The notes beneath the pieces were generated by a model that was not told the DNA's origin, ran no database searches, and was given only the letters and a program-made list of their open reading frames with translations. DNA of 64,000 bases from Bifidobacterium breve (GTDB taxonomy: Bacteria; Actinomycetota; Actinomycetes; Nanopelagicales; Nanopelagicaceae), in contig CAMAPO010000001.1 of assembly GCA_945860245.1 (NCBI GenBank), positions 1 through 64,000 of the forward strand. Direction: 5' to 3'. Shown here in pieces: positions 1-64,000 of this stretch. Positions within the stretch are counted from its first letter, which is position 1. Every line of letters starts with the position of its first letter. The translations under genes were made by a program, and so were the position numbers.

Positions 1-777
1 TTTATCGATGCTGAGCATGCATTTGATGCAGAGTATGCAAAGAAGCTTGGCGTCGATATTGACGCGCTCCTTGTTTCACAACCAGATACTGGCGAACAAG
101 CACTTGAGATCATGGATATGTTGATTCGTGCTGGTGCACTTGATCTCGTTGTCGTTGACTCTGTTGCCGCACTTGTGCCACGCGCAGAAATCGAAGGCGA
201 GATGGGCGATTCACATATGGGCTTGCAAGCACGCCTTATGTCACAAGCGCTGCGCAAAATTACCGGCGCACTTCACCAATCAAAGACAACTGCAATCTTT
301 ATCAACCAGCTCCGCGAAAAGATCGGCGTCTTCTTCGGCTCACCTGAAACAACTACAGGTGGTAAAGCCCTTAAGTTCTATGCTTCAGTTCGCTTAGATA
401 TCCGTCGTATCGAAACGCTAAAGGATGGCACCGAATCTGTCGGTAACCGTACCCGCGTTAAGGTAGTTAAGAACAAGATGGCTCCACCATTTAAGCAAGC
501 AGAATTCGACATTATCTACGGCACAGGTATTTCACGTGAAGGTTCACTAATCGACCTTGGCGTTGATATTGGTGTAGTTAAGAAGGCTGGCGCTTGGTAC
601 ACCTACGAAGCAGATCAGCTAGGCCAAGGTAAAGAGAATTCTCGCGCCTTCCTAATCGATAACCCAGATCTAGCAAATGAGATCGAGTCGAAGATTCGTG
701 CTCACTTTGTGCCAATCGAGGTCGATGCCGAGCTCGTTGCAGCAATCGATGAGGCAGCAGCAGAGGTTGATTTCTAA
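1..777 (+). CDS. recA: Recombinase RecA, 5' truncated by window edge
   Basis: RecA is the ATP-dependent strand-exchange protein of homologous recombination and the co-protease of the SOS response. The reading frame is open from base 1, beginning FIDAEHA, which corresponds to roughly residue 90 of typical RecA, so the N-terminal region with Walker A lies outside the window. Visible are the Walker B region (VVVDSVAAL), the L1 segment ([15 protein letters not shown]) and the L2 DNA-binding loop ([20 protein letters not shown]). The C-terminus ends in an acidic stretch (EAAAEVDF), as in other RecAs. No intein is present in the visible part. recX follows with overlapping codons. Confidence 0.98.
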
Positions 778-1298
778 TTAGCCTGGAATTTGTAAAAGTT
801 CCTAGAAAATCTAGGAACGGTGGCGAAGGCTCCGACCCTTACGAAGTAGCACATACGATCGCGTTAAATGCGCTGGTTACCCGTGCGAAAAGTAAGGGCG
901 AGCTTCTCGCTCACTTAAAAACTAGAGGCGTTGAAGACGATGTCGCTGCGGCAATTATTTTCCGGTTACAAGAAGCAGGCCTGGTTAACGATGAAGAGTT
1001 TGCTAAAGCCTGGGCACAATCACGACATAGCCATAAGAAGATCTCCAAGCGAATAATTGCGGGGGAGCTTCGCCAAAAGGGCGTTATGCAGAGCGCGATC
1101 GATGAGGCCCTTGATGAGATCGATGACGATAGCGAGTACCGCAGCGCCTTTGATTTAGCCTTTAAAAAATATAACACCATGTCACGCCTTGAACCTGATG
1201 TGCAGATCCGCAGAATTCAATCTCTGCTGCAACGTAAAGGTTTTGGCTTTGGGATTATTTCGCAGGTTTTAAAGGAACTTGATTTATTAAATAGTTAG
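777..1298 (+). CDS. recX: RecX regulatory protein with a non-canonical start codon
   Basis: RecX binds RecA filaments and dampens recombinase activity. The frame encodes about 173 residues with the three-helix repeats of the family (for example TRAKSKGELLAHLKTRG, LVNDEEFAKAWAQSR, ELRQKGV), and family similarity begins near base 850. No ATG, GTG or TTG occurs in frame before the ATG at 1086, which would delete half the protein. The frame opens after a TGA at 768-770. I placed the start at the ATT at 777, which overlaps the recA stop and lies 10 nt after AGAGG (762-766). A CTG at 783 is the alternative. A perfect hairpin (798-818) sits in the first codons. The 3' end overlaps the convergent IclR gene by 4 bases. 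Confidence 0.85.
   Translation: MSLEFVKVPRKSRNGGEGSDPYEVAHTIALNALVTRAKSKGELLAHLKTRGVEDDVAAAIIFRLQEAGLVNDEEFAKAWAQSRHSHKKISKRIIAGELRQKGVMQSAIDEALDEIDDDSEYRSAFDLAFKKYNTMSRLEPDVQIRRIQSLLQRKGFGFGIISQVLKELDLLNS
798..818 (+). other. Perfect hairpin at the recA/recX junction
   Basis: GTTCCTAGA and TCTAGGAAC form a 9-bp perfect stem around an AAA loop, 21 bases after the recA stop and inside the first codons of recX. No U-tract follows, so it does not look like a classic intrinsic terminator. It could slow recX translation or act as an attenuating or processing site between recA and recX; that role is inferred. Confidence 0.5.
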
Positions 1299-2011
1299 TT
1301 TTTTGATAAGTGCTCAGTTAAACGTGCAGCGGTAGCAACGACTGCTGCAGCGTGTACGCGACCTGGTTGGCGACCTAAGCGTTCGATCGGACCAGATATT
1401 GAAACCGCGGCGATAACCTTCCCATTGGGGCCTTTAACTGGTGCGCTAACAGAGGCAACGCCGGCTTCACGTTCTCCAACTGATTGCGCCCATCCGCGAC
1501 GTCGGTCAGCCGCTAAGTGAGCTGCGGTAAAGCGCGCGTTCTTAACGCCGCGATGAATTTTCTCTGAATCTTCCCAAGCCAATAAAATTTGCGCAGCAGA
1601 TCCGGCCTGCATGGTTAGCGATGCACCAACCGGAACAGAGTCGCGTAAGCCCGATAAACGTTCGGCGACTGCAACGCAGATTCGAATATCTCCTTGGCGG
1701 CGATATAACTGAGCAGATTCACCGGTTGCATCGCGTAGCGCAGCTAACGCTGGTGCAGCGGCTGCTAATAGGCGATCTTCGCCTGCGGCAGCGGCTAGTT
1801 CGCCAGAACGTTGTCCAAGGACGAAGCGCCCTTGTAAATCGCGCGTTACGAGGCGATGGTGTTCTAGGGCTACTGCAAGGCGGTGGGCGGTGGGACGAGC
1901 GATGCCAGTTGCGGCAACGAGTTCGGCTAGTGAGTGCGGACCAGATTCCAGGGTGCCCAAAATGGCTACCGCTTTATCTAATACGCCAACTCCGCTATTC
2001 TTCTTATCCAC
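1295..2011 (-). CDS. ltbR: IclR-family regulator, LtbR/NdgR-like, of leuCD
   Basis: This 238-residue protein has the IclR layout: an N-terminal winged helix (about residues 8-65, with LAELVAATGIARPTAHRLAVAL as the recognition helices) and a C-terminal effector-binding domain (about 80-235). The start is GTG at 2011. It is transcribed divergently from leuC across only 61 bp, the arrangement seen for LtbR in Corynebacterium and NdgR in Streptomyces, which control leuCD and amino-acid-dependent metabolism. The symbol rests on family and context. Its stop overlaps the recX stop by 4 bp (TTAG). Confidence 0.85.
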   Translation of the reverse strand: MDKKNSGVGVLDKAVAILGTLESGPHSLAELVAATGIARPTAHRLAVALEHHRLVTRDLQGRFVLGQRSGELAAAAGEDRLLAAAAPALAALRDATGESAQLYRRQGDIRICVAVAERLSGLRDSVPVGASLTMQAGSAAQILLAWEDSEKIHRGVKNARFTAAHLAADRRRGWAQSVGEREAGVASVSAPVKGPNGKVIAAVSISGPIERLGRQPGRVHAAAVVATAARLTEHLSKN

Positions 2012-2072
2012 TCACCGAGATTAGCATCCCATCTAATGAGATGCAAGAATTAAGAAAAGGGTTCGACGAATT
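2012..2072. promoter_or_regulatory. Divergent ltbR-leuC control region
   Basis: The 61-bp spacer must hold both promoters. Two short inverted repeats overlap in it: ATTAG-N8-CTAAT (2020-2037) and CATCT-AATG-AGATG (2030-2043). Either could be the operator of the IclR regulator. AAAAGGG at 2054-2060 precedes the leuC ATG at 2073 as a plausible ribosome binding site. Confidence 0.5.
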
Positions 2073-3464
2073 ATGGGTAAAACACTGGCAGAGAAGATTT
2101 GGGATGACCATATCGTTCGCTCAGCAGCGGGTGAGCCAGATCTTCTTTACATCGACCTACAACTAATTCATGAAGTAACTAGCGCGCAAGCATTTGATGG
2201 TCTGCGCTTGGCAGGGCGCAAAGTACGTCGCCCAGATTTAACTATCGCGACCGAAGATCACAACACACCAACCTTAGATATTTTAAAGCCAATCGCTGAT
2301 CCAGTTTCTAAATTACAGATCGACACCTTGCGCAATAACGCGAAAGAATTCGGTATCCGAATCCACTCATTAGGCGATGCCGATCAAGGCGTTGTGCACG
2401 TAGTTGGTCCACAACTTGGAATTACCCAGCCCGGAATGACCATTGTCTGCGGAGATTCGCATACTTCAACACATGGCGCATTCGGTGCGATCGCTTTCGG
2501 TATCGGAACATCTGAAGTAGAGCATGTGCTTGCCACCCAAACCCTGCCATCGACTCGTCCAAAGATGATGGCGATAAATGTTGAGGGTAAGTTAAAAACT
2601 GGCGTCACCTCCAAAGATATTATATTGGCGATAATTGCCCAGATCGGAACTGGTGGAGGTCAGGGCTACATCATTGAATATCGTGGTTCTGCAATTCGCG
2701 AGCTATCGATGGAAGGCCGCATGACCGTTTGTAATATGTCGATAGAAGCTGGCGCGCGCGCCGGGCTGATCGCACCTGATCAAAAGACTTTTGACTATAT
2801 AAAAGGCAAGCCACACGCTCCAGAAGATTTCGCCACCGCGCAAAGTTATTGGCAGACGCTATTTTCAGATAGCGATGCGAAATTTGATCTAGAGATAACT
2901 CTTGATGCCGATAAGTTGGAGCCATTTGTTACTTGGGGAACTAACCCGGGCCAGGGCTTGCCACTTAACGGATCTGTTCCAAATCCAGCAGATATTAAAG
3001 ATGCAGAAGCGCGCGGGGCTGCAGAGCGCGCCTTGGAATATATGGGTCTGACCGCCGGCACACCCCTTAAAAAGATAGCCATTGACACTGTTTTCTTGGG
3101 CTCTTGCACCAACGGGCGCATTGAAGATTTGCGCGCTGCTGCATCTATTTTAGAAGGTAAGAAAATTGCCTCAACCCTTCGTATGTTAGTGGTGCCAGGC
3201 TCAGAGCGCGTTCGCCAGCAAGCGATGAAAGAAGGCTTAGATAAAGTCTTTCTCGATGCCGGAGCAGAATGGCGTAACGCCGGCTGTTCTATGTGTTTGG
3301 GAATGAACCCAGATCAGCTAGCCGTGGGAGAGCGCTCTGCCTCAACGTCTAACCGAAACTTCGAAGGCCGCCAAGGCAAGGGTGGGCGAACCCACTTGGT
3401 TAGTCCACTTGTTGCAGCAGCCACCGCAATCCGCGGCACCCTTTCATCACCGGCAGATCTTTAA
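2073..3464 (+). CDS. leuC: 3-isopropylmalate dehydratase large subunit
   Basis: LeuC with LeuD isomerises 2-isopropylmalate to 3-isopropylmalate in leucine synthesis. The 463-residue protein has the family length and the aconitase-type cluster ligands: a Cys near residue 346 in GSCTNGR, and two near 405 and 408 in [11 protein letters not shown], which hold the 4Fe-4S cluster. [20 protein letters not shown] is the aconitase signature. It forms an operon with leuD 48 bp downstream and is probably controlled by the divergent IclR regulator. The stop codon lies inside a 12-bp tandem repeat that repeats the stop in frame. Confidence 0.97.
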
Positions 3465-3494
3465 GAAAATCTTTAAGAAAATCTTTAAGAAAAT
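3459..3494 (+). repeat. Three perfect tandem copies of a 12-bp unit spanning the leuC stop
   Basis: CTTTAAGAAAAT occurs three times back to back (3459-3470, 3471-3482, 3483-3494). The unit is a multiple of three, so the leuC stop TAA is followed by two further in-frame TAA codons. It fills most of the leuC-leuD spacer and ends just before the leuD ribosome binding site (GAGAGGCG at 3497-3504). Confidence 0.95.
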
Positions 3495-3512
3495 ATAGAG
3501 AGGCGAATTAAA

Positions 3513-4112
3513 ATGGAGAAATTTATTTCACATACCGGCACCGGAGTCCCGCTTCGCCGCAGCAATGTCGATACCGATCAAATAATCCCAGCCGTTTATC
3601 TAAAGCGCGTTACCCGTAGCGGATTTGAAGATGGCCTATTCGCTGCCTGGCGCAACGATCCCGAGTTTGTCTTAAACCAACCGCAATACAAGAGCGGAAC
3701 TGTCTTAGTTGCCGGACCAGAATTCGGGACAGGCTCATCGCGCGAACACGCGGTCTGGGCGCTGCAGAACTATGGATTTAAAGCCGTTATCTCAAGTCGC
3801 TTCGCTGATATTTTCCGTGGAAATTCGCTAAAGGGCGGCTTGCTTACTGTGATCTTGCCACAGCAGGCCGTTGAGGCTCTCTGGGTAGCCATAGAGAGCG
3901 ATCCAACCACGCAGATCAAAGTTGATCTAGATTCACGCACAGTTTCTTACGGATCTACCAGCGTTGCCTTTGAATTAGATGATTACACCCGTTGGCGTTT
4001 GATGGAAGGCCTCGATGACATCGGGCTTACCTTAAAACAGACCGATGCGATCGATTCGTTTGAAGCGAAAAGGCCTGATTACAAGCCAAAAACTCTGCCG
4101 ATTCGCATTTAA
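3513..4112 (+). CDS. leuD: 3-isopropylmalate dehydratase small subunit
   Basis: LeuD is the swivelling-domain partner of LeuC. The 199-residue protein shows N-terminal [16 protein letters not shown] and the substrate-recognition motif [13 protein letters not shown] around residues 71-83, both diagnostic of the small subunit. The ATG at 3513 is preceded by GAGAGGCGAATTAAA. It is the second gene of the leuCD operon. A weak 5-bp hairpin (4118-4132, CGTAG/CTACG) follows and is not a convincing terminator. Confidence 0.97.
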
Positions 4113-4372
4113 CGCAGCGTAGTTGTGCTACGAATCGCTCTTCGCAGATGCAAAAGCAGCGTAAAACGCCCACTTTATTGATGGGGTGAGTTGAATATGG
4201 GTAACTCTAAACTTCTAAATGAGAGTTTTTTACGCATAAAAAATGCGATTTCTTTCAAATATTAAATTGCGACACGCCCACTTTAATATCGCTCTCACCC
4301 TATAAATAGGTTTAAGTTTTAGCCACAAGTTAAGCAAAGGCTTAATTTACGCGTAAATCTAAGGGGATTTAG
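4113..4372 (+). promoter_or_regulatory. leuD-hupB intergenic region with repeats and palindromes
   Basis: This is the longest non-coding stretch in the window (260 bp). It holds a direct repeat ACGCCCACTTTA at 4166-4177 and 4274-4285. Inverted GGGTGAG (4184-4190) and CTCACCC (4294-4300) lie just downstream of each copy. A 14-bp perfect palindrome ATTTACGCGTAAAT sits at 4345-4358, with a near copy of its core TTTACGCATAAA at 4229-4240. AAGGGGAT (4361-4368) is the ribosome binding site of hupB. I recognise no small gene here; operator roles are inferred. Confidence 0.6.
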
Positions 4373-4825
4373 ATGAATAAGGCACAATTTATTGCCGCGT
4401 TGGCCCCACACTTCAACGACAGCAAGAGAGAAGCAGCGCACGCTGTAGAAATCGTATTCGACACAATTACACGCACCATGTCAAAGGGTGAAGATGTAAT
4501 GATCAACGATTTCGGTAAGTTCAAGAAGGTCGATCGCAAGGCACGTATGGGCCGCAACCCATTTACTGGTGAGACCATCAAGATCAAGGCTTCAAAGAAG
4601 GCTCGCTTCCTGCCTGCAAAGGGCTTGAAGGATGTCATCTCAGGTGAGCGCAAGCTAGGACCTGCTCCAAAGCCAGAACCAAAGCCAGTGGCAAAGCCAG
4701 TGGCTAAGAAGGCTGCACCAAAGAAGGCTGCTAAGAAGAAGCCAGCAGCGAAGAAGAAGGTTGCAGCTAAGAAGAAGCCAGCAGCTAAGAAGACTGTCAA
4801 GAAGGCAGCTAAGAAGCGTAAGTAA
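4373..4825 (+). CDS. hupB: HU-family nucleoid protein with Lys/Ala-rich tail (HupB type)
   Basis: HupB is the architectural DNA-binding protein of actinobacteria. Residues 1-90 form a standard HU fold (MNKAQFIAALAPHF, FGKFKKVDRKARMGRNPFTGE, the DNA-binding arm). Residues about 95-150 are a basic tail of PAKK/AAKK-type repeats ending KKAAKKRK, the histone-H1-like extension typical of actinobacterial HupB. The start ATG follows a strong AAGGGGAT. The gene is flanked by a palindrome-rich upstream region and a strong intrinsic terminator, so it is likely monocistronic and highly expressed. Confidence 0.96.
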   Translation: MNKAQFIAALAPHFNDSKREAAHAVEIVFDTITRTMSKGEDVMINDFGKFKKVDRKARMGRNPFTGETIKIKASKKARFLPAKGLKDVISGERKLGPAPKPEPKPVAKPVAKKAAPKKAAKKKPAAKKKVAAKKKPAAKKTVKKAAKKRK

Positions 4826-4856
4826 TTTACTTCTTAAATCTTCTTTAGAAAGTTCT

Positions 4857-4896
4857 AAAACTGGGGTCAGCGTTTGCTGGCCCCAGTTTTTCTTTG
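4857..4896 (+). terminator. Intrinsic terminator of hupB
   Basis: A 15-bp stem (AAAACTGGGGTCAGC at 4857-4871 with GCTGGCCCCAGTTTT at 4876-4890, one G-U pair) with a GTTT loop is followed by TCTTT. It is the only strong rho-independent terminator I found in the window. Confidence 0.9.
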
Positions 4897-4901
4897 CCCA
4901 C

Positions 4902-4916
4902 TAGCATTGTGTAATG
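4902..4916 (+). promoter_or_regulatory. Candidate -10 (TAGCAT) for a leaderless acyltransferase mRNA
   Basis: TAGCAT at 4902-4907 is 6 nt before the ATG at 4914 and no Shine-Dalgarno sequence is visible. It lies just after the hupB terminator, so transcription must restart here. Confidence 0.5.
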
Positions 4917-5693
4917 GCCCAGATGCGCGTGTCTTATGCGCCTCCCACCGGGCGCCCGCTCGGAACAAATCTCACCTTTAGAATTTGCAGCAAAATTGTT
5001 ATTCCAATTATCAACTCACTTACTAAGCACACTTGGATCGGTGGCGAGAATATTCCCAAAACTGGTGCAGTAATTGTCGCCAATAACCATCTCTCTTATT
5101 TTGATGTCTTAAATTTTGCGCACTTTCTCTACAATAATGGTCGCGCCCCACGATTTCTCGGCAAAGTTGGTGTTTTTAAAGTGCCTATTATTGGGCGCAT
5201 CATTCTGGCTGCAGGACAAGTGCCGGTAGAACGCGAAACTCCTAATGCAGGTAAAGCGGTAGACCATGCCAAGCGACTTTTAGAGGCGGGACATTTACTT
5301 GGCGTCTATCCCGAAGGAACGCTATCTAGAGATTTAGACCATTGGCCGATGGTCGCTAAAACCGGATTGGCACGACTTGCTCTCACTACAAAGACTCCGG
5401 TGATTCCAGTAGCGCAATGGGGTTCACAAATATTGATGCCCACATATTCCAAAAGGATAAAGTTATTCCCACGCACTCGCATCACCATCGTTGCCGGCAA
5501 ACCAGTCGATCTTTCGCCTTGGTATGGCAAAGGCGATGATCCGCAAGCCTTAATTGAAGCTACCGCCAAAGTTATGCGGGAAATCACCACGCTACTTGAG
5601 GAAATTCGTGGTGAGAAGCGCCCTGAAGTAATCTTTGACCCACATACTTCAGATTTGCCGCGCATCGGCAACTTTAAGAAGAAAAAGCGTTAA
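4914..5693 (+). CDS. 1-acylglycerol-3-phosphate O-acyltransferase family protein
   Basis: A PlsC-type acyltransferase of 259 residues that probably acylates lysophosphatidic acid or a related lipid at the membrane. The catalytic HX4D motif is NHLSYFD (about residues 57-63) and the glycerol-phosphate binding motif is YPEGTLS (about 132-138). It precedes gpsA by 18 bp, linking it to glycerol-3-phosphate and phospholipid synthesis. A second, different PlsC-like gene lies at 58374-59060. Which of the two is the main LPA acyltransferase cannot be told from sequence. Confidence 0.88.
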   Translation: MAQMRVSYAPPTGRPLGTNLTFRICSKIVIPIINSLTKHTWIGGENIPKTGAVIVANNHLSYFDVLNFAHFLYNNGRAPRFLGKVGVFKVPIIGRIILAAGQVPVERETPNAGKAVDHAKRLLEAGHLLGVYPEGTLSRDLDHWPMVAKTGLARLALTTKTPVIPVAQWGSQILMPTYSKRIKLFPRTRITIVAGKPVDLSPWYGKGDDPQALIEATAKVMREITTLLEEIRGEKRPEVIFDPHTSDLPRIGNFKKKKR

Positions 5694-5711
5694 CGAGCGA
5701 GGATAAAAGCA

Positions 5712-6713
5712 ATGAGCAAAGTATCGGTGTTCGGAGCAGGCGCCTGGGGTTCAACCCTGGCGCAGGTGCTTTGTGATGCTGGAAATGAAGTCCTGCTATG
5801 GGGTCGCAAAGAAGATGTTGTAAATGAAATCAACACTAAGCACACTAACTCTAAATACATTGGCCAGAATGTGCTGCCCAACGAAATCCGCGCCACAACC
5901 GATCTAGAAGAAGCCTTTGCCTTTAGCAAATCTTACGTCTTAGCTATTCCATCGCAACAATTGCGCGCGACCTTGCAACTTTGGAAACCACATTTTTCAG
6001 ATGACTGCCTAATCGTAAGTACGCTTAAAGGTATAGAAGTCAGTACACAACTGCGCATGACTGAAGTATTAGAAGATGTAATTGGCAAACATCGGGTCGC
6101 TTTAATTACTGGACCAAACTTGGCAGACGAGTTAATTCTTCGCCAACCCGCTGGTGCCGTAGCTGCAGCGACAAATCAGGCTACATCTGAAGAAGTTCGT
6201 GAGCTATTTCGCACACCTTATTACCGCGTTTACACATCAGTTGATTTACTTGGCTGCGAATTGGCAGGTGCTATTAAAAATGTGATTGCACTTGCAGTTG
6301 GTATCTCAATCGGAATGGGATTTGGTGAAAATACCCAAGCGATGCTGATCACTCGTGGGCTAAATGAAGTAGCTCGTTTATGTGCAGCGCATGGTGCAGA
6401 CCCGCTTAGCGCCGCGGGGTTGGCAGGTATGGGTGATCTCGTTGCAACATGTGGCTCTCCTCTTTCACGCAACAGAACTTTTGGCGAACTTTTAGGAAGT
6501 ATTGGCTCAATGGAGGCAGCGCTCGGGCAATGGGATAAAACCGTTGAGGGCGTCTCTTCATCTGGTGCAATTGTTGAGATTGCTCATCGCGTGGGCATCG
6601 AAGTTCCGGTAATCGAATCAGTTGCAGATATCGTCAATGGTTCGTTAACTCCAGCGGCCGCGCTGCAACGTCTAATGGAGATCACCACCAAAGCAGAGAA
6701 CTTCATCCGATGA
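5712..6713 (+). CDS. gpsA: Glycerol-3-phosphate dehydrogenase [NAD(P)+]
   Basis: GpsA reduces dihydroxyacetone phosphate to sn-glycerol-3-phosphate, the phospholipid backbone. The 333-residue protein has the N-terminal Rossmann motif GAGAWGSTLA (residues 8-17) and the C-terminal domain with the catalytic lysine near 189 in ELAGAIKNVIALAVGISIG. The start has GCGAGGAT upstream (5697-5704). It overlaps ddl by 4 bp (ATGA), so the two are translationally coupled. Confidence 0.97.
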   Translation: MSKVSVFGAGAWGSTLAQVLCDAGNEVLLWGRKEDVVNEINTKHTNSKYIGQNVLPNEIRATTDLEEAFAFSKSYVLAIPSQQLRATLQLWKPHFSDDCLIVSTLKGIEVSTQLRMTEVLEDVIGKHRVALITGPNLADELILRQPAGAVAAATNQATSEEVRELFRTPYYRVYTSVDLLGCELAGAIKNVIALAVGISIGMGFGENTQAMLITRGLNEVARLCAAHGADPLSAAGLAGMGDLVATCGSPLSRNRTFGELLGSIGSMEAALGQWDKTVEGVSSSGAIVEIAHRVGIEVPVIESVADIVNGSLTPAAALQRLMEITTKAENFIR

Positions 6714-7777
6714 TCAAGCGCGTTGCAATTATCTGTGGTGGACGCTCCAGCGAACACGAAATTTCCTGCATTTCTGCCGCAGGAGTTCTTTCGGCGATCG
6801 ATCGCAGTAAATACCAACCTATTTTGATCGGAATCAGCAAGAGCGGAAAATGGTTTCATCTCCCTGAAAGCCACCCTCTAGCTATTAGCGATGGCGTACT
6901 TCCAACTATTCCAGATAGCGGAATATCAGTTGCCCTTAGCATTGATGGATTTAGCGCTGCGGGTCAGAATTTAAATATCGATATTGCATTCCCGCTGCTT
7001 CACGGCCCTTACGGAGAAGATGGCACGATTCAAGGGCTACTAGAAATCGCAGATATTCCATATGTTGGTTCTGGAGTTTTGGCATCTGCGGTTGCAATGG
7101 ATAAATCTTTTGCGAAGCCGATCTTTGTTTCGCACGAAATCAAAGTCGCAGCTGGGTTTGTAGTTCGCCAAGGTCAGTGGCAAACAGGATCTGCAGAGAT
7201 TCAAAGAGCCGCCGATCAACTTGGTTACCCAGTATTTGTTAAGCCCGCGCGCGGGGGATCGTCCCGTGGAACCACCAAAGTTAAATCCGCTGGAAATTTT
7301 GCCGCTGCACTTGTGGAAGCCTTTAAATTCGACACCAAGGCTTTAGTCGAACAAGAGATCCGTGGTGCGGAAATTGAATGCGCAGTTCTTGAGATAGATG
7401 GCGTTGCTAAGGCTTCCCTGGTTGGTCAAATCAAGATTGATGCAAAATATGAGTTCTATGATTTCGAAGCAAAGTATCTAGATGGAGCCACAACGATCGA
7501 ACTCCCTGCGCCGATTGATCAGAAAATTAGCGATGAGATTCGCACTAAGGCAGTAGAAGCCTTCACCTCTCTTGGTTGCTCAGGACTTGCTCGCGTCGAC
7601 TTTTTCTTAACACCCAATAATGAGGTAATTATCAACGAGCTAAATACGATGCCTGGATTTACTGCTACTTCGGTCTTTCCAAAGATGTGGGCGGCTACTG
7701 GCGTTGCCTATACCGATGTGATCACTCACTTGTTGAAAAGCGCACTAACTCGCAATAACGGTGTGCTGGGAAATTAA
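6710..7777 (+). CDS. ddl: D-alanine--D-alanine ligase
   Basis: Ddl makes the D-Ala-D-Ala dipeptide of peptidoglycan precursors. The 355-residue ATP-grasp protein shows GGRSSEHEISCISA at the N-terminus, HGPYGEDGTIQGLLE, the ATP-grasp core (PVFVKPARGGSSRGT) and the Mg-binding C-terminal motif INELNTMPGFT (about 308-318). ATG overlaps the gpsA stop. The gpsA-ddl order matches other actinobacteria. It converges with the AsnC-type gene after 7 bp. Confidence 0.97.
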   Translation: MIKRVAIICGGRSSEHEISCISAAGVLSAIDRSKYQPILIGISKSGKWFHLPESHPLAISDGVLPTIPDSGISVALSIDGFSAAGQNLNIDIAFPLLHGPYGEDGTIQGLLEIADIPYVGSGVLASAVAMDKSFAKPIFVSHEIKVAAGFVVRQGQWQTGSAEIQRAADQLGYPVFVKPARGGSSRGTTKVKSAGNFAAALVEAFKFDTKALVEQEIRGAEIECAVLEIDGVAKASLVGQIKIDAKYEFYDFEAKYLDGATTIELPAPIDQKISDEIRTKAVEAFTSLGCSGLARVDFFLTPNNEVIINELNTMPGFTATSVFPKMWAATGVAYTDVITHLLKSALTRNNGVLGN

Positions 7778-7784
7778 AAGCCGA

Positions 7785-8018
7785 TCAGTAAGTAACTGGG
7801 CAGGTCAAAGTGCGTGTTATTCCTGCAACTGCCTGAACTTTGGACAAGATAGTGCGGCCAAATTCTTCCATTGAAGGAGCTTCTGCGCGCATGATCACAT
7901 CGTAAGGACCAGTTACGCCTTCAGCGAGCGTTACTCCTGGGATCTCCAAGACAGATTTCGCGACACTGGAAGCTTTACCGACTTCAGTTTGAATCAAAAT
8001 AAACGCTTGAACTGACAT
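7785..8018 (-). CDS. Stand-alone Lrp/AsnC ligand-binding (RAM) domain protein
   Basis: A 77-residue protein made of only the dimeric alpha/beta-barrel effector domain of Lrp/AsnC regulators (MSVQAFILIQTEVGKA, GVTGPYDVIMRAEA, GITRTLTCPV). There is no DNA-binding HTH. Such small proteins sit between ddl and thiL in actinobacteria. They may bind amino acids or modulate full-length Lrp proteins, but the role is not established here. The ATG at 8018 has GAAAGG upstream on the minus strand. It is divergent from thiL across 88 bp. Confidence 0.85.
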   Translation of the reverse strand: MSVQAFILIQTEVGKASSVAKSVLEIPGVTLAEGVTGPYDVIMRAEAPSMEEFGRTILSKVQAVAGITRTLTCPVTY

Positions 8019-8093
8019 TGTGGTTAAACCTTTCTCGTGAACGCTTCGTCATTGAAGATGACCTTAAAGGTACTCCTACTTGCATTGATGTTC

Positions 8094-8109
8094 TAGTCTT
8101 GGTGCTATG
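8094..8109 (+). promoter_or_regulatory. Candidate -10 (TAGTCT) for leaderless thiL
   Basis: TAGTCT at 8094-8099 is 7 nt before the thiL ATG at 8107. No ribosome binding site is visible. Confidence 0.5.
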
Positions 8110-9036
8110 GCAGATCGTTCGGGAGCGCTCACTGAAGCGCAGGTAATTGCGCGGCTCCGTGAGATTTTTACCAGTACCGATCCAAGGATTAAAGTTGGTA
8201 TCGGCGATGATGCCGCAGTTGTGGTTGGCGCCAAGATCCAAGTAATGACGACAGATATGGCAGTCGAAGGTGTGCACTTTCGCACTGATTGGTCGACTGG
8301 ATTTGAGATTGGTCGCAAAGTTACTGCTGCAAATGTGGCCGATATTTTGGCGATGGGTGCGGTCCCAGATTATCTACTCGTAGCCGTGGCACTTACCGGA
8401 TCTGAAAGTATGGAATGGATTAGCGATCTGGCGAACGGAATTAAATTTGAAGCAAATCTGGCTAGCGCACATGTGGTTGGCGGCGACGTTTCGCGTGGCG
8501 ATCAGGTAGTAATCTCGATAGCCGCCTTTGGTTCTGCCGAGAAACCAATTTTGCGATCAGGTGCAAAGCCCGGCGACGGTATTTATCTTTCATCACTTAC
8601 CGGATGGTCAGCTGCTGGACTTGCACTTCTAAAATCTAGAGCTCCAGCAACCAGCGATGCGATGGAAAAAGCGCTTTGCGAATTTAAATCTCCAACTATC
8701 GATTATGGATTTGATGCAACGGGTGCCAGTTCGCTCTGCGATATAAGTGATGCCCTTGCGATCCAAGCAGCACAAATGGCAGATAGCTCAAAGGTCGCCT
8801 TTAATTTCGATTTATCCAAGATTGAGGGTGCTTCCGAATTTGTAGAACTTGACATCCTCGCTCGTGAATTAGGAATTGATATCTGGCATTGGATTTTTGC
8901 TGGTGGAGAGGATCACGCTCTCCTAGCCACCGGTTTAGATCTGCCTGGAATTTTAGTCGGGGAAGTTATCGCAGGTTCTGGAATCAAAAATCTTCCAGCA
9001 GGCGTAGAAACCATTACTTGGCAACATTTCAATTAA
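8107..9036 (+). CDS. thiL: Thiamine-monophosphate kinase
   Basis: ThiL phosphorylates thiamine monophosphate to the cofactor thiamine diphosphate. The 309-residue protein has the AIRS-like family features: VGIGDDAAVV (metal and ATP binding), TTDMAVEGVHFRTDW, AANVADILAMGAVPDYLLVAVAL and HVVGGDVSRGD. The C-terminal FAGGEDHALLAT is also typical. In relatives the DAK-domain gene lies between rpmB and recG just downstream; it is absent here. Thiamine diphosphate is needed by dxs in the same window. Confidence 0.95.
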   Translation: MADRSGALTEAQVIARLREIFTSTDPRIKVGIGDDAAVVVGAKIQVMTTDMAVEGVHFRTDWSTGFEIGRKVTAANVADILAMGAVPDYLLVAVALTGSESMEWISDLANGIKFEANLASAHVVGGDVSRGDQVVISIAAFGSAEKPILRSGAKPGDGIYLSSLTGWSAAGLALLKSRAPATSDAMEKALCEFKSPTIDYGFDATGASSLCDISDALAIQAAQMADSSKVAFNFDLSKIEGASEFVELDILARELGIDIWHWIFAGGEDHALLATGLDLPGILVGEVIAGSGIKNLPAGVETITWQHFN

Positions 9037-9098
9037 AGGTTGGCATTTTTATGCACCAATCTTCATATTTTATTGACAAAAATTTAAGCGCGGTGGCA

Positions 9099-9136
9099 TT
9101 GCTAAAGATCTAAGCAGGCGATAATTTTGGTACATG
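9099..9136 (+). promoter_or_regulatory. Promoter of the secreted protein gene
   Basis: TTGCTA (9099-9104), a 17-bp spacer and TAATTT (9122-9127) precede the ATG at 9134 by 6 nt. This is the clearest two-box promoter in the window and predicts a leaderless mRNA. Confidence 0.6.
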
Positions 9137-10399
9137 AAACGTACATCAATGATGGCTGGCGTATCTTCAGCACTTCTATTTGTCGCAGCGGTTATTACTG
9201 GACAGCCGAGTGCGAGTGCCAGTGTGACCCTTCCCAAAGCTGCACTTCAACCTTGCGTTGTCGCAGCCGCTCCGTATTGCATTGAATCTGTAAGTGTCAC
9301 GCCATCCGGTGCAAAGGCGATTTTACTTTCTTGGGTTGCAGATGGTTCAGCGGGAGCAACTGCCGGAAATACCACAGGTGTTGTTGCAGGTACAAAAGTT
9401 ATGGCTGGACGTTGGACGGCAGAGAAAGCCTTCGATAGCGAAAATTACGACGGCCTCTACATTGAAGCAAAAGCCGCCAACGATTTTGTTCCCTGGATCT
9501 ATGTAGATGCGATGCCTACCTACTCTCCTGGCAATAAAGTCTCCCTAGCTGCAACTGCCAGTAGCCTAACAACACCGGTAAATCTCAACGCCGATTCTGC
9601 AATCACCGTTAAATTGCGCATCTCTGATTTCAAAGTTGGCGTGACATATGGAATCGCCACTGAGGCGACGCTAGATGTAGTAGCGGCGGCGAGCGGTAAT
9701 ACTTTTGAATTAACTGGCTATCCCGTAAAAGTTCCACAAGCGAAAAGCTCCAAGGATTGCAAGGGAGAGACTGGCGTCGCATCAGCTCTTGTGACGCAGT
9801 TCCAAACTATTATCGTTCCCTCCAATGATCCATTGGGGTTTGCTTTTGAAGGTGGTACTGGAAAAATTTACGTAGGATCAAATGGACTTTGCAATCTTTC
9901 TACTCCCGTTTGGAGCGCTGAGAAGAAATCACTGAGTTACAAGGCATCTGCACCGCGTTTGGCGCCAGATGGAATAACGGTAAATACCGGTTTTTATTAC
10001 GCAACTATTTCTGCCGCCGATGCGCTTGCACTCTGGGGAATCAAGAAAGCTGAAGATGCGGCATCAGCACTCGTAATTTCAATTAAAACAACCGCTACCG
10101 GATCGACAGCGGCGACTAAGACAGTTGCGGTCAAGAACGGACGTATAATTATCCAAGTATTTGGTTTTGAATTCCCTGAGCCACTTTTAGATATCTCTTT
10201 AAATCCGAGTTATGACGCGATGTCATCCTCTGCAGCATCGGCGACTAATATGTCGGCTCAAGGAACTGTAAAGAAGAGTCCGACACCAACGCCAAAAGCG
10301 GCCGTTAAGAAAACTACAATTTCGTGTCTTAAAGGAAATGTTATTAAGAAGGTAACGGGCGTTAAGCCAACTTGCCCGACCGGCTATAAGAAAAAATAA
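9134..10399 (+). CDS. Secreted protein of unknown function with Cys-containing basic C-terminal motif
   Basis: I do not recognise the main domain. The 421-residue protein has a clear signal peptide (MKRTS, hydrophobic stretch to about residue 24, AxA-type cleavage near ASA-SV at 28-31). The middle is rich in Ala, Thr and Ser with beta-prone segments. It ends with a Pro/Thr-Lys linker (KKSPTPTPKAAVKK) and a compact tail with Cys398 and Cys414 (TISCLKGNVIKKV, then PTCPTGYKKK). The tail looks like a separate module, possibly for wall attachment; that is inference. It converges with rpmB after 4 bp. Confidence 0.8.
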   Translation: MKRTSMMAGVSSALLFVAAVITGQPSASASVTLPKAALQPCVVAAAPYCIESVSVTPSGAKAILLSWVADGSAGATAGNTTGVVAGTKVMAGRWTAEKAFDSENYDGLYIEAKAANDFVPWIYVDAMPTYSPGNKVSLAATASSLTTPVNLNADSAITVKLRISDFKVGVTYGIATEATLDVVAAASGNTFELTGYPVKVPQAKSSKDCKGETGVASALVTQFQTIIVPSNDPLGFAFEGGTGKIYVGSNGLCNLSTPVWSAEKKSLSYKASAPRLAPDGITVNTGFYYATISAADALALWGIKKAEDAASALVISIKTTATGSTAATKTVAVKNGRIIIQVFGFEFPEPLLDISLNPSYDAMSSSAASATNMSAQGTVKKSPTPTPKAAVKKTTISCLKGNVIKKVTGVKPTCPTGYKKK

Positions 10400-10403
10400 C
10401 TAA

Positions 10404-10589
10404 TTAACGAGCGACTTTGCCAGCCTTAAGGCAAGATGTGCAGACATTTTGGCGCTTAGTGCTTCCGCTAACCAAAGTCTTAATGCGCTGAATATTTGGG
10501 TTCCAGCGACGACGGGTCTTCACCTGTGAGTGAGAAACTTTATTTCCGAAGCTGGGCCCTTTGCCACAGATATCGCATGTTGATGCCAC
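10404..10589 (-). CDS. rpmB: Large ribosomal subunit protein bL28, zinc-binding form
   Basis: L28 of 61 residues. The GTG at 10589 is the start because AAGGAG lies just upstream on the minus strand and the family begins MASTCDICGKGP. Longer upstream extensions have no support. Two CxxC pairs (Cys5/8 and Cys50/53) make this the zinc-ribbon version of L28. It is divergent from recG, matching the rpmB-recG neighbourhood in other actinobacteria, where a DAK-domain gene usually lies between. Confidence 0.95.
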   Translation of the reverse strand: MASTCDICGKGPSFGNKVSHSQVKTRRRWNPNIQRIKTLVSGSTKRQNVCTSCLKAGKVAR

Positions 10590-10722
10590 AGCAGTACTCC
10601 TTTTAATTTCAAATCTCTTGAGCCAGAACCCCATTTGCGCCCCGGCGGGTGTGCAGAGGCTAATACTAGCGACAACGCCACCCTCACGCTAATTCGGTCC
10701 AATTCACGCGAGAATGGGACGC

Positions 10723-12894
10723 ATGGCCAGCCTCGACTCCAAATTGGTAAATGTTGTTGGCGACCGCACCGCAAAAGTCTTAGATTCCGTATTCGGATAC
10801 AAGACACTTGCTGATCTAATTCATCACTACCCGCGCAGATATTTAGTGCGTGGTGAGTTAAGTGATATCGCTGAATTAAAAGAGGGCGATGAAGTAACCG
10901 TACTAGCAGAAATCTTTAGCTCGACCTCGCGAAAGTTGCATGCACGCAAAGGCAGCATCCTTGAGGTGATAGTTACCGATGGAAGTTCAAAGATGTCACT
11001 TACCTTCTTCAATCAGGCCTGGCGTGAGAAAGAGTTACGTGTCGGCAGGCAAGGACTCTTCGCCGGCAAAGTCGGCGTATTTAATGGTAAACGCCAATTG
11101 GCTCATCCCGATTACGAAATGATTCCTGATGGCGATGATGTTGATTCGGCAGTTGCAGACTTTGCCGGAAAATTTCTGCCGATGTACCCAGCTAGTGCAA
11201 AGTTGCCATCTTGGAAGATCGCCCAATGTATTAATTTAGTAATCGGTGGCTTAGATGAAATTACAGATTTTATACCTGAAAAGATCTTAACTGAGCGGGG
11301 ATATCCAACTCTGCAACAAGCGATAGCGCAGATTCATAATCCGGTTGATCTAGATAGCGCTGAAAAGTCGCGCGAGCGAATAACCTTCGATGAAGCGCTC
11401 TTGATGCAGTTACTTCTTTTGGAAAGGCGTGCACAATTGCGCGCACTTAAGGCAACATCTAGAAAGGCGAAGAGTTCTGGAATTCTCAGTGCATTTGATG
11501 CTGCGCTGCCTTGGCAGTTAACTGCTGGGCAGGTACAAGTAAGCCGAGAGATCGAAGAAGATTTAGCTGCGCCTTATCCGATGCATCGCTTGCTACAAGG
11601 TGAAGTTGGTTCTGGTAAAACGGTGGTTGCGCTACGCGCAATGTTGGCAGTTATTGATAGCGGGGGACAGGCTGCACTTCTTGCACCAACTGAAGTATTG
11701 GCGGCGCAGCACCTGCGAACTATTGAAAAATTATTGGGACCGCTGGCACAGGGTGGAATGCTCGGTGGAGTTGAAAACGCAACGCAAGTAACTCTGTTAA
11801 CCGGCTCGCAAAGCGCGGCAGCGCGCAAAGATGCACTGGCACTTGCCGCATCTGGCCAAGCCGGCATCGTAATTGGCACGCATGCATTACTAAGTGAATC
11901 CGTAGCCTTTGCTGATCTGGGGCTGATTGTTGTTGATGAGCAACATAGATTCGGTGTGGAACAAAGGGACGCCCTAAAGACCAAGGCAGTTAACCCACCG
12001 CATCTCTTGGTAATGACTGCAACTCCGATTCCACGAACTGTGGCAATGACCATCTTTGGTGATTTAGATATTTCAACTCTGCGCGAACTACCTTTAGGTC
12101 GTCAGGCAATTACAACTCATCTCGTTCCAACTCTAGAAAAGCCAGCTTTTTTGGATCGCACTTGGGAGCGAATTAGGGAGGAAGTTGCACAAGGACACCA
12201 GGCTTATATTGTCGCTCCACGAATTTCTGCGGGAACATCAGAGGATGCTGATCTTGATTTCTTATACGGAGAAAGTTCATCAGATATTGCATCGGTTGAA
12301 GAATTAGGACCAAAGCTGCAATCTGGTCCGTTAAAAGGGTTACGGATTGCCCCTTTGCACGGCAGGCAGAGCGGTGAGGTAAAGAGCGCAACGATGCAGG
12401 CATTTGCCGCAGGCGATATAGATGTCTTGATCTCTACTACTGTAATTGAAGTCGGTGTAGACGTGCCAAATGCCACGGTGATGGTCATTATGGATGCTGA
12501 CCGATTTGGAGTATCGCAACTGCATCAATTACGCGGTCGCGTTGGGCGTGGGACATCACCTGGACTCTGTCTATTGGTTACTTCAGCTCCAAGTGAAAGC
12601 ACGGCGCGAGAACGATTAGATGCGGTGAGTAAAACTCAAGATGGCTTTGAACTCTCGCGTATTGATTTAGAGCAACGTCGTGAAGGCGATGTACTTGGTG
12701 CAACCCAATCAGGATCTCGCTCGCATCTTCGTTTATTGCGTGTATTGCGCGATGAGACTTTAATTGAGAGTGCTCGCCAAATTGCTGCAGAGCTTTTAGC
12801 AGAAGATCCAGATTTAACTAGGTACCCTTTGCTCAGGGAAGAGTTGAATAAATTACAGGCAGATACCGCTTCAGAATTTATAGATAAAGGATGA
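10723..12894 (+). CDS. recG: ATP-dependent DNA helicase RecG
   Basis: RecG regresses stalled replication forks and processes Holliday junctions. The protein (723 residues from the chosen start) has the N-terminal wedge/OB domain, the helicase P-loop GEVGSGKTVV (about 292-301), DEQHRFG (about 404-410), TATPIPRT and the C-terminal helicase domain with QLRGRVGRG. An ATG at 10714 is also possible. I prefer 10723 because a GAGAAT hexamer lies 7 nt before it and MASLDSKL looks like a natural N-terminus. rsmD follows after 4 bp. Confidence 0.95.
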   Translation: MASLDSKLVNVVGDRTAKVLDSVFGYKTLADLIHHYPRRYLVRGELSDIAELKEGDEVTVLAEIFSSTSRKLHARKGSILEVIVTDGSSKMSLTFFNQAWREKELRVGRQGLFAGKVGVFNGKRQLAHPDYEMIPDGDDVDSAVADFAGKFLPMYPASAKLPSWKIAQCINLVIGGLDEITDFIPEKILTERGYPTLQQAIAQIHNPVDLDSAEKSRERITFDEALLMQLLLLERRAQLRALKATSRKAKSSGILSAFDAALPWQLTAGQVQVSREIEEDLAAPYPMHRLLQGEVGSGKTVVALRAMLAVIDSGGQAALLAPTEVLAAQHLRTIEKLLGPLAQGGMLGGVENATQVTLLTGSQSAAARKDALALAASGQAGIVIGTHALLSESVAFADLGLIVVDEQHRFGVEQRDALKTKAVNPPHLLVMTATPIPRTVAMTIFGDLDISTLRELPLGRQAITTHLVPTLEKPAFLDRTWERIREEVAQGHQAYIVAPRISAGTSEDADLDFLYGESSSDIASVEELGPKLQSGPLKGLRIAPLHGRQSGEVKSATMQAFAAGDIDVLISTTVIEVGVDVPNATVMVIMDADRFGVSQLHQLRGRVGRGTSPGLCLLVTSAPSESTARERLDAVSKTQDGFELSRIDLEQRREGDVLGATQSGSRSHLRLLRVLRDETLIESARQIAAELLAEDPDLTRYPLLREELNKLQADTASEFIDKG

Positions 12895-12898
12895 TTTC

Positions 12899-13486
12899 AT
12901 GCGCATAATCGCCGGTAGCGCAAAAGGCAGAAACATTCCTTCGGTTGCCTCATCTACTCGACCAACATCAGATAGGGCGCGCGAAGCGCTCTTTTCGACT
13001 TTAGCTTCTGAATTCGGTGACTTTGAAGGGTTAAATGTCTTGGATTTATATGCGGGAACAGGCGCAATCGCACTCGAATCACTTTCGAGAGGAGCGGCTA
13101 TTGTGCATGCAGTGGAAAGAGATGAGCAAGCCCAGAAAAGTATTACTGCAAATTATGATGGAATAAAATCGGCACAATTCACCGGAATTTTTCACTTATA
13201 TGGAATGAGCGTCCATAGATTCTTGCAAGATCCACCAGCGGCTAAGTACCACTTTATTTACATTGATCCGCCATATGAAGCCGAAGATTTAGATGTCATT
13301 GAAACGCTAATACAATTAAACGAGGGCGGCTTCTTGGATGCGCAGGCGTTGATTGCAGTTGAAAGAAACTCTCGAGTTAAGGAAATTTCATGGCCAAATG
13401 GTTATATTGCGGTCCGTGAAAAAAATTATGGCCAAGCGACCATTTTCTACGGCGCTCCAGCCGAAATTGAGCCTGAGAATGGATAA
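12899..13486 (+). CDS. rsmD: 16S rRNA (guanine(966)-N(2))-methyltransferase
   Basis: RsmD methylates G966 of 16S rRNA. The 195-residue protein has MRIIAGSAKGR at the N-terminus, the SAM-binding LDLYAGTGAIALESLSRGA (about residues 48-66) and the catalytic DPPY motif (about 122-126). AAGGATG, overlapping the recG stop, is the ribosome binding site. The rsmD-coaD order is conserved widely in bacteria. Confidence 0.95.
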   Translation: MRIIAGSAKGRNIPSVASSTRPTSDRAREALFSTLASEFGDFEGLNVLDLYAGTGAIALESLSRGAAIVHAVERDEQAQKSITANYDGIKSAQFTGIFHLYGMSVHRFLQDPPAAKYHFIYIDPPYEAEDLDVIETLIQLNEGGFLDAQALIAVERNSRVKEISWPNGYIAVREKNYGQATIFYGAPAEIEPENG

Positions 13487-13502
13487 GGCTTCAAATCGTT
13501 GC

Positions 13503-13518
13503 TAGCGTTTGCTCTATG
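13503..13518 (+). promoter_or_regulatory. Candidate -10 (TAGCGT) for leaderless coaD
   Basis: TAGCGT at 13503-13508 is 7 nt before the coaD ATG at 13516, with no ribosome binding site. Confidence 0.5.
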
Positions 13519-13995
13519 AAGCGCGCCGTATGCCCTGGATCTTTTGATCCGATCACCTTTGGCCACATAGATATCATTGAGCGCGCCAGTGAACAATTTG
13601 ATGAGGTTGTGGTGGCAGTTCTAGCTAACCGGACTAAAGCATCGCTTTTCACTGCAGAAGAACGTATGGAAATGATTCGCCAAACTACCGCTCAATTCAA
13701 GAACGTAAAAGTCGATTCTTGGCACGGCTTATTGGTGGATTACTGCAAGTCAAATTCAATCCAAGCAATTGTAAAAGGCTTGCGCGCAGTCACTGATTTT
13801 GATTACGAGTTGCAAATGGCGCAAGTTAATTTACAAGGCTCAGGAGTTGAAACTATGTTTATGGCTACGGCACCTGCTCATTCATTTCTTTCATCATCAA
13901 TCGTTAAGGAGCTCGCGCACTTCGGTGGCGATGTCTCATCGATGGTTCCAAGCATCGTCAATGATGCGCTAAAAGCTCGAGTAGCAGGGAAGTAA
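13516..13995 (+). CDS. coaD: Phosphopantetheine adenylyltransferase
   Basis: CoaD makes dephospho-CoA from 4'-phosphopantetheine and ATP. The 159-residue protein has the nucleotidyltransferase signature PGSFDPITFGH (TxGH at 14-17) and the C-terminal SSSIVKELA motif. Length and motifs are typical. It precedes the coiled-coil protein by one base. Confidence 0.97.
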   Translation: MKRAVCPGSFDPITFGHIDIIERASEQFDEVVVAVLANRTKASLFTAEERMEMIRQTTAQFKNVKVDSWHGLLVDYCKSNSIQAIVKGLRAVTDFDYELQMAQVNLQGSGVETMFMATAPAHSFLSSSIVKELAHFGGDVSSMVPSIVNDALKARVAGK

Positions 13996-13996
13996 A

Positions 13997-14479
13997 ATGG
14001 ACTCAATCGAAAAACTAAATACCGCAATCACTCTCGTTGAAGAAGCGCGCGGTGTTCCACTCTCTGCATCTTGCGTCGTGCACCGCAGCGAGATGTTGGA
14101 AATATTAGATGGCGCCAGGGAATCTCTGCCACAAGACCTTTTCCAAGCGACAGATATTCTGGCTAAGCGTGATTCTTTAATGGATGAAGGTCGTTCCAGT
14201 TCAGAGCAGATGATCGCTACTGCGCGAGAGGAAGTAGCGCGCATGATTGAACAGACTGCAATTGTGCAAGCAGCGCGCGATGAAGCCCAAAGAATTCTCG
14301 ATGATGCTCGGGTGCGAGCCGCTGATGAGCGCGCAGAAGTAGAGAGTTACATCGATGGCCGACTTGCTACCCTTGAAGTTATTCTCAACAAGACAATGGA
14401 CGCTGTGGCACGTGGGCGCGATCGCTTAGATGGAGCCAATGATAAAGATGTACTTTCGCAATTAGCCGACGATAAATAA
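13997..14479 (+). CDS. DivIVA/SepIVA-like coiled-coil protein
   Basis: A 160-residue protein with a short N-terminal segment (MDSIEKLNTAITLVEEARGVPLS) and a long charged, probably coiled-coil region (about 55-145) of Glu/Arg/Ala-rich heptads. Position between coaD and the DUF177 gene matches Rv2927c of M. tuberculosis, the septum-associated DivIVA-like protein SepIVA. A role in septation or polar growth is inferred from context and coiled-coil character. Such proteins are sometimes misnamed ATP synthase subunit b. The ATG follows CAGGGAAG in the end of coaD. Confidence 0.7.
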   Translation: MDSIEKLNTAITLVEEARGVPLSASCVVHRSEMLEILDGARESLPQDLFQATDILAKRDSLMDEGRSSSEQMIATAREEVARMIEQTAIVQAARDEAQRILDDARVRAADERAEVESYIDGRLATLEVILNKTMDAVARGRDRLDGANDKDVLSQLADDK

Positions 14480-14509
14480 TTCTGCGCAAAGCCAACCCAA
14501 AGAGTCAAA

Positions 14510-15106
14510 ATGAACCGCGCATCTCAAGTATTTCAATTTAGCACCCATGAACTCCCTCGTCGGGCCGGTGAGATGAAGGAGTATCAGCTAGACCTTGAAA
14601 TCCTTGAACCGGTTGGAGTGCCCTTAGTTGCTGTTCCAGCAGGTGATCTAATTGAAGTAGATATGCGCCTGGAATCCGTTGCTGAGGGAGTTTTGTTAAG
14701 CGCTGAGATATATGCGGTGGCGAAGGGCGAATGTATTCGCTGTTTAGATCCAGTTGAAATTACTGTTGAGCGTAAGATTCAAGAGCTCTATCGCTACGAA
14801 CCCACCAATGAAAAAGGTGGGAAGCGAAAGAAGCACTCACTGAGCACGGATACTTCCGATGAAATTGACCTGGATGCAGTTGATGAACTTTGGCTTGATG
14901 GAAATGAGATGAATTTAGAGATCCCCATCCGTGATGCAGTAGTTCTAGATCTACCCATAAATCCGCTCTGCTCAGAAAGTTGTCTTGGGCTATGTCCGGA
15001 TTGCGGCGAGAAGTGGGAGAAGTTGCCAGATGGCCATACCCACGAGGTGATCGACGCTCGCTGGGCTGGGTTGGCAGGCTTGGATTTTAAGAATTCGGAT
15101 GAATAA
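14510..15106 (+). CDS. DUF177/YceD family protein, 23S rRNA accumulation
   Basis: YceD-type proteins are needed for normal 23S rRNA accumulation. The 198-residue protein shows the family core (GVPLVAVPAGDLIEVDMRLE, AKGECIRCLDPV) and the Cys-rich C-terminal motif around SCLGLCPDCG. A charged insert (about 100-125) is lineage-specific. It precedes rpmF and rnc, the usual bacterial linkage. Confidence 0.9.
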   Translation: MNRASQVFQFSTHELPRRAGEMKEYQLDLEILEPVGVPLVAVPAGDLIEVDMRLESVAEGVLLSAEIYAVAKGECIRCLDPVEITVERKIQELYRYEPTNEKGGKRKKHSLSTDTSDEIDLDAVDELWLDGNEMNLEIPIRDAVVLDLPINPLCSESCLGLCPDCGEKWEKLPDGHTHEVIDARWAGLAGLDFKNSDE

Positions 15107-15174
15107 GGGATACTTCACCCAGTAAGCCTTGAGCACACTTTGCCCGAGGTAAGTTGAGATTAAGGACGATTACC

Positions 15175-15348
15175 GTGCCAGTACCAAAGCGAAAGATGTC
15201 GCGTTCAAAGACGCGCTCACGCCGCAGCATGTGGAAGACAACTGCAGCATCACTTGCCGCATGCCCACAGTGCCAACAGCCAAAGTTGACCCATACAGCT
15301 TGCCCAACGTGCGGAACATATAACCGCCGTCAGGTACTAGAGGTCTGA
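15175..15348 (+). CDS. rpmF: Large ribosomal subunit protein bL32
   Basis: L32, 57 residues, starting at the GTG at 15175 (MPVPKRKMSRSKTRSRR). AAGGA (15162-15166) is the ribosome binding site; an upstream TTG at 15154 would add a non-family extension. Cys30/33 and Cys43/46 form the zinc ribbon (CPQC, CPTC). The rnc gene follows directly. Confidence 0.96.
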   Translation: MPVPKRKMSRSKTRSRRSMWKTTAASLAACPQCQQPKLTHTACPTCGTYNRRQVLEV

Positions 15349-15349
15349 T

Positions 15350-16027
15350 CTGTATTCACCGTTAACTTCACAACTCGGGATTTCAATTTCTCCCGAATTG
15401 CTCGAGTTAGCTTTTACACACCGCTCTTTCGCATATGAAAGTGGTGCCAAAGAGACAAACGAACGACTGGAATTTCTAGGCGACTCGGTCTTAGGTTTAA
15501 TCGTTACAGAAGAACTTTATATACGTTATCCCGATTTAGATGAATCTCGTTTATCTCCACTTCGCTCTGGCATTGTAAATATGCGTGCGCTCGCAGATAT
15601 TGCGCGCACCCTAGATATTGGTAAATACATCCGCCTTGGAAAAGGTGAAGAAGTAACCGGTGGTCGCGATAAGAATTCACTTCTTGCAGATGCCCTAGAA
15701 GCCTTGATTGGCGCTATCTATTTAGAACTCGGTTTTGCAAGCACTTCGGATGTAGTTCGCTCATTAATTAAAGCGACTTTAGAAAGTGCAATGGCAAAGG
15801 GTGCGGGACTTGATGGAAAGACTGCGTTGCAAGAGTTGGTCTCATCCCTTGGCAAAGGAACTTTGGAGTATCAAGTTACGGAAACTGGACCAGATCACGA
15901 TAAGAGTTTTACCGCAGTAGCAATGGTTTCTGGCGAGGCAATCGCAGAAGGTATTGGTAAGAGCAAACGCGAAGCCGAACAATCTGCTGCTCGCTCGGCA
16001 TATGAAATTCTCGCAACCCTCAAGTAG
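15350..16027 (+). CDS. rnc: Ribonuclease III with a CTG start
   Basis: RNase III cleaves double-stranded RNA in rRNA and mRNA processing. Signature NERLEFLGDSVLG lies at about residues 37-49, further catalytic acidic residues follow (DALEALIGAIY), and a C-terminal dsRNA-binding domain spans about 155-222. The conserved N-terminal helix LGISISPELLELAFTHRS lies upstream of the first ordinary start (TTG at 15398). In that upstream part there is no ATG, GTG or TTG, only CTG at 15350, which is 6 nt after AGAGG (15339-15343). From there the protein is 225 residues, normal for the family. fpg, which often follows rnc in actinobacteria, is missing. Confidence 0.93.
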   Translation: MYSPLTSQLGISISPELLELAFTHRSFAYESGAKETNERLEFLGDSVLGLIVTEELYIRYPDLDESRLSPLRSGIVNMRALADIARTLDIGKYIRLGKGEEVTGGRDKNSLLADALEALIGAIYLELGFASTSDVVRSLIKATLESAMAKGAGLDGKTALQELVSSLGKGTLEYQVTETGPDHDKSFTAVAMVSGEAIAEGIGKSKREAEQSAARSAYEILATLK

Positions 16028-16069
16028 TACTTCACTTGCGCCTTGTATATAAAGGCGCCACCTAAACGG

Positions 16070-16084
16070 TAGGTTTACGCCGTG
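16070..16084 (+). promoter_or_regulatory. Candidate -10 (TAGGTT) for leaderless smc
   Basis: TAGGTT at 16070-16075 is 6 nt before the smc GTG at 16082. Confidence 0.5.
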
Positions 16085-19000
16085 TATTTAAAGAGCATAA
16101 CGCTAAAGGGCTTTAAGTCCTTTGCTTCGGCGACCACGCTCCGCCTAGAGCCAGGCATCACCTGCGTAGTCGGCCCTAACGGCTCGGGTAAATCAAATGT
16201 CGTAGATGCGCTCACTTGGGTTATGGGAGAGCAAGGCGCAAAATCGCTGCGCGGCGGAAAGATGGAAGATGTCATCTTCGCTGGCACGAGCGCAAGAGCG
16301 CCGCTAGGTCGCGCTGAAGTTTCGCTCACAATTGATAATACAGATGGCGCACTTCCTATTGATTACACAGAAGTAACTATCTCCCGCATCCTCTTCCGTA
16401 ATGGCCAGAGCGAATATCAGATAAATGGTGAAGCATCGCGTTTGCTAGATATTCAAGAGTTGCTCAGTGATTCGGGTATCGGGCGAGAAATGCATGTAAT
16501 TGTCGGCCAAGGTCAGATCGATGCAATTTTAATGGCCACGCCTGAAGAACGCCGTGGATTTATTGAAGAAGCTGCTGGAGTTTTAAAGCACCGCAAACGA
16601 AAAGAGAAGGCGCTTCGTAAATTAGATTCAATGCAGGCAAATTTAGCGCGCGTACAAGATTTAACAGTAGAACTACGTCGCCAACTCCGTCCACTCGGTA
16701 AGCAAGCCGAAGTCGCAAAGAAAGCGGCGACTATCCAGGCTGATCTCCGCGATGCAAAATTGCGCTTGCTGGCAGATGATTACATTTCACTTTCTAAGAC
16801 TTTGGATGCTGAGGTCGCAGATGAAACTGCTTTACGCGAACGTCGCTCACTTGTTGAAGCAGAAAATGAGAAAGTGCGTTTACGCGAAGAGGTCCTCGAT
16901 GCGCAAGCCGCATTTGAAAGCCCACAATTAATTGCAGCGCAAGAGAATTTCTATTCCTTAAGTGCGCTGCGCGAAAAATTCCGTGGCACACAATCTCTGG
17001 CACAAGAGCGCTCTCGATTCTTAGCCGAAGAAGCCGAAGAAGCGCGTAGCGCTGGCCGTGACCCAGAAGTCCTTGATCACGAAGCGGCTGCACTGCGTTT
17101 AGAAGAAGCACAACTACGTGCCGGCGTAGAAAGCTCTAGAAATTCTCTGGCTGCAACCACTCAAGAGTTGGCAAAGGCGGAAGCGCTATTAAAAGATGAG
17201 GAGGATAAGATCGCTGCAGCGATGCGCGCTATCGCTGATCAACGTGAAGGAACCGCCCGCCAAGAAGGCCATATCAAATCTCTGGCAGCGCGATTAGATG
17301 CGATCGCCGAAGAAATCGCACGCTTAGTTAAGGCGCGCGATGAAGCGCAATCTCGTGCTGAAAGTGCCCAACGTGAGTATTCAACTTACGAGATGGATAT
17401 TGCAGGAGCTGATTCAGGAGAACTCGGTTTAGATTCTCAATTTGAAGCGGCAAAAGATGGCCTGGATAAGGCAAAGGTTGATTTAACAAATTTGATTGAT
17501 GCAGAACGCGCTGCCGATCGTGAACGCAACGCTACTGAATCAAAGTTGGAGGCGATGCACTTAACAACGCAATCTCGCGATGGGGGAGCAGCCCTGATGC
17601 GCGATTCACGGGGTCTGTCGCTGCTAGGCAGTGTGGCTTCGCTAATTAATATTGAAAATGGTTGGGAAGCGGCAACTGCTGCAGCGCTGGGAACTTTCTC
17701 AGATGCGGTAGTCGTTCGGGATTTAAATTCAGCGGTAAGTGCACTAACAACTCTGCGCAGTGAAAATTTGGGACAAGCCGATGTCTTAGTTTATCAACCT
17801 GGATCCCAAAACTCCGGCAATATTCCAGCCGGACTTACGCCTCTTACAAACTACGTTCGCTCCTCAGAAATTGGCGATTTATTATCTTCACTCCTTGCTT
17901 CCACCGTTGTGGTTAATACCGCGCGTGAGGCTGAAAGTATCTTGCGTTCTAATCCAGGCCTAACTGTCGTAACGCGCGACGGTGATGTGATTACCGCCAA
18001 ACGCGCCCGTGGTGGATCAGCATCATCCACATCTTTAATTGAGATTAATGCGCTGATACAGGATTTAACGAAGAAATTGGAGACACTGACTCATAACTGT
18101 GATCGCCTTAAATTTGAGATAGTTGCCTCTCAGAGCGAAGTTGATTCCAAGCAAGGTGCATTTGATATCGCACTCTCAAAATTAAACGAATCTGATGCCC
18201 AAATTGCAGCGCTTACCGAACAATTAGTAGTCTCTGGACAGAACATGAAATCTGCTAGCGCTGAAGTGGAACGGCTAAATCTGGTGATCGCTGAGGCAAC
18301 TGGTGCAAAGGGTCGCGATGAGAATGAACTTTCAATTGCATCTGCACAATTGCATCAACGTGGTACTACTGCAGAACCTGATCACAGCACCGCTGAAAAC
18401 TTACGTAACCAAGTCTCACTCGCTCGAACTTCAGAAGTTGAAGCGCGTCTCGCGGTGCGCACAAGCGAAGAGAGAGTTGACTCTCTTTCAGCGCGCGCAA
18501 AAGCGCTAGAAGGTTCTGCCAAAGCCGAGCGCGAGGCATCCGCCCGTGCAGTCTCACGCCGTGGTGCCCGTGCGCGTGGTGCACTTATTTCATCAGCGAT
18601 CGCCGAAGCAGCCTATGAAGCGCTAATTCATATTGAACGATCAATTGCCAAAGCAGCGACCGAGCGCGCACGATTAGAAGCATCACGTTCTGATCGTGAA
18701 GGTGAAACGCTCTCCGTTCGTGCCCGTAGTCGTGAGCTCGCAACCGAGCTTGAACAACTCACCTCATCAGTTCATAAAGACGAGATTGCCAGAGCAGAGC
18801 AACGTATGCGCATTGAAGCACTTGAAAGTAAGTGCGTAGAAGAATTAGGTGTTGATACAACTACCTTGGTAAATGAATACGGTCCACAAAATGATGTTCC
18901 AACATTTATCGAAACCGATGACGGCGAAATAATCGCTACTGAATTGATTCCTTATCGCCGTGACCAGCAAGAGAAACGACTCGCAGCAACCGAGCGATCC

Positions 19001-19618
19001 CTCACTCTTCTTGGAAAGATTAATCCACTGGCGCTAGAGGAATACAGCGCGCTGGAAGAGCGCTTGAAATTCCTCGCTGAGCAGTTGGAAGATTTGAAAC
19101 GTACCAAGAAGGATCTGCTAGATATCATCAAAGAAGTTGAAGATCGCGTGCAGAGTATCTTCATTGAAGCATTTGAAGAGACAGCGAAACATTTTGAAGA
19201 TATCTTTGCGCGTCTCTTCCCAGGTGGTGACGGTCGCCTAATCCTCACAAACCCAGATGATCTGTTAAATACTGGCGTAGATGTGGAAGCCCGTCCTCCC
19301 GGAACAAGAATCAAACGTCTCTCTCTACTCTCTGGGGGCCAGAAATCACTTACCGCTGTTTCGATGTTGGTAGCGATATTTAAGGCGCGACCAAGTCCGT
19401 TCTATGTGCTCGATGAAGTTGAAGCGGCCTTAGATGATGTAAACCTTGGTCGATTGCTCGTAATTCTGGAAGAACTCCGGGAAAGTTCACAGTTGATCAT
19501 CATTACCCACCAAAAGCGCACCATGGAGATTGCAGATGCGCTCTACGGCGTGACTATGCGTGGAGACGGCGTAACAGAAGTTATTTCACAGCGCTTGCGC
19601 GATTCTGAATCCGCTTAA
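16082..19618 (+). CDS. smc: Chromosome partition protein Smc
   Basis: Smc is the condensin ATPase that organises and segregates the chromosome. The 1178-residue protein has Walker A GPNGSGKSN (about 31-39), two long coiled coils flanking a hinge (about 500-650, with the LGSVASLINIENGWEAATAAALG core), the ABC signature LSGGQKS (about 1082-1088) and Walker B VLDEVEAALDD (about 1107-1117). The start is GTG. Coding runs without frameshift. It is followed by ftsY after 15 bp, as in many bacteria. Confidence 0.97.
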   Translation: MYLKSITLKGFKSFASATTLRLEPGITCVVGPNGSGKSNVVDALTWVMGEQGAKSLRGGKMEDVIFAGTSARAPLGRAEVSLTIDNTDGALPIDYTEVTISRILFRNGQSEYQINGEASRLLDIQELLSDSGIGREMHVIVGQGQIDAILMATPEERRGFIEEAAGVLKHRKRKEKALRKLDSMQANLARVQDLTVELRRQLRPLGKQAEVAKKAATIQADLRDAKLRLLADDYISLSKTLDAEVADETALRERRSLVEAENEKVRLREEVLDAQAAFESPQLIAAQENFYSLSALREKFRGTQSLAQERSRFLAEEAEEARSAGRDPEVLDHEAAALRLEEAQLRAGVESSRNSLAATTQELAKAEALLKDEEDKIAAAMRAIADQREGTARQEGHIKSLAARLDAIAEEIARLVKARDEAQSRAESAQREYSTYEMDIAGADSGELGLDSQFEAAKDGLDKAKVDLTNLIDAERAADRERNATESKLEAMHLTTQSRDGGAALMRDSRGLSLLGSVASLINIENGWEAATAAALGTFSDAVVVRDLNSAVSALTTLRSENLGQADVLVYQPGSQNSGNIPAGLTPLTNYVRSSEIGDLLSSLLASTVVVNTAREAESILRSNPGLTVVTRDGDVITAKRARGGSASSTSLIEINALIQDLTKKLETLTHNCDRLKFEIVASQSEVDSKQGAFDIALSKLNESDAQIAALTEQLVVSGQNMKSASAEVERLNLVIAEATGAKGRDENELSIASAQLHQRGTTAEPDHSTAENLRNQVSLARTSEVEARLAVRTSEERVDSLSARAKALEGSAKAEREASARAVSRRGARARGALISSAIAEAAYEALIHIERSIAKAATERARLEASRSDREGETLSVRARSRELATELEQLTSSVHKDEIARAEQRMRIEALESKCVEELGVDTTTLVNEYGPQNDVPTFIETDDGEIIATELIPYRRDQQEKRLAATERSLTLLGKINPLALEEYSALEERLKFLAEQLEDLKRTKKDLLDIIKEVEDRVQSIFIEAFEETAKHFEDIFARLFPGGDGRLILTNPDDLLNTGVDVEARPPGTRIKRLSLLSGGQKSLTAVSMLVAIFKARPSPFYVLDEVEAALDDVNLGRLLVILEELRESSQLIIITHQKRTMEIADALYGVTMRGDGVTEVISQRLRDSESA

Positions 19619-19633
19619 CTTTTAGGTTTTCGC

Positions 19634-20473
19634 GTGGGAATTTTTAGCAAATTTGTCGCCAAGTTAAAGGGCCAATCAACTGCTGATCCGCTCGATTGGA
19701 AAGTTCTTGAAGAAGAGTTACTTGCCGCAGATTTAGGGCCGAAGTTAACTGCGGAAATTCTAAAGAGTGCACAGGGGTTAAAGGGTGATGATGCGCTAAC
19801 TTCACTGACTCAAATTCTCAACTCACATCTATCTGGTAAGTCACGCGCTTTATCAGATGCGAACACAGTGGGTGTGGTTCTCGTAGTCGGAGTAAATGGA
19901 ACCGGAAAGACAACTTCGGCTGCCAAGTTAGCAAATTTATTAAAGTCATCTGGTTTTTCTGTGATGCTAGCGGCTGGCGATACATTTCGCGCAGCGGCGG
20001 TAGATCAATTACAAACTTGGGGAGCACGAATTGGAGTTTCTGTAATTTCGGGTAAAAATGGCGCAGAACCGGCAGCGGTGGCCTTTGATGCTGCCGTTGC
20101 CGCTAAAGAATCTAAATGTAATTTTTTAATTATTGATACCGCGGGACGACTTCACAATAAAAGTGACCTAATGGCTGAACTCGGCAAGGTAAGGCGTGTG
20201 GTTGAGAAGACTCTGCCAATTAGTGAGGTGCTTCTTGTAATCGATGCAACAACTGGCCAGAACGGCATTGCGCAGGCGAAGATCTTTGCCGAAGCCGTTG
20301 ATGTCACAGGGTTGATTGTTACCAAATTAGATGGCAGCGCCCGCGGCGGGGTTGCCCTAGCGATCGAGAGTGCGTTGGATATTCCAATTAAATTTATCGG
20401 AAATGGCGAAGGCGAGCGGGACTTTGCTCCATTTGAGCCAGGTCAATACTTATCGGGATTAATAAACGATTAA
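19634..20473 (+). CDS. ftsY: Signal recognition particle receptor FtsY, NG domain only
   Basis: FtsY docks ribosome-nascent-chain-SRP complexes at the membrane. The 279-residue protein has the N domain, the GTPase G1 motif GVNGTGKTT (about 86-94), DTAGRLH and TKLDGSARGG. It lacks the long acidic, often membrane-anchoring N-terminal region of typical actinobacterial FtsY; only a short amphipathic MGIFSKFVAKLKGQ precedes the N domain. The start is GTG with TAGGTT 5 nt upstream. Its partner Ffh is at 24570-26027. Confidence 0.95.
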   Translation: MGIFSKFVAKLKGQSTADPLDWKVLEEELLAADLGPKLTAEILKSAQGLKGDDALTSLTQILNSHLSGKSRALSDANTVGVVLVVGVNGTGKTTSAAKLANLLKSSGFSVMLAAGDTFRAAAVDQLQTWGARIGVSVISGKNGAEPAAVAFDAAVAAKESKCNFLIIDTAGRLHNKSDLMAELGKVRRVVEKTLPISEVLLVIDATTGQNGIAQAKIFAEAVDVTGLIVTKLDGSARGGVALAIESALDIPIKFIGNGEGERDFAPFEPGQYLSGLIND

Positions 20474-20486
20474 TTTCAGAACCGCT

Positions 20487-20502
20487 GTAACAAAGTTGTA
20501 AC
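20487..20502 (+). promoter_or_regulatory. GlnR-like half-sites upstream of amtB
   Basis: GTAAC-N6-GTAAC (20487-20491, 20498-20502) matches the spacing of half-sites bound by the nitrogen regulator GlnR in actinobacteria. It lies upstream of a possible -10 TAACCT (20530-20535), a position suited to activation. No glnR gene is in the window. Confidence 0.45.
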
Positions 20503-20549
20503 ACAAGGCGTGCTTTTGTGACCCGGTCTTAACCTAGAAAACTAGCCGC

Positions 20550-20627
20550 CGTAACCCGTGATGGGCATCTTTGCCCCATCTCAAAGGCGAGGTATTACGC
20601 AGTTGGTTCTCATGTAAGAAGCCAACG
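20550..20627 (+). ncRNA. Structured 5' leader of amtB (candidate)
   Basis: Downstream of the TAACCT box the leader can fold into an outer pairing CGTAA/TTACG (20550-20554 with 20595-20599). This encloses a GATGGG/CCCATC hairpin (20560-20565 with 20575-20580). A second hairpin GTTGG+TTC / GAA+CCAAC lies at 20602-20626. The density of pairing in an otherwise compact genome suggests a cis-acting RNA. It matches no riboswitch class I can name. Confidence 0.35.
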
Positions 20628-20647
20628 TATATCGAAAGAAGAAACTA

Positions 20648-22287
<1,640 letters not shown>

Positions 22288-22296
22288 CCGGGCAAG

Positions 22297-22311
22297 TAAG
22301 ATAGTTGCATG
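22297..22311 (+). promoter_or_regulatory. Candidate -10 (TAAGAT) for leaderless glnD
   Basis: TAAGAT at 22297-22302 is 6 nt before the glnD ATG, giving glnD its own start inside the amtB-glnB cluster. Confidence 0.5.
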
Positions 22312-24558
22312 GGTACACGTGAGCGGCGGGAACGATCAAACGATAGCGATCGCCTTTTAAACTCACTCTTTACTGGTGTAGCAGGGGTAGCACTCGCCGC
22401 GATCGGTGGTTACGGTCGCGGCGAGCTATCGCCCGGATCAGATTTAGATATTCTATTTTTACATAATGGAAGAGTGGAGGAAGAAGTACTCGCTGAACTA
22501 GTAAATAGAGTGCTTTACCCGCTTTGGGATAAGTCATTTAAAGTCGATCATGCAGTTAGAACGCGCGCGCAAACACGTGATGCCGCAAGTGATGATTTGA
22601 AAGTCGCCCTTGGCCTCTTAGATATTCGCATAATTTGTGGAGATTCAGAACTAGTAGCAGCGGTTCAACACGATGCCATTGATGATTGGCGCGGAAAGTC
22701 GCGCGAAAGATTGCAACAACTTCGTAAATCATTACAGGAGCGCCATGAAAGAGCTGGCGAACTTGCTTATCTTCTTGAACCAGATTTAAAGGAAGCTCGC
22801 GGTGGGCTACGTGATATCACAGCACTTCGGGCGATATCTCTAAGCGGTGCAGTGACCGTTTCACTCGAGCATGTCAGTAGTGCCGAATCAATCTTGATGA
22901 ATGCGCGCGAAGCGCTACATGTCACAACGGGTCGTGATAAAGATCGCCTGCTCTTTCAAGAGCAGGATAAAGTTGCGCAACAATTAAAATATAAAGATGC
23001 AGATCAACTAATGAGCGCAATCGCTCAAGCAGCTAGATCGGTGGATTATTTACTGGAATCTACGTGGCATCGTTTTGAGTACCGCGGTAAAGATGGGATA
23101 GGTCGTTTTCTCAAGAAACCACGCACTACTCAAGTTTCACCTGGTGTATTTATAGCCCATCAAGAGGTTTCCATTACCGAAGAATTTGATTTATCTGCCG
23201 ATCCGGTAATTGGTATTCGAGCAGCTGCGATCGCAGCACAAGCTGGGCTTCCAATTGCACCTGCTACTTTGCAACGATTAATGAGCACTTATCGTGATGG
23301 TATCGGCCATCTTCCAAATCCTTGGCCACGGTCAGCTCGCGAGAATTTAATTACCTTAATCGGTGCCGGTCAGCCGATGGTGCATATTTGGGAAGGTTTA
23401 GATCAAGAAGAGATACTTTTTCAATGGTTACCTGAATGGCGTGCGGTGCGTTCGCTGCCGCAACGCAATGTATTGCATCGTCACACAGTTGATCGACATA
23501 TGGTTGAGACCGCCGTTTATGCTGCTGCTCTTACTCGCCGAGTTCACCGTCCGGATCTACTTCTATTTGCCGCCTTATTTCATGACATTGGTAAAGGGAC
23601 GCAAGAGGATCACAGTGAACGTGGTGAAAAATTGATCGCACCGCTAGCTGCCCGCATCGGTTTTTCAGAGGCAGATATCGCAACGTTAAAGTTATTGGTT
23701 AAGCACCATCTCTTATTGAGCGCTACCGCGACCAGACGAGACCTTGATGATCCGGCAACAATTGCGTCGGTGACAGCGGTAATTCCAGATTTGCAAACTT
23801 TAGAACTTTTGCATGCGCTAAGCGTTGCCGATGGCCAAGCCACAGGTAGCGCCGCCTGGAGTAATTGGAAAGAGAGTTTATTGAGTGAACTTGTCTCGCG
23901 AGTAACTAGCGCACTCACTGATAACACGATCGCTGCGCAACCAATTTTCACTGACGAACAATTGCAATTTGCTCGCACAGGTCAATTGCGGGTTTTAATT
24001 GAGGATCGCGAACCAGACTATGCCATTGAAATTATCGCTCCCGATAAACCAGGGCTATTATCTATTGTTGCAGGAGTACTTAATTTGGCGAGATTCGATG
24101 TCCGTTCAGCTCGAACACAGACTATTGAAAATAGCGCAGTGATGAAGTGGATAGTCACGCCTAACCAATATGCGCCGACCGTAGATAGCGCTCGAATTCA
24201 CCAGATGATTTCCGATGCTGTTAAAGATGCTAGTGATTTAAGTAACCAGATTGCACGACGAATAGCAGATTACGCTAACCTGCCAACGATTCCTGTACCA
24301 TCTCCAATTGTTGAGATTTTTTTAGATGCCGCAACAAATGCCACAATAATTGAAGTGCGCAGCCACGATCGGCCAGCCCTGCTCTTCGGAATCGGTGAGG
24401 CGATCACCAAGTGTCAGATTGATATCAAATCAGCCATTGTTACAACTCTTGGCGCAGAGGCGATTGATACTTTATATGTGACCGAGATCGGCGGTGGTGG
24501 ATTATCGCAACCACGCGCGCAAGAAGTTGCTGAGAGATTAGCTGCGGCGCTGGCATAA
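22309..24558 (+). CDS. glnD: PII nucleotidyltransferase / deadenylylase GlnD
   Basis: GlnD modifies and demodifies PII according to glutamine level. The 749-residue protein has the nucleotidyltransferase motif GGYGRGELSPGSDLD at 33-47, a helical linker, an HD hydrolase domain (FHDIGKG about 423-429), and two ACT domains (about 565-640 and 680-749). The N-terminus before the catalytic motif is very short (about 30 residues) compared with the enterobacterial enzyme, so this is a compact version. ffh starts 11 bp later. Confidence 0.95.
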   Translation: MGTRERRERSNDSDRLLNSLFTGVAGVALAAIGGYGRGELSPGSDLDILFLHNGRVEEEVLAELVNRVLYPLWDKSFKVDHAVRTRAQTRDAASDDLKVALGLLDIRIICGDSELVAAVQHDAIDDWRGKSRERLQQLRKSLQERHERAGELAYLLEPDLKEARGGLRDITALRAISLSGAVTVSLEHVSSAESILMNAREALHVTTGRDKDRLLFQEQDKVAQQLKYKDADQLMSAIAQAARSVDYLLESTWHRFEYRGKDGIGRFLKKPRTTQVSPGVFIAHQEVSITEEFDLSADPVIGIRAAAIAAQAGLPIAPATLQRLMSTYRDGIGHLPNPWPRSARENLITLIGAGQPMVHIWEGLDQEEILFQWLPEWRAVRSLPQRNVLHRHTVDRHMVETAVYAAALTRRVHRPDLLLFAALFHDIGKGTQEDHSERGEKLIAPLAARIGFSEADIATLKLLVKHHLLLSATATRRDLDDPATIASVTAVIPDLQTLELLHALSVADGQATGSAAWSNWKESLLSELVSRVTSALTDNTIAAQPIFTDEQLQFARTGQLRVLIEDREPDYAIEIIAPDKPGLLSIVAGVLNLARFDVRSARTQTIENSAVMKWIVTPNQYAPTVDSARIHQMISDAVKDASDLSNQIARRIADYANLPTIPVPSPIVEIFLDAATNATIIEVRSHDRPALLFGIGEAITKCQIDIKSAIVTTLGAEAIDTLYVTEIGGGGLSQPRAQEVAERLAAALA

Positions 24559-24569
24559 GATGAGCATCT

Positions 24570-26027
24570 ATGTTTGATTCACTATCGACCAAATTAACTG
24601 GCGTATTTTCCTCGCTTCGCTCTCGCGGCAAAATAAATAGTTCAGATATTGAAAATACTTGCGCTGATATCAGGTCTGCACTCCTTGAATCAGATGTGGC
24701 GCTCTCGGTAGTTGATTCCTTTATCGATCTAATCCGCGAGAAGGCACTTGCGGCGCTACCTAACCTCCAATCCGGTAGCAATCAAGCGCAGGCAATTTTT
24801 GAAATTATAAACGTGGAGTTAATCGAAATCCTGGGGGGAGCAGCGCGTCGAATTCGCTTTGCGAAGAACCCACCTACAGTCATAATGTTGGCGGGGTTGC
24901 AAGGAGCCGGTAAGACAACTCTTGCTGGAAAGTTAGCTAAGTTTTATTTGGATCAAGGTGATACCCCGCTCTTAGTAGCATCTGATCTACAACGCCCTAA
25001 TGCGGTTACACAATTGCAAGTAGTAGGCGAGAGCGTTGGAGTGCCGGTCTTTGCGCCAGAGCCAGGTAATGGAGTTGGCGACCCCGTAAAGGTGGCGGAG
25101 CAAGCGTTAGTCTTCGCTAAATCAAAACTTTACAACATGATTATTGTAGATACTGCTGGCCGCTTGGGCGTAGATCAAGAGTTGATGCAGCAGGCGATCG
25201 ATATTCGTAACGCAGTCAAGCCTGATGAAATCTTATTTGTAGTCGATGCGATGATCGGCCAAGATTCAGTACGGACTGCGCAAGCTTTCCAAGAAGGTGT
25301 TGGATTCGATGGTGTCGTATTAACTAAATTAGATGGCGACGCTCGGGGCGGTGCTGCACTCTCCATTGCAAAGCTAACTGGTTTACCAATCATGTTCTCC
25401 TCAAATGGTGAGAAGTTAACTGATTTTGATATTTTCTATCCAGAACGTATGGCATCTCGCATCCTTGGTATGGGAGATGTGGCAACTCTTGCTGAACAAG
25501 CAAAGAAAGCGCTCGACACTGAGTCGTCAGCAAAGATGGAAGAGAAATTTGCACGCGGTGATGATTTCACTTTGGAGGATTTCTTAGAGCAGTTGGAAGC
25601 TATGTCCAAGATGGGTTCTATGTCGAAATTGCTGGGAATGTTGCCAGGGGCTGGCGCGATGAAGAAACAGATCGAAAACTTTGATGAGTCTGAGATTGTG
25701 CGAACTAAATCGATCGTTCAATCAATGACCCCACTTGAGCGGCAAGATCCCAAAGTTTTAAATGGTTCAAGGCGTGCACGTATTGCTCTCGGCGCGGGAC
25801 GTAAAGTTCAAGATGTAAATTCGCTAGTAGATAAATTTTCCGCAGCGCAGAAGATGATGCGCCAGATGCGCAATAGTGGTGGCATGCCACCAGCGATGGC
25901 GCAGAGCATGGGCATGCCTGCCGGAATGGGAGCGGGGCCAATATCTTCGAGAAAGAGTCAAGCTCCAGCCAAGAAGAAGTCGAAATCAGGCAATCCCGCT
26001 AAACGGGCTGCCGAAGAACGAGGATAA
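24570..26027 (+). CDS. ffh: Signal recognition particle protein Ffh
   Basis: Ffh binds 4.5S RNA and hydrophobic signal sequences. The 485-residue protein has the N domain, G1 motif GLQGAGKTT (about 109-117), DTAGRLGVD, TKLDGDARGG, and a methionine-rich M domain (about 325-460, with GMLPGAGAMKKQ and repeated MPxxMxxxMGMPAGM). TAAGAT lies 8 nt before the ATG inside the end of glnD. The gene begins a translation-related cluster with rpsP, the KH protein, rimM and trmD. Confidence 0.97.
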   Translation: MFDSLSTKLTGVFSSLRSRGKINSSDIENTCADIRSALLESDVALSVVDSFIDLIREKALAALPNLQSGSNQAQAIFEIINVELIEILGGAARRIRFAKNPPTVIMLAGLQGAGKTTLAGKLAKFYLDQGDTPLLVASDLQRPNAVTQLQVVGESVGVPVFAPEPGNGVGDPVKVAEQALVFAKSKLYNMIIVDTAGRLGVDQELMQQAIDIRNAVKPDEILFVVDAMIGQDSVRTAQAFQEGVGFDGVVLTKLDGDARGGAALSIAKLTGLPIMFSSNGEKLTDFDIFYPERMASRILGMGDVATLAEQAKKALDTESSAKMEEKFARGDDFTLEDFLEQLEAMSKMGSMSKLLGMLPGAGAMKKQIENFDESEIVRTKSIVQSMTPLERQDPKVLNGSRRARIALGAGRKVQDVNSLVDKFSAAQKMMRQMRNSGGMPPAMAQSMGMPAGMGAGPISSRKSQAPAKKKSKSGNPAKRAAEERG

Positions 26028-26185
26028 GCGCTCAATTTCGCATCTACACGCCTTAATGGCAAGATTAGCCACCTGTTGAAGGGCCCTCTACCCCTACAAC
26101 ATCCATATCCAAAGTTGGATCCAGCAAGTGCGCACCCCGCTGCACAAGTTATAGATTCGACACACTTTTTAGGAGCACCATTTCT
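26028..26185 (+). promoter_or_regulatory. ffh-rpsP spacer with probable rpsP promoter
   Basis: 158 bp without a recognisable gene. TATAGATT (26150-26157) is a likely -10 and AGGAGC (26171-26176) is the rpsP ribosome binding site before a TTG start. A tight inverted repeat ATCCAA-AG-TTGGAT lies at 26107-26120. No terminator for ffh is evident. Confidence 0.45.
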
Positions 26186-26800
26186 TTGTCTACAAAAATT
26201 CGCTTAATGCGCATGGGAAAGATCCGCACACCATTTTTCCGCATCGTCGTAACAGATTCACGTAAAGCACGTAACGGTCTTTCAATTGAAGAAATTGGTC
26301 GTTACGTTCCAGGACAAGAACCATCAATCATGGAAGTTAACTCTGCGCGCGCTCAGTACTGGCTCGGTGTCGGAGCACAACCAACTGCCGCTGTAGAGGC
26401 GATCTTTAAGGTCACTGGCGATTGGCAGAAGTTCAAGGGTCTTCCTGGAACTGAAGGAACACTTAGATTTGCTACACCAAAGCCAGCTAAGAGCATCGCT
26501 TACGAAGCAGCTGTTAAGCAAGCAATGGATGAACCAAAAGAAGGCGCAACAACAATGAAGAAGAAGGCGCAAGAGAAGTTGGCTGCAAAGGCTAACCCTG
26601 CACCGGTTGTTGTGTCCGAGGTAAGTTCAGATGAAGAGGTGGCAGAGGTGTCCGAACCAACTGCGACCGATGTGGTGGCAGAGGTTCCAGCTGTGTCCGA
26701 ACCAACTGCGACCGATGTGGTGGCAGAGGTTCCAGCGGAAGTTGCGACTACAGAAGCTGTTGTTGAAGAAGTTGCTGCAGCAGAAGCGGCTGCCGAATAA
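26186..26800 (+). CDS. rpsP: Small ribosomal subunit protein bS16 with long repeat-bearing acidic tail
   Basis: Residues 1-about 85 are a standard S16 (STKIRLMRMGKIRTPFFRIVV, SIEEIGRYVPG). The remaining residues to 204 form an extension: a Lys-rich part and then a Val/Glu/Ala-rich acidic tail including a perfect 15-residue tandem repeat (VSEPTATDVVAEVPA twice). Actinobacterial S16 often has an extension, but this tail exceeds the core in length. The start is TTG after AGGAGC. The KH-domain gene starts 2 bp later. Confidence 0.96.
   Translation: MSTKIRLMRMGKIRTPFFRIVVTDSRKARNGLSIEEIGRYVPGQEPSIMEVNSARAQYWLGVGAQPTAAVEAIFKVTGDWQKFKGLPGTEGTLRFATPKPAKSIAYEAAVKQAMDEPKEGATTMKKKAQEKLAAKANPAPVVVSEVSSDEEVAEVSEPTATDVVAEVPAVSEPTATDVVAEVPAEVATTEAVVEEVAAAEAAAE
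26648..26737 (+). repeat. 45-bp in-frame tandem duplication in rpsP
   Basis: Copies at 26648-26692 and 26693-26737 are identical except for the last base (GCT versus GCG), a silent change. Near identity at the DNA level indicates a recent duplication or ongoing length variation in the S16 tail. Confidence 0.95.
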
Positions 26801-26802
26801 CA

Positions 26803-27042
26803 ATGATGGACGAAGCTCTCGAGCACCTCGTTAAAGGAATCGTTGATAATCCTGAAGATGTCATCGTCAAGGAGAAGACTCACCGTCGCGGCACAACTCT
26901 AGAAGTTCGTGTCAATCCTGAAGATATCGGCAAGGTAATTGGCCGTAACGGTCGCACTGCAAAGGCGCTACGCACTGTCGTAAGCGCGATTGCAGGTCGC
27001 ACAGTTCGTGTTGATCTCATCGATACCGACGAGGCTCGCTAA
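26803..27042 (+). CDS. khpA: KH-domain RNA-binding protein (KhpA family)
   Basis: A 79-residue protein consisting of one KH domain with the GxxG loop in KVIGRNGRTAKALRTVV. It belongs to the KhpA/YlqC family, an RNA chaperone whose gene sits between rpsP and rimM in Gram-positive bacteria. A second ATG at 26806 is equally possible as start. A role in ribosome maturation or small-RNA binding is known for relatives. Confidence 0.93.
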   Translation: MMDEALEHLVKGIVDNPEDVIVKEKTHRRGTTLEVRVNPEDIGKVIGRNGRTAKALRTVVSAIAGRTVRVDLIDTDEAR

Positions 27043-27068
27043 CTCTAGAGAAGTTAAAGGCACTCGAA

Positions 27069-27578
27069 ATGCGCCTTAATGTAGGACGCATCGGTCGCGC
27101 TCACGGAATTCTTGGTGAAGCAACCATCGAAGTTCGCACTGATTTAGCAGAAGAACGTTTTGCTATCGGCGCACAACTTGAAACAGATAGCCACGGAAAA
27201 TTAACTGTGGTTTCTGCGCGGGTGCATAATGGAATTTTGTTACTCGGATTTGAGGGCGTAAATGATCGTAACGCCGTGGAAAAATTTCGTGACGTTCTAC
27301 TATTTTCAGAGGTAGATATCGATGAAGCTGGCTTTGCAGAAGATGATTATCATGTCCTGCAGCTCGTAGGCTGTCAGGCCTATCTAGTCGATGGTGACTT
27401 ACTTGGAGAAGTAACTGAAGTTCTCAACCTGCCCGGCCAAGATGTCCTATCGATTAGAACTGACTCTGGCGAAGTTCTCATCCCTTTTGTTCACCAACTC
27501 GTGCCGGTAGTAGATATTAAAGGAAAACGTATGACGGTAATCCCACCTGATTTTTACGAGAGTGAGGGTAGCCAATGA
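27069..27578 (+). CDS. rimM: Ribosome maturation factor RimM
   Basis: RimM assists maturation of the 30S head by binding S19. The 169-residue protein has the N-terminal barrel (VGRIGRAHGILGEATIEVRTD) and the PRC-barrel C-domain (LVGCQAYLVDGDLLGEVTEVLNLPGQDVL). Length is typical. It overlaps trmD by 4 bp (ATGA). Confidence 0.96.
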   Translation: MRLNVGRIGRAHGILGEATIEVRTDLAEERFAIGAQLETDSHGKLTVVSARVHNGILLLGFEGVNDRNAVEKFRDVLLFSEVDIDEAGFAEDDYHVLQLVGCQAYLVDGDLLGEVTEVLNLPGQDVLSIRTDSGEVLIPFVHQLVPVVDIKGKRMTVIPPDFYESEGSQ

Positions 27579-28258
27579 AAATAGATGCGATAACTATCTT
27601 TCCTGAGTACTTCGCTCCTGCCCAACTTTCACTTCTTGGAAAGGCGCAGGGAAGAGGACTAGTTGAGTTACAAATTCACGACTTACGATCTTTTACCAGC
27701 GACAATCACAACACGGTAGATGACACACCTTACGGTGGTGGCGCAGGAATGGTGATGCTTCCAGAAATATGGGGCCAGGCACTTGATCCACTATTGATTT
27801 CAGATTCTGATCTCATTATTCTCACGCCAGCGGGAAGCCGTTTTACCCAGAAAATGGCGGAAGATTTTTCAAAGAGTAGCCACTTGGTATTTGCGTGTGG
27901 TCGTTATGAAGGAATTGACGATCGGGTACGCCAGTATTATTCACAGTCTCAATTTGCTAAGGCCGGAGTTCGCGTACACGAAGTTTCGGTTGGAGATTAT
28001 GTGCTCGGCGGGGGAGAAGTAGCATCGCTAGTCATGATCGAAGCAATTACCCGCTTGATTCCGGGAGTTCTTGGTAATCCAGAATCACTAACTGAAGAAT
28101 CACATAATTCTGATGGGTATCTCGAATACCCCAACTTTACTAAGCCACAAGAATGGCGTGGAATTTCAGTGCCTGAAGTATTGTTAAGTGGAAATCACGG
28201 TGAAATCGCAAAGTGGCGCAAATTACAGGCCCAAGAACGCGCCAAAAAGGCCTTTTGA
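27575..28258 (+). CDS. trmD: tRNA (guanine(37)-N1)-methyltransferase
   Basis: TrmD makes m1G37 in tRNAs reading CNN codons. The 227-residue knotted methyltransferase has ITIFPEYF, DDTPYGGGAGMVM, FACGRYEGIDDRV and the SAM-pocket SVGDYVLGGGE. It is the last gene of the rpsP operon: rplS, the usual next gene, is absent here and replaced by a desaturase gene with its own promoter-like hexamer. Confidence 0.97.
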   Translation: MKIDAITIFPEYFAPAQLSLLGKAQGRGLVELQIHDLRSFTSDNHNTVDDTPYGGGAGMVMLPEIWGQALDPLLISDSDLIILTPAGSRFTQKMAEDFSKSSHLVFACGRYEGIDDRVRQYYSQSQFAKAGVRVHEVSVGDYVLGGGEVASLVMIEAITRLIPGVLGNPESLTEESHNSDGYLEYPNFTKPQEWRGISVPEVLLSGNHGEIAKWRKLQAQERAKKAF

Positions 28259-28283
28259 CTCGTCAGTAACAACAAATCTCGCG

Positions 28284-28298
28284 TAGCGTTCTGCTATG
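28284..28298 (+). promoter_or_regulatory. Candidate -10 (TAGCGT) for leaderless desaturase gene
   Basis: TAGCGT at 28284-28289 lies 6 nt before the ATG at 28296. Confidence 0.5.
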
Positions 28299-29264
28299 AG
28301 CGATGAAGCGGCCAATATCCAGTCACGTTTAATTCGCGACCTGGAACCAGTTGTTGCAGTCGAACTCGAGCGCCACTTATCAGTCCAAAAAAATTGGTAC
28401 CCACACGAGTATGTCCCATGGTCAGAAGGCCGCGATTATGCTGGACCTTTAAATGGCGATGCCTGGGAAGCGAAAGATTCGCGCTTATCTCCAGTTGCGC
28501 AAGATTCATTAATTCTTAACTTGCTCACCGAAGATAACTTGCCGAGCTATCACACCGAAATTGCAATTTCGATGGGACGCGATGGTGCTTGGGGTAATTG
28601 GATTGAACGATGGACGGCAGAAGAAGGTCGACACGCAATTGTGATCCGTGACTATTTAATGGCCACGCGTGGTGTTGATCCTCATGAGCTGGAAGATCTT
28701 CGGATGGCGCATATGTCACTTGGTTACCAAACACCCTACGAGAACGATATGTTGCACACCATCGCCTATGTTTCATTTCAAGAGTTAGCAACGCGTATTT
28801 CCCATCGTAATACTGGAAAAATTTCTGATGATCCGATCGCCGAAAATATGATGCAACGCATCTCACTCGATGAGAACTTACATATGCTCTTCTATCGCAA
28901 CACCCTATCTGCCGCGCTAGAAATGGAACCAAACGCAGCGATGCGCGCGATCGCCGATGTTGTTACCAATTTCGATATGCCAGGTGCGAATATGCCTGGC
29001 TTCGGCCGTAAGGCGGTACAGATCGCCCTGGCTGGAATTTATGATTTACAACAACACTTAGATGATGTCATCTCGCCAGTATTGCGCGCTTGGAATGTCT
29101 TTGAAAGAAATGACTTATCGGGTGATGGCCTAGTTGCCCGCGATGAGCTCACCGCCTTTATGGGTAAAGCGGGTAAAGAAGCCGCGACCTTTAACGATAA
29201 ACGTGAAGTCCACTTTGAAAGACTTATCGCCCGCGGCCAAACGCCACTTCGTATTCAAAAGTAA
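28296..29264 (+). CDS. Acyl-ACP desaturase (FA_desaturase_2, DesA-like)
   Basis: A soluble di-iron acyl-ACP desaturase, probably introducing a cis double bond into membrane fatty acids. The 322-residue protein carries the two iron-ligand motifs EEGRH (109-113) and DENLH (192-196) plus an upstream ligand helix (around LPSYHTEIA). It resembles mycobacterial DesA1/DesA2. Near the C-terminus (273-284) the sequence DLSGDGLVARDE has the spacing of an EF-hand calcium loop; whether it binds metal is unknown. It sits alone between trmD and an amidotransferase. Confidence 0.92.
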   Translation: MSDEAANIQSRLIRDLEPVVAVELERHLSVQKNWYPHEYVPWSEGRDYAGPLNGDAWEAKDSRLSPVAQDSLILNLLTEDNLPSYHTEIAISMGRDGAWGNWIERWTAEEGRHAIVIRDYLMATRGVDPHELEDLRMAHMSLGYQTPYENDMLHTIAYVSFQELATRISHRNTGKISDDPIAENMMQRISLDENLHMLFYRNTLSAALEMEPNAAMRAIADVVTNFDMPGANMPGFGRKAVQIALAGIYDLQQHLDDVISPVLRAWNVFERNDLSGDGLVARDELTAFMGKAGKEAATFNDKREVHFERLIARGQTPLRIQK

Positions 29265-29274
29265 ATTTCAACGA

Positions 29275-29289
29275 TAGATTTATCTCATG
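29275..29289 (+). promoter_or_regulatory. Candidate -10 (TAGATT) for leaderless amidotransferase gene
   Basis: TAGATT at 29275-29280 is 6 nt before the ATG at 29287. Confidence 0.5.
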
Positions 29290-30027
29290 TGTAGATTACT
29301 TGGTTATGTCTCAAGCGAAGAGCGAACCTTTGCCGATGTTGTAGGCGAAGGATTTGAAAACTTTATCGAACTCTCTAAAGAGCATAAGCATGGCTGGGGT
29401 ATTTCGGCTAGCTCAACTGAAACCCGCGCCACCACTTTAGTCAGGGATTTAACCTTAGCGGCAGAGAGTGCAAAATTTAATGAATCAGCGAATGGGCTCA
29501 AATCCGATGGAGCGTTATTGCATCTGCGCCTGGCATCGAGAGGGATCACTGTAGATTTATCAAATAACCACCCATTTGTGCATGGAGAGTTCTCTTTCAT
29601 GCACAACGGAACTATAAAATCAATTAGCGAGATTGAAAAATTAATAGATCCGAGATATTTATCGCAATTTACATCGACTACTGATAGTGAGCGTTATTTC
29701 TATACCGTTCTAACAGCGATAGATGAACTAGGCTTACTTGAAGGAGTCCGGAAGGCTGTGCGAACGCTCGCCGCCAACTGTGATTTCACGAGCATAAATT
29801 GCATGCTTCTCTCACCTGATTACATGGTCGCCGTATGCGAATTTAATGAATCAGATGCAACCGAGTGGACAGTTAATAGCCATTACGAACTCCGCTACAG
29901 CGTTGAAGAGGGTGTGATTAAAGTGGCATCGACTGGATGGGGTAAAGACCATTGGAGCCGCCTAGAAAATCATTCAATTCTCGTAATTAACCGATGTGAT
30001 TTAACTTTTGAGGTTTTGCCACTCTAG
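29287..30027 (+). CDS. Class II glutamine amidotransferase, EgtC/YafJ-like
   Basis: An N-terminal nucleophile glutaminase of 246 residues. Cys2 (MCRLLGYVS) would be the catalytic nucleophile after Met removal. The typical class II motifs [16 protein letters not shown] and [17 protein letters not shown] follow. No synthetase domain is attached. It resembles EgtC of ergothioneine synthesis and YafJ, but no egtB or egtD is nearby, so the substrate is unknown. Confidence 0.85.
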
Positions 30028-30036
30028 ACACCGCGT

Positions 30037-30052
30037 TAGGCTTACCTTTATG
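30037..30052 (+). promoter_or_regulatory. Candidate -10 (TAGGCT) for leaderless miaB
   Basis: TAGGCT at 30037-30042 is 7 nt before the ATG at 30050. It supports this start over a longer in-frame extension from 30008 that would overlap the preceding gene. Confidence 0.5.
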
Positions 30053-31468
30053 ACCCGCACATATACAGTCGAAACTTATGGCTGCCAGATGAACGTTCAC
30101 GATTCTGAACGTATAGCTGGGCTGCTAGATGAGGCTGGGTATCTTCCGGTCACACCTGGTGCACAAGCAGATATCGTGGTCTTTAATACTTGCGCCGTTC
30201 GCGAAAATGCTGATAATAAATTATATGGAAATTTAAGTTTCTTAGCGCCTATAAAAAAGGCAAACCCTAATATGCAGATTGCAGTGGGCGGGTGCCTGGC
30301 GCAGAAAGATCAATCCATAATCTTAAAGAAGGCGCCATATGTGGATGTTGTTTTCGGCACCCACAACGTTGGTTCGCTTCCCATTTTGCTCGAACGTGCG
30401 CGGATTGAAGAAGAGTCACAGCTCGAGATTTTGGAAGCGCTAGAACACTTCCCATCATCCTTACCGGCGCGAAGGTTCTCCGCATTTACATCTTGGGTAT
30501 CAATCTCTGTCGGTTGCAACAACACCTGCACCTTCTGCATTGTTCCCGCGCTACGTGGGATCGAGAAAGATCGTTCCGCGGTTGATATTTTGAAAGAGAT
30601 TCGCGCCCTCGTTGAACAAGGTGTCATTGAAATTACCCTTTTGGGACAAAATGTAAATGCTTACGGAGTAGACTTTGGAGATCGCAGTGCATTTGCGAAT
30701 TTGCTGCGCGAATGCGGCAAGATTGATGGTTTAGAACGCGTGCGATTTATGTCCCCACATCCGCGCGATTTCACTGATGATGTAATTGAAGTTATGGCAA
30801 TGACTAAGAATGTGATGCCACATTTACATATGCCGCTGCAATCTGGCTCTGACCGAATTCTGCAAGAGATGCGCCGTTCTTACCGCACCAGCCGTTACTT
30901 GGGGATATTAGATCGTGTGCGCCAAGCGATGCCAGATGCCATGATCACAACCGACATCATCGTGGGATTTCCCGGAGAAACGGAAGAAGATTTCCAAGCA
31001 ACTATGGACTTAGCAACGCAAGCACAATTTGCCGCGGCCTATACATATAAATATTCAATCCGACCCGGAACTCCTGCTGGCGCTATGCCAAATCAAGTTT
31101 CGCCAGAAATCGTTGGCGAACGCTATACGCGCCTACATGAGCATCAACAAGGGATCTCACTCGGTGTAAATCAACGCTCTATCGGTTCCAAACACCGCGC
31201 ACTGGTCTCTGAAGCTGAGGGAAGGCGCGATGTTGCACAATCACGTCTTACCGGTAAGACGGAAGATTTTCGCTTAGTTCACTTTGATGCGACCAGTAAC
31301 GCTAGACCAGGAGATTTTGTAGATCTAACGATCACTGATGCATCCGCTCATTATCTAATTGGTAAGGAAGATGCACATATAAAGACGCGAGGGGGAGATG
31401 CATTTGCCGCGCGCGAAGCAGTTGTCGGTCCACAGCCAACCATGCTCGGAATCCCAACGGTGAAATGA
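30050..31468 (+). CDS. miaB: tRNA-2-methylthio-N6-dimethylallyladenosine synthase
   Basis: MiaB is a radical-SAM methylthiotransferase acting on i6A37 in tRNA. The 472-residue protein has the N-terminal UPF0004 domain with cluster cysteines (Cys12 in TYGCQMN, plus FNTCAVREN and VGGCLAQKD), the radical-SAM CxxxCxxC at Cys156/160/163 and a C-terminal TRAM domain. The start at 30050 gives the family N-terminus [15 protein letters not shown]. It overlaps miaA by 4 bp and shares its pathway. Confidence 0.97.
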
Positions 31469-32373
31469 GAACGATCGTTATTTGTGGCGCTACCGCAACA
31501 GGCAAGAGTGATTTAGCGGTTTCTTTAGCACAGGAAATTGGCGCAGAAATTATTAATGCTGATTCAATGCAGATTTACAGTGGCATGGATATTGGTACCG
31601 CCAAACTCACCTTCGCTGAGCGAGGTGGGATTGAGCACCATATGCTGGATATTCTCGATGTAACGCAAGATTCCACAGTTGCTTGGTACCAAGGGTTGGC
31701 GCGAGAATCTGTCACCGAAATTCATAGCCGTGGAAAAGATGCAATTATTGTTGGTGGTACAGGCTTATATATAAAATCAATTTTAGATGATTTAAATTTT
31801 CCGGACACTGATGCTGCAGTACGACAAAAATTGACTGAGGAAGCGAAGGAGTTTGGAATTGTGCAACTCTTTCAAAGGTTAGAAGAGTTAGATCCTCTAG
31901 CGGCGGCAGCTATAGATCGGCAGAATGAGAGAAGGGTAATCCGCGCTTTAGAAGTCATTGAAATTACTGGAAAGCCCTTTACTGCAAATCTGCCACGTGA
32001 AGATAGTTCACTTTACCCAGATGCTCTGCAATTCGGGCTAGTTATGGACCGAGCAGAACTTGGAACACGAGTTGATGCGCGTATAGATCGAATGTGGGAG
32101 GCTGGCTTTGTAGCCGAGGTTGATCGATTGATTGCAGCAGGTATCACAAAGGCCACAACGGCGCGACGTGCCTTGGGGTACGCACAAATTATCACCATGC
32201 GAAACGGGGATATCTCCGAAGATTTAGCAATTGAAGAGACAAAGCGAGCTACGCGCCAATATATTAGACGGCAAGAAACCTGGTTTTCACGTGATGCGCG
32301 AATCAACTGGATATCACCTACGCAACCGCGCTTGGAAACAGTACTTAAGAAGATAAACTCGGCTTCATCATGA
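31465..32373 (+). CDS. miaA: tRNA dimethylallyltransferase
   Basis: MiaA adds the dimethylallyl group to A37, the substrate MiaB then modifies. The 302-residue protein has the P-loop GATATGKS (8-15), [26 protein letters not shown] and the C-terminal [10 protein letters not shown]. The dimethylallyl donor comes from the MEP pathway, whose first enzyme dxs is in this window. It overlaps miaB and dapF by 4 bp on each side. Confidence 0.97.
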
Positions 32374-33182
32374 TTGATACTGTAATTGGTACATATGGCC
32401 ATGGCACCGAGAATGACTTTGTTCTCGTCTTTGATCCAAACGATAAAATTTCTATAACTACCGCACAGACCGCAGCGATCTGTAATCGCGAGACTGGGAT
32501 CGGCGCGGATGGACTGATTCGCATCACCAAGCGCGACGAAAAATGGTTTATGGATTACCGCAATGCCGATGGATCTCTGGCTGAAATGTGCGGCAATGGA
32601 ATTCGGGTTATGGCTCGTTACTTGGTGGAACGCGGCCACCAACCAGAAGGAATCTTCGCAATTAATACTCGTGATGGAATAAAGCATCTACGAGTTCCTA
32701 AAGTCGATGATATCTCCGTCAATATGGGCAAAGTCAGCGATGAGAGTGAAGAGATAACTGCATCTGTAGACGGCAAGATATGGAATGGCTACAACATAAA
32801 TGTAGGAAATCCACATGCTGTTGTCTTTGTTGCAAGTATTGAAGATGTTGGATCACTCAAGGATGCACCGGTGGTTCGCCCGAAAGACACATATCCAGAG
32901 GGTGTAAATGTTGAGTTCGTTGAAATATTGCCTAACCACGAAGCTAAGATGCGAGTACATGAGCGTGGCAGTGGCGAAACAAAATCGTGTGGCACTGGCA
33001 CGTGTGCTGTGGCATTAGCGGCAACTTTGCACTCAAAAGAAAATTTACCCGCTCGTTGGGTTATCTACCCACCTGGTGGAAGGCTAGTTGTTGATATTGA
33101 TCCACATTCCAATGCAACCTTAACGGGACCTGCCTTATTGATTGCAGATCACGATTTAACTCGATTTTTGCAGGATGCATGA
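32370..33182 (+). CDS. dapF: Diaminopimelate epimerase
   Basis: DapF converts LL- to meso-diaminopimelate for lysine and peptidoglycan. The 270-residue protein has the two catalytic cysteines: Cys74 in MCGNGIR and Cys207 in SCGTGTCAVA. GADGLIR and NVGNPHAV are also present. It sits in the conserved actinobacterial order miaA-dapF-hflX with 4-bp overlaps at both ends. Confidence 0.97.
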   Translation: MIDTVIGTYGHGTENDFVLVFDPNDKISITTAQTAAICNRETGIGADGLIRITKRDEKWFMDYRNADGSLAEMCGNGIRVMARYLVERGHQPEGIFAINTRDGIKHLRVPKVDDISVNMGKVSDESEEITASVDGKIWNGYNINVGNPHAVVFVASIEDVGSLKDAPVVRPKDTYPEGVNVEFVEILPNHEAKMRVHERGSGETKSCGTGTCAVALAATLHSKENLPARWVIYPPGGRLVVDIDPHSNATLTGPALLIADHDLTRFLQDA

Positions 33183-34642
33183 AAGAAGAAGCCCCGCGTA
33201 ATAACGATCTATTCGAAGAGCTACTGCGCGAAAGTGCAAGAGTCGCAGCTGACTTTGATGCTGATGAGAGTGATTTCGAAGTTTCATCGCAGCCAGATCT
33301 TGCCGATCGTCACGCTCTGCGACGCGTCAAAGGTTTTTCTACCGAGCTACAGGATATTTCCGATGCCGAGTATCGACAGTTACAACTAGAAAGAGTTGTT
33401 CTTGTCGGTGTTTGGACTGAAGGAAGCGCAGAAATGGCCGAGAATTCACTCGCTGAATTAAAAGCGCTTGCTGAGACAGCTGGCTCAGAAGTGTTAGATG
33501 CAGTTATTCAGCGCCGCGATAAACCAGACCCCGCAACCTATATTGGATCTGGAAAGGTAATTGAATTACGCCAGATTGTTGTGACAACGGGTGCAGACAC
33601 GGTAATTTGCGATGGAGAACTTTCACCTTCACAGTTGCGCCAATTGGAAGATAAATTAAAGGTAAAGGTGGTAGACCGCACCGCTTTAATTTTAGATATC
33701 TTTGCCCAGCATGCGAAAAGTAAAGAAGGAAAGGCTCAAGTTGAGTTAGCTCAGATCGCATACCTACTCCCCAGATTGCGTGGTTGGGGTGAATCACTTT
33801 CGCGCCAGGTAGGTGGACGTGCTGCAGGTGGAGCCGGAATTGGTGGACGCGGTCCAGGTGAGACCAAGATTGAAACTGATCGCCGCCGAATTCGCGACAA
33901 GATGGCCAAGCTTCGCCGTGAGATCGCTGAGATGAAGGTATCTCGTGACACTAAACGGCAGGAGCGAAAGCGATTTAATATCCCATCTGTCGCCATCGCC
34001 GGTTATACAAATGCCGGCAAGTCTTCACTCTTAAATACATTAACTGATGCAGGCGTACTAGTTGAAAATGCGCTCTTCGCGACGCTTGATCCAACCGTTC
34101 GAAAATCACAGACAGCTGAAGGTCGCGTTTACACGCTTTCAGATACCGTTGGATTTGTTCGCCATCTGCCGCACCAATTAATCGATGCTTTCAAATCAAC
34201 GTTAGAGGAAGTATCTGGCGCTGATCTGATCGTGCATGTTGTCGATGGATCACATCCCGATCCTTTCGAGCAGATTCGTGCGGTGCGCGAGGTAATAACT
34301 GAAATTGGTGGCGCAGATATTCCAGAGATAATCGCGATAAATAAGGTAGATGCGGCCGATCCAGATGTAGTCATGGAGATTTTACGGAAAGAAAAGAACA
34401 GTTTTGCATTTTCTGCGCGCACTGGCTTTGGAATAGATGGGCTAATTCGTGCAATCGAAAAGTCTCTACCCCATCCAAATGTGGAGATAAATGCTTTAAT
34501 TCCCTACGATCGTGGCGATTTAGTCAGCGCTGTACATGAACGTGGTGAAATTCTCAGTGAAGAATACGTTGAGACCGGTACGCAGATGCGCGCTCTGGTA
34601 GATGGCGGATTGGCGAAGGCTATTGAGGATGCGCTCCTTTAA
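33179..34642 (+). CDS. hflX: GTPase HflX
   Basis: HflX is a ribosome-binding GTPase that splits stalled ribosomes. The 487-residue protein has the N-terminal HflX domain (DPATYIGSGKV, CDGELSPSQLRQLE), a glycine-rich linker (GGRAAGGAGIGGRGPGETKIE), G1 GYTNAGKSS (about 275-283), DPTVR, DTVGFVRHLP and NKVD. The N-terminal 30 residues are acidic and poorly conserved. In relatives lexA follows within a few genes; here DUF4193 comes next. Confidence 0.96.
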   Translation: MKEEAPRNNDLFEELLRESARVAADFDADESDFEVSSQPDLADRHALRRVKGFSTELQDISDAEYRQLQLERVVLVGVWTEGSAEMAENSLAELKALAETAGSEVLDAVIQRRDKPDPATYIGSGKVIELRQIVVTTGADTVICDGELSPSQLRQLEDKLKVKVVDRTALILDIFAQHAKSKEGKAQVELAQIAYLLPRLRGWGESLSRQVGGRAAGGAGIGGRGPGETKIETDRRRIRDKMAKLRREIAEMKVSRDTKRQERKRFNIPSVAIAGYTNAGKSSLLNTLTDAGVLVENALFATLDPTVRKSQTAEGRVYTLSDTVGFVRHLPHQLIDAFKSTLEEVSGADLIVHVVDGSHPDPFEQIRAVREVITEIGGADIPEIIAINKVDAADPDVVMEILRKEKNSFAFSARTGFGIDGLIRAIEKSLPHPNVEINALIPYDRGDLVSAVHERGEILSEEYVETGTQMRALVDGGLAKAIEDALL

Positions 34643-34657
34643 TCTTCGGATAGCCCT

Positions 34658-34683
34658 TATATTCCGAGAAAAATGGGAATATA
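34658..34683 (+). other. Inverted repeat between hflX and the DUF4193 gene
   Basis: TATATTCC (34658-34665) and GGAATATA (34676-34683) pair perfectly around a 10-nt purine-rich loop. No U-tract follows. It may be a weak end-of-operon hairpin for hflX or an operator for the downstream gene. The rest of the 34643-34800 spacer holds nothing else I recognise. Confidence 0.4.
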
Positions 34684-34800
34684 TGCGACACGCCGATGGT
34701 TGTAGGGGGTAATACTGAGTAAATGCGCGATTATGCGCCTCGTGTACGCACATTCTCGTTAGAGATTGTTGATAAATTTTATGGAAGGCAGGTGAGAGCA

Positions 34801-35097
34801 GTGGCAACAGATTACGACACCCCCCGAAAAACGGATGAGGAACTCCATGAGGAGTCACTAGAAGAACTTAAAGCTAAGCGCGTCGATGCTCAATCCGGTC
34901 AGATCGATGTTGATGAGGCGGAAGCGGCAGAGACGCTAGAACTTCCTGGTGCAGATTTATCAGGGGAGGAACTTGCGGTTCGCGTGGTTCCAAAGCAAGT
35001 CGATGAATTCACTTGTTCTCGTTGTTTTTTGGTGCATCACATTACTCAGCTCGCAAAGGGCGAGGGCGCAAAGGCAGTCTGTAAAGAGTGCAGTTAG
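34801..35097 (+). CDS. DUF4193 family zinc-ribbon-like protein
   Basis: A 98-residue actinobacteria-specific protein of unknown function (Rv2699c-like). Start is the GTG at 34801, preceded by AGGTGAG; the family begins MATDYD. The acidic middle contains DVDEAEAAETLELPGADLSGEEL, a conserved family block, followed by RVVPKQVDEF. Cys72/75 and Cys94/97 probably bind zinc. A link to RNA polymerase or translation has been suggested for such small ribbons, but nothing here proves it. Confidence 0.93.
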   Translation: MATDYDTPRKTDEELHEESLEELKAKRVDAQSGQIDVDEAEAAETLELPGADLSGEELAVRVVPKQVDEFTCSRCFLVHHITQLAKGEGAKAVCKECS

Positions 35098-35102
35098 ATT
35101 TT

Positions 35103-35540
35103 TTAAGATTTGTTTAGCAGCGCGGCGATCTCTTCGCCGCGTTTGCTAGTTATAAGCCAATATGGAGTTGGGTCGCGCGGGTCTACAACTGTGATTTTTA
35201 CGCCGATCGGAACCCAGAACTTGATTGCCAGATAAGCCGCAGGGTCAGCATCACGAGTGCGCAATAAGCGCATCGCTGGTGAATCTAAGATCGTTACCTC
35301 ACCAAGATATTTGATATCGATATGCGCGCGATCAATGCGCAATTCGTTCCCATCAAATGAAATATTTGAACGCATAGCAAAGGTCAAATAGATTATTGCG
35401 ATCGTCGCTGCCGTAAATGCGGCGAGCATGGCAGTGGTATCAAAAGCTGCCCAGATGGCTATAACAAGTGATAATAATAGAAAATATATAAAGGCGAGCA
35501 CCCAGATAGGCGGGCGGAGGACTTCCTTGAAGATCACCAT
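35103..35540 (-). CDS. DUF3093 membrane protein
   Basis: A 145-residue protein of unknown function found in actinobacteria beside dut. Two membrane segments (about residues 12-30 and 35-52) are followed by a cytoplasmic domain with the family hallmarks LRTRDADPAAYLAIKFWV and VVDPRDPTPYWLITSKRGEE. It converges with the DUF4193 gene after 5 bp and is divergent from the thioesterase gene. Confidence 0.88.
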   Translation of the reverse strand: MVIFKEVLRPPIWVLAFIYFLLLSLVIAIWAAFDTTAMLAAFTAATIAIIYLTFAMRSNISFDGNELRIDRAHIDIKYLGEVTILDSPAMRLLRTRDADPAAYLAIKFWVPIGVKITVVDPRDPTPYWLITSKRGEEIAALLNKS

Positions 35541-35556
35541 TAGAGTCTAGATGAAG

Positions 35557-35571
35557 TAAAGTGCGCGTATG
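35557..35571 (+). promoter_or_regulatory. Candidate -10 (TAAAGT) for leaderless thioesterase-dut operon
   Basis: TAAAGT at 35557-35562 is 6 nt before the ATG at 35569. Confidence 0.5.
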
Positions 35572-36153
35572 AGTCGCGTGGCTAGCACCATCCCTCCAGA
35601 AGGTGCGATGATCCCTGAGCGCCATCCTAAAGCGCCGGAAATTGGCACGAAGATTCCATCGCACTTCGGACATTGCTTTGGGTGCGGTGAATTACATCCG
35701 ACCGGACTTCATCTTGTTGCTAAGGCCGGAGCCGGTGCAGATTTAACTGCAGAATTTACCGTCACGCAAGATCATCAAGGTGCACCGGGTCTGGCGCATG
35801 GCGGACTTCTATCGCTGGCATTCGATGAAGCCCTCGGTAAGTTGATGTGGTTAATTCGTTCACCTGCTGTAACAGCTAGGTTAGAAACAGATTTTTTAAA
35901 GCCAGTTCCGATGGGCACCACTTTGCACATAACTGCGCGAATAACTGGACAAGTTAATCGAAAGGTTTACACCGCCGCAGAAGGTCGCCTCGATGGTCCA
36001 GATGGAGATATTGCAGTTAGAGCAGCTGCACTCTTTGTGATCGTTCCGATGTCACATTTCTTAGATAACGCTCCCAAAGAATATTTAGAACATATCGCCA
36101 AGACGCCGGAGATTTTGGCCTTTGTAGATCCAGAGTTTGAGATAAATCCATAA
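35569..36153 (+). CDS. PaaI/hotdog-fold thioesterase family protein
   Basis: A 194-residue single-hotdog protein. The HFGHCFGCGELHPTGLHL segment and GAPGLAHGGLLSLAFDEALG are typical of PaaI-type acyl-CoA thioesterases, with the glycine-rich motif near the helix and an Asp/Glu as the likely catalytic residue. The substrate is unknown. It overlaps dut by one base (TAATG), so the two are coupled, though no functional link is evident. Confidence 0.85.
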   Translation: MSRVASTIPPEGAMIPERHPKAPEIGTKIPSHFGHCFGCGELHPTGLHLVAKAGAGADLTAEFTVTQDHQGAPGLAHGGLLSLAFDEALGKLMWLIRSPAVTARLETDFLKPVPMGTTLHITARITGQVNRKVYTAAEGRLDGPDGDIAVRAAALFVIVPMSHFLDNAPKEYLEHIAKTPEILAFVDPEFEINP

Positions 36154-36590
36154 TGGGCGTGAGAGTTTTAGTTACCCGGTTAGATAAAGATCTGCCGCTA
36201 CCGAACTATGCCAAAGGGGGAGACGCTGGCGCTGATCTGGTCTCACGCGTAGATATCACCTTGGCACCAGGGGAGCGCCAATTAGTTCCTACTGGAATTT
36301 CTATCGCTCTTCCAGATGGTTACGTCGCATTGGTGCACCCAAGATCTGGTTTAGCGATTAAGCACGGTGTCACAATGGTTAATGCGCCAGGGACAGTTGA
36401 TGCTGGTTACCGTGGTGAATTGCAAGTAATTTTAATCAATCACGATCCAAGCCAGAGCGTTTCATTTAAGCGCGGTGATCGCATCGCGCAATTGGTTATT
36501 CAACAAGTCGAGCGAGCCGAATTTATAGAAGTTCAATCCTTGCCAGGTTCGGGGCGCGGCACGGGTGGCTTCGGATCTACAGGGCGCTGA
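36153..36590 (+). CDS. dut: dUTP diphosphatase
   Basis: Dut hydrolyses dUTP to dUMP, keeping uracil out of DNA and supplying thymidylate synthesis. The 145-residue trimeric-type enzyme has all five motifs, including AGADL, HPRSGLAIKHG, NAPGTVDAGYRGEL and the C-terminal GRGTGGFGSTG. ATG overlaps the thioesterase stop; its own stop overlaps the DUF3159 start (TGATG). Confidence 0.97.
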   Translation: MGVRVLVTRLDKDLPLPNYAKGGDAGADLVSRVDITLAPGERQLVPTGISIALPDGYVALVHPRSGLAIKHGVTMVNAPGTVDAGYRGELQVILINHDPSQSVSFKRGDRIAQLVIQQVERAEFIEVQSLPGSGRGTGGFGSTGR

Positions 36591-37216
36591 TGAGTAATTT
36601 ACCGATTGATGCAAATGGTTCAGATAAAGAGAAAGTCCTTGCCGCCTTTGGTGGCAAGAAAGGCTTAATTGATTCGGGTGTGCCATCGATTGTTTTCCTT
36701 GTAACTTTTAACTTGGCAGATGATCTCCGTAAAGCGCTAATAGCATCGCTAATAGTTTCGGCTTGCCTAACCATTATTCGCTTAGCCAAACGCGACACGA
36801 TTCAACATGCAATATCAGGGTTAGTTGGCTCGCTTATCTGCGCCTGGTTTGCCAACCGCACTGGCAATGCCAGCGACCTATATATTCCAAAGTTATTAAC
36901 TAATTTGGGCTATGGCAGCGTTTACTTAATTGCAAATTTAGCTGGTTGGCCAATTCTTGGGCTCTTGCTGGGGCCGATCTTGGGCGAAAATTTAAACTGG
37001 AGGAAAGATCCAGCGCGCGCTCGGGCATATAAGCGCGCAAGTTGGCTCTGGGTTTTAATGTTCTTTACGCGGATTGCGGTGCAGTATCCAATTTATCGCA
37101 GTGGCAATGTTAATCTGCTCGGATCTGTAAATCTGGCTATGGGTTACCCACTATTTCTTGCTACCGCATATGGATCGTGGATGATTTTAAAGAGCGTTCC
37201 GCTAACAAAGATTTAA
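36590..37216 (+). CDS. DUF3159 integral membrane protein
   Basis: A 208-residue protein with about five hydrophobic segments and the family blocks GLIDSGVPSIVFL, IQHAISGLVG, NLGYGSVYLIA and GEN-type loop LGPILGENLNWR. It corresponds to Rv2693c, downstream of dut in M. tuberculosis, where DUF3710 and an OB-fold gene lie between; both are missing here. Function unknown, possibly transport. Its stop lies in a short TTTAAGAAA repeat. Confidence 0.88.
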   Translation: MSNLPIDANGSDKEKVLAAFGGKKGLIDSGVPSIVFLVTFNLADDLRKALIASLIVSACLTIIRLAKRDTIQHAISGLVGSLICAWFANRTGNASDLYIPKLLTNLGYGSVYLIANLAGWPILGLLLGPILGENLNWRKDPARARAYKRASWLWVLMFFTRIAVQYPIYRSGNVNLLGSVNLAMGYPLFLATAYGSWMILKSVPLTKI

Positions 37217-37242
37217 GAAAGTTTTAAGAAAGAAAATGGTAG

Positions 37243-37902
37243 TTAATTAGCGATAAAGCAGGATTTAATTAAACCTTCTGCAGTTGCAGATGCCACGAAG
37301 AGAAGTTCATCTCCTGCGCTAAAAACATCAGTTGGAGTTGGGGTAATTACGCGACCATCGCGAACAATCGCAGCAAGTGAGGCATCATCAGGGAGCTCAA
37401 TCTCTTCAACCGTTTTGCCGATACAGCTTGAAGAATCTGGCAACGTTAACTCGACAAGATTTGCTTGGCCCTTACGGAAAGAGAATAAGCGAACCACATC
37501 GCCAACGCTGACCGCTTCTTCTACCAAGGCAGAAATAATTCGTGGAGTAGAAACAGCAACATCAACGCCCCAAGATGAATCAAATAGCCATTCATTTTTA
37601 GGGTGATTGATACGAGCAACGACGCGAGGGACTCCATATTCAGTCTTGGCAAGAAGTGAAGCGACTAAATTCACTTTGTCATCACCAGTCGCAGCAACTA
37701 AGACTTGGCAGTTGTTAAGTACCGCTTTATCTAGCGCGGTAATCTCGCAGGCATCAGCCATTAACCATTCGGCATCAGGCACAGATTCCATCTTCAATGC
37801 CTTGGGATCGCGATCAATTAAAAGAACTTGGTGGCCGTTATCCAGAAGTTCGCGTGCGATCGCACGACCAACATTTCCGGCGCCGGCTATTGCGATTCTC
37901 AT
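37243..37902 (-). CDS. TrkA-family potassium uptake regulator (second gene)
   Basis: A 219-residue RCK protein with the NAD-binding motif GAGNVGRAIARELLDNGH (residues 6-23), an acidic strand end (LIDRDPKAL) and a C-terminal TrkA_C domain (about 135-215). It gates a cation transporter in response to nucleotide binding. It overlaps the upstream trkA-like gene by 4 bp and corresponds to CeoC/TrkB (Rv2692). No membrane partner is encoded nearby. Confidence 0.92.
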   Translation of the reverse strand: MRIAIAGAGNVGRAIARELLDNGHQVLLIDRDPKALKMESVPDAEWLMADACEITALDKAVLNNCQVLVAATGDDKVNLVASLLAKTEYGVPRVVARINHPKNEWLFDSSWGVDVAVSTPRIISALVEEAVSVGDVVRLFSFRKGQANLVELTLPDSSSCIGKTVEEIELPDDASLAAIVRDGRVITPTPTDVFSAGDELLFVASATAEGLIKSCFIAN

Positions 37903-38564
37903 GAGTGGTCCTTTGGAGAACGAGCAAATATTTCTTCAACTTTGCTTATATCTTCATCTCGCACGGTTACATGGAGTAAGTCGCCTTCTTGCAGAACCGA
38001 ATGTGGATCAGGAATTAAGCCCTGCCCTAAACGGGTTATAAATGCGACTCGAGCGCTGGTGGCTGCTTCAAGTTCTGTGATCGCCATTCCAAACCAATCT
38101 TTATGCGGATGCATCTCGCAGAGTTGTACCGCCCCGCTGGCATCGCGCCATTCAGATCGTGATCCTTCTGGAACCAAGCGGCGCAAAATCTGGTCAGTTG
38201 CCCAAATAACTGTTGCAACAGTTGGGATTCCTAAGCGTTGATAAATTTCGGCACGCCCTGGATCATAAATGCGAGCAACAACATTGGCTACACCGTAAGT
38301 CTCCCGAGCCACCCGCGCTGCCAAAATATTTGAGTTATCGCCATTACTCACTGCAGCAAATGCATCAGCGGTTTCAATTCCAGCTTCTAGCAGGGTGTCT
38401 TGATCAAATCCAACACCTGAAATTGTGCGTCCTTTAAAATCTGGTCCTAACCGGCGGAAAGCCTCGCGAGATTGGTCAATTATCGCCACAGAGTGTCCAG
38501 CAGCTTCAAGTTCGGTGGCTAGAGAGGAACCAACTCGACCGCATCCCATTATCACGACGTGCAC
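37899..38564 (-). CDS. TrkA-family potassium uptake regulator (first gene)
   Basis: A 221-residue RCK protein, paralogous to its neighbour, with GCGRVGSSLATELEAAGHSVAIID at the N-terminus and a TrkA_C domain after residue about 140. It corresponds to CeoB/TrkA (Rv2691). The two probably form a hetero-oligomeric gating ring. It is divergent from the RNA methyltransferase gene across 32 bp. Confidence 0.92.
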   Translation of the reverse strand: MHVVIMGCGRVGSSLATELEAAGHSVAIIDQSREAFRRLGPDFKGRTISGVGFDQDTLLEAGIETADAFAAVSNGDNSNILAARVARETYGVANVVARIYDPGRAEIYQRLGIPTVATVIWATDQILRRLVPEGSRSEWRDASGAVQLCEMHPHKDWFGMAITELEAATSARVAFITRLGQGLIPDPHSVLQEGDLLHVTVRDEDISKVEEIFARSPKDHS

Positions 38565-38583
38565 AAGGTTTAACTTACACCCT

Positions 38584-38599
38584 TATTCTTATCTTTATG
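38584..38599 (+). promoter_or_regulatory. Candidate -10 (TATTCT) for leaderless RNA methyltransferase gene
   Basis: TATTCT at 38584-38589 is 7 nt before the ATG at 38597. Confidence 0.5.
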
Positions 38600-39835
38600 A
38601 CATCAACTGGGGCTAACCAGCAAAAGCCTGCAGAACGCGTTGCGTTGGCGGTGGGGGATCGCTTCGTCACCACGATTGAGAAAGTCGCTCACGGTGGACA
38701 CTTCATTGCACGTCACCTCGGGGCAGTCATCTTTGTAAGACATGCAATTCCTGGTGAAGAAGTGGAGATTGAAATAACCGGCACGGGTAGTTCGTTTAAT
38801 CGCGCCGATGTCGTAAACATCATTAAACCATCCCCAGATCGCGTAAGTGCACCGTGTCAATTTGCGCACCGCGCAGGTTGCGGAGGTTGCGATTTCCAAC
38901 ATATCTCACTCGATCGACAACGACAATTGAAATCTGAAGTAATCACCGAGCAATTTGCCAGAATCGCCAAACGAGATTTAGAAGTTACGGTAGAAGAAGT
39001 TGGCGCACCACTCGGATACCGAACGCGTTTCAACGCGGTGACTACCCGCAATGGGGATCTAGGATTTAAACAGGCAAGAAGTCATAAAGTTGTGCCGGTT
39101 AGTGACTGCCGTATCTTGCAGCCAGAGATTAAATATCAAGAGTTAGCTTCTCGTAAATGGAAAGGGGATTTGCGAGTTGAAGTAACTCTCTCCTCTGCTG
39201 GAGAGCGAACGATTGCTACTGGATACTCCCGTGATGAAACTCCAGTTCGAACCAGCGAAGGTCCAGATATAGGCCAATACTCCATCAATGGATTTAACCT
39301 TGAAGTCTCTCAGCGATCTTTTTGGCAGAGCCATAAATTAGCGCCAGCCGTGCTGACGCAAGTTGTAGGTGAGTTTGCAGAGTTACAAGTTGGAGATCGG
39401 GTCTTAGATCTTTATGGGGGAGTAGGGCTCTTCACTTCGCAATTTTTAGAAGGTATCGGTGATGGCGGGCAGATTGATTTGGTGGAGGGAAGCAAGAGCG
39501 CTACATCTGATGCGATTCGTAACTTTGCTGAGATAAAGAATGTCAAAGTGCATACCGGCGATGTTGCAAAGTTACTGCCTCGCTTTAGCCAAGCCGATGT
39601 AATTGTTTTAGATCCGCCGCGTGAAGGTGCTGGAAAGGAAGTTGTGGTGGCTATGGTCGCACTCAAGCCACGTGCGATCGTTTATGTTGCTTGTGATCCA
39701 GCAGCGCTTGCTCGTGATACTACATATTTAAGCGAAGCAGGATTTGAAATCGCGAAAATTCGCGCCTTTGACCTTTTTCCTATGACACACCATATCGAAA
39801 CAGTTGCGCTATTTCGTCGAGATAAGGTATCTTGA
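38597..39835 (+). CDS. TrmA/RlmCD-family RNA (uracil-5)-methyltransferase
   Basis: A SAM-dependent m5U methyltransferase of 412 residues with an N-terminal TRAM domain (about 20-80), cluster-type cysteines (CQFAHRAGCGGCDF), the SAM motif VLDLYGGVGLFTSQF and the catalytic-cysteine loop VYVACDPAALARD. Rv2689c occupies the same position in M. tuberculosis. Whether the target is tRNA U54 or 23S rRNA cannot be told. Its final codons form part of the palindrome in front of acnA. Confidence 0.92.
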   Translation: MTSTGANQQKPAERVALAVGDRFVTTIEKVAHGGHFIARHLGAVIFVRHAIPGEEVEIEITGTGSSFNRADVVNIIKPSPDRVSAPCQFAHRAGCGGCDFQHISLDRQRQLKSEVITEQFARIAKRDLEVTVEEVGAPLGYRTRFNAVTTRNGDLGFKQARSHKVVPVSDCRILQPEIKYQELASRKWKGDLRVEVTLSSAGERTIATGYSRDETPVRTSEGPDIGQYSINGFNLEVSQRSFWQSHKLAPAVLTQVVGEFAELQVGDRVLDLYGGVGLFTSQFLEGIGDGGQIDLVEGSKSATSDAIRNFAEIKNVKVHTGDVAKLLPRFSQADVIVLDPPREGAGKEVVVAMVALKPRAIVYVACDPAALARDTTYLSEAGFEIAKIRAFDLFPMTHHIETVALFRRDKVS

Positions 39836-39845
39836 CGTCAAGATA
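39828..39845. promoter_or_regulatory. 18-bp perfect palindrome before aconitase
   Basis: TATCTTGACGTCAAGATA is perfectly self-complementary and lies 20 bp before the acnA ATG, overlapping the stop codon of the preceding gene. The TCTTGAnnTCAAGA shape recalls MarR/TamR-type operators of citrate-cycle genes in Streptomyces, from memory. No such regulator is in the window. Confidence 0.7.
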
Positions 39846-39864
39846 AAGTGAGTTAAGGATATAT

Positions 39865-42522
39865 ATGAGCAAGAATTCGTTGGGTGCTAAGAAGAATCTA
39901 AGCGTTGCAGGTAAAGATTTTGAAATCTTCGATATCTCAACTATCGCGGGCGCCGCTGATCTTCCCTTCTCACTCAAGATACTTCTGGAAAATCTCTTGC
40001 GCACCGAAGATGGCGCTAATATCACTGCCGATCATATTAAATCACTTGCTCAATGGGATCCTGCGGCAGAACCAGATACTGAAATTCAATTCACTCCGGC
40101 TCGAGTTGTTATGCAAGATTTCACTGGTGTGCCTTGCATTGTTGACCTTGCGACAATGCGTGAGGCGATCGTTGAACTCGGGGGAGATCCGGCGAAGGTA
40201 AATCCGCTCGCCCCAGCTGAATTGGTCATTGACCACTCAGTTATTGCTGATGTCTTCGGCACTAAAGATGCTTTTGAAAAGAATACCGATATTGAATATG
40301 AGCGCAATCGTGAGCGTTATCGCTTCTTGCGTTGGGGACAAGGCGCATTTGATGAATTTAAAGTTGTGCCACCCGGAACCGGCATCGTTCACCAAGTAAA
40401 TATTGAATTTCTTGCTCGAGTCGTAATGACTCGCACTGTAAACGGCGTACTTCGCGCTTATCCCGATACCGTGGTCGGAACCGATTCACACACCACAATG
40501 GTTAATGGATTAGGTGTACTCGGATGGGGCGTTGGTGGCATTGAGGCCGAAGCTGCGCTATTGGGCCAACCGGTATCTATGTTGATTCCCCGGGTATTAG
40601 GTTTTAAATTAAGTGGTGCGCTTCCAGTTGGAACAACAGCCACCGATATGGCGCTGACAATTACCGAAATGCTTCGCAAGCACGGTGTGGTTGGCAAGTT
40701 TGTAGAATTTTACGGTCCAGGTGTGGTTTCAGTGCCAATGGCCAATCGCACAACTATCGGCAATATGAGTCCAGAATATGGCTCAACTTGTGCGATATTC
40801 CCGATTGATGATGAGACGCTTCACTATCTGCGCCTAACTGGTCGTAGTGAAGAGCAGGTAGAACTCGTTGAAAAGTATGCCAAGGCACAGGGAATGTGGC
40901 ATGACCCAGCGGTTAGCCCACGCTTTTCTGAACATATCGAGTTAGATCTATCTACCGTTGTCCCATCTATCTCTGGACCTAAGCGTCCGCAAGATCGCAT
41001 CTCACTCAGTGACTCTAAAAACGCATTCGAGAAGATACTTCCAACATATTTCACCGATAAAACAGGTAAGGCCGCCTACCCAGTAAAGGTTGGCGTTAAA
41101 GCCACAACAATTAAAAATGGCGATGTAGTCATTGCATCAATTACTTCTTGCACAAATACTTCGAATCCATCGGTAATGATCGGAGCTGCGCTCCTGGCTA
41201 AAAAAGCGGTAGAACGCGGCTTAACTTCTAAGCCTTGGGTTAAGACAACTTTGGCACCGGGATCAAAGGTAGTTACTGATTATTACGATCGCGCAGATCT
41301 TACAAAATATATGGATGCGCTGGGTTTCAACTTAGTTGGCTATGGCTGTGTGACTTGTATCGGAAACTCTGGCCCGCTGCCAATTGAGATCAGCAAATCA
41401 GTAAACGAAAATGATTTAGCGGTAACAGCTGTGCTCTCTGGAAACCGCAACTTCGAGGGGCGTATTAGTCCAGATGTGAAGATGAACTATCTAGCATCAC
41501 CTCCGCTAGTAGTTGCTTATGCACTTGCCGGCACGATGGACCACGATTTTGAGAGAGATTCCCTTGGAAAAGATAAGGATGGCAAGGATGTTCTGTTGGC
41601 AGAAATCTGGCCAAGTGCGCAAGAAATCCAAGATGTAATCGACTCATCAATTTCTTCAGAGATGTTTAAGAAAGATTATGCAACGGTCTTTGATGGCGAT
41701 CACCGTTGGAAATCTCTTGATACTCCAACTGGTAAAACCTTTGAATGGGATGCGCAATCAACTTATGTGCGCAAGCCTCCCTATTTTGATGGCATGCCTG
41801 CAAATCCAGAACCAGTCACCGATATTTCTGGCGCACGCGTCTTAGCAATTTTGGGTGACTCTGTAACCACTGATCACATTTCCCCAGCTGGAAATATCAG
41901 AGGTGATTCACCTGCAGGTAAGTATCTAGAAGCGCACGGAGTGGCTCGCGCTGACTTTAATTCTTATGGATCAAGACGTGGAAATCATGAAGTTATGATC
42001 CGCGGAACCTTTGCCAATATTCGCCTAAAGAATATGTTGCTCGATGGCGTTGAAGGCGGATTTACTCGCAACTTCCTAAGCGAAGGTGAACAAGCAACTA
42101 TTTATGATGCCTCAATTGCTTACCAAAGTGCTGGAGTGCCTTTGGTAATCCTTGCTGGAAAAGAGTACGGATCGGGATCATCACGCGACTGGGCCGCGAA
42201 GGGCACAGCGCTGTTGGGAGTGCGCGCAGTTATTGCGGAAAGTTTCGAAAGAATCCACCGTTCTAATTTAATTGGAATGGGTGTTCTTCCATTGCAATTT
42301 AAGGATGGCCAAACCGCACAATCACTTGGCTTAACTGGAACTGAAACTTTTGCAATCTCTGGAATCACGGAATTGAATAGCGGTGGAATTCCGAAAGAGG
42401 TACAGGTCACAGCAGGGGATAAATCATTTACTGCCAAGGTCCGTATCGATACGCCAGGTGAGGGTGATTACTATCGCCACGGCGGGATTATGCAATACGT
42501 TCTGAGATCATTATTAGCTTAA
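39865..42522 (+). CDS. acnA: Aconitate hydratase A
   Basis: AcnA interconverts citrate and isocitrate in the citrate cycle. The 885-residue protein has the AcnA/IRP1 layout, with cluster ligands Cys429 (ITSCTNTS) and Cys495/498 (YGCVTCIGN), the signature [23 protein letters not shown], and a C-terminal swivel domain ([15 protein letters not shown]). AAGGAT lies 5 nt before the ATG. A perfect palindrome upstream suggests dedicated repression. Confidence 0.98.
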
Positions 42523-42548
42523 AAATCGCGGATCTTCTACCTCCAAAC

Positions 42549-42563
42549 TAGAATGAAGCCATG
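42549..42563 (+). promoter_or_regulatory. Candidate -10 (TAGAAT) for leaderless dxs
   Basis: TAGAAT at 42549-42554 is 6 nt before the ATG at 42561. Confidence 0.55.
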
Positions 42564-44504
42564 CTTGAGCAAATCAAATCACCTGCCGATATTAAGGCGC
42601 TTGATCAGGCTCAACTAATTTCGCTCTGCGAAGAGATTCGCCAATTCTTAATTACCAAAGTTTCAAAAACCGGCGGACATCTTGGTCCAAATTTAGGAGT
42701 TGTTGAGTTAACGCTAGCCATTCACCGCACCTTTGATTCACCGCGCGATGTTGTTCTCTTTGATACTGGACATCAATCTTATGTTCATAAAATAGTCACA
42801 GGCCGAGCCGATAGTTTTGATGGACTCCGCCAACGAGGGGGTATCGCGGGATATCCAAATCGCAGCGAGAGCGAACATGATGTAATCGAAAACTCACATG
42901 CATCCACCGCTCTATCTTGGGGAGATGGAATTTCTTTCGGTTTTGCACAAACCGGCCAAATTGATCGACACGTAGTTGTCGTTGTTGGTGATGGAGCGCT
43001 CACCGGTGGAATGTCTTGGGAGGCGTTGAATAATATTGCAGCCGCCGAGACAAGAAATTTAGTGATTGTCGTAAATGATAATGAGCGTTCTTACTCTCCG
43101 ACTATTGGCGGCTTGGCGACATACTTAGCAACGCTGCGCGTTACAAGAGGTTATGAGCGTTTCTTGGATTGGGGTAAAGAATTACTGCATAAAACTCCAG
43201 TGGTAGGTGCGCCAATTTATGAAACTCTGCATGGAATGAAAAAGGGCATAAAAGATATCGTCGCTCCGCAAGGCATGTTTGAAGATCTCGGCTTGAAATA
43301 TATGGGACCGATCGATGGACATGACATTGCCGCTCTGGAGAAAGCGCTACTTAAAGCGAAAGAATTTGGCGCTCCTGTTTTGGTACACGCGATAACTGAA
43401 AAGGGGCGCGGTCATAAACCTGCCACCGATGATGAAGCAGAGAAATTTCACGCAGTTGGCATAGTAGATCCCGAAACAGGCGAACCTCTAGCCAAGAGTT
43501 CGATGAGTTGGACCAAGGTATTTTCATCAGAATTAATTGAAATTGCGCGAGAGCGCGAAGATATCGTAGCCATTACTGCGGCAATGCTGGGGCCTACAGG
43601 ACTTGATGCATTTGCCAAGGTATTTCCTGAGCGAACCGTTGACGTTGGTATCGCCGAACAACATGCGGTGACAAGCGCTGCAGGTATGGCTTTTGCTGGC
43701 CTGCACCCAGTTGTTGCGGTGTATTCAACATTTTTAAATCGGGCCTTTGACCAATTGCTGCTGGATGTAGCGCTACATAAGGCGGGAGTCACCTTTGTCT
43801 TAGATCGCGCCGGTGTAACCGGAGATGATGGCCCGTCACATCACGGAATTTGGGATTTAGCTTTAACTGGAATTGTGCCAACGATGCATGTTGCTGCGCC
43901 ACGAGATGGCGCACGGTTGCGCGAGACGCTGCGCGAAGCCGTTGCGATATCCAATGCGCCTTCAATGGTGCGCTATCCAAAGGGCGCGGTACAGAGTGAT
44001 ATTCCAGCATTTGAACGTCGCGAAGGTATAGATGTTTTATATCGCGGAGAGAGCGCTGATCTCTTACTTGTAAGCATTGGAGCAATGGCGGCAATGGCTG
44101 TTGAGGCTGCGGCAATGGCATATCGTGAAGGAGTTGGTGTAACCGTTATTGATCCGCGATGGGTCAAACCCTTGCCGACTTCTCTAATAACTATGGCCCA
44201 ACGCTATAAGAGCGTGGTTGTTTTGGAAGATGGAATTAAACATGGCGGAATCGCTAGCGCAGTATCCGAGATGTTCCGCGAAGCAGGGATTAATATTCCA
44301 ATTCACTCAATCGGCGTTCCGCTGGAATTTATCGAGCATTCCAAGCGAAGTGAGATTTTTAAAGATCTAGGAATAACTGCGCAGAGCATTGCCCGCAGCA
44401 TCGTTGAGTGGAATAGCTCTAACGGATCAATTAACTTAATTGAGATTATGGAAGAGATGCAATTGCCGGCGCGTGAAAACGCTGACCGCAAACCGCTTCG
44501 CTAA
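42561..44504 (+). CDS. dxs: 1-deoxy-D-xylulose-5-phosphate synthase
   Basis: Dxs is the thiamine-diphosphate enzyme that starts the MEP isoprenoid pathway from pyruvate and glyceraldehyde-3-phosphate. The 647-residue protein has the ThDP motif GDGALTGG (about 143-150) with NDN further on, the central transketolase domain (GIAEQHAVTSAAGMA, DRAGVTGDDGPSHHG) and the C-terminal transketolase domain. Its 3' end overlaps the convergent fadJ gene by 59 bp. Confidence 0.98.
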   Translation: MLEQIKSPADIKALDQAQLISLCEEIRQFLITKVSKTGGHLGPNLGVVELTLAIHRTFDSPRDVVLFDTGHQSYVHKIVTGRADSFDGLRQRGGIAGYPNRSESEHDVIENSHASTALSWGDGISFGFAQTGQIDRHVVVVVGDGALTGGMSWEALNNIAAAETRNLVIVVNDNERSYSPTIGGLATYLATLRVTRGYERFLDWGKELLHKTPVVGAPIYETLHGMKKGIKDIVAPQGMFEDLGLKYMGPIDGHDIAALEKALLKAKEFGAPVLVHAITEKGRGHKPATDDEAEKFHAVGIVDPETGEPLAKSSMSWTKVFSSELIEIAREREDIVAITAAMLGPTGLDAFAKVFPERTVDVGIAEQHAVTSAAGMAFAGLHPVVAVYSTFLNRAFDQLLLDVALHKAGVTFVLDRAGVTGDDGPSHHGIWDLALTGIVPTMHVAAPRDGARLRETLREAVAISNAPSMVRYPKGAVQSDIPAFERREGIDVLYRGESADLLLVSIGAMAAMAVEAAAMAYREGVGVTVIDPRWVKPLPTSLITMAQRYKSVVVLEDGIKHGGIASAVSEMFREAGINIPIHSIGVPLEFIEHSKRSEIFKDLGITAQSIARSIVEWNSSNGSINLIEIMEEMQLPARENADRKPLR

Positions 44505-46554
44505 TTCCTTCTCGATCTAAGTAAGGCAATATTCCGCCCAAGTGCATTGGCCAGCCAGAACCCATCAACATACATAGATCAATTTCAGCAGGGGTAGCAA
44601 CGACGCCTTCATCGAGCATCATGCGCGCTTCGACTGCTAACGCTTTCAGGGCGCGATCACGAACTTGTTCAGCGGTAGATGCAGTCGTTCCTTGTTTCAA
44701 CAGCGCAATTGCTTCAGGATTTGGCGTCAACTTGCCATCGCTACCTTTGATGTAGAAGTTGCGAACCTTTGCCGCAACCATCGCCTGCATCGTGGGGGAG
44801 ATGCGATAGCGCTCACCTAGATTTGCATGCAAAGTTTCTGAAACGTGCAGCGCAACACCGGGACCAACTAAATCAAGTAGTTCAAAGGGCGACATTGGAA
44901 AGCCAATACTGCGCATCGCACTATCTGCAATTGCCGGAGGGGTGCCTTCATCTACAGCATCGGTTACCTCACCCATAAAGCGGGTTAGCAATCGATTTAC
45001 AACGAAGCCGGGTGCATCTTTGCAGATGATCATCGTCTTCTTTAACTCTTTACCCACGCCAACTGCAGTCGCAGTCGTTGCATCATCTGTTGTGGATGTA
45101 CGTGCAATTTCGAGCAGTGGCATAACTGCAACCGGATTGAAGAAGTGGAATCCAATGACGCGCTCTGGATTTGCCAAACCTTCAGTCATTTTCTCTACTG
45201 ATAGCGATGAAGTATTGGTGGCTAGCACGCACTCGGGGGAGATGATCTTCTCTAACTTCTTAAAGAGCTCTTGCTTAAGTGATAGCTCCTCAAAGATCGC
45301 TTCGATAATAAAATCACAGCCGGCAAATGAGTTCTGATCCGCCGATCCGCTAACGAGGAGCGAAAGGCGGCGCGCAGATTCTTCGCTCATGCGCTTCTTC
45401 TCAACCAATTTTGCGAGCTCGTTCTTTACCCAGGCAACACCCTTATCGGCGCGCTCTTGATCTATATCTGTCATCACAACTGGGCACTTCAAATTACGAA
45501 GCAGTAGCAGCGCCAATTGCGAAGCCATCAAACCTGCACCCACCACGCCAACTTTGCTAACTTTTCGGGCCAGGGCTGGCTTGGGAGCGCCTTCAACTTT
45601 CTTACGTTTCTTCTGAATTAAATTAAAGGCATACAGTGATGCGCGAAGCGGATCTGACATAGTCAAATCAGCGAGTGCCTGATCTTCAGCATCAAAACCT
45701 GCGCCGCGAGTATTTGTGCGAGCAGCGGCAATTAACTCCAGCGCACGCATTGGAGATGCGATTTCTGCCCCGCCATACTTCTTCAGCGAAGCAGCCTTGC
45801 CTGTAGCAAGCGCGGCATCCCAAGCTGGATCACTTGCGTAATCTTTGCGCTCAATCTTATTTTTACCCGATAGAACGCTGGCGGCAAATGCAACAGAGCG
45901 TTCTAGAAAATCTGCTGGTTCGTAAACGGCATCGACGACGCCAAGTGCGAGTGCATCTTTAGCTTTCATCATGGTGTTGTTATTTAGCGCATTTAGCATA
46001 ATTACTTGTATCGCACGTTCTGGGCCGATTAATTTAGGCAAGATTGTGGCACCGCCCCAACCTGGAACTAAACCAAGGAAGACTTCAGGCAGCCCAGTAA
46101 GTGCAGTCGATGCCAGAGTGCGATAGTTGCAATGCAATCCAACTTCGAGTCCGCCACCGAGGGCTAATCCATTGATAAATGCGAAGGTGGGAATTCCGGA
46201 TTCATCAAATCTACGAAAGACATCATGGCCAAGTTTTCCGATCGCAAGTGATTGTTCGCGCTTAGAAAGGTAGGAGAGTGCAGAAAGGTCGGCACCGGCG
46301 GCGAAGATAAATGGCTTGCCGACTATCGCAATTGCAGCAGGAGTGCGAGCAATTGCATCGGTGATCGCAGCATCTAAGGCAGCAAGTGATTGTGGGCCAA
46401 AGGTATTGGGACGAGTGTGGTCTAGGCCGTTATCCAAAGTAATCAACGCGAGCGTTCCTTTATGCCCAAATGGGGCGAGGTCAACATCGCGTACAAGGGC
46501 GTTGGTTACTACTTCTTCGGGCGCGCCTTCGGGCAGATTCATTGCTGTTGTCAT
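44446..46554 (-). CDS. fadJ: Fatty acid oxidation alpha subunit: enoyl-CoA hydratase / 3-hydroxyacyl-CoA dehydrogenase
   Basis: A bifunctional beta-oxidation protein of 702 residues: crotonase domain (about 15-250, with PFIFAAGADLSAL and GGGLEVGLHCNYR), then the NAD-binding 3-hydroxyacyl-CoA dehydrogenase (VGVVGAGLMASQLA, about 333-346) and its two C-terminal helical domains (FFNPVAVMPLLEI). I chose the ATG at 46554 because it overlaps the fadA stop (TAATG); a longer N-terminal reading would intrude into fadA. The conserved end (GILPYLDREGISEAV) shows that the 59-bp overlap with dxs is real. Confidence 0.94.
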   Translation of the reverse strand: MTTAMNLPEGAPEEVVTNALVRDVDLAPFGHKGTLALITLDNGLDHTRPNTFGPQSLAALDAAITDAIARTPAAIAIVGKPFIFAAGADLSALSYLSKREQSLAIGKLGHDVFRRFDESGIPTFAFINGLALGGGLEVGLHCNYRTLASTALTGLPEVFLGLVPGWGGATILPKLIGPERAIQVIMLNALNNNTMMKAKDALALGVVDAVYEPADFLERSVAFAASVLSGKNKIERKDYASDPAWDAALATGKAASLKKYGGAEIASPMRALELIAAARTNTRGAGFDAEDQALADLTMSDPLRASLYAFNLIQKKRKKVEGAPKPALARKVSKVGVVGAGLMASQLALLLLRNLKCPVVMTDIDQERADKGVAWVKNELAKLVEKKRMSEESARRLSLLVSGSADQNSFAGCDFIIEAIFEELSLKQELFKKLEKIISPECVLATNTSSLSVEKMTEGLANPERVIGFHFFNPVAVMPLLEIARTSTTDDATTATAVGVGKELKKTMIICKDAPGFVVNRLLTRFMGEVTDAVDEGTPPAIADSAMRSIGFPMSPFELLDLVGPGVALHVSETLHANLGERYRISPTMQAMVAAKVRNFYIKGSDGKLTPNPEAIALLKQGTTASTAEQVRDRALKALAVEARMMLDEGVVATPAEIDLCMLMGSGWPMHLGGILPYLDREGISEAVCGQRFHAPAIASLP

Positions 46555-47744
46555 TACTTCGAACCTCCAGTGAAGTGTGGGTTCTCCCAAATAACGGTGC
46601 CGCCCATACCAAGTCCAATACACATTGTGGTTAAGCCATAGCGAACATCGGTGCGCTCTTCAAAAGCGCGGGCTAGATTTAACATTAAGCGGATTCCAGA
46701 AGAAGCTAGCGGATGGCCAACTGCGATGGCACCGCCATAAGGATTAACGCGGGGATCATCATCGGCAATTCCAAAGTGATCTAAGAATGCAATTACTTGT
46801 ACAGCGAAAGCCTCATTTACTTCAAAAGCACCTATATCAGAAATCTTTAAGCCTGCTTTAGCCAAAGCTTTTATAGTTGAAGGAACTGGGCCATATCCCA
46901 TAACTTCTGGCTCGACGCCGGCAAATGCATAGGAAACCAACTTCGCTTTAATTGTTAGTCCAAGCTCTTTCGCTTTATCTTCGCTGGCAAGGAGTGCGGC
47001 AGTTGCGCCATCATTTAAACCAGATGAGTTTCCAGGTGTTACACGACCTGCGGCGCGAAAGGGAGTCTTGAGTGTTGCAAGACCCTCCATTGTCGTCGTT
47101 GGACGGGGTGGCTCATCAACTGTTGCAATGCCCCAACCTATTTCTGGAATACGTGCAGCAGTTGGAATTAAATCGCGTTGAATCTTTCCAGCAGCATAAG
47201 CTGCAGCAGTTTTCATTTGTGAGTTAAATGCGTAACGATCTGCGCGCTCTTTAGTTAGCTGCGGAAAACGATCGTGGAGGCGCTCTGCAGTTGCCCCCAT
47301 GGCGAGCGCATCTTGTTCCACAATTCGCTCTGCTAAGAATCTTGGATTTGGATCTATGCCATCTCCGATTGGGTGATTTCCCATATGTTCAACGCCACCA
47401 GCAATTGCGATATCGATTGAACCGATTGCAATTGCACCAGCTATAGAAGTAGTTGCAGTCAAAGCACCTGCGCACCAGCGATCAACGGAATATCCAGGCA
47501 CGGTATTTGGTAAGCCTGCAAGAAGTGATGCGCTGCGCCCTAAGTTCATTCCTTGATCACCAGTCTGCGTCGCAGCGGCGATTGCAACATCTTCAATATC
47601 ACCAGGGTTTACTTTGGGATTGCGTTCCAAGAGACCGCGCATGGCGCGCACCATAAGATCATCGGCGCGAGTGCCGGAGTACATGCTGCCGGCCTTTCCA
47701 AATGGGGTACGAACAGCATCGACTAAAACAACGGTGCGAGACAT
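46554..47744 (-). CDS. fadA: Acetyl-CoA acyltransferase (thiolase)
   Basis: The thiolase that cleaves 3-ketoacyl-CoA in the last step of beta-oxidation. The 396-residue protein has the acylated cysteine near residue 90 (DRWCAGALTATTSIAGA), NEAFAVQ, the catalytic histidine in GGAIAVGHPLASSG and the second cysteine in TMCIGLGMGGT. It is first in the fadA-fadJ operon, with stop and start codons overlapping. Confidence 0.96.
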   Translation of the reverse strand: MSRTVVLVDAVRTPFGKAGSMYSGTRADDLMVRAMRGLLERNPKVNPGDIEDVAIAAATQTGDQGMNLGRSASLLAGLPNTVPGYSVDRWCAGALTATTSIAGAIAIGSIDIAIAGGVEHMGNHPIGDGIDPNPRFLAERIVEQDALAMGATAERLHDRFPQLTKERADRYAFNSQMKTAAAYAAGKIQRDLIPTAARIPEIGWGIATVDEPPRPTTTMEGLATLKTPFRAAGRVTPGNSSGLNDGATAALLASEDKAKELGLTIKAKLVSYAFAGVEPEVMGYGPVPSTIKALAKAGLKISDIGAFEVNEAFAVQVIAFLDHFGIADDDPRVNPYGGAIAVGHPLASSGIRLMLNLARAFEERTDVRYGLTTMCIGLGMGGTVIWENPHFTGGSK

Positions 47745-47838
47745 TTGCGCTACTTTCTAACGGAGTAAAGCTAGGTAAGTTCTAGGGATAGGTTACTCGT
47801 CAGTAGCGAAAAGCGGAACTAGCAGAAATGGAGGTTGG

Positions 47839-48666
47839 TTAGGCGCTGGCTCTCACGCGCGGTGCAGATGCGCTCTTCTTGGAAAGGTAGGGAGCCAAGA
47901 CAGCCACGAGATAAATACCTGAGGCGAAGAACTGGAGAATTGAGGTGGTGGTGTCAAAGCCAATAGTTCCTCCAAGGAGCGCGGCAAGGAAAGACTCCTT
48001 GGCAATCCACGGAGTTACATCCCATAGGAATGTATCAACGCCAGGCAGATAACCCAGTTCTTGGAACTCGTGTACGCCATATGAGAGAACTCCGGCAGCA
48101 ACAACGATTAGTGCAACGCCAGTTACAGTGAAAAATTTTGAGAGATTCAATTTCACAGCGCGGTTATAAATCAAATAACCAAGTGCTACGGCAAGTGCCA
48201 AACCAAGAATTAATCCAACAGTGGCAGATGATGCAGCGCCAACAGTTTTGAAGTTGGTGTAAATGAATAGCGCAGTTTCTAAACCTTCGCGCAAAACAGC
48301 GAAAAAAGCCACTAAAGCAAGGCTTATTGGACCAGTCATTACAGCGCTATCAACTTTTCCTTGGAGATCATCGCGCAAGGTGCGAGCTGTGCGCTTCATC
48401 CAGAAGACCATCCAGGTGACAAGTCCAACAGCAACAAATGATGTTATGCCAGCGAATAGTTCTTCCCCGCGACTTGTTAATTCAGCCGATGTGAAAGAAA
48501 GGATTCCACCGAGCGCCAAACTTGCAGCGATCGCAATTGTTACTCCGGTCCAGACTGGTTTCAGCAAATGGCGGCGATCGGTGCGAACGATGTAGGCGAC
48601 CAAGATTCCCACGATAAGTGCGGCTTCTAGCCCTTCACGAAGGGCGATAATGAATGTACTTAGCAT
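47839..48666 (-). CDS. efeU: FTR1-family iron permease (EfeU-like)
   Basis: A high-affinity iron permease with about seven membrane spans in 275 residues. The two iron-binding REGLE motifs lie in membrane helices: residues 10-14 (LREGLEAALIVG) and about 126-130 (VLREGLETALF). Ferric-iron permeases of this type usually work with EfeO and EfeB, but neither is encoded next to it. The ATG at 48666 follows TAGATT by 6 nt, and a 12-bp inverted repeat lies just upstream. Confidence 0.9.
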   Translation of the reverse strand: MLSTFIIALREGLEAALIVGILVAYIVRTDRRHLLKPVWTGVTIAIAASLALGGILSFTSAELTSRGEELFAGITSFVAVGLVTWMVFWMKRTARTLRDDLQGKVDSAVMTGPISLALVAFFAVLREGLETALFIYTNFKTVGAASSATVGLILGLALAVALGYLIYNRAVKLNLSKFFTVTGVALIVVAAGVLSYGVHEFQELGYLPGVDTFLWDVTPWIAKESFLAALLGGTIGFDTTTSILQFFASGIYLVAVLAPYLSKKSASAPRVRASA

Positions 48667-48672
48667 GGGATA

Positions 48673-48720
48673 AATCTAGAACTGCACCCCGAATTACGCA
48701 ACTTAAGTGTTGCGTAATTC
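48673..48720 (-). promoter_or_regulatory. efeU promoter with 12-bp inverted repeat
   Basis: On the minus strand a TAGATT hexamer (48678-48673) is 6 nt before the efeU ATG. Upstream of it, GAATTACGCAAC (48691-48702) and GTTGCGTAATTC (48709-48720) form a perfect inverted repeat with a 6-nt centre, roughly covering the -35 area. It ends 2 bp from the RNase D stop codon. It fits an operator better than a terminator because no T-run follows. Confidence 0.55.
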
Positions 48721-48721
48721 C

Positions 48722-50032
48722 TCACATCTCGGCTGGGGCCTCTTCCGGCTCGGGGCTTTCAGGGGTGGCGAGCGGGATCGTCTCTAGCAGCGATGATTCT
48801 AGGATTGGTGCGGCAATCTCAATCTGCCAGGAACGTGCACCCAAAGTAGCCAGAGCGCGGGCTACTTCGCCCTTAGGGGCGTTCCAGCAGATTCGGCGGA
48901 TATATTCAGGGGTAATCATATTTTCAAGGGGGATAGAGAGCTCATCGGCCTTGGCCAACAAGAGCGCCTTCGCGTGGGTAAGCGGGGCGTATTTTTCAGG
49001 AAAGCGCTCGCGCCAAATCTTTATCGGCGGCAGCGAGTCAGAATCGGCTCTGAGCTGCGGCCATAGATCCTCAGCAAGTGCCAGGGCATCTGAGATCGCG
49101 CTAATCCAAGATGCGGCATTCTCCATCCATCGCGCTCGCAGACCAATGGGGCGAAGGGCTCGCTCTAAATCCTTCTTTGTCTTCAGCGTCTTTACATGGG
49201 CCACGCTGGCGATTTCAACAATGGCGGCATCTGAAAGTAAGCGCCCCTGAGAGATATCAACTTCTTGGGCAATTTCATTTCGCACCGTCCAAAGCGCGCG
49301 AACAATCGCTAATTGGTTCCGCTTCTTGATCTTATGCATCCCCGAAGTTCTTCGCCAAGGATCAACGCGGGGAGGCGGCGGGGGTGCATCGAGAATTGCC
49401 TGAAATTCTTCGCTCGCCCATTCCCATTTATTGGCGCTCGCCAAGAGCCCGTAAACCTTTTCGCGTAGCTCTACTAATAACTCAACATCAAGTGCTGCGT
49501 AATTTAACCATTCTTGTGGCAATGGTCGTTGTGACCAATCTGCAGCTGAATGTTCTTTAGCTAGTGAAACTTCCATCAGCGATTCCAGAAGTGGCCCTAG
49601 ACCAACTCGTGGCAAGCCCGCGATACGACCACCGAGTTCGGTATCAAATAATTTCTTAGGGTTAATTCCTAACTCGCGCAAGCAGGGAAGATCTTGTGTA
49701 CTGGCATGCAAAATAACTTCGCCACTCTGCAAAAGAGTATTTAACTTGATAAATAATGGATGATTGGGACCAAAGGGAATTGGGTCGATTAGATGCAATC
49801 CACCACCGTGGCGTTTAATCTGAATCAAATATGCCCGAGCGCTAAATTTAAATCCAGATGCTCTTTCAGCATCTACGGCAAATGGACCGCTGCCAAGTTC
49901 CAATTCGCGCAACGCCTTTTCAAAGGTTGGCTCATCGGCGATTAATTGCGGTACTCCCGCGGCGGGTGCCAGTAGCGGAACTGCGGCAACAACCAGTTCG
50001 GTATCTTCAGCGCCTTCTTTTACATTTTCCAT
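48722..50032 (-). CDS. rnd: Ribonuclease D
   Basis: A 3'-5' exoribonuclease for tRNA and stable RNA maturation. The 436-residue protein has the DEDDy catalytic residues: Asp54 and Glu56 (VDAERAS), Asp114 (ASTQDLPCL) and Tyr178/Asp182 (YAALDVELL). An HRDC domain follows (about 235-315). It matches Rv2681, near dxs1 in M. tuberculosis. TAAGAT lies 8 nt before the ATG. The Glu/Pro-rich C-terminus is poorly conserved. Confidence 0.94.
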   Translation of the reverse strand: MENVKEGAEDTELVVAAVPLLAPAAGVPQLIADEPTFEKALRELELGSGPFAVDAERASGFKFSARAYLIQIKRHGGGLHLIDPIPFGPNHPLFIKLNTLLQSGEVILHASTQDLPCLRELGINPKKLFDTELGGRIAGLPRVGLGPLLESLMEVSLAKEHSAADWSQRPLPQEWLNYAALDVELLVELREKVYGLLASANKWEWASEEFQAILDAPPPPPRVDPWRRTSGMHKIKKRNQLAIVRALWTVRNEIAQEVDISQGRLLSDAAIVEIASVAHVKTLKTKKDLERALRPIGLRARWMENAASWISAISDALALAEDLWPQLRADSDSLPPIKIWRERFPEKYAPLTHAKALLLAKADELSIPLENMITPEYIRRICWNAPKGEVARALATLGARSWQIEIAAPILESSLLETIPLATPESPEPEEAPAEM

Positions 50033-50055
50033 ATTGAAGAATCTTATGGCGGCGT

Positions 50056-50637
50056 TTAAGCCTTGCGACGCGCTGCAGAAATTGGGGCAACCCCTTCAAC
50101 GACGGGAGGTAATCCGGCTACTTCACCTAAGAGATTGCACCAAGCCATTACATGAGCGGCCATCTCAGCGGAGTCGTTAATGAGTGGACTCCACGATGCG
50201 CGAATTTCAATCTCAGATTCGTTATTGCGAGGTGATAGCTTTCCAAATGATGCGCTAGAAACTCGGGTGACAGTTCCACTCGGGGCGCTAAATTCGCAGC
50301 CTCCTGCAGAGAGTGAATCAAGAAGCCAACTCCAGCCGACTTCTGGCAGAAGCGGATCATCTTGCATCGCTTCATCGACATCTGCCCGCAAGAAGGTGAC
50401 GCAACGGAATTCACCTTCCCAAGTATCTTGTCCACCTGGTTCGTGCAGTAGGACAAAGCGACCAGATGCGATCTCATCTTCGGCATCACCAAGTAAGCCA
50501 TTTGAGACATCTGCGGTAAAGGCAAAAGAGTAAGTCGCCAACTTTTGCGGCGCTGGCACTTCTTCCAAAATTATTTCAGATCGTGGAGTCACAGAACGAA
50601 GGTGATCAACCATGCGATTGAATTGGGCTATATCCAC
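50056..50637 (-). CDS. DUF3000 family protein
   Basis: A 193-residue actinobacterial protein of unknown function, equivalent to Rv2680, next to RNase D as elsewhere. Family blocks are ILEEVPAPQKLATYSFAFTADV, GRFVLLHEPGG, GEFRCVTFLRADVD and IEIRASWSPL. GTG start at 50637 with TACAAT 6 nt upstream on the minus strand. The conserved pairing with rnd suggests an RNA-related role, which is inference. Confidence 0.9.
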   Translation of the reverse strand: MDIAQFNRMVDHLRSVTPRSEIILEEVPAPQKLATYSFAFTADVSNGLLGDAEDEIASGRFVLLHEPGGQDTWEGEFRCVTFLRADVDEAMQDDPLLPEVGWSWLLDSLSAGGCEFSAPSGTVTRVSSASFGKLSPRNNESEIEIRASWSPLINDSAEMAAHVMAWCNLLGEVAGLPPVVEGVAPISAARRKA

Positions 50638-50649
50638 TGCTTAATTGTA
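50638..50649 (-). promoter_or_regulatory. Candidate -10 (TACAAT) for leaderless DUF3000-rnd operon
   Basis: On the minus strand TACAAT (50649-50644) is 6 nt before the GTG start at 50637; it is close to the ideal -10 consensus. Confidence 0.55.
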
Positions 50650-50708
50650 AAGATGGCAGCACACTATAAGTGGGAGGCGGGGCGCAATACTGTGTAACCT
50701 TGCTCGCT

Positions 50709-51551
50709 ATGGCTACCTTATTAGCGCTATTTTCAAGCCTGCTATGGGGAACAGCTGATTATCACGGTGGAAATCTAAGTAAAAAATATCCCGCGATTGC
50801 GGTACTTGGAGTGACGCAAGCAATCGGCTTAATCTTTGGAATTATCTTGGCTCTACTCGCTGGAGAATTTTCCGCGAACGCTTTTGGAAGCGATGGATAT
50901 TTTATTGCTGGCGCTTTTGCAGGAGTACTCGGATATATCGGTCTAATTTGTTTATATGCAGGCTTAGCTACCGGGCGAATGGGAGTGGTATCTCCAATCA
51001 GCAGTTTATCGGCTCTGATCCCAGTTGCTTATGCGTTTTTCGTTAAAGGAGATCGGTTATCTCTTATCCTTTCAATTGGCGCCGCGCTTGCGATAGTCGG
51101 AGCATTTTTAGCCAGTGGCCCAGAACTTTCACAAGGACTCCCAATCAGGCCACTAATTCTTGCTCTTGGCGCAGCTTTTGGCTTTGGCACGGCTTTAGTA
51201 TGGATGGCGATCGGCTCACAAGGAAGTGCGCTTATGACAATGGTGATGATGCGCACAACCACCTTATTCATCTCGCTGGGAATACTTTTAAAATATCGCA
51301 CAATTGGTGGATTAAATTTTAGATTAGCGCCTATTTTGATCTTTATTGGCTGTGCAGATTTCTTAGCGAATTTACTTTTAGGAGTGGCGACGACTAAAGG
51401 TAATTTAACTTTATCAATGGTGCTCGGAGCGCTATACCCAGTCTTCACCGCAGTATTAGCTTTTAAATTCTTAAATGAAAGGCTGCATCGCGTTCAATAC
51501 ATTGGGATATTCGCAGCGGTTGCGGGTGTTGCAGTTATTTCAGCATTCTAA
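50709..51551 (+). CDS. EamA/DMT-superfamily transporter
   Basis: A 280-residue protein with ten hydrophobic segments arranged as two EamA repeats (first from about residue 3, second from about 143), as in drug/metabolite exporters. Substrate unknown. I chose the ATG at 50709, where hydrophobic helix 1 begins and a TAACCT hexamer lies 8 nt upstream; an upstream in-frame start at 50670 adds an unlikely extension. It overlaps the convergent reductase gene by 12 bp. Confidence 0.88.
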   Translation: MATLLALFSSLLWGTADYHGGNLSKKYPAIAVLGVTQAIGLIFGIILALLAGEFSANAFGSDGYFIAGAFAGVLGYIGLICLYAGLATGRMGVVSPISSLSALIPVAYAFFVKGDRLSLILSIGAALAIVGAFLASGPELSQGLPIRPLILALGAAFGFGTALVWMAIGSQGSALMTMVMMRTTTLFISLGILLKYRTIGGLNFRLAPILIFIGCADFLANLLLGVATTKGNLTLSMVLGALYPVFTAVLAFKFLNERLHRVQYIGIFAAVAGVAVISAF

Positions 51552-52049
51552 CTTCGATAAGTTTGTAGCTTCTATAAATTGCGTACCGTCAATTTCCTTA
51601 CGATCGATTTCAGTGAAATTTGCTAAGAGCGCTGCAATATCAATTGGTTTTTCACCGCCTGTGACTGCAGTGATGCTCAAATAGATTCCATCTAGCGCTC
51701 TGCTTCTGATCAGGTCATCGATAATCGTTGGGCCCGATTCCACCAGAACATTCTCGCCAAATTTTTTAACCCCTTTAGCGAGGGCGGCAGTGGGGGATAG
51801 ATTCCACCAATACGCCAACCGGTTATCAGCCAAGGAGTTGATCATTGAGCGGGATGAAATAACGACTGGCACTGGCGTGCGGTGGTAAGGCTCAGCGCGC
51901 GCAGTTTCGCCGCCTATCAAGAGAAAGTCGGCGTTGCGCCGGCGCGCCAAAAATGCGGTTCGGTCTGCCCCGCTTGTGATTGCCCGAGAATTTCCACCCT
52001 TGGTGGTAGATCCATCTGCGCCAACTACTAAAGAAGCAAATACCGCCAT
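51540..52049 (-). CDS. RibD C-terminal-like reductase family protein
   Basis: A 169-residue protein of the dihydrofolate-reductase-like fold found at the C-terminus of RibD. Motifs are SLVVGADGSTTKGG at the N-terminus, FLLIGGETARAEPY and the NADPH-site VESGPTIIDDLI. It is shorter than most RibD_C proteins (about 200-220 residues) and lacks the deaminase domain, so it is a stand-alone pyrimidine-type reductase of unknown substrate. On the minus strand TAGCCT lies 6 nt before the ATG. Confidence 0.8.
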   Translation of the reverse strand: MAVFASLVVGADGSTTKGGNSRAITSGADRTAFLARRRNADFLLIGGETARAEPYHRTPVPVVISSRSMINSLADNRLAYWWNLSPTAALAKGVKKFGENVLVESGPTIIDDLIRSRALDGIYLSITAVTGGEKPIDIAALLANFTEIDRKEIDGTQFIEATNLSKLEC

Positions 52050-52093
52050 CGCAATAGGCTACCGCGCCGCGGTCAGATGTCAGTGGAGGTAGA

Positions 52094-52108
52094 TATATTT
52101 TTTTCATG
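52094..52108 (+). promoter_or_regulatory. Candidate -10 (TATATT) for leaderless small zinc-ribbon gene
   Basis: TATATT at 52094-52099 is 6 nt before the ATG at 52106, in a strikingly T-rich stretch. Confidence 0.5.
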
Positions 52109-52303
52109 ATCATTTCATGCGATACCTGTACTGTGCGAAATATTGGTTGCGAAGATTGCATCTTGACTTACTTAGTTTCCAATAGCGCTACCAATCAAGA
52201 GTCGAAAGAATCACTCCGCGAGATTCCCGACTCGACCGCTGCCGCCATAGATCTACTCTCCTCTCGTGGACTTGTACGTCCACTACGCTTTAATTCAGCG
52301 TGA
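52106..52303 (+). CDS. Small CxxC-CxxC protein, conserved in actinobacteria
   Basis: A 65-residue protein with two cysteine pairs near the N-terminus (Cys5/Cys8 and Cys15/Cys18; CDTCTVRNIGCEDC), then a Ser/Glu-rich linker and a C-terminal AAAIDLLSSRGLVRPLRF helix. The four cysteines probably bind one metal. I recall similar short proteins with the pattern CDTC...C..C..T.L in other actinobacteria, but no function is known. It is divergent from the RibD-like gene. Confidence 0.75.
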   Translation: MIISCDTCTVRNIGCEDCILTYLVSNSATNQESKESLREIPDSTAAAIDLLSSRGLVRPLRFNSA

Positions 52304-52456
52304 TCTGGCGAAAAATAATTAAATTCACACTCCAGCCACGCCTATTCCGAGTTGAGATTGCACGATCGCCCCAGTTAGCCTTGATCTCTTATGTTGACTA
52401 TTGGCCAGGCGCTGCGAGTGCGATCAGTCAACACAATAGCGATCGCACTCTGATAG
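52304..52456 (+). promoter_or_regulatory. pimB upstream region with nested inverted repeats
   Basis: 153 bp. A perfect 10-bp inverted repeat GAGTGCGATC (52416-52425) / GATCGCACTC (52441-52450) ends 6 bp before the pimB ATG. Its loop starts with AGTCAACA (52426-52433), which is complementary to TGTTGACT (52392-52399). The two pairings interlock, as in a pseudoknot. A TAGCCT hexamer (52376-52381) lies upstream. Confidence 0.55.
52391..52453 (+). CDS. Possible 20-codon upstream ORF of pimB
   Basis: An ATG at 52391 opens a 20-codon frame (begins MLTIGQALRV) that ends TGA at 52451, followed at once by TAG and then the pimB ATG in the same frame. TAGCCT lies 9 nt before it. It spans the nested inverted repeats, so translation could alter the folding. 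It may be chance; only the geometry supports it. Confidence 0.25.
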   Translation: MLTIGQALRVRSVNTIAIAL

Positions 52457-53602
52457 ATGGCTGAAAGTATTCTCTGTATTACAAATGACTTTGGTCCACG
52501 CGCAGGCGGTATCGAAACATTTGTGATGGGGCTTATTGAAAGACTGCCTCGTGGCTGCGTCACTGTTTACACCTCGCAGCAAGGCGATACCCGTATCTAC
52601 GACCAAGGCTGGCTAGATCAATTCGGGGTTAAAGTAATTAGAGATAGATCAAAAATTTTGCTGCCGACCCCACGAGTTTTGCAGGCGGTAAAGCAAGTAG
52701 TTACTACCGAAAATATCAGGGTTGTTTTCTTTGGTGCGGCGGCACCGTTGGCGGTTATGGCGCGTGGGTTACGAAAAGTTGGTGCTCAGAAAATAATTTC
52801 GCTAACCCACGGGCACGAAGTCTGGTGGGCCAAGCTCTGGCCATTCAATTGGGTGATGCGCCATATCGGTAACAACGTTGACCACCTTACCTACTTAGGA
52901 GATTTCACTCGCAATCAAATTTTTCGAGCGCTATCTACCAAAGCCAGATCTGCCATGGTGAAGATTGCTCCCGGAATCGATTCGACACACTTTACGCCAC
53001 AAAGTTCTGCCCTTGAATTACGGCACTCACTGGGGCTTGCCAATAAGAAAGTGATAGTTAGCGTTGGAAGATTAGTTCACCGTAAAGGGCAAGATTCGCT
53101 AATTGCTGCTCTACCTGAAATTTTGCAACACCATCCAGATGCCCATATTTTAATGATTGGCGAAGGTCCATACCGAGCACACCTGGAAAATTTGGTCGCA
53201 AAATTAGAGGTAGAAAGTTCAATCACCTTTATTGGCCGTATTCAATATGCAGATCTACCGCGCTACATCTGCACCGGAGATATCTTTGCCATGCCATCTC
53301 GCTCGCGCCTTGCCGGGTTAGAAGTTGAAGGCTTGGGAATCGTTTATCTTGAGGCTAGCGCCTGTGGACTTCCCGTTATCGCAGGCAAATCTGGAGGTGC
53401 GCCAGATGCAGTTGTCGAAGGTGAAACTGGAGTTACCGTAGATGGACGCAATCCTTCTGAAATAGCACGAGCGGTAACTTTATTATTAGATGATCCAATT
53501 AAGGCGAGAGAAATGGGCGCGCGCGGGCGCGAGTGGATTCTTTCCAATTGGGGTTGGGAAATCTGGGCGGCACAGTTCGCGGAGCTGCTGAAAGTAGATT
53601 AA
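52457..53602 (+). CDS. pimB: GDP-mannose-dependent phosphatidylinositol monomannoside mannosyltransferase (PimB'-like)
   Basis: A GT4 (GT-B fold) glycosyltransferase of 381 residues resembling PimB' (Rv2188c), which adds the second mannose in phosphatidylinositol mannoside synthesis. Shared features are NDFGPRAGGIETF (10-22), FFGAAAPLAVMARGLR, LTHGHEVWWAKLW, SVGRLVHRKGQDSL and the donor-site EVEGLGIVYLEASACGLPVIAG. It lies next to fadD, as in M. tuberculosis. The 3' end overlaps the convergent response-regulator gene by 4 bp (TTAA). Confidence 0.88.
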   Translation: MAESILCITNDFGPRAGGIETFVMGLIERLPRGCVTVYTSQQGDTRIYDQGWLDQFGVKVIRDRSKILLPTPRVLQAVKQVVTTENIRVVFFGAAAPLAVMARGLRKVGAQKIISLTHGHEVWWAKLWPFNWVMRHIGNNVDHLTYLGDFTRNQIFRALSTKARSAMVKIAPGIDSTHFTPQSSALELRHSLGLANKKVIVSVGRLVHRKGQDSLIAALPEILQHHPDAHILMIGEGPYRAHLENLVAKLEVESSITFIGRIQYADLPRYICTGDIFAMPSRSRLAGLEVEGLGIVYLEASACGLPVIAGKSGGAPDAVVEGETGVTVDGRNPSEIARAVTLLLDDPIKAREMGARGREWILSNWGWEIWAAQFAELLKVD

Positions 53603-54225
53603 GTAAGTAAATTGAGATTGCGCGCTTTATTTACCGCACCGAGCCTATTGCAAACTCCAAGCTTGCGATAAACCGCTGCTAAATGTGTTTTAAGTGTGGC
53701 TTCTGAAATAAAGAGAGACTTTGCTAAATCGCTATTGGTCCCGGGCAGAGATAGCGCCTGCAAAACAGTCAACTCTCGCGGCGTTAAGGCGCATGCTGCT
53801 TGCGAATTTTTTAGCGCGCTTACGATTCCAGGAGCGTTAAAGTTCTTTGGCTGCGCTAGCGCGCTCTTGAGGGCAGATACAAGATCATTTATTGGAGCGC
53901 TCTTCTTCACAAATGCGCTAGCACCAGCTTGCATCGCAGCGATCAGATGGCTCTCCTCATCACTCATCGTCAAGATTACGATCGCCATTTCTTGGGAGTG
54001 CTTACGGATCCATTGCACAATATCAAGACCAGAACCATCAGGAAGATGTAGATCAAGCACAACTGCATCAGGTGATTTATGTGCTATCTGTGCAAAGGCT
54101 TCAGCACGTGTTGCTGCTTCACCACAACAAGACATCCCTGCACTCTCAATTGCACGTTTAATTCCCGATCTAACTGATGGATGATCATCGACCAGTAAAA
54201 TTTCGGGAATAAGTTGCACACTCAA
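53599..54225 (-). CDS. NarL/FixJ-family response regulator
   Basis: A 208-residue regulator: receiver domain (about 7-122) with Asp13/Asp14, phospho-acceptor Asp58 (VVLDLHLPDG) and Lys in the FVKKSAP motif, then a LuxR-type HTH (about 145-200; LTPRELTVLQAL, ISEATLKTHLAAVYRKLGV). It overlaps the sensor kinase by 4 bp and forms a pair with it. Target genes are unknown; the operon includes a long-chain acyl-CoA ligase. Confidence 0.93.
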   Translation of the reverse strand: MSVQLIPEILLVDDHPSVRSGIKRAIESAGMSCCGEAATRAEAFAQIAHKSPDAVVLDLHLPDGSGLDIVQWIRKHSQEMAIVILTMSDEESHLIAAMQAGASAFVKKSAPINDLVSALKSALAQPKNFNAPGIVSALKNSQAACALTPRELTVLQALSLPGTNSDLAKSLFISEATLKTHLAAVYRKLGVCNRLGAVNKARNLNLLT

Positions 54226-54791
54226 ATAGTTATTGCGACCCGGGTTCCCGAACTCGTTGATATAAAGGTAAATACACCACCTAATTGTTCAGTTCGTTCT
54301 TTAACTCCAATTAAACCTAAACGTGAACTCTCCAAGGTCGCACCTCCTTCGCCGTTATCGCGCACCTCCAGGTAGGTGTGATTTTCAACTTGGCTTAGTT
54401 CTATTTCAATCTCGCTACCCCTAGAATGCGCAATACTATTTCGCATTAACTCAGTAGCCATTGCAGTGATTTCTAGCCCAAGCCCAGAGTCGATATCAAA
54501 TTCGGCAATCTCCAATCGCGCCAAGCGAGAACCGCAGATTTGCATTGCCATGCTGGTCAATTTCTCTTGTACCGATTCAGCGCCGGTTTCTCTGAGTTGG
54601 TAAATCTCACGCCGAACTTTTGTGATTAGTTCATCAACTTGAAAACGTAGAGAACGTATTCCTTTTCGCACAGGTTCTTGCGAATCGGTAGCAGCCAAAA
54701 GCAGATCTAATTCGTAGCCCAGCGCCACCAAGTCTTGCGCAACTCCATCGTGCAGGTCACGGGCTAATTCGAGGCGTTGATGCGTACTCAC
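54222..54791 (-). CDS. Sensorless NarL-type histidine kinase
   Basis: A short kinase of 189 residues made only of the HisKA_3 dimerisation helix with His14 (ARDLHDGVAQDL) and a HATPase_c domain (N-box ELMRNSIAHSRG, DNGEGG, GLIGVKERTEQLGG). No membrane segment or sensor domain precedes it. The start GTG overlaps the fadD stop (GTGA), so translation is coupled. The signal must come from a partner or from binding to the kinase core; coupling to fadD hints at lipid status, which is inference. Confidence 0.9.
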   Translation of the reverse strand: MSTHQRLELARDLHDGVAQDLVALGYELDLLLAATDSQEPVRKGIRSLRFQVDELITKVRREIYQLRETGAESVQEKLTSMAMQICGSRLARLEIAEFDIDSGLGLEITAMATELMRNSIAHSRGSEIEIELSQVENHTYLEVRDNGEGGATLESSRLGLIGVKERTEQLGGVFTFISTSSGTRVAITI

Positions 54792-56578
54792 TTAGAAAAT
54801 AGTTCGCTGATTTCTTTGGCAAATTCCTGAGCAATAACGTGTCGCTTGATGGATAATTTTGCCGTTAGCTGTCCGCCAGCGATAGTAAAGTCAGTTGGAA
54901 GTATGGTGAATTTACGAATTGATTCCGCCTTACTCACCGCTTTATTTGCCTCATCAACTGCAGTTTGAATTACTGCGATCAGATCTGGATCCTGAGTCAA
55001 GGTAGCAAGCGTTGCGCCATCTTTCTTATTGGCAACGATCCAAGATTTAAGTGAATCTTGATCAATTGTTACAAGGGCTGCGATAAACGGTTGATTATCT
55101 CCAACGACCACACATTGGCTAACTAACGGATGTGCGCGAAGGCGATCTTCCAGCACAGCTGGAGCAACGTTCTTGCCACCGGCGGTTACGATCAACTCTT
55201 TCTTGCGCCCGACTATAGAAAGGAACCCATCTTCATCAATCTGACCGAGGTCACCTGATTTAAACCAACGATCTTCGGTGAAGACTTCAGCATTTGCGGC
55301 GTCATTTTGCCAATAACCACGCATGACAATCGGTCCCTTAATTAAAACTTCACCATCTTCGGCAATTTTCACACTTGTGCCAGGAATTGGCTTTCCAACA
55401 GTGCCAACCTTTAGCGCTCCAGTGATATTTAAAGTCGCACCAGCGGTGGTTTCAGTAAGTCCGTAACCTTCGTAAATTGTCACGCCTGCACCACGATAGA
55501 AGTGCCCAAGGCGTTTTCCAAGCGGAGCGCCACCTGAAATGGCCGCTTCCACATTTCCACCCAAGGCGGCACGAATCTTTGAGAAGACTAGTTTATCGAA
55601 GAGCGCGTGCTTTAAAGTGAGCAGAGGATTAAAGCCGCGCTTATCCAAGGATTCACTGTATGCAATAGCAACTTCAGCAGCCTTACGGAAAATCTTTCCT
55701 TTACCCGCAGCATCTGCTTTAGCTTCAGCGCCGTTGTAAACCTTTTCAAAGATTCGAGGGACCGCAAGAACAAATGTTGGTTTAAATGATGCTAGATCTG
55801 GTTGCAAGCGGCCGACTGGATCACTGCAGTGCGCGAGGTGTAGGCCAGCGCGGATCGCTCCGATTTGCACCATGCGCCCAAAAACGTGCGCAACAGGTAA
55901 GAAGAGCAAGGTTGATCCATTTGGCTTAAGAAATAGATCGCTCGCGCCTTCAACGACATTTCCACATTCAGATAAGAAGTTGCCGTGAGTTAATTCCACA
56001 CCTTTTGGCTTACCGGTTGTTCCAGATGTGTAAATCAAAGTTGCTCGCGTCTCAGGCAGAAGCGCGCTTCTACGGCGATCAATTTCGTCATCACCAATAT
56101 GTGCTCCTGCTGTTGCAAGTACCGAAAGTACATCTTCAGTCATAGTCCAAATATGTTCGGTATGTGAAGGCAAAACAGTATTCACCAATTCGCGATGCGT
56201 TGGCGTTTCCACAATCACACCTACGGAACCAGAGTCGCTAAGTATCCAATCAACTTGCTCAGCAGATGAAGTTTCATAAATTGGAACTACACATCCACCC
56301 GCGTACCAAATTGCGAAATCGAGAATCGTCCACTCATATCTGGTACGAGCCATGATTGCGACACGATCGCCGATTTGAATACCGGCTGCGACTAGCCCCT
56401 TTGCAGTTGCACGAACTTCAGCGTCTAATTCCTGTGCGCTAACTTTCTGCCAGCCATCTCCGAGAGGGCGAGATAACATAACGCGATTAGGTTCGAACCA
56501 AGCGCGTTCAGCGATCAAATTTGTGAGGTTGCCTGAAGCGGCGGCAGGGACAAGGGCCGGGATTGAGATTTCATTCAT
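54788..56578 (-). CDS. Long-chain acyl-CoA synthetase (FadD15-like)
   Basis: An AMP-forming ligase of 596 residues that activates fatty acids to acyl-CoA. Motifs: P-loop YTSGTTGKPKG (about 181-191), GYGLTETTAG, and the A8 hinge GDLGQIDEDGFLSIVGRKKELIVTAGGKN region. Length and ends match long-chain ligases such as Rv2187 (FadD15), which sits beside pimB in M. tuberculosis too. It can feed the fadA-fadJ oxidation enzymes. It heads an operon with the histidine kinase and response regulator. Confidence 0.92.
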   Translation of the reverse strand: MNEISIPALVPAAASGNLTNLIAERAWFEPNRVMLSRPLGDGWQKVSAQELDAEVRATAKGLVAAGIQIGDRVAIMARTRYEWTILDFAIWYAGGCVVPIYETSSAEQVDWILSDSGSVGVIVETPTHRELVNTVLPSHTEHIWTMTEDVLSVLATAGAHIGDDEIDRRRSALLPETRATLIYTSGTTGKPKGVELTHGNFLSECGNVVEGASDLFLKPNGSTLLFLPVAHVFGRMVQIGAIRAGLHLAHCSDPVGRLQPDLASFKPTFVLAVPRIFEKVYNGAEAKADAAGKGKIFRKAAEVAIAYSESLDKRGFNPLLTLKHALFDKLVFSKIRAALGGNVEAAISGGAPLGKRLGHFYRGAGVTIYEGYGLTETTAGATLNITGALKVGTVGKPIPGTSVKIAEDGEVLIKGPIVMRGYWQNDAANAEVFTEDRWFKSGDLGQIDEDGFLSIVGRKKELIVTAGGKNVAPAVLEDRLRAHPLVSQCVVVGDNQPFIAALVTIDQDSLKSWIVANKKDGATLATLTQDPDLIAVIQTAVDEANKAVSKAESIRKFTILPTDFTIAGGQLTAKLSIKRHVIAQEFAKEISELFSK

Positions 56579-56637
56579 GCCCTAACGCTAGCGCCCGTCC
56601 TGAGAAAAGGGGAGAGGGGAAAAGAGTTTTTTACGGG

Positions 56638-56652
56638 TAACCTTTGGGCATG
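56638..56652 (+). promoter_or_regulatory. Candidate -10 (TAACCT) for leaderless SRPBCC gene
   Basis: TAACCT at 56638-56643 is 6 nt before the ATG at 56650, supporting that start over the TTG at 56644. Confidence 0.5.
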
Positions 56653-57087
56653 AGCGATTTCAGCAGTTCAACAATTACCATCGATTCCCCGATCTCCGAA
56701 GTCGGGGCCACCCTGTTCGCCGTAGCCTCCTATCCCGAATGGTCAGAAGCTTTTAAGAAAGTGGATGTGCTAGCCACTGATGACCAGGGTCGTGCGACGA
56801 AAGCGAAGTTAACAGTTGATGCGGGCGCTGTTAAAGATGTAGTAACTCTAGATTTTGACTGGAGCGCAGCACCAAGCAAGGTGACCTTCAGTCTTGATGA
56901 TGCCAACATCCTTACCAAGATGGATGGCGCTTATCTACTTAAGAGCTTAGGTGCGGATGCAACGTCAGTAACTTACGAGCTCTCAGTTGGATTATCTATG
57001 CCGATCCCAGCGATGATGATCGCCAAACAAGAGAAGTCAACTATCGATAGCGCTTTAAAGCAGCTTAAAGAACATTTAGAAGGATAA
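56650..57087 (+). CDS. SRPBCC (START-like) family protein
   Basis: A 145-residue protein of the polyketide-cyclase/START helix-grip fold (SSTITIDSPISEVGATLFAVASYPEWSEAFKKV is the typical beginning), similar to Rv2185c in the same position next to fadD15. Such proteins bind hydrophobic ligands. With pimB, fadD and plsC around it, a lipid-related role is plausible. It is 4 bp upstream of the glucokinase gene. Confidence 0.88.
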   Translation: MSDFSSSTITIDSPISEVGATLFAVASYPEWSEAFKKVDVLATDDQGRATKAKLTVDAGAVKDVVTLDFDWSAAPSKVTFSLDDANILTKMDGAYLLKSLGADATSVTYELSVGLSMPIPAMMIAKQEKSTIDSALKQLKEHLEG

Positions 57088-57091
57088 CTGC

Positions 57092-58039
57092 GTGGCTTCC
57101 AACACCATCGGAATCGATGTGGGTGGCACCAAAGTTTTAGGTGGTGTCGTCAGCGCCAGTGGTGAAATTCTCACCACTGCCCGACGCGATACGCCACGCG
57201 AAGGCGGTAGTGCGCTCACGCAAACTATTGCAGATGTCGCAAATGAGTTACTCAACGCATACCCAGTGGAATCTATTGGCGTATCTGCGGCAGGTTTTAT
57301 CTCATCTGATCGCCAAACGATTTTAGCAACGCCCAATATCGCAGGTTGGAATGGCGTAAATTTAGATAAAGAATTAACGCAAATTCTGGGCAAGCGAATA
57401 GTTTTAGAGAACGATGCAAACGCCGCCGCTTGGGGAGAATTTAAATTTGGCGCAGGTCGAGGCCGTAACGATTTGATGCTTTTAACTCTCGGCACTGGCG
57501 TTGGAGGCGGACTAATTCTTGACGGAGCGCTATTTCGTGGTGCATTTGGAATTGGCGCCGAACTTGGACATATGAGAATTGTTCCGGATGGCCATTTATG
57601 TGGTTGCGGAATTCGTGGCTGCCTTGAGCAATATGCATCGGGATCGGCTCTTTTGCGCCATGCCCGAGAAGCAATAAGCGCCAGTCCAGATATCGCGCGC
57701 AATTTACTTGCCCGCGGGGATGGGAGTTTGGAAGGCTTAAAGGGAGAACACATCACTGGAGCGGCGCGTGAGGGCGATCCAGTTGCACTTGCCGCATTTA
57801 ATACGATGGCTAGTTATCTTGGAGCAGGAATTGCATCGCTCTGCGCGGTGATCGATCCATCTTGCATAGTTTTAGGTGGGGGAGTTATCGATGCGGGTGA
57901 AATTTTTCTCGGCCCAACTCGTGAAGCAGCGCTTCGCCTAATCCCATTTAGCGGTAAGCACCCGTACCCAGAAATTATTGCGGCAGAGCTTGGCAATAGC
58001 GCAGGGCTAGTCGGCGTCGCTGATCTCTCGCGAATTTAA
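57092..58039 (+). CDS. glk: ROK-family glucokinase
   Basis: A 315-residue sugar kinase, close in length to Streptomyces GlkA. It has the phosphate motif IGIDVGGTKVLGG (6-18), ENDANAAAWGEF, GTGVGGGLI and the ROK zinc signature around CGCGIRGCLEQYASGSA (Cys170/172/177). The start is GTG after AAGGAT. Glucose is the likely substrate; other hexoses remain possible. Its stop overlaps the convergent small gene by 4 bp (TTAA). Confidence 0.9.
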   Translation: MASNTIGIDVGGTKVLGGVVSASGEILTTARRDTPREGGSALTQTIADVANELLNAYPVESIGVSAAGFISSDRQTILATPNIAGWNGVNLDKELTQILGKRIVLENDANAAAWGEFKFGAGRGRNDLMLLTLGTGVGGGLILDGALFRGAFGIGAELGHMRIVPDGHLCGCGIRGCLEQYASGSALLRHAREAISASPDIARNLLARGDGSLEGLKGEHITGAAREGDPVALAAFNTMASYLGAGIASLCAVIDPSCIVLGGGVIDAGEIFLGPTREAALRLIPFSGKHPYPEIIAAELGNSAGLVGVADLSRI

Positions 58040-58314
58040 AGCGCAACTCCATCGTCATCGCGGTACGCGCTTCCATTCTTCCATTTCTTAATGGCGGCGA
58101 TTGCATCATGAAAAGTCTGCGCAAGATTCTTTCTTTCAGGTTTTGGCGCGATAAATTTATTATTATCTTCAAGATTATCTAGCTCATCGAGATATGAAGT
58201 TGGCGCTGATTCATCCAAGGATAGATTTTCGACCATTGATTGAAATTCCATCTCAATCAATTCGCGTTCTGTAGCGTCATCTGGACCATCGTGGCGCTTA
58301 TCCTTATCGCTCAT
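58036..58314 (-). CDS. Small acidic protein of unknown function
   Basis: A 92-residue hydrophilic, acidic protein (DGPDDATERELIEMEFQSMVENLSLDES, then DELDNLEDNN) with a basic helix near the end (PKPERKNLAQTFHDAIAAIKKWK). I do not recognise a family. The ATG at 58314 is chosen because GGAG lies 8 nt before it on the minus strand; an ATG at 58335 is possible. Its stop is shared with the glucokinase stop and it is divergent from plsC. Confidence 0.6.
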   Translation of the reverse strand: MSDKDKRHDGPDDATERELIEMEFQSMVENLSLDESAPTSYLDELDNLEDNNKFIAPKPERKNLAQTFHDAIAAIKKWKNGSAYRDDDGVAL

Positions 58315-58361
58315 AACTCCTGCTCCATGGTTCATATTCGCACATTCCAACCATTTGACGC

Positions 58362-58376
58362 TAAATTAGCCTCATG
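58362..58376 (+). promoter_or_regulatory. Candidate -10 (TAAATT) for leaderless plsC-like gene
   Basis: TAAATT at 58362-58367 is 6 nt before the ATG at 58374. Confidence 0.5.
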
Positions 58377-59060
58377 AACAACCTGCCATATGGCATCTTG
58401 CGCGCATTCTTAACGCCATTTCTAATGATCCTCTTTCGCCCAAAGGTCAAGGGGCTTCGTAATGTTCCGGGAAATGGTCCATTAATCATTGCTTCAAACC
58501 ATTTATCTTTTAGCGATTCTATTTTTATGCCGCTAGTTGTTCCACGTAAAGTTACCTTTCTTGCCAAGAGTGAGTACTTCACATCTCCCGGGCCAAAGGG
58601 GCTCTTAAAGAAGTTAACTTTTATCGCACTCGGTCAAGTCCCTGTAGATCGCTCTGGTGGACGACGTAGTGAAGCTGCACTTATTACAGGACTGAAAATA
58701 CTGGCAGAGGGTAAGTGTCTAGGTATTTATCCTGAAGGAACGCGTTCACCGGATGGGCGTCTATATAAGGGACGCACCGGTATCGCACGTTTAGCGATTG
58801 AATCTGGCGCCCCGATTATTCCAGTTGCGATGTTTAATACCGAGAAGATTCAACCAACTGGAACTGTGGTTCCTAAAGTTATGCGCGTAGGTATGATTTT
58901 TGGTGAGCCGATGTACTTTGAGGGAGACTCAACAGATCTACTTCACCTAAGAGATGTGACAGATAAAATCATGTCAACTATTCAAGAAATGTCTGGTCAG
59001 GAATATGTTGATATATATGCAACCAAGGCTAAGAAGAGTTTAGATGAGGATGAAAGTTAA
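58374..59060 (+). CDS. plsC: 1-acyl-sn-glycerol-3-phosphate acyltransferase
   Basis: A PlsC-type acyltransferase of 228 residues, making phosphatidic acid from lysophosphatidic acid. HX4D is NHLSFSD (about 42-48) and the EGTRS motif is YPEGTRSPDG (about 119-128). FFRPKVKGLRNVPGNGP-like N-terminus is typical of actinobacterial PlsC; Rv2182c sits at the same place. It converges with the nuclease gene, sharing TTAA as overlapping stops. Confidence 0.9.
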   Translation: MNNLPYGILRAFLTPFLMILFRPKVKGLRNVPGNGPLIIASNHLSFSDSIFMPLVVPRKVTFLAKSEYFTSPGPKGLLKKLTFIALGQVPVDRSGGRRSEAALITGLKILAEGKCLGIYPEGTRSPDGRLYKGRTGIARLAIESGAPIIPVAMFNTEKIQPTGTVVPKVMRVGMIFGEPMYFEGDSTDLLHLRDVTDKIMSTIQEMSGQEYVDIYATKAKKSLDEDES

Positions 59061-59752
59061 TTACTTTCGAGTGCAATTCGCTTAATCAGGTAATTACAAG
59101 TATCGCAATCAGGCCCTGCCTCAGGTAGTTCGCCTTCGATTACATCAATTAAATCTGAAATTAGAGAATTAAACTGTGCTTGGTCGCGCGTAACGTGTAG
59201 ATAGTGCTGCGTGACTGCGAATCCATGCGCTCCATCAGCGGTTTCAGCTATGCCATTTAATTTCCATACCAAGAGCCCCATACTTGAAACTGGGAAGGGC
59301 TTACCTTTTTCTGGGTTCTCTAGAGCATAGGCATATGCCTCAAGCTGTGGCGCATAAAACTGGGCGTTGTCACGATCAGAGTCAGAGACTTTGCAATCGA
59401 CTATGCCGACAGAACCATCGTCATAATGCGCTAGCAAGTCATAAATACCAAGAATGCGCCAACGGGTAATCTTTCCGCCAACTTCAATTGGAGCGCTCTT
59501 AACCCACTGCCCCCATTGTTTTACAACTCCTGGAGCAAGTGATGGATCAAGATCTGGCATCGCAGCGCGACGGAAATGTTCTTCTTGGGCTGCGGATAAA
59601 GGCTTTACCAGTGGAAACTGTCCAGGCATAGTTACTTTAAACCAGTATTTAATCCATAAACAGCGCTTACAAGTTGATAAACCAAAAGTTAGATCAGATG
59701 GAGCGATAGTGTCGCGAGCAGGTGAAGCTGGTTTAACAATCTTTACACTCAT
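59057..59752 (-). CDS. RecB/Cas4-like PD-(D/E)XK nuclease
   Basis: A 231-residue nuclease-fold protein. Residues 103-121 hold the catalytic core (IYDLLAHYDDG, IVDCK: Asp105, Asp119, Lys121), followed by the RecB-family QLEAY motif (Gln136, Tyr140). Four cysteines, Cys28/Cys31 near the start and Cys216/Cys219 near the end, resemble the split iron-sulfur cluster of Cas4 and AddB nucleases. There is no CRISPR or helicase nearby, so it is a stand-alone enzyme, probably in DNA repair. It overlaps the LysE gene by 4 bp. Confidence 0.85.
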   Translation of the reverse strand: MSVKIVKPASPARDTIAPSDLTFGLSTCKRCLWIKYWFKVTMPGQFPLVKPLSAAQEEHFRRAAMPDLDPSLAPGVVKQWGQWVKSAPIEVGGKITRWRILGIYDLLAHYDDGSVGIVDCKVSDSDRDNAQFYAPQLEAYAYALENPEKGKPFPVSSMGLLVWKLNGIAETADGAHGFAVTQHYLHVTRDQAQFNSLISDLIDVIEGELPEAGPDCDTCNYLIKRIALESN

Positions 59753-60402
59753 GTGATGATTAAATCACGCACGGCTGACGCAATCACCGAAAGACCCAAG
59801 ATAACCATGACTATTCCACCTGTTGCACGTAATTTTTCTAGCCTGCTCTCATCACTTGCCAGCCAGATGCGCGCAGTCCCGGCTAATAAACCCCATGAAC
59901 CATCAGAGATAAATGCCAAGATGGAAAAGAGCGCCCCAAGAAGTAAGAGCTGCGAAGTTACTTGCCCGCGTTCAATATCAATAAATTGGGGGAGCACTGC
60001 TGCGTAGAAAACTAGCCCTTTAGGATTTAGCGCTCCAACCCAGAAGCCATCACGTACCGAACGCCAAAATGTCGGAACAACACTTCCTTGATTGCGCATA
60101 TCAGCGGCATGAATTTTACGGGCGCGAATTGCGGTGATTCCAAGATAAACCAAGTAACCACCGCCACCCCATTGGACGGCGGAGTAAGCCAGATCAGATC
60201 TGGAGAGAATTGGTCCTAATCCGAATGCGACAAGAGAAGAGAGAGCGAATGCACCGGTGACATTACCGGCAACTGTAAATACCGCAACTTTTCTTCCCCA
60301 AGCGATCGCGCGGGCTATAACGAATAAAACGCTAGGCCCTGGCGCTAAAATAATAATCATCGCCGCGACGATGTATTCAGCTAGTCGACTGGGAATGACC
60401 AT
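59749..60402 (-). CDS. LysE/RhtB-family amino acid exporter
   Basis: A 217-residue protein with about six membrane segments. The family hallmark is at the N-terminus (AEYIVAAMIIILAPGPSVLFVIARAIAWG) and in the middle (GFWVGALNPKGLVFYAAVLPQFI). It exports an amino acid or related small solute; the substrate cannot be deduced. It is translated before the nuclease with a 4-bp overlap. Confidence 0.92.
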   Translation of the reverse strand: MVIPSRLAEYIVAAMIIILAPGPSVLFVIARAIAWGRKVAVFTVAGNVTGAFALSSLVAFGLGPILSRSDLAYSAVQWGGGGYLVYLGITAIRARKIHAADMRNQGSVVPTFWRSVRDGFWVGALNPKGLVFYAAVLPQFIDIERGQVTSQLLLLGALFSILAFISDGSWGLLAGTARIWLASDESRLEKLRATGGIVMVILGLSVIASAVRDLIIT

Positions 60403-60475
60403 TTTTATAGTCTAATTTAGAAAACCTGCAGACGATGCTTTACTTCGCGCCACCACCACCAGCGGTCACAGAGAA

Positions 60476-60796
60476 TCAATGGATTTCGTGGCTGCAGACC
60501 AATTGCCCATCTTCTCCAACTTGAAAGTGCGAGCTAGCCGCTTTAATACGGTCAACAGGAGCATCTCCAAAATGTGCGCGATACCCCATAGCCAGCAAGA
60601 CTCGGATGTTGGTATCAGTATCGGGCTTAATGTTAAAAGCCTTAGCTGATCTGGCGATGGTATTTTCAACAACTTTTTCAGTATGAGAAGTTTCTCGGGC
60701 GATTGCAGAATTTGTATTGCCTTCGCAGAGTAAGCAAAGAATTAAGTGCTCAAATGGAGTTAACTCCCGTGCCAGTGTGGCGATTCGCGTGGGCAT
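60476..60796 (-). CDS. Small stand-alone LuxR-type HTH regulator
   Basis: A 106-residue protein consisting of a LuxR/GerE-type HTH (about 11-72: LTPFEHLILCLLCEGNTNSAIA, VVENTIARSAKAFNIK) and a short tail, with no receiver or ligand domain. It carries Cys21/Cys24 inside the first helix and a C-terminal CSHEIH (Cys101, His103, His106), which could coordinate a metal or sense redox state; that is speculative. GAGAGG precedes the ATG on the minus strand. It is divergent from the enoyl-CoA hydratase gene. Confidence 0.85.
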   Translation of the reverse strand: MPTRIATLARELTPFEHLILCLLCEGNTNSAIARETSHTEKVVENTIARSAKAFNIKPDTDTNIRVLLAMGYRAHFGDAPVDRIKAASSHFQVGEDGQLVCSHEIH

Positions 60797-60851
60797 GATT
60801 TACCTCTCCGACGTTTCCATTATCCACCTTTATTCCTGGGTTACTAACCAG

Positions 60852-60866
60852 TAGGCTGGGCAAATG
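60852..60866 (+). promoter_or_regulatory. Candidate -10 (TAGGCT) for leaderless enoyl-CoA hydratase gene
   Basis: TAGGCT at 60852-60857 is 6 nt before the ATG at 60864. Confidence 0.5.
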
Positions 60867-61607
60867 TCCGAAGTCATCAGCCGCCGCGAGCGCGATATTC
60901 AAGTGCTAACTTTCAATCGTCCTGCCAAGATGAATGCGCTAACCCGCGAGATGTATGCGGGGCTGGCAACTGGGTTAAACGAAGCCGCGGGGGATTCTGA
61001 AGTTCGCGCTGTTGTCGTGACGAGTGAAGGTGATCACTTCACCGCCGGTAATGACATTGCAGATTTCTTAGCCAATCCACCGACCGGCCAAGATAGCGAA
61101 GTTGCAAAATTTTTAGGATCGCTCTTGGAATTTCCTAAGCCGCTAATTGCCGCAGTAAAGGGAAATGCAGTTGGAGTTGGCACGACAATGCTTCTGCATT
61201 GCGATGTAGTCATTGCATCTCCTACAGCGAAATTCTCTATGCCCTTTTCATCACTTGGTTTAGTGCCAGAAGCGGGATCTAGCTATCTCTTTCCGCTATT
61301 AGTGGGATATCAACGCGCTGCCAAAATATTCTTCACTGGAGAAAGTTTTGGCGCTGAAAGCGCGCGCGAGATGGGGCTGGTTGCATCAATTGCTGCTGAT
61401 CCTTTAAGTGAAGCGCTGGATTTGGCAAAAGTTATTGCAGCCAATCCTCCACAAGCGATGATCAATACCAAAGCGCTTTTAAAGGCGAGCAAGCACGATT
61501 CTGTTGCGGCGGTGATGAAAGCTGAATTTGAACTATTCGCACTTGCGCTGCAATCTGAAGAAGCAATGAAAGCATTTATGAACTTTATGGCTAAGAAAGG
61601 AAAGTAA
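60864..61607 (+). CDS. Enoyl-CoA hydratase/isomerase family protein
   Basis: A 247-residue crotonase. Oxyanion-hole segments are HFTAGNDIADF (about 54-64) and AVKGNAVGVGTTMLLHCD (about 98-115). The catalytic-position residues (LVPEAGSSYLFPLLVG) resemble those of isomerase/hydratase members rather than the FadJ domain. It overlaps the SDR gene by one base and could act with it on an acyl-CoA substrate. Confidence 0.9.
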   Translation: MSEVISRRERDIQVLTFNRPAKMNALTREMYAGLATGLNEAAGDSEVRAVVVTSEGDHFTAGNDIADFLANPPTGQDSEVAKFLGSLLEFPKPLIAAVKGNAVGVGTTMLLHCDVVIASPTAKFSMPFSSLGLVPEAGSSYLFPLLVGYQRAAKIFFTGESFGAESAREMGLVASIAADPLSEALDLAKVIAANPPQAMINTKALLKASKHDSVAAVMKAEFELFALALQSEEAMKAFMNFMAKKGK

Positions 61608-62449
61608 TGACAATCACTGGAGATTTATCAGGCAAAAAGATCTTTATAACTGGAGGATCTCGCGGTATTGGTTTGGCGATAGCCCTGCGCGCCGCACGCG
61701 ATGGTGCATCGATCGCAATCGCTGCTAAAACTTCGGAGCCAAACCCAAAACTTCCTGGCACTATTCACACCGCAGCTGAAGAGATTCGTGCAGCGGGCGG
61801 TACAGCGCTAGCAATCCAATGTGATTTACGTGATGACAACCAGATCGCTGCCGCTATTGCGCAGACCGCTGCAGAATTCGGCGGTATAGATATTTTGATA
61901 AATAATGCCAGCGCGATCAATTTAACGCCGACAGAGGCCACCCCAGCTAAGCGCTTTGATTTGATGTTTGATGTAAATGTCCGCGGCACCTTTTTAACTT
62001 CTCAGGCTGCGATCCCGTATCTTCGCGCCTCTGCCGAAGCTGGCCGCAACCCACATATCTTGACTCTTTCACCACCACTTTCCATGAAAGCAAAATGGTT
62101 CCAGCATCACGTTGCCTACACAATGGCGAAGTACGGAATGTCAATGTGCGTACTTGGAATGTCAGAAGAATTTCGTAAGACCGGCATCGCAGTAAATGCC
62201 TTATGGCCACGCACTGCTATTGATACAGCGGCACTTCAGATGATTCCGGGTATCGATACCGCAGCCTGCCGCACCCCAGAAATCCTGGCTGATGCAGCGT
62301 ATGTAATTTTAAATCGTGTTTCTAAAGAAACCAGCGGAAACTTCTTCGTAGATGATGAAGTCTTAGCTTCGGTCGGCGTTACTGATCTTGAAGGCTATTC
62401 AGTAGTCCCAGGAACAAAAGATTTCCTCCTTGATTTTTTTCTTGATTAA
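61607..62449 (+). CDS. Short-chain dehydrogenase, HSDL2-like
   Basis: A 280-residue SDR with the cofactor motif TGGSRGIG (15-22), NNASAIN and catalytic Tyr171/Lys175 (YTMAKYG), with Ser in LTLSPPL as the third residue. The long C-terminal part and the motif MSEEFRKTGIAVNALWPRT match the HSDL2/citronellol-dehydrogenase-like group, linked to lipid or isoprenoid acid metabolism. It is coupled to the enoyl-CoA hydratase by TAATG. Confidence 0.88.
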   Translation: MTITGDLSGKKIFITGGSRGIGLAIALRAARDGASIAIAAKTSEPNPKLPGTIHTAAEEIRAAGGTALAIQCDLRDDNQIAAAIAQTAAEFGGIDILINNASAINLTPTEATPAKRFDLMFDVNVRGTFLTSQAAIPYLRASAEAGRNPHILTLSPPLSMKAKWFQHHVAYTMAKYGMSMCVLGMSEEFRKTGIAVNALWPRTAIDTAALQMIPGIDTAACRTPEILADAAYVILNRVSKETSGNFFVDDEVLASVGVTDLEGYSVVPGTKDFLLDFFLD

Positions 62450-62470
62450 GAAAAGGTTAGAGAAATACCG

Positions 62471-62485
62471 TAACCTAGCGTGATG
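62471..62485 (+). promoter_or_regulatory. Candidate -10 (TAACCT) for leaderless permease gene
   Basis: TAACCT at 62471-62476 is 6 nt before the ATG at 62483, favouring that codon over the adjacent GTG at 62480. Confidence 0.5.
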
Positions 62486-63895
62486 AATCTAGAAGTAAAT
62501 GGCACCAATGTTATTTCTGAATCTGAACGCACCGGAAAAGCCGCATCGCTCTTTTGGCCGTGGTGCGGTGCAAATGTCTCACTACTGGCTCTTTCATACG
62601 GTTCTTTCTTTCTTGGCTTTGGTATCTCATTCTGGCAAGCGACAGCTGCCGCCTTTATCGGCACAATTCTTTCCTTTCTCTTAGTAGGTTTTAGCTCGCT
62701 TGCGGGCAAGCGGTCGAACGCGCCAACTATGGTTTTATCCCGAGCCGCTTTTGGAATTAAAGGCAATATTGTTCCGGGACTTCTCTCCTACCTGGTATTT
62801 GTTGGCTGGGAGACAGTTCTAGTCTCACTAGCAACGCTAGCCACCGGAACAATTCTGGTTCGATTGGGAAATTTTGATCGAGATGTAGCAATGGTTCTAG
62901 GATTTCTTATAGCAGCAGCTCTGACGATTTACGGTGGCGTGCTCGGACATGGCGTGATTATGCGCTTACAGAAATATCTGACAATTATTACCGTTGCCAC
63001 AACCTTTCTGTACATCTTTCTCACAGTTGACTCTGTCAATTGGAGCGCAGTATCCGTAATTCCTTCCGGAAACCTTCAAGGATTTATCGGTGCTCTGATC
63101 TTTGGAATTACTGGAATTGGACTCGGTTGGGTGAATTCCGCGGCTGATTATTCGCGTTATCTGCCGCGCACAACATCTAGTCGCTCTGTTGTTGGCTGGA
63201 CCGTCTTTGGCGCATCAATTGTTCCGATTGGATTAGTTACTTACGGGGCGCTCTTAGCCGGCAGCGATCCGAAGTTATCCGAGGCAATTGCCATGGATCC
63301 AATTGGCGCATTAACTACTTTGCTTCCAACTTGGTATCTGGCGATATTCGCACTAATCGCAATTTTTGGATTAGTCGGTGGAGCAATTCTCGATTTATAT
63401 TCCTCTGGATTAACTCTGATATCCGTCGGGCTTCCAGTTAAACGCCACGTAGCGGCAAGCATTGATGGCAGCGTCATGTTGGTTGGAACTATCTACATTG
63501 TCTGGATCGCGGATAATTTCTTCTATCCATTCCAAGGTTTTCTAATCACCTTAGGCGTGCCCATCGCAACTTGGTCTGCCATCTTTGTTACCGATGTTTT
63601 GCTGCGCAAACGTGCCTACGATGAAATTGATCTTTATCGCCTTGAAGGGCGTTATGGAATCTGGAACTTAAAATCACTGACCCTGATGGCGATAGGTTCA
63701 ATTATCGGCTGGGGTTTTGTTACCAACACTTTTGCTAGTTGGCTATCTTGGCAAGGATATTTTCTCTGGCTAATTGGCGGAAAAGATGGGGAGTGGGCAT
63801 ATGCAAACGTTGGAGTTTTATTTGCGTTAGCTATAGGCGCTGGCGGCCACTTTCTAATTGCGAGGAAGGTTATCTCGCAGCAGGAACTTTCTTAA
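62483..63895 (+). CDS. NCS1-family purine/cytosine permease
   Basis: A 470-residue permease with about twelve membrane spans. The NCS1 pattern is visible: LFWPWCGANVSLLALSYGSFFLGFG in helix 1, RAAFGIKGNIVPGLLSYLVFVGWETV in helix 3, and the loop NSAADYSRYLPRTTSSRSVVGWT. It imports a nucleobase or related compound, supporting salvage. Its last codons overlap the convergent truncated gene by 26 bp. Confidence 0.92.
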   Translation: MNLEVNGTNVISESERTGKAASLFWPWCGANVSLLALSYGSFFLGFGISFWQATAAAFIGTILSFLLVGFSSLAGKRSNAPTMVLSRAAFGIKGNIVPGLLSYLVFVGWETVLVSLATLATGTILVRLGNFDRDVAMVLGFLIAAALTIYGGVLGHGVIMRLQKYLTIITVATTFLYIFLTVDSVNWSAVSVIPSGNLQGFIGALIFGITGIGLGWVNSAADYSRYLPRTTSSRSVVGWTVFGASIVPIGLVTYGALLAGSDPKLSEAIAMDPIGALTTLLPTWYLAIFALIAIFGLVGGAILDLYSSGLTLISVGLPVKRHVAASIDGSVMLVGTIYIVWIADNFFYPFQGFLITLGVPIATWSAIFVTDVLLRKRAYDEIDLYRLEGRYGIWNLKSLTLMAIGSIIGWGFVTNTFASWLSWQGYFLWLIGGKDGEWAYANVGVLFALAIGAGGHFLIARKVISQQELS

Positions 63896-64000
63896 GCCAA
63901 AAGTATCCGATCACCCCGGAGATAAGTGCTGAAATCACCAGGCCGGCTCGTATCTCACCCTGAACTCTTTCACTGGCAATCGCAACTTCTGCGATAACAA
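63870..64000 (-). CDS. 3' end of a membrane protein gene, truncated by window edge
   Basis: The minus-strand frame from base 64000 stays open to a TAA at 63872-63870 and encodes about 42 residues ending with one hydrophobic helix (AGLVISALISGVIGYFWL) and KKVPAAR. The pattern, an acidic/neutral loop followed by EIRAGLVISALIS and a last helix, recalls the C-terminus of NhaA-type sodium/proton antiporters, but the fragment is too short to be sure. Confidence 0.5.
   Translation of the reverse strand, partial: VIAEVAIASERVQGEIRAGLVISALISGVIGYFWLKKVPAAR

Follow-up and report, generated by a model that had tools for sequence, protein, structure and literature searches.

A sensorless histidine kinase and NarL-type regulator between fadD and pimB in Nanopelagicaceae, a probable relic of a Tad/Flp-linked two-component system

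The fadD-kinase-regulator locus

The window, by which the whole analysed stretch of 64,000 nucleotides is meant, contains three genes in close succession on the minus strand. The first of these is fadD (54788..56578), which encodes a long-chain acyl-CoA ligase of 596 amino acids with the domains AMP-binding and AMP-binding_C_3. The top NCBIfam match of the product is FadD11, under the cut-off of that family, and the gene lies at a position that we take to be the same as that of fadD15 in M. tuberculosis. It is followed by the gene of a sensorless histidine kinase of 189 amino acids with a GTG start (54222..54791), and by that of a NarL/DesR-type response regulator of 208 amino acids with a TTG start (53599..54225). 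The start of the kinase overlaps the TGA stop of fadD in the 4 bp GTGA (54788..54791), and the start of the regulator overlaps the TGA stop of the kinase in the 4 bp TTGA (54222..54225). These overlaps had been predicted, and the coordinates agree exactly. The original prediction also described the ligase as fused by translation to the two-component system; the genes do overlap and are probably translationally coupled, but nothing is fused. We infer a single fadD-kinase-regulator transcript. The slot is bordered by a convergent pimB-like glycosyltransferase gene (52457..53602, plus strand), which is a fixed border, and on the other side by a divergent SRPBCC/polyketide-cyclase-like gene (56644..57087, plus strand).

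The kinase consists of a DHp domain (HisKA_3, residues 6-69, 45 bits) and a HATPase_c domain (residues 108-188, 33.6 bits), both above the Pfam cut-off. No sensor or input domain and no lipid-binding domain was detected in it with Pfam. A hidden sensor that would be reached via another start codon was ruled out; since an in-frame stop lies immediately 5' of the GTG, the absence of the sensor is real, as had been claimed. The catalytic residues H14, N118, D145-NGEGG and GLIGVKER are all present on reading of the sequence, and the first three were also found by alignment. The regulator carries a receiver (Response_reg, 96.4 bits) and a LuxR-type HTH (GerE, 48.9 bits), and the acidic pair D13/D14 and the phospho-Asp D58 of the receiver were read as intact. 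Kinase and regulator form a minimal, soluble pair whose co-expression with fadD is very likely. No other HisKA_3 kinase was found in the host genome, and a single kinase of this type is the rule among the complete genomes of the family, with few exceptions.

A conserved TAGCGT box lies 6 nt ahead of the fadD ATG (56585..56590, minus strand) and resembles the -10 element of leaderless genes. It is kept in most of the Nanopelagicaceae loci listed, with variants in a few, and is the probable promoter of the operon. It was also the sole conserved element found 5' of fadD: the regulator sites that had been expected near lipid genes were sought, and no conserved one was found. An operator 5' of fadD was considered and rejected, as the conserved CGCTAGCGTTAG stands at leaderless -10 spacing and was judged to be a promoter element. 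Of the 15 genomic copies of GCTAGCGTT, only those at fadD and coaD stand before a gene start at this spacing. A scan with promoter and terminator consensus sequences gave matches at or under the shuffled expectation and was uninformative.

Conservation in the family and orthologues in the class

The Nanopelagicaceae are the acI freshwater actinobacteria, which are streamlined and very abundant. The window is placed among them by its nearest named relatives, which are MAGs and the complete genome of Actinobacteria bacterium IMCC26103. A match to the kinase was found in 252 of the 296 genomes of the order. All of the best 30 matching genomes carry fadD, kinase and regulator in the same order, with a convergent pimB where the contig extends that far, and the arrangement is therefore not due to chance. 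A comparison of the fadD and kinase positions placed the pair directly 3' of fadD across the genera of the family, so the trio, whose conservation it had been proposed to check, is kept throughout the Nanopelagicaceae. The 4-bp overlap between fadD and the kinase is found throughout the clade of the window. Most other relatives lack it, and their kinase begins as far as a few tens of bases past the fadD stop. In most members the N-terminus lies about 11-20 residues ahead of the phospho-acceptor His. The kinase and the regulator of the window are under purifying selection, with pN/pS values of 0.15-0.31 against the closest relatives. Non-synonymous change (dN) in the two genes is three- to nine-fold that in fadD in all relatives compared. 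As pS is near saturation, the pN/pS values are rough.

Outside the family, the kinase at the same position is a full-length protein of 530-580 amino acids that contains a GAF domain as well as membrane helices. One such locus (L203) encodes a sensor kinase of 532 amino acids with the identical pair of 4-bp overlaps. The full-length kinase was traced in 297 genomes of the class, and 20 intervals were fetched. The usual order, with identities assigned by Pfam, is fadD, often an ABC transporter pair, then cpaB, tadZ, tadA, tadB, tadC, histidine kinase and response regulator, followed by pimB or an M48 protease. The pair likewise closes the tad cluster in Nocardioides, where the fetched region contains no fadD. 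Among the sampled non-family genomes of the class with fadD and the kinase on one contig, the two genes share a strand in 31 of 31. They are 5.5-13.6 kb apart in 21 of these genomes, 2.6 kb apart with ABC genes only between them in one, and adjacent (<0.5 kb) in nine. The original prediction had named the occurrence of the pair next to unrelated genes in most relatives as evidence against itself; within the family the pair stays with fadD, whereas one rank up such an occurrence is largely what was found.

In a tree of response regulators, the regulator of the window, those of other Nanopelagicaceae, 16 Tad-linked regulators and 10 fadD-linked outgroup regulators form one clade (98*), and 14 other NarL-type regulators fall outside it. 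Nine of the fadD-linked outgroup regulators are adjacent to fadD or nearly so, and one has ABC genes only intervening. The Tad-linked and fadD-adjacent sequences are interleaved in the shared clade. The long-branched regulators of two loci of the family (L153 and L155) lie outside the main family clade, that of L155 among the Tad-linked sequences on a starred branch, and a single loss event for the whole family is therefore unproven.

No tad genes lie directly 5' of the kinase of the window, where fadD abuts it. Neither the host genome nor the complete genome G135 contains a T2SSF gene, and the pair is kept in both. Most genomes of the family carry T2SSF genes at other sites. Those in the examined loci belong to a second, different Tad locus by prfB-ftsE/X, whose TadA is only 37-40% identical to the fadD-linked type.

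States of the pair in the fadD-pimB slot

Sixty fadD-pimB slot regions were fetched and read along with the earlier loci. A LuxR/GerE-type HTH was present in every complete slot examined, and what precedes it falls into four states. Most genera have the first, a core kinase of about 185-205 amino acids together with the regulator. In the second state, the kinase is trimmed to about 157-164 amino acids: the His and the N box are 79-81 residues apart instead of about 100-109, and the strand pair ahead of the G1 box is gone. This state occurs in one clade of the genus of the window and in genus g17, which form a single clade on a PimB tree. The G1 box, too, is missing from some kinases (g13).

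The third state is a single gene of 127-187 amino acids whose product has a HisKA_3-like DHp hairpin that continues straight into the HTH, with neither receiver nor ATPase. It was found in genus g2, in the majority of the examined g11 genomes and in one genome of the genus of the window. Both halves score above the Pfam cut-off in G097, and HisKA_3 does so in G110 and G016 and is borderline in G104. In some of the g11 members the phospho-acceptor His is replaced by Tyr or deleted. In the fourth state, found in three genomes, the kinase is absent and the receiver of the regulator is degenerate.

One origin for all DHp-HTH fusions was rejected by the AU test (p = 2.9e-73), and a shared origin of the g2 and g11 fusions is compatible with it (p = 0.35). 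The fusion thus arose independently in two or more lineages. Unlike lengths of the fusion junctions hint that there may have been more origins still. In an AlphaFold model of a g2 fusion (pLDDT 88.6), a helical hairpin leads into a LuxR-type HTH. A fold search with this model returned HTH-type chains only and no structural match to the DHp half, and the DHp assignment is therefore based on sequence profiles. The model of a trimmed kinase is weaker (pLDDT 77.6); among structures in the PDB, DesK chains match it best. In the window, the kinase and the regulator are separate, intact genes and not a DHp-HTH fusion.

Origin of the pair and competing explanations

The pair of the window is a sensor-stripped form of a known kind of two-component system. 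It is an orthologue of the TM-GAF sensor-kinase system linked to the Tad/Flp pili of Actinomycetes and probably a relic of it, a judgement that covers the mode of output set out below as well. Since fadD and the kinase are usually kilobases apart in the class, the best reading of their adjacency in the family is that of a scar left by a deletion. Recurrent loss of the tad block is a simpler reading than insertion of tad genes, a choice that the regulator trees alone cannot decide. The TM-GAF sensor and the upstream tad genes are both absent in the window, and the pair is therefore called a descendant of the Tad regulator and not the Tad regulator itself.

According to this model, the streamlined Nanopelagicaceae lineage would have lost the pilus cluster between fadD and the pair as well as the entire sensor half of the kinase, which would leave a soluble DHp and ATPase core and an intact NarL-type regulator, both made from the fadD transcript. 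The core would dimerize via the DHp domain, presumably autophosphorylate without an external signal, and set the phosphorylation of the regulator. The output would then track gene dosage, through co-expression with fadD, and the cytosolic state, such as the supply of ATP or other phosphodonors. Selection would retain the DNA-binding output and not sensing. The HTH appears to be needed in the slot, because relatives that have shed ATPase, kinase or receiver still keep the LuxR-type HTH. There is about an even chance that the pair of the window represents an early stage of a process that takes a two-component system apart and leaves a one-component regulator, in which loss of the sensor is followed by trimming of the ATPase or loss of the kinase and, in two or more lineages, by DHp-HTH fusion. 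As part of that reading, the members with a His-to-Tyr change suggest that the fusion product may be a DHp-dimerized transcription factor that acts independently of phosphorylation.

The original prediction took the linkage to fadD as a pointer to acyl-CoA sensing: the kinase core would sense FadD or acyl-CoA through contact, with the regulator adjusting the surrounding lipid genes. The linkage and order with fadD are indeed kept throughout the family, and DesK, a kinase of membrane-lipid state, is among the nearest solved relatives of the catalytic core. However, DesK senses via a membrane domain, and such a domain is absent in the kinase of the window. The class orthologues end a Tad/Flp cluster, and the adjacency to fadD derives from an arrangement with a tad cluster in between, or at the least alternates with one. 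Because the fadD neighbourhood is older than the loss of the sensor and is usually separated from the pair by the pilus cluster, acyl-CoA sensing loses its main support. The excess of non-synonymous change in the pair over fadD gives no sign of a conserved contact with FadD, some members of the family lose the kinase entirely and keep fadD, and the search for a conserved operator found none. This explanation is very unlikely. It is distinctly unlikely that the regulator now controls pili or DNA uptake by acting on competence genes or a Tad locus elsewhere. Of the 23 family genomes examined for ComEC, 22 have it, the host included, and many genomes of the family have the second Tad locus. The actinobacterium Micrococcus luteus uses Flp pili to drive natural transformation, and two-component genes affect its com expression (PMC8467076); genes for pili or DNA uptake are on this ground one candidate set of targets. 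Against a Tad target elsewhere speak the divergence of the second locus and the retention of the pair in the host genome and in G135, both without any T2SSF gene; a binding site was likewise not found.

A separate, unlinked protein that docks on the DHp and ATPase core could instead bring the signal. Most members start shortly before the His, which gives the signalling helix a free end for such a partner, and the intact catalytic residues and the purifying selection argue for a regulated enzyme. However, no candidate partner is linked to the locus, and the clades without ATPase or kinase keep the HTH, which implies that signalling is dispensable there; we consider a partner-driven module unlikely. 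That the pair is a decaying pseudo-system devoid of function would fit the kinase fragments, the degenerate receivers and the His-to-Tyr change of relatives, but all key residues in the window are intact, the pN/pS values against close relatives are low and the HTH gene is never missing from a complete slot. This reading is disfavoured and highly improbable.

In the preferred reading of a relic of the Tad-linked system, the fadD-pimB slot documents the stepwise loss of one regulatory system, from the full membrane sensor kinase through the sensorless core and the trimmed ATPase to the degenerate regulator without a kinase and the DHp-HTH fusion. In the usual account, two-component systems grew from one-component systems, and the erosion series runs counter to it. 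It suggests that the part which is indispensable to this streamlined and abundant freshwater lineage is the DNA-binding output. A literature search of incomplete coverage returned no description of the pair of the window or of DHp-HTH fusions. The series, and above all the DHp-HTH proteins, is thus absent from the literature searched, and the proteins would constitute a new regulator architecture if shown to be functional. The locus also calls for caution when function is assigned from neighbours, as a conserved, overlapping operon partner was here probably brought adjacent by deletion of a pilus cluster.

The pair of the window shares its catalytic core and type of regulator with DesK-DesR of Bacillus subtilis, NarX/NarL, LiaS/LiaR and VraS/VraR, and phmmer matched the kinase to VraS, DevS and DesK. 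Sequence identity to DesK-DesR and the HisKA_3/NarL class is low, and those kinases have membrane or GAF sensors, whereas the kinase of the window starts at the DHp helix. The Tad/Flp-linked pair, such as that of Nocardioides jensenii (L039), belongs to the same orthologous regulator clade and has the same order relative to fadD and pimB; it differs in its tad cluster and TM-GAF sensor, neither of which the window has, and hence in kinase length. In the RpfB/RpfC/RpfG locus of Xanthomonas, an acyl-CoA ligase lies beside a two-component system for a fatty-acid signal, made up of the sensor-bearing hybrid kinase RpfC and the HD-GYP enzyme RpfG. Ligase, kinase and regulator adjoin in both loci, although no homology is claimed and no DSF synthase was seen at the locus of the window. 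The two-component systems of Wolbachia are, in the parts of the source consulted, few and streamlined in a reduced genome, as in the lineage of the window, and no DHp-HTH fusions are reported there for these minimal systems (PMC4426382). According to the same parts, nearly all Wolbachia CckA kinases retain their N-terminal transmembrane domains (PMC4426382).

Variants of the kinase–regulator pair

The kinase and the regulator are replaced in some relatives (L132–L138, L139–L145 and L118) by one gene, which encodes a DHp-HTH protein combining the kinase dimerization/His domain with the LuxR-type DNA-binding domain. In some genomes of genus g11, the His of these proteins is changed to Tyr. Three further loci (L127, L129 and L131) are without the kinase; the acidic pair of the receiver is gone, while the HTH is retained. 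In a single MAG (G186, locus L022), the H-box is missing from the kinase reading frame, which may be an assembly error. An ORF of 462–485 aa separates the regulator from pimB in genera g5 and g7 (L153–L155); judged by eye, the product resembles a membrane protein.

The second Tad locus and ComEC

Many Nanopelagicaceae carry a second, divergent Tad locus (L277–L283), whose TadA shares 37–40% identity with the fadD-linked type and which adjoins prfB-ftsE-ftsX in the loci where the neighbourhood was read. The host genome has no T2SSF (Tad/type IV pilus) gene, despite the presence there of ComEC (G000:C3:5381-6160, outside the window). ComEC was also found in 21 of the 22 further family genomes tested.

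Other features of the window

A 106-aa protein (60476–60796, − strand) has by eye the look of a stand-alone LuxR-type HTH; Pfam returned no match for it. The fadD box, GCTAGCGTT, recurs at 13501–13516 (+ strand) before coaD at near-identical spacing. Among its 15 genomic copies, a gene start lies at that spacing for only two, those of fadD and coaD.
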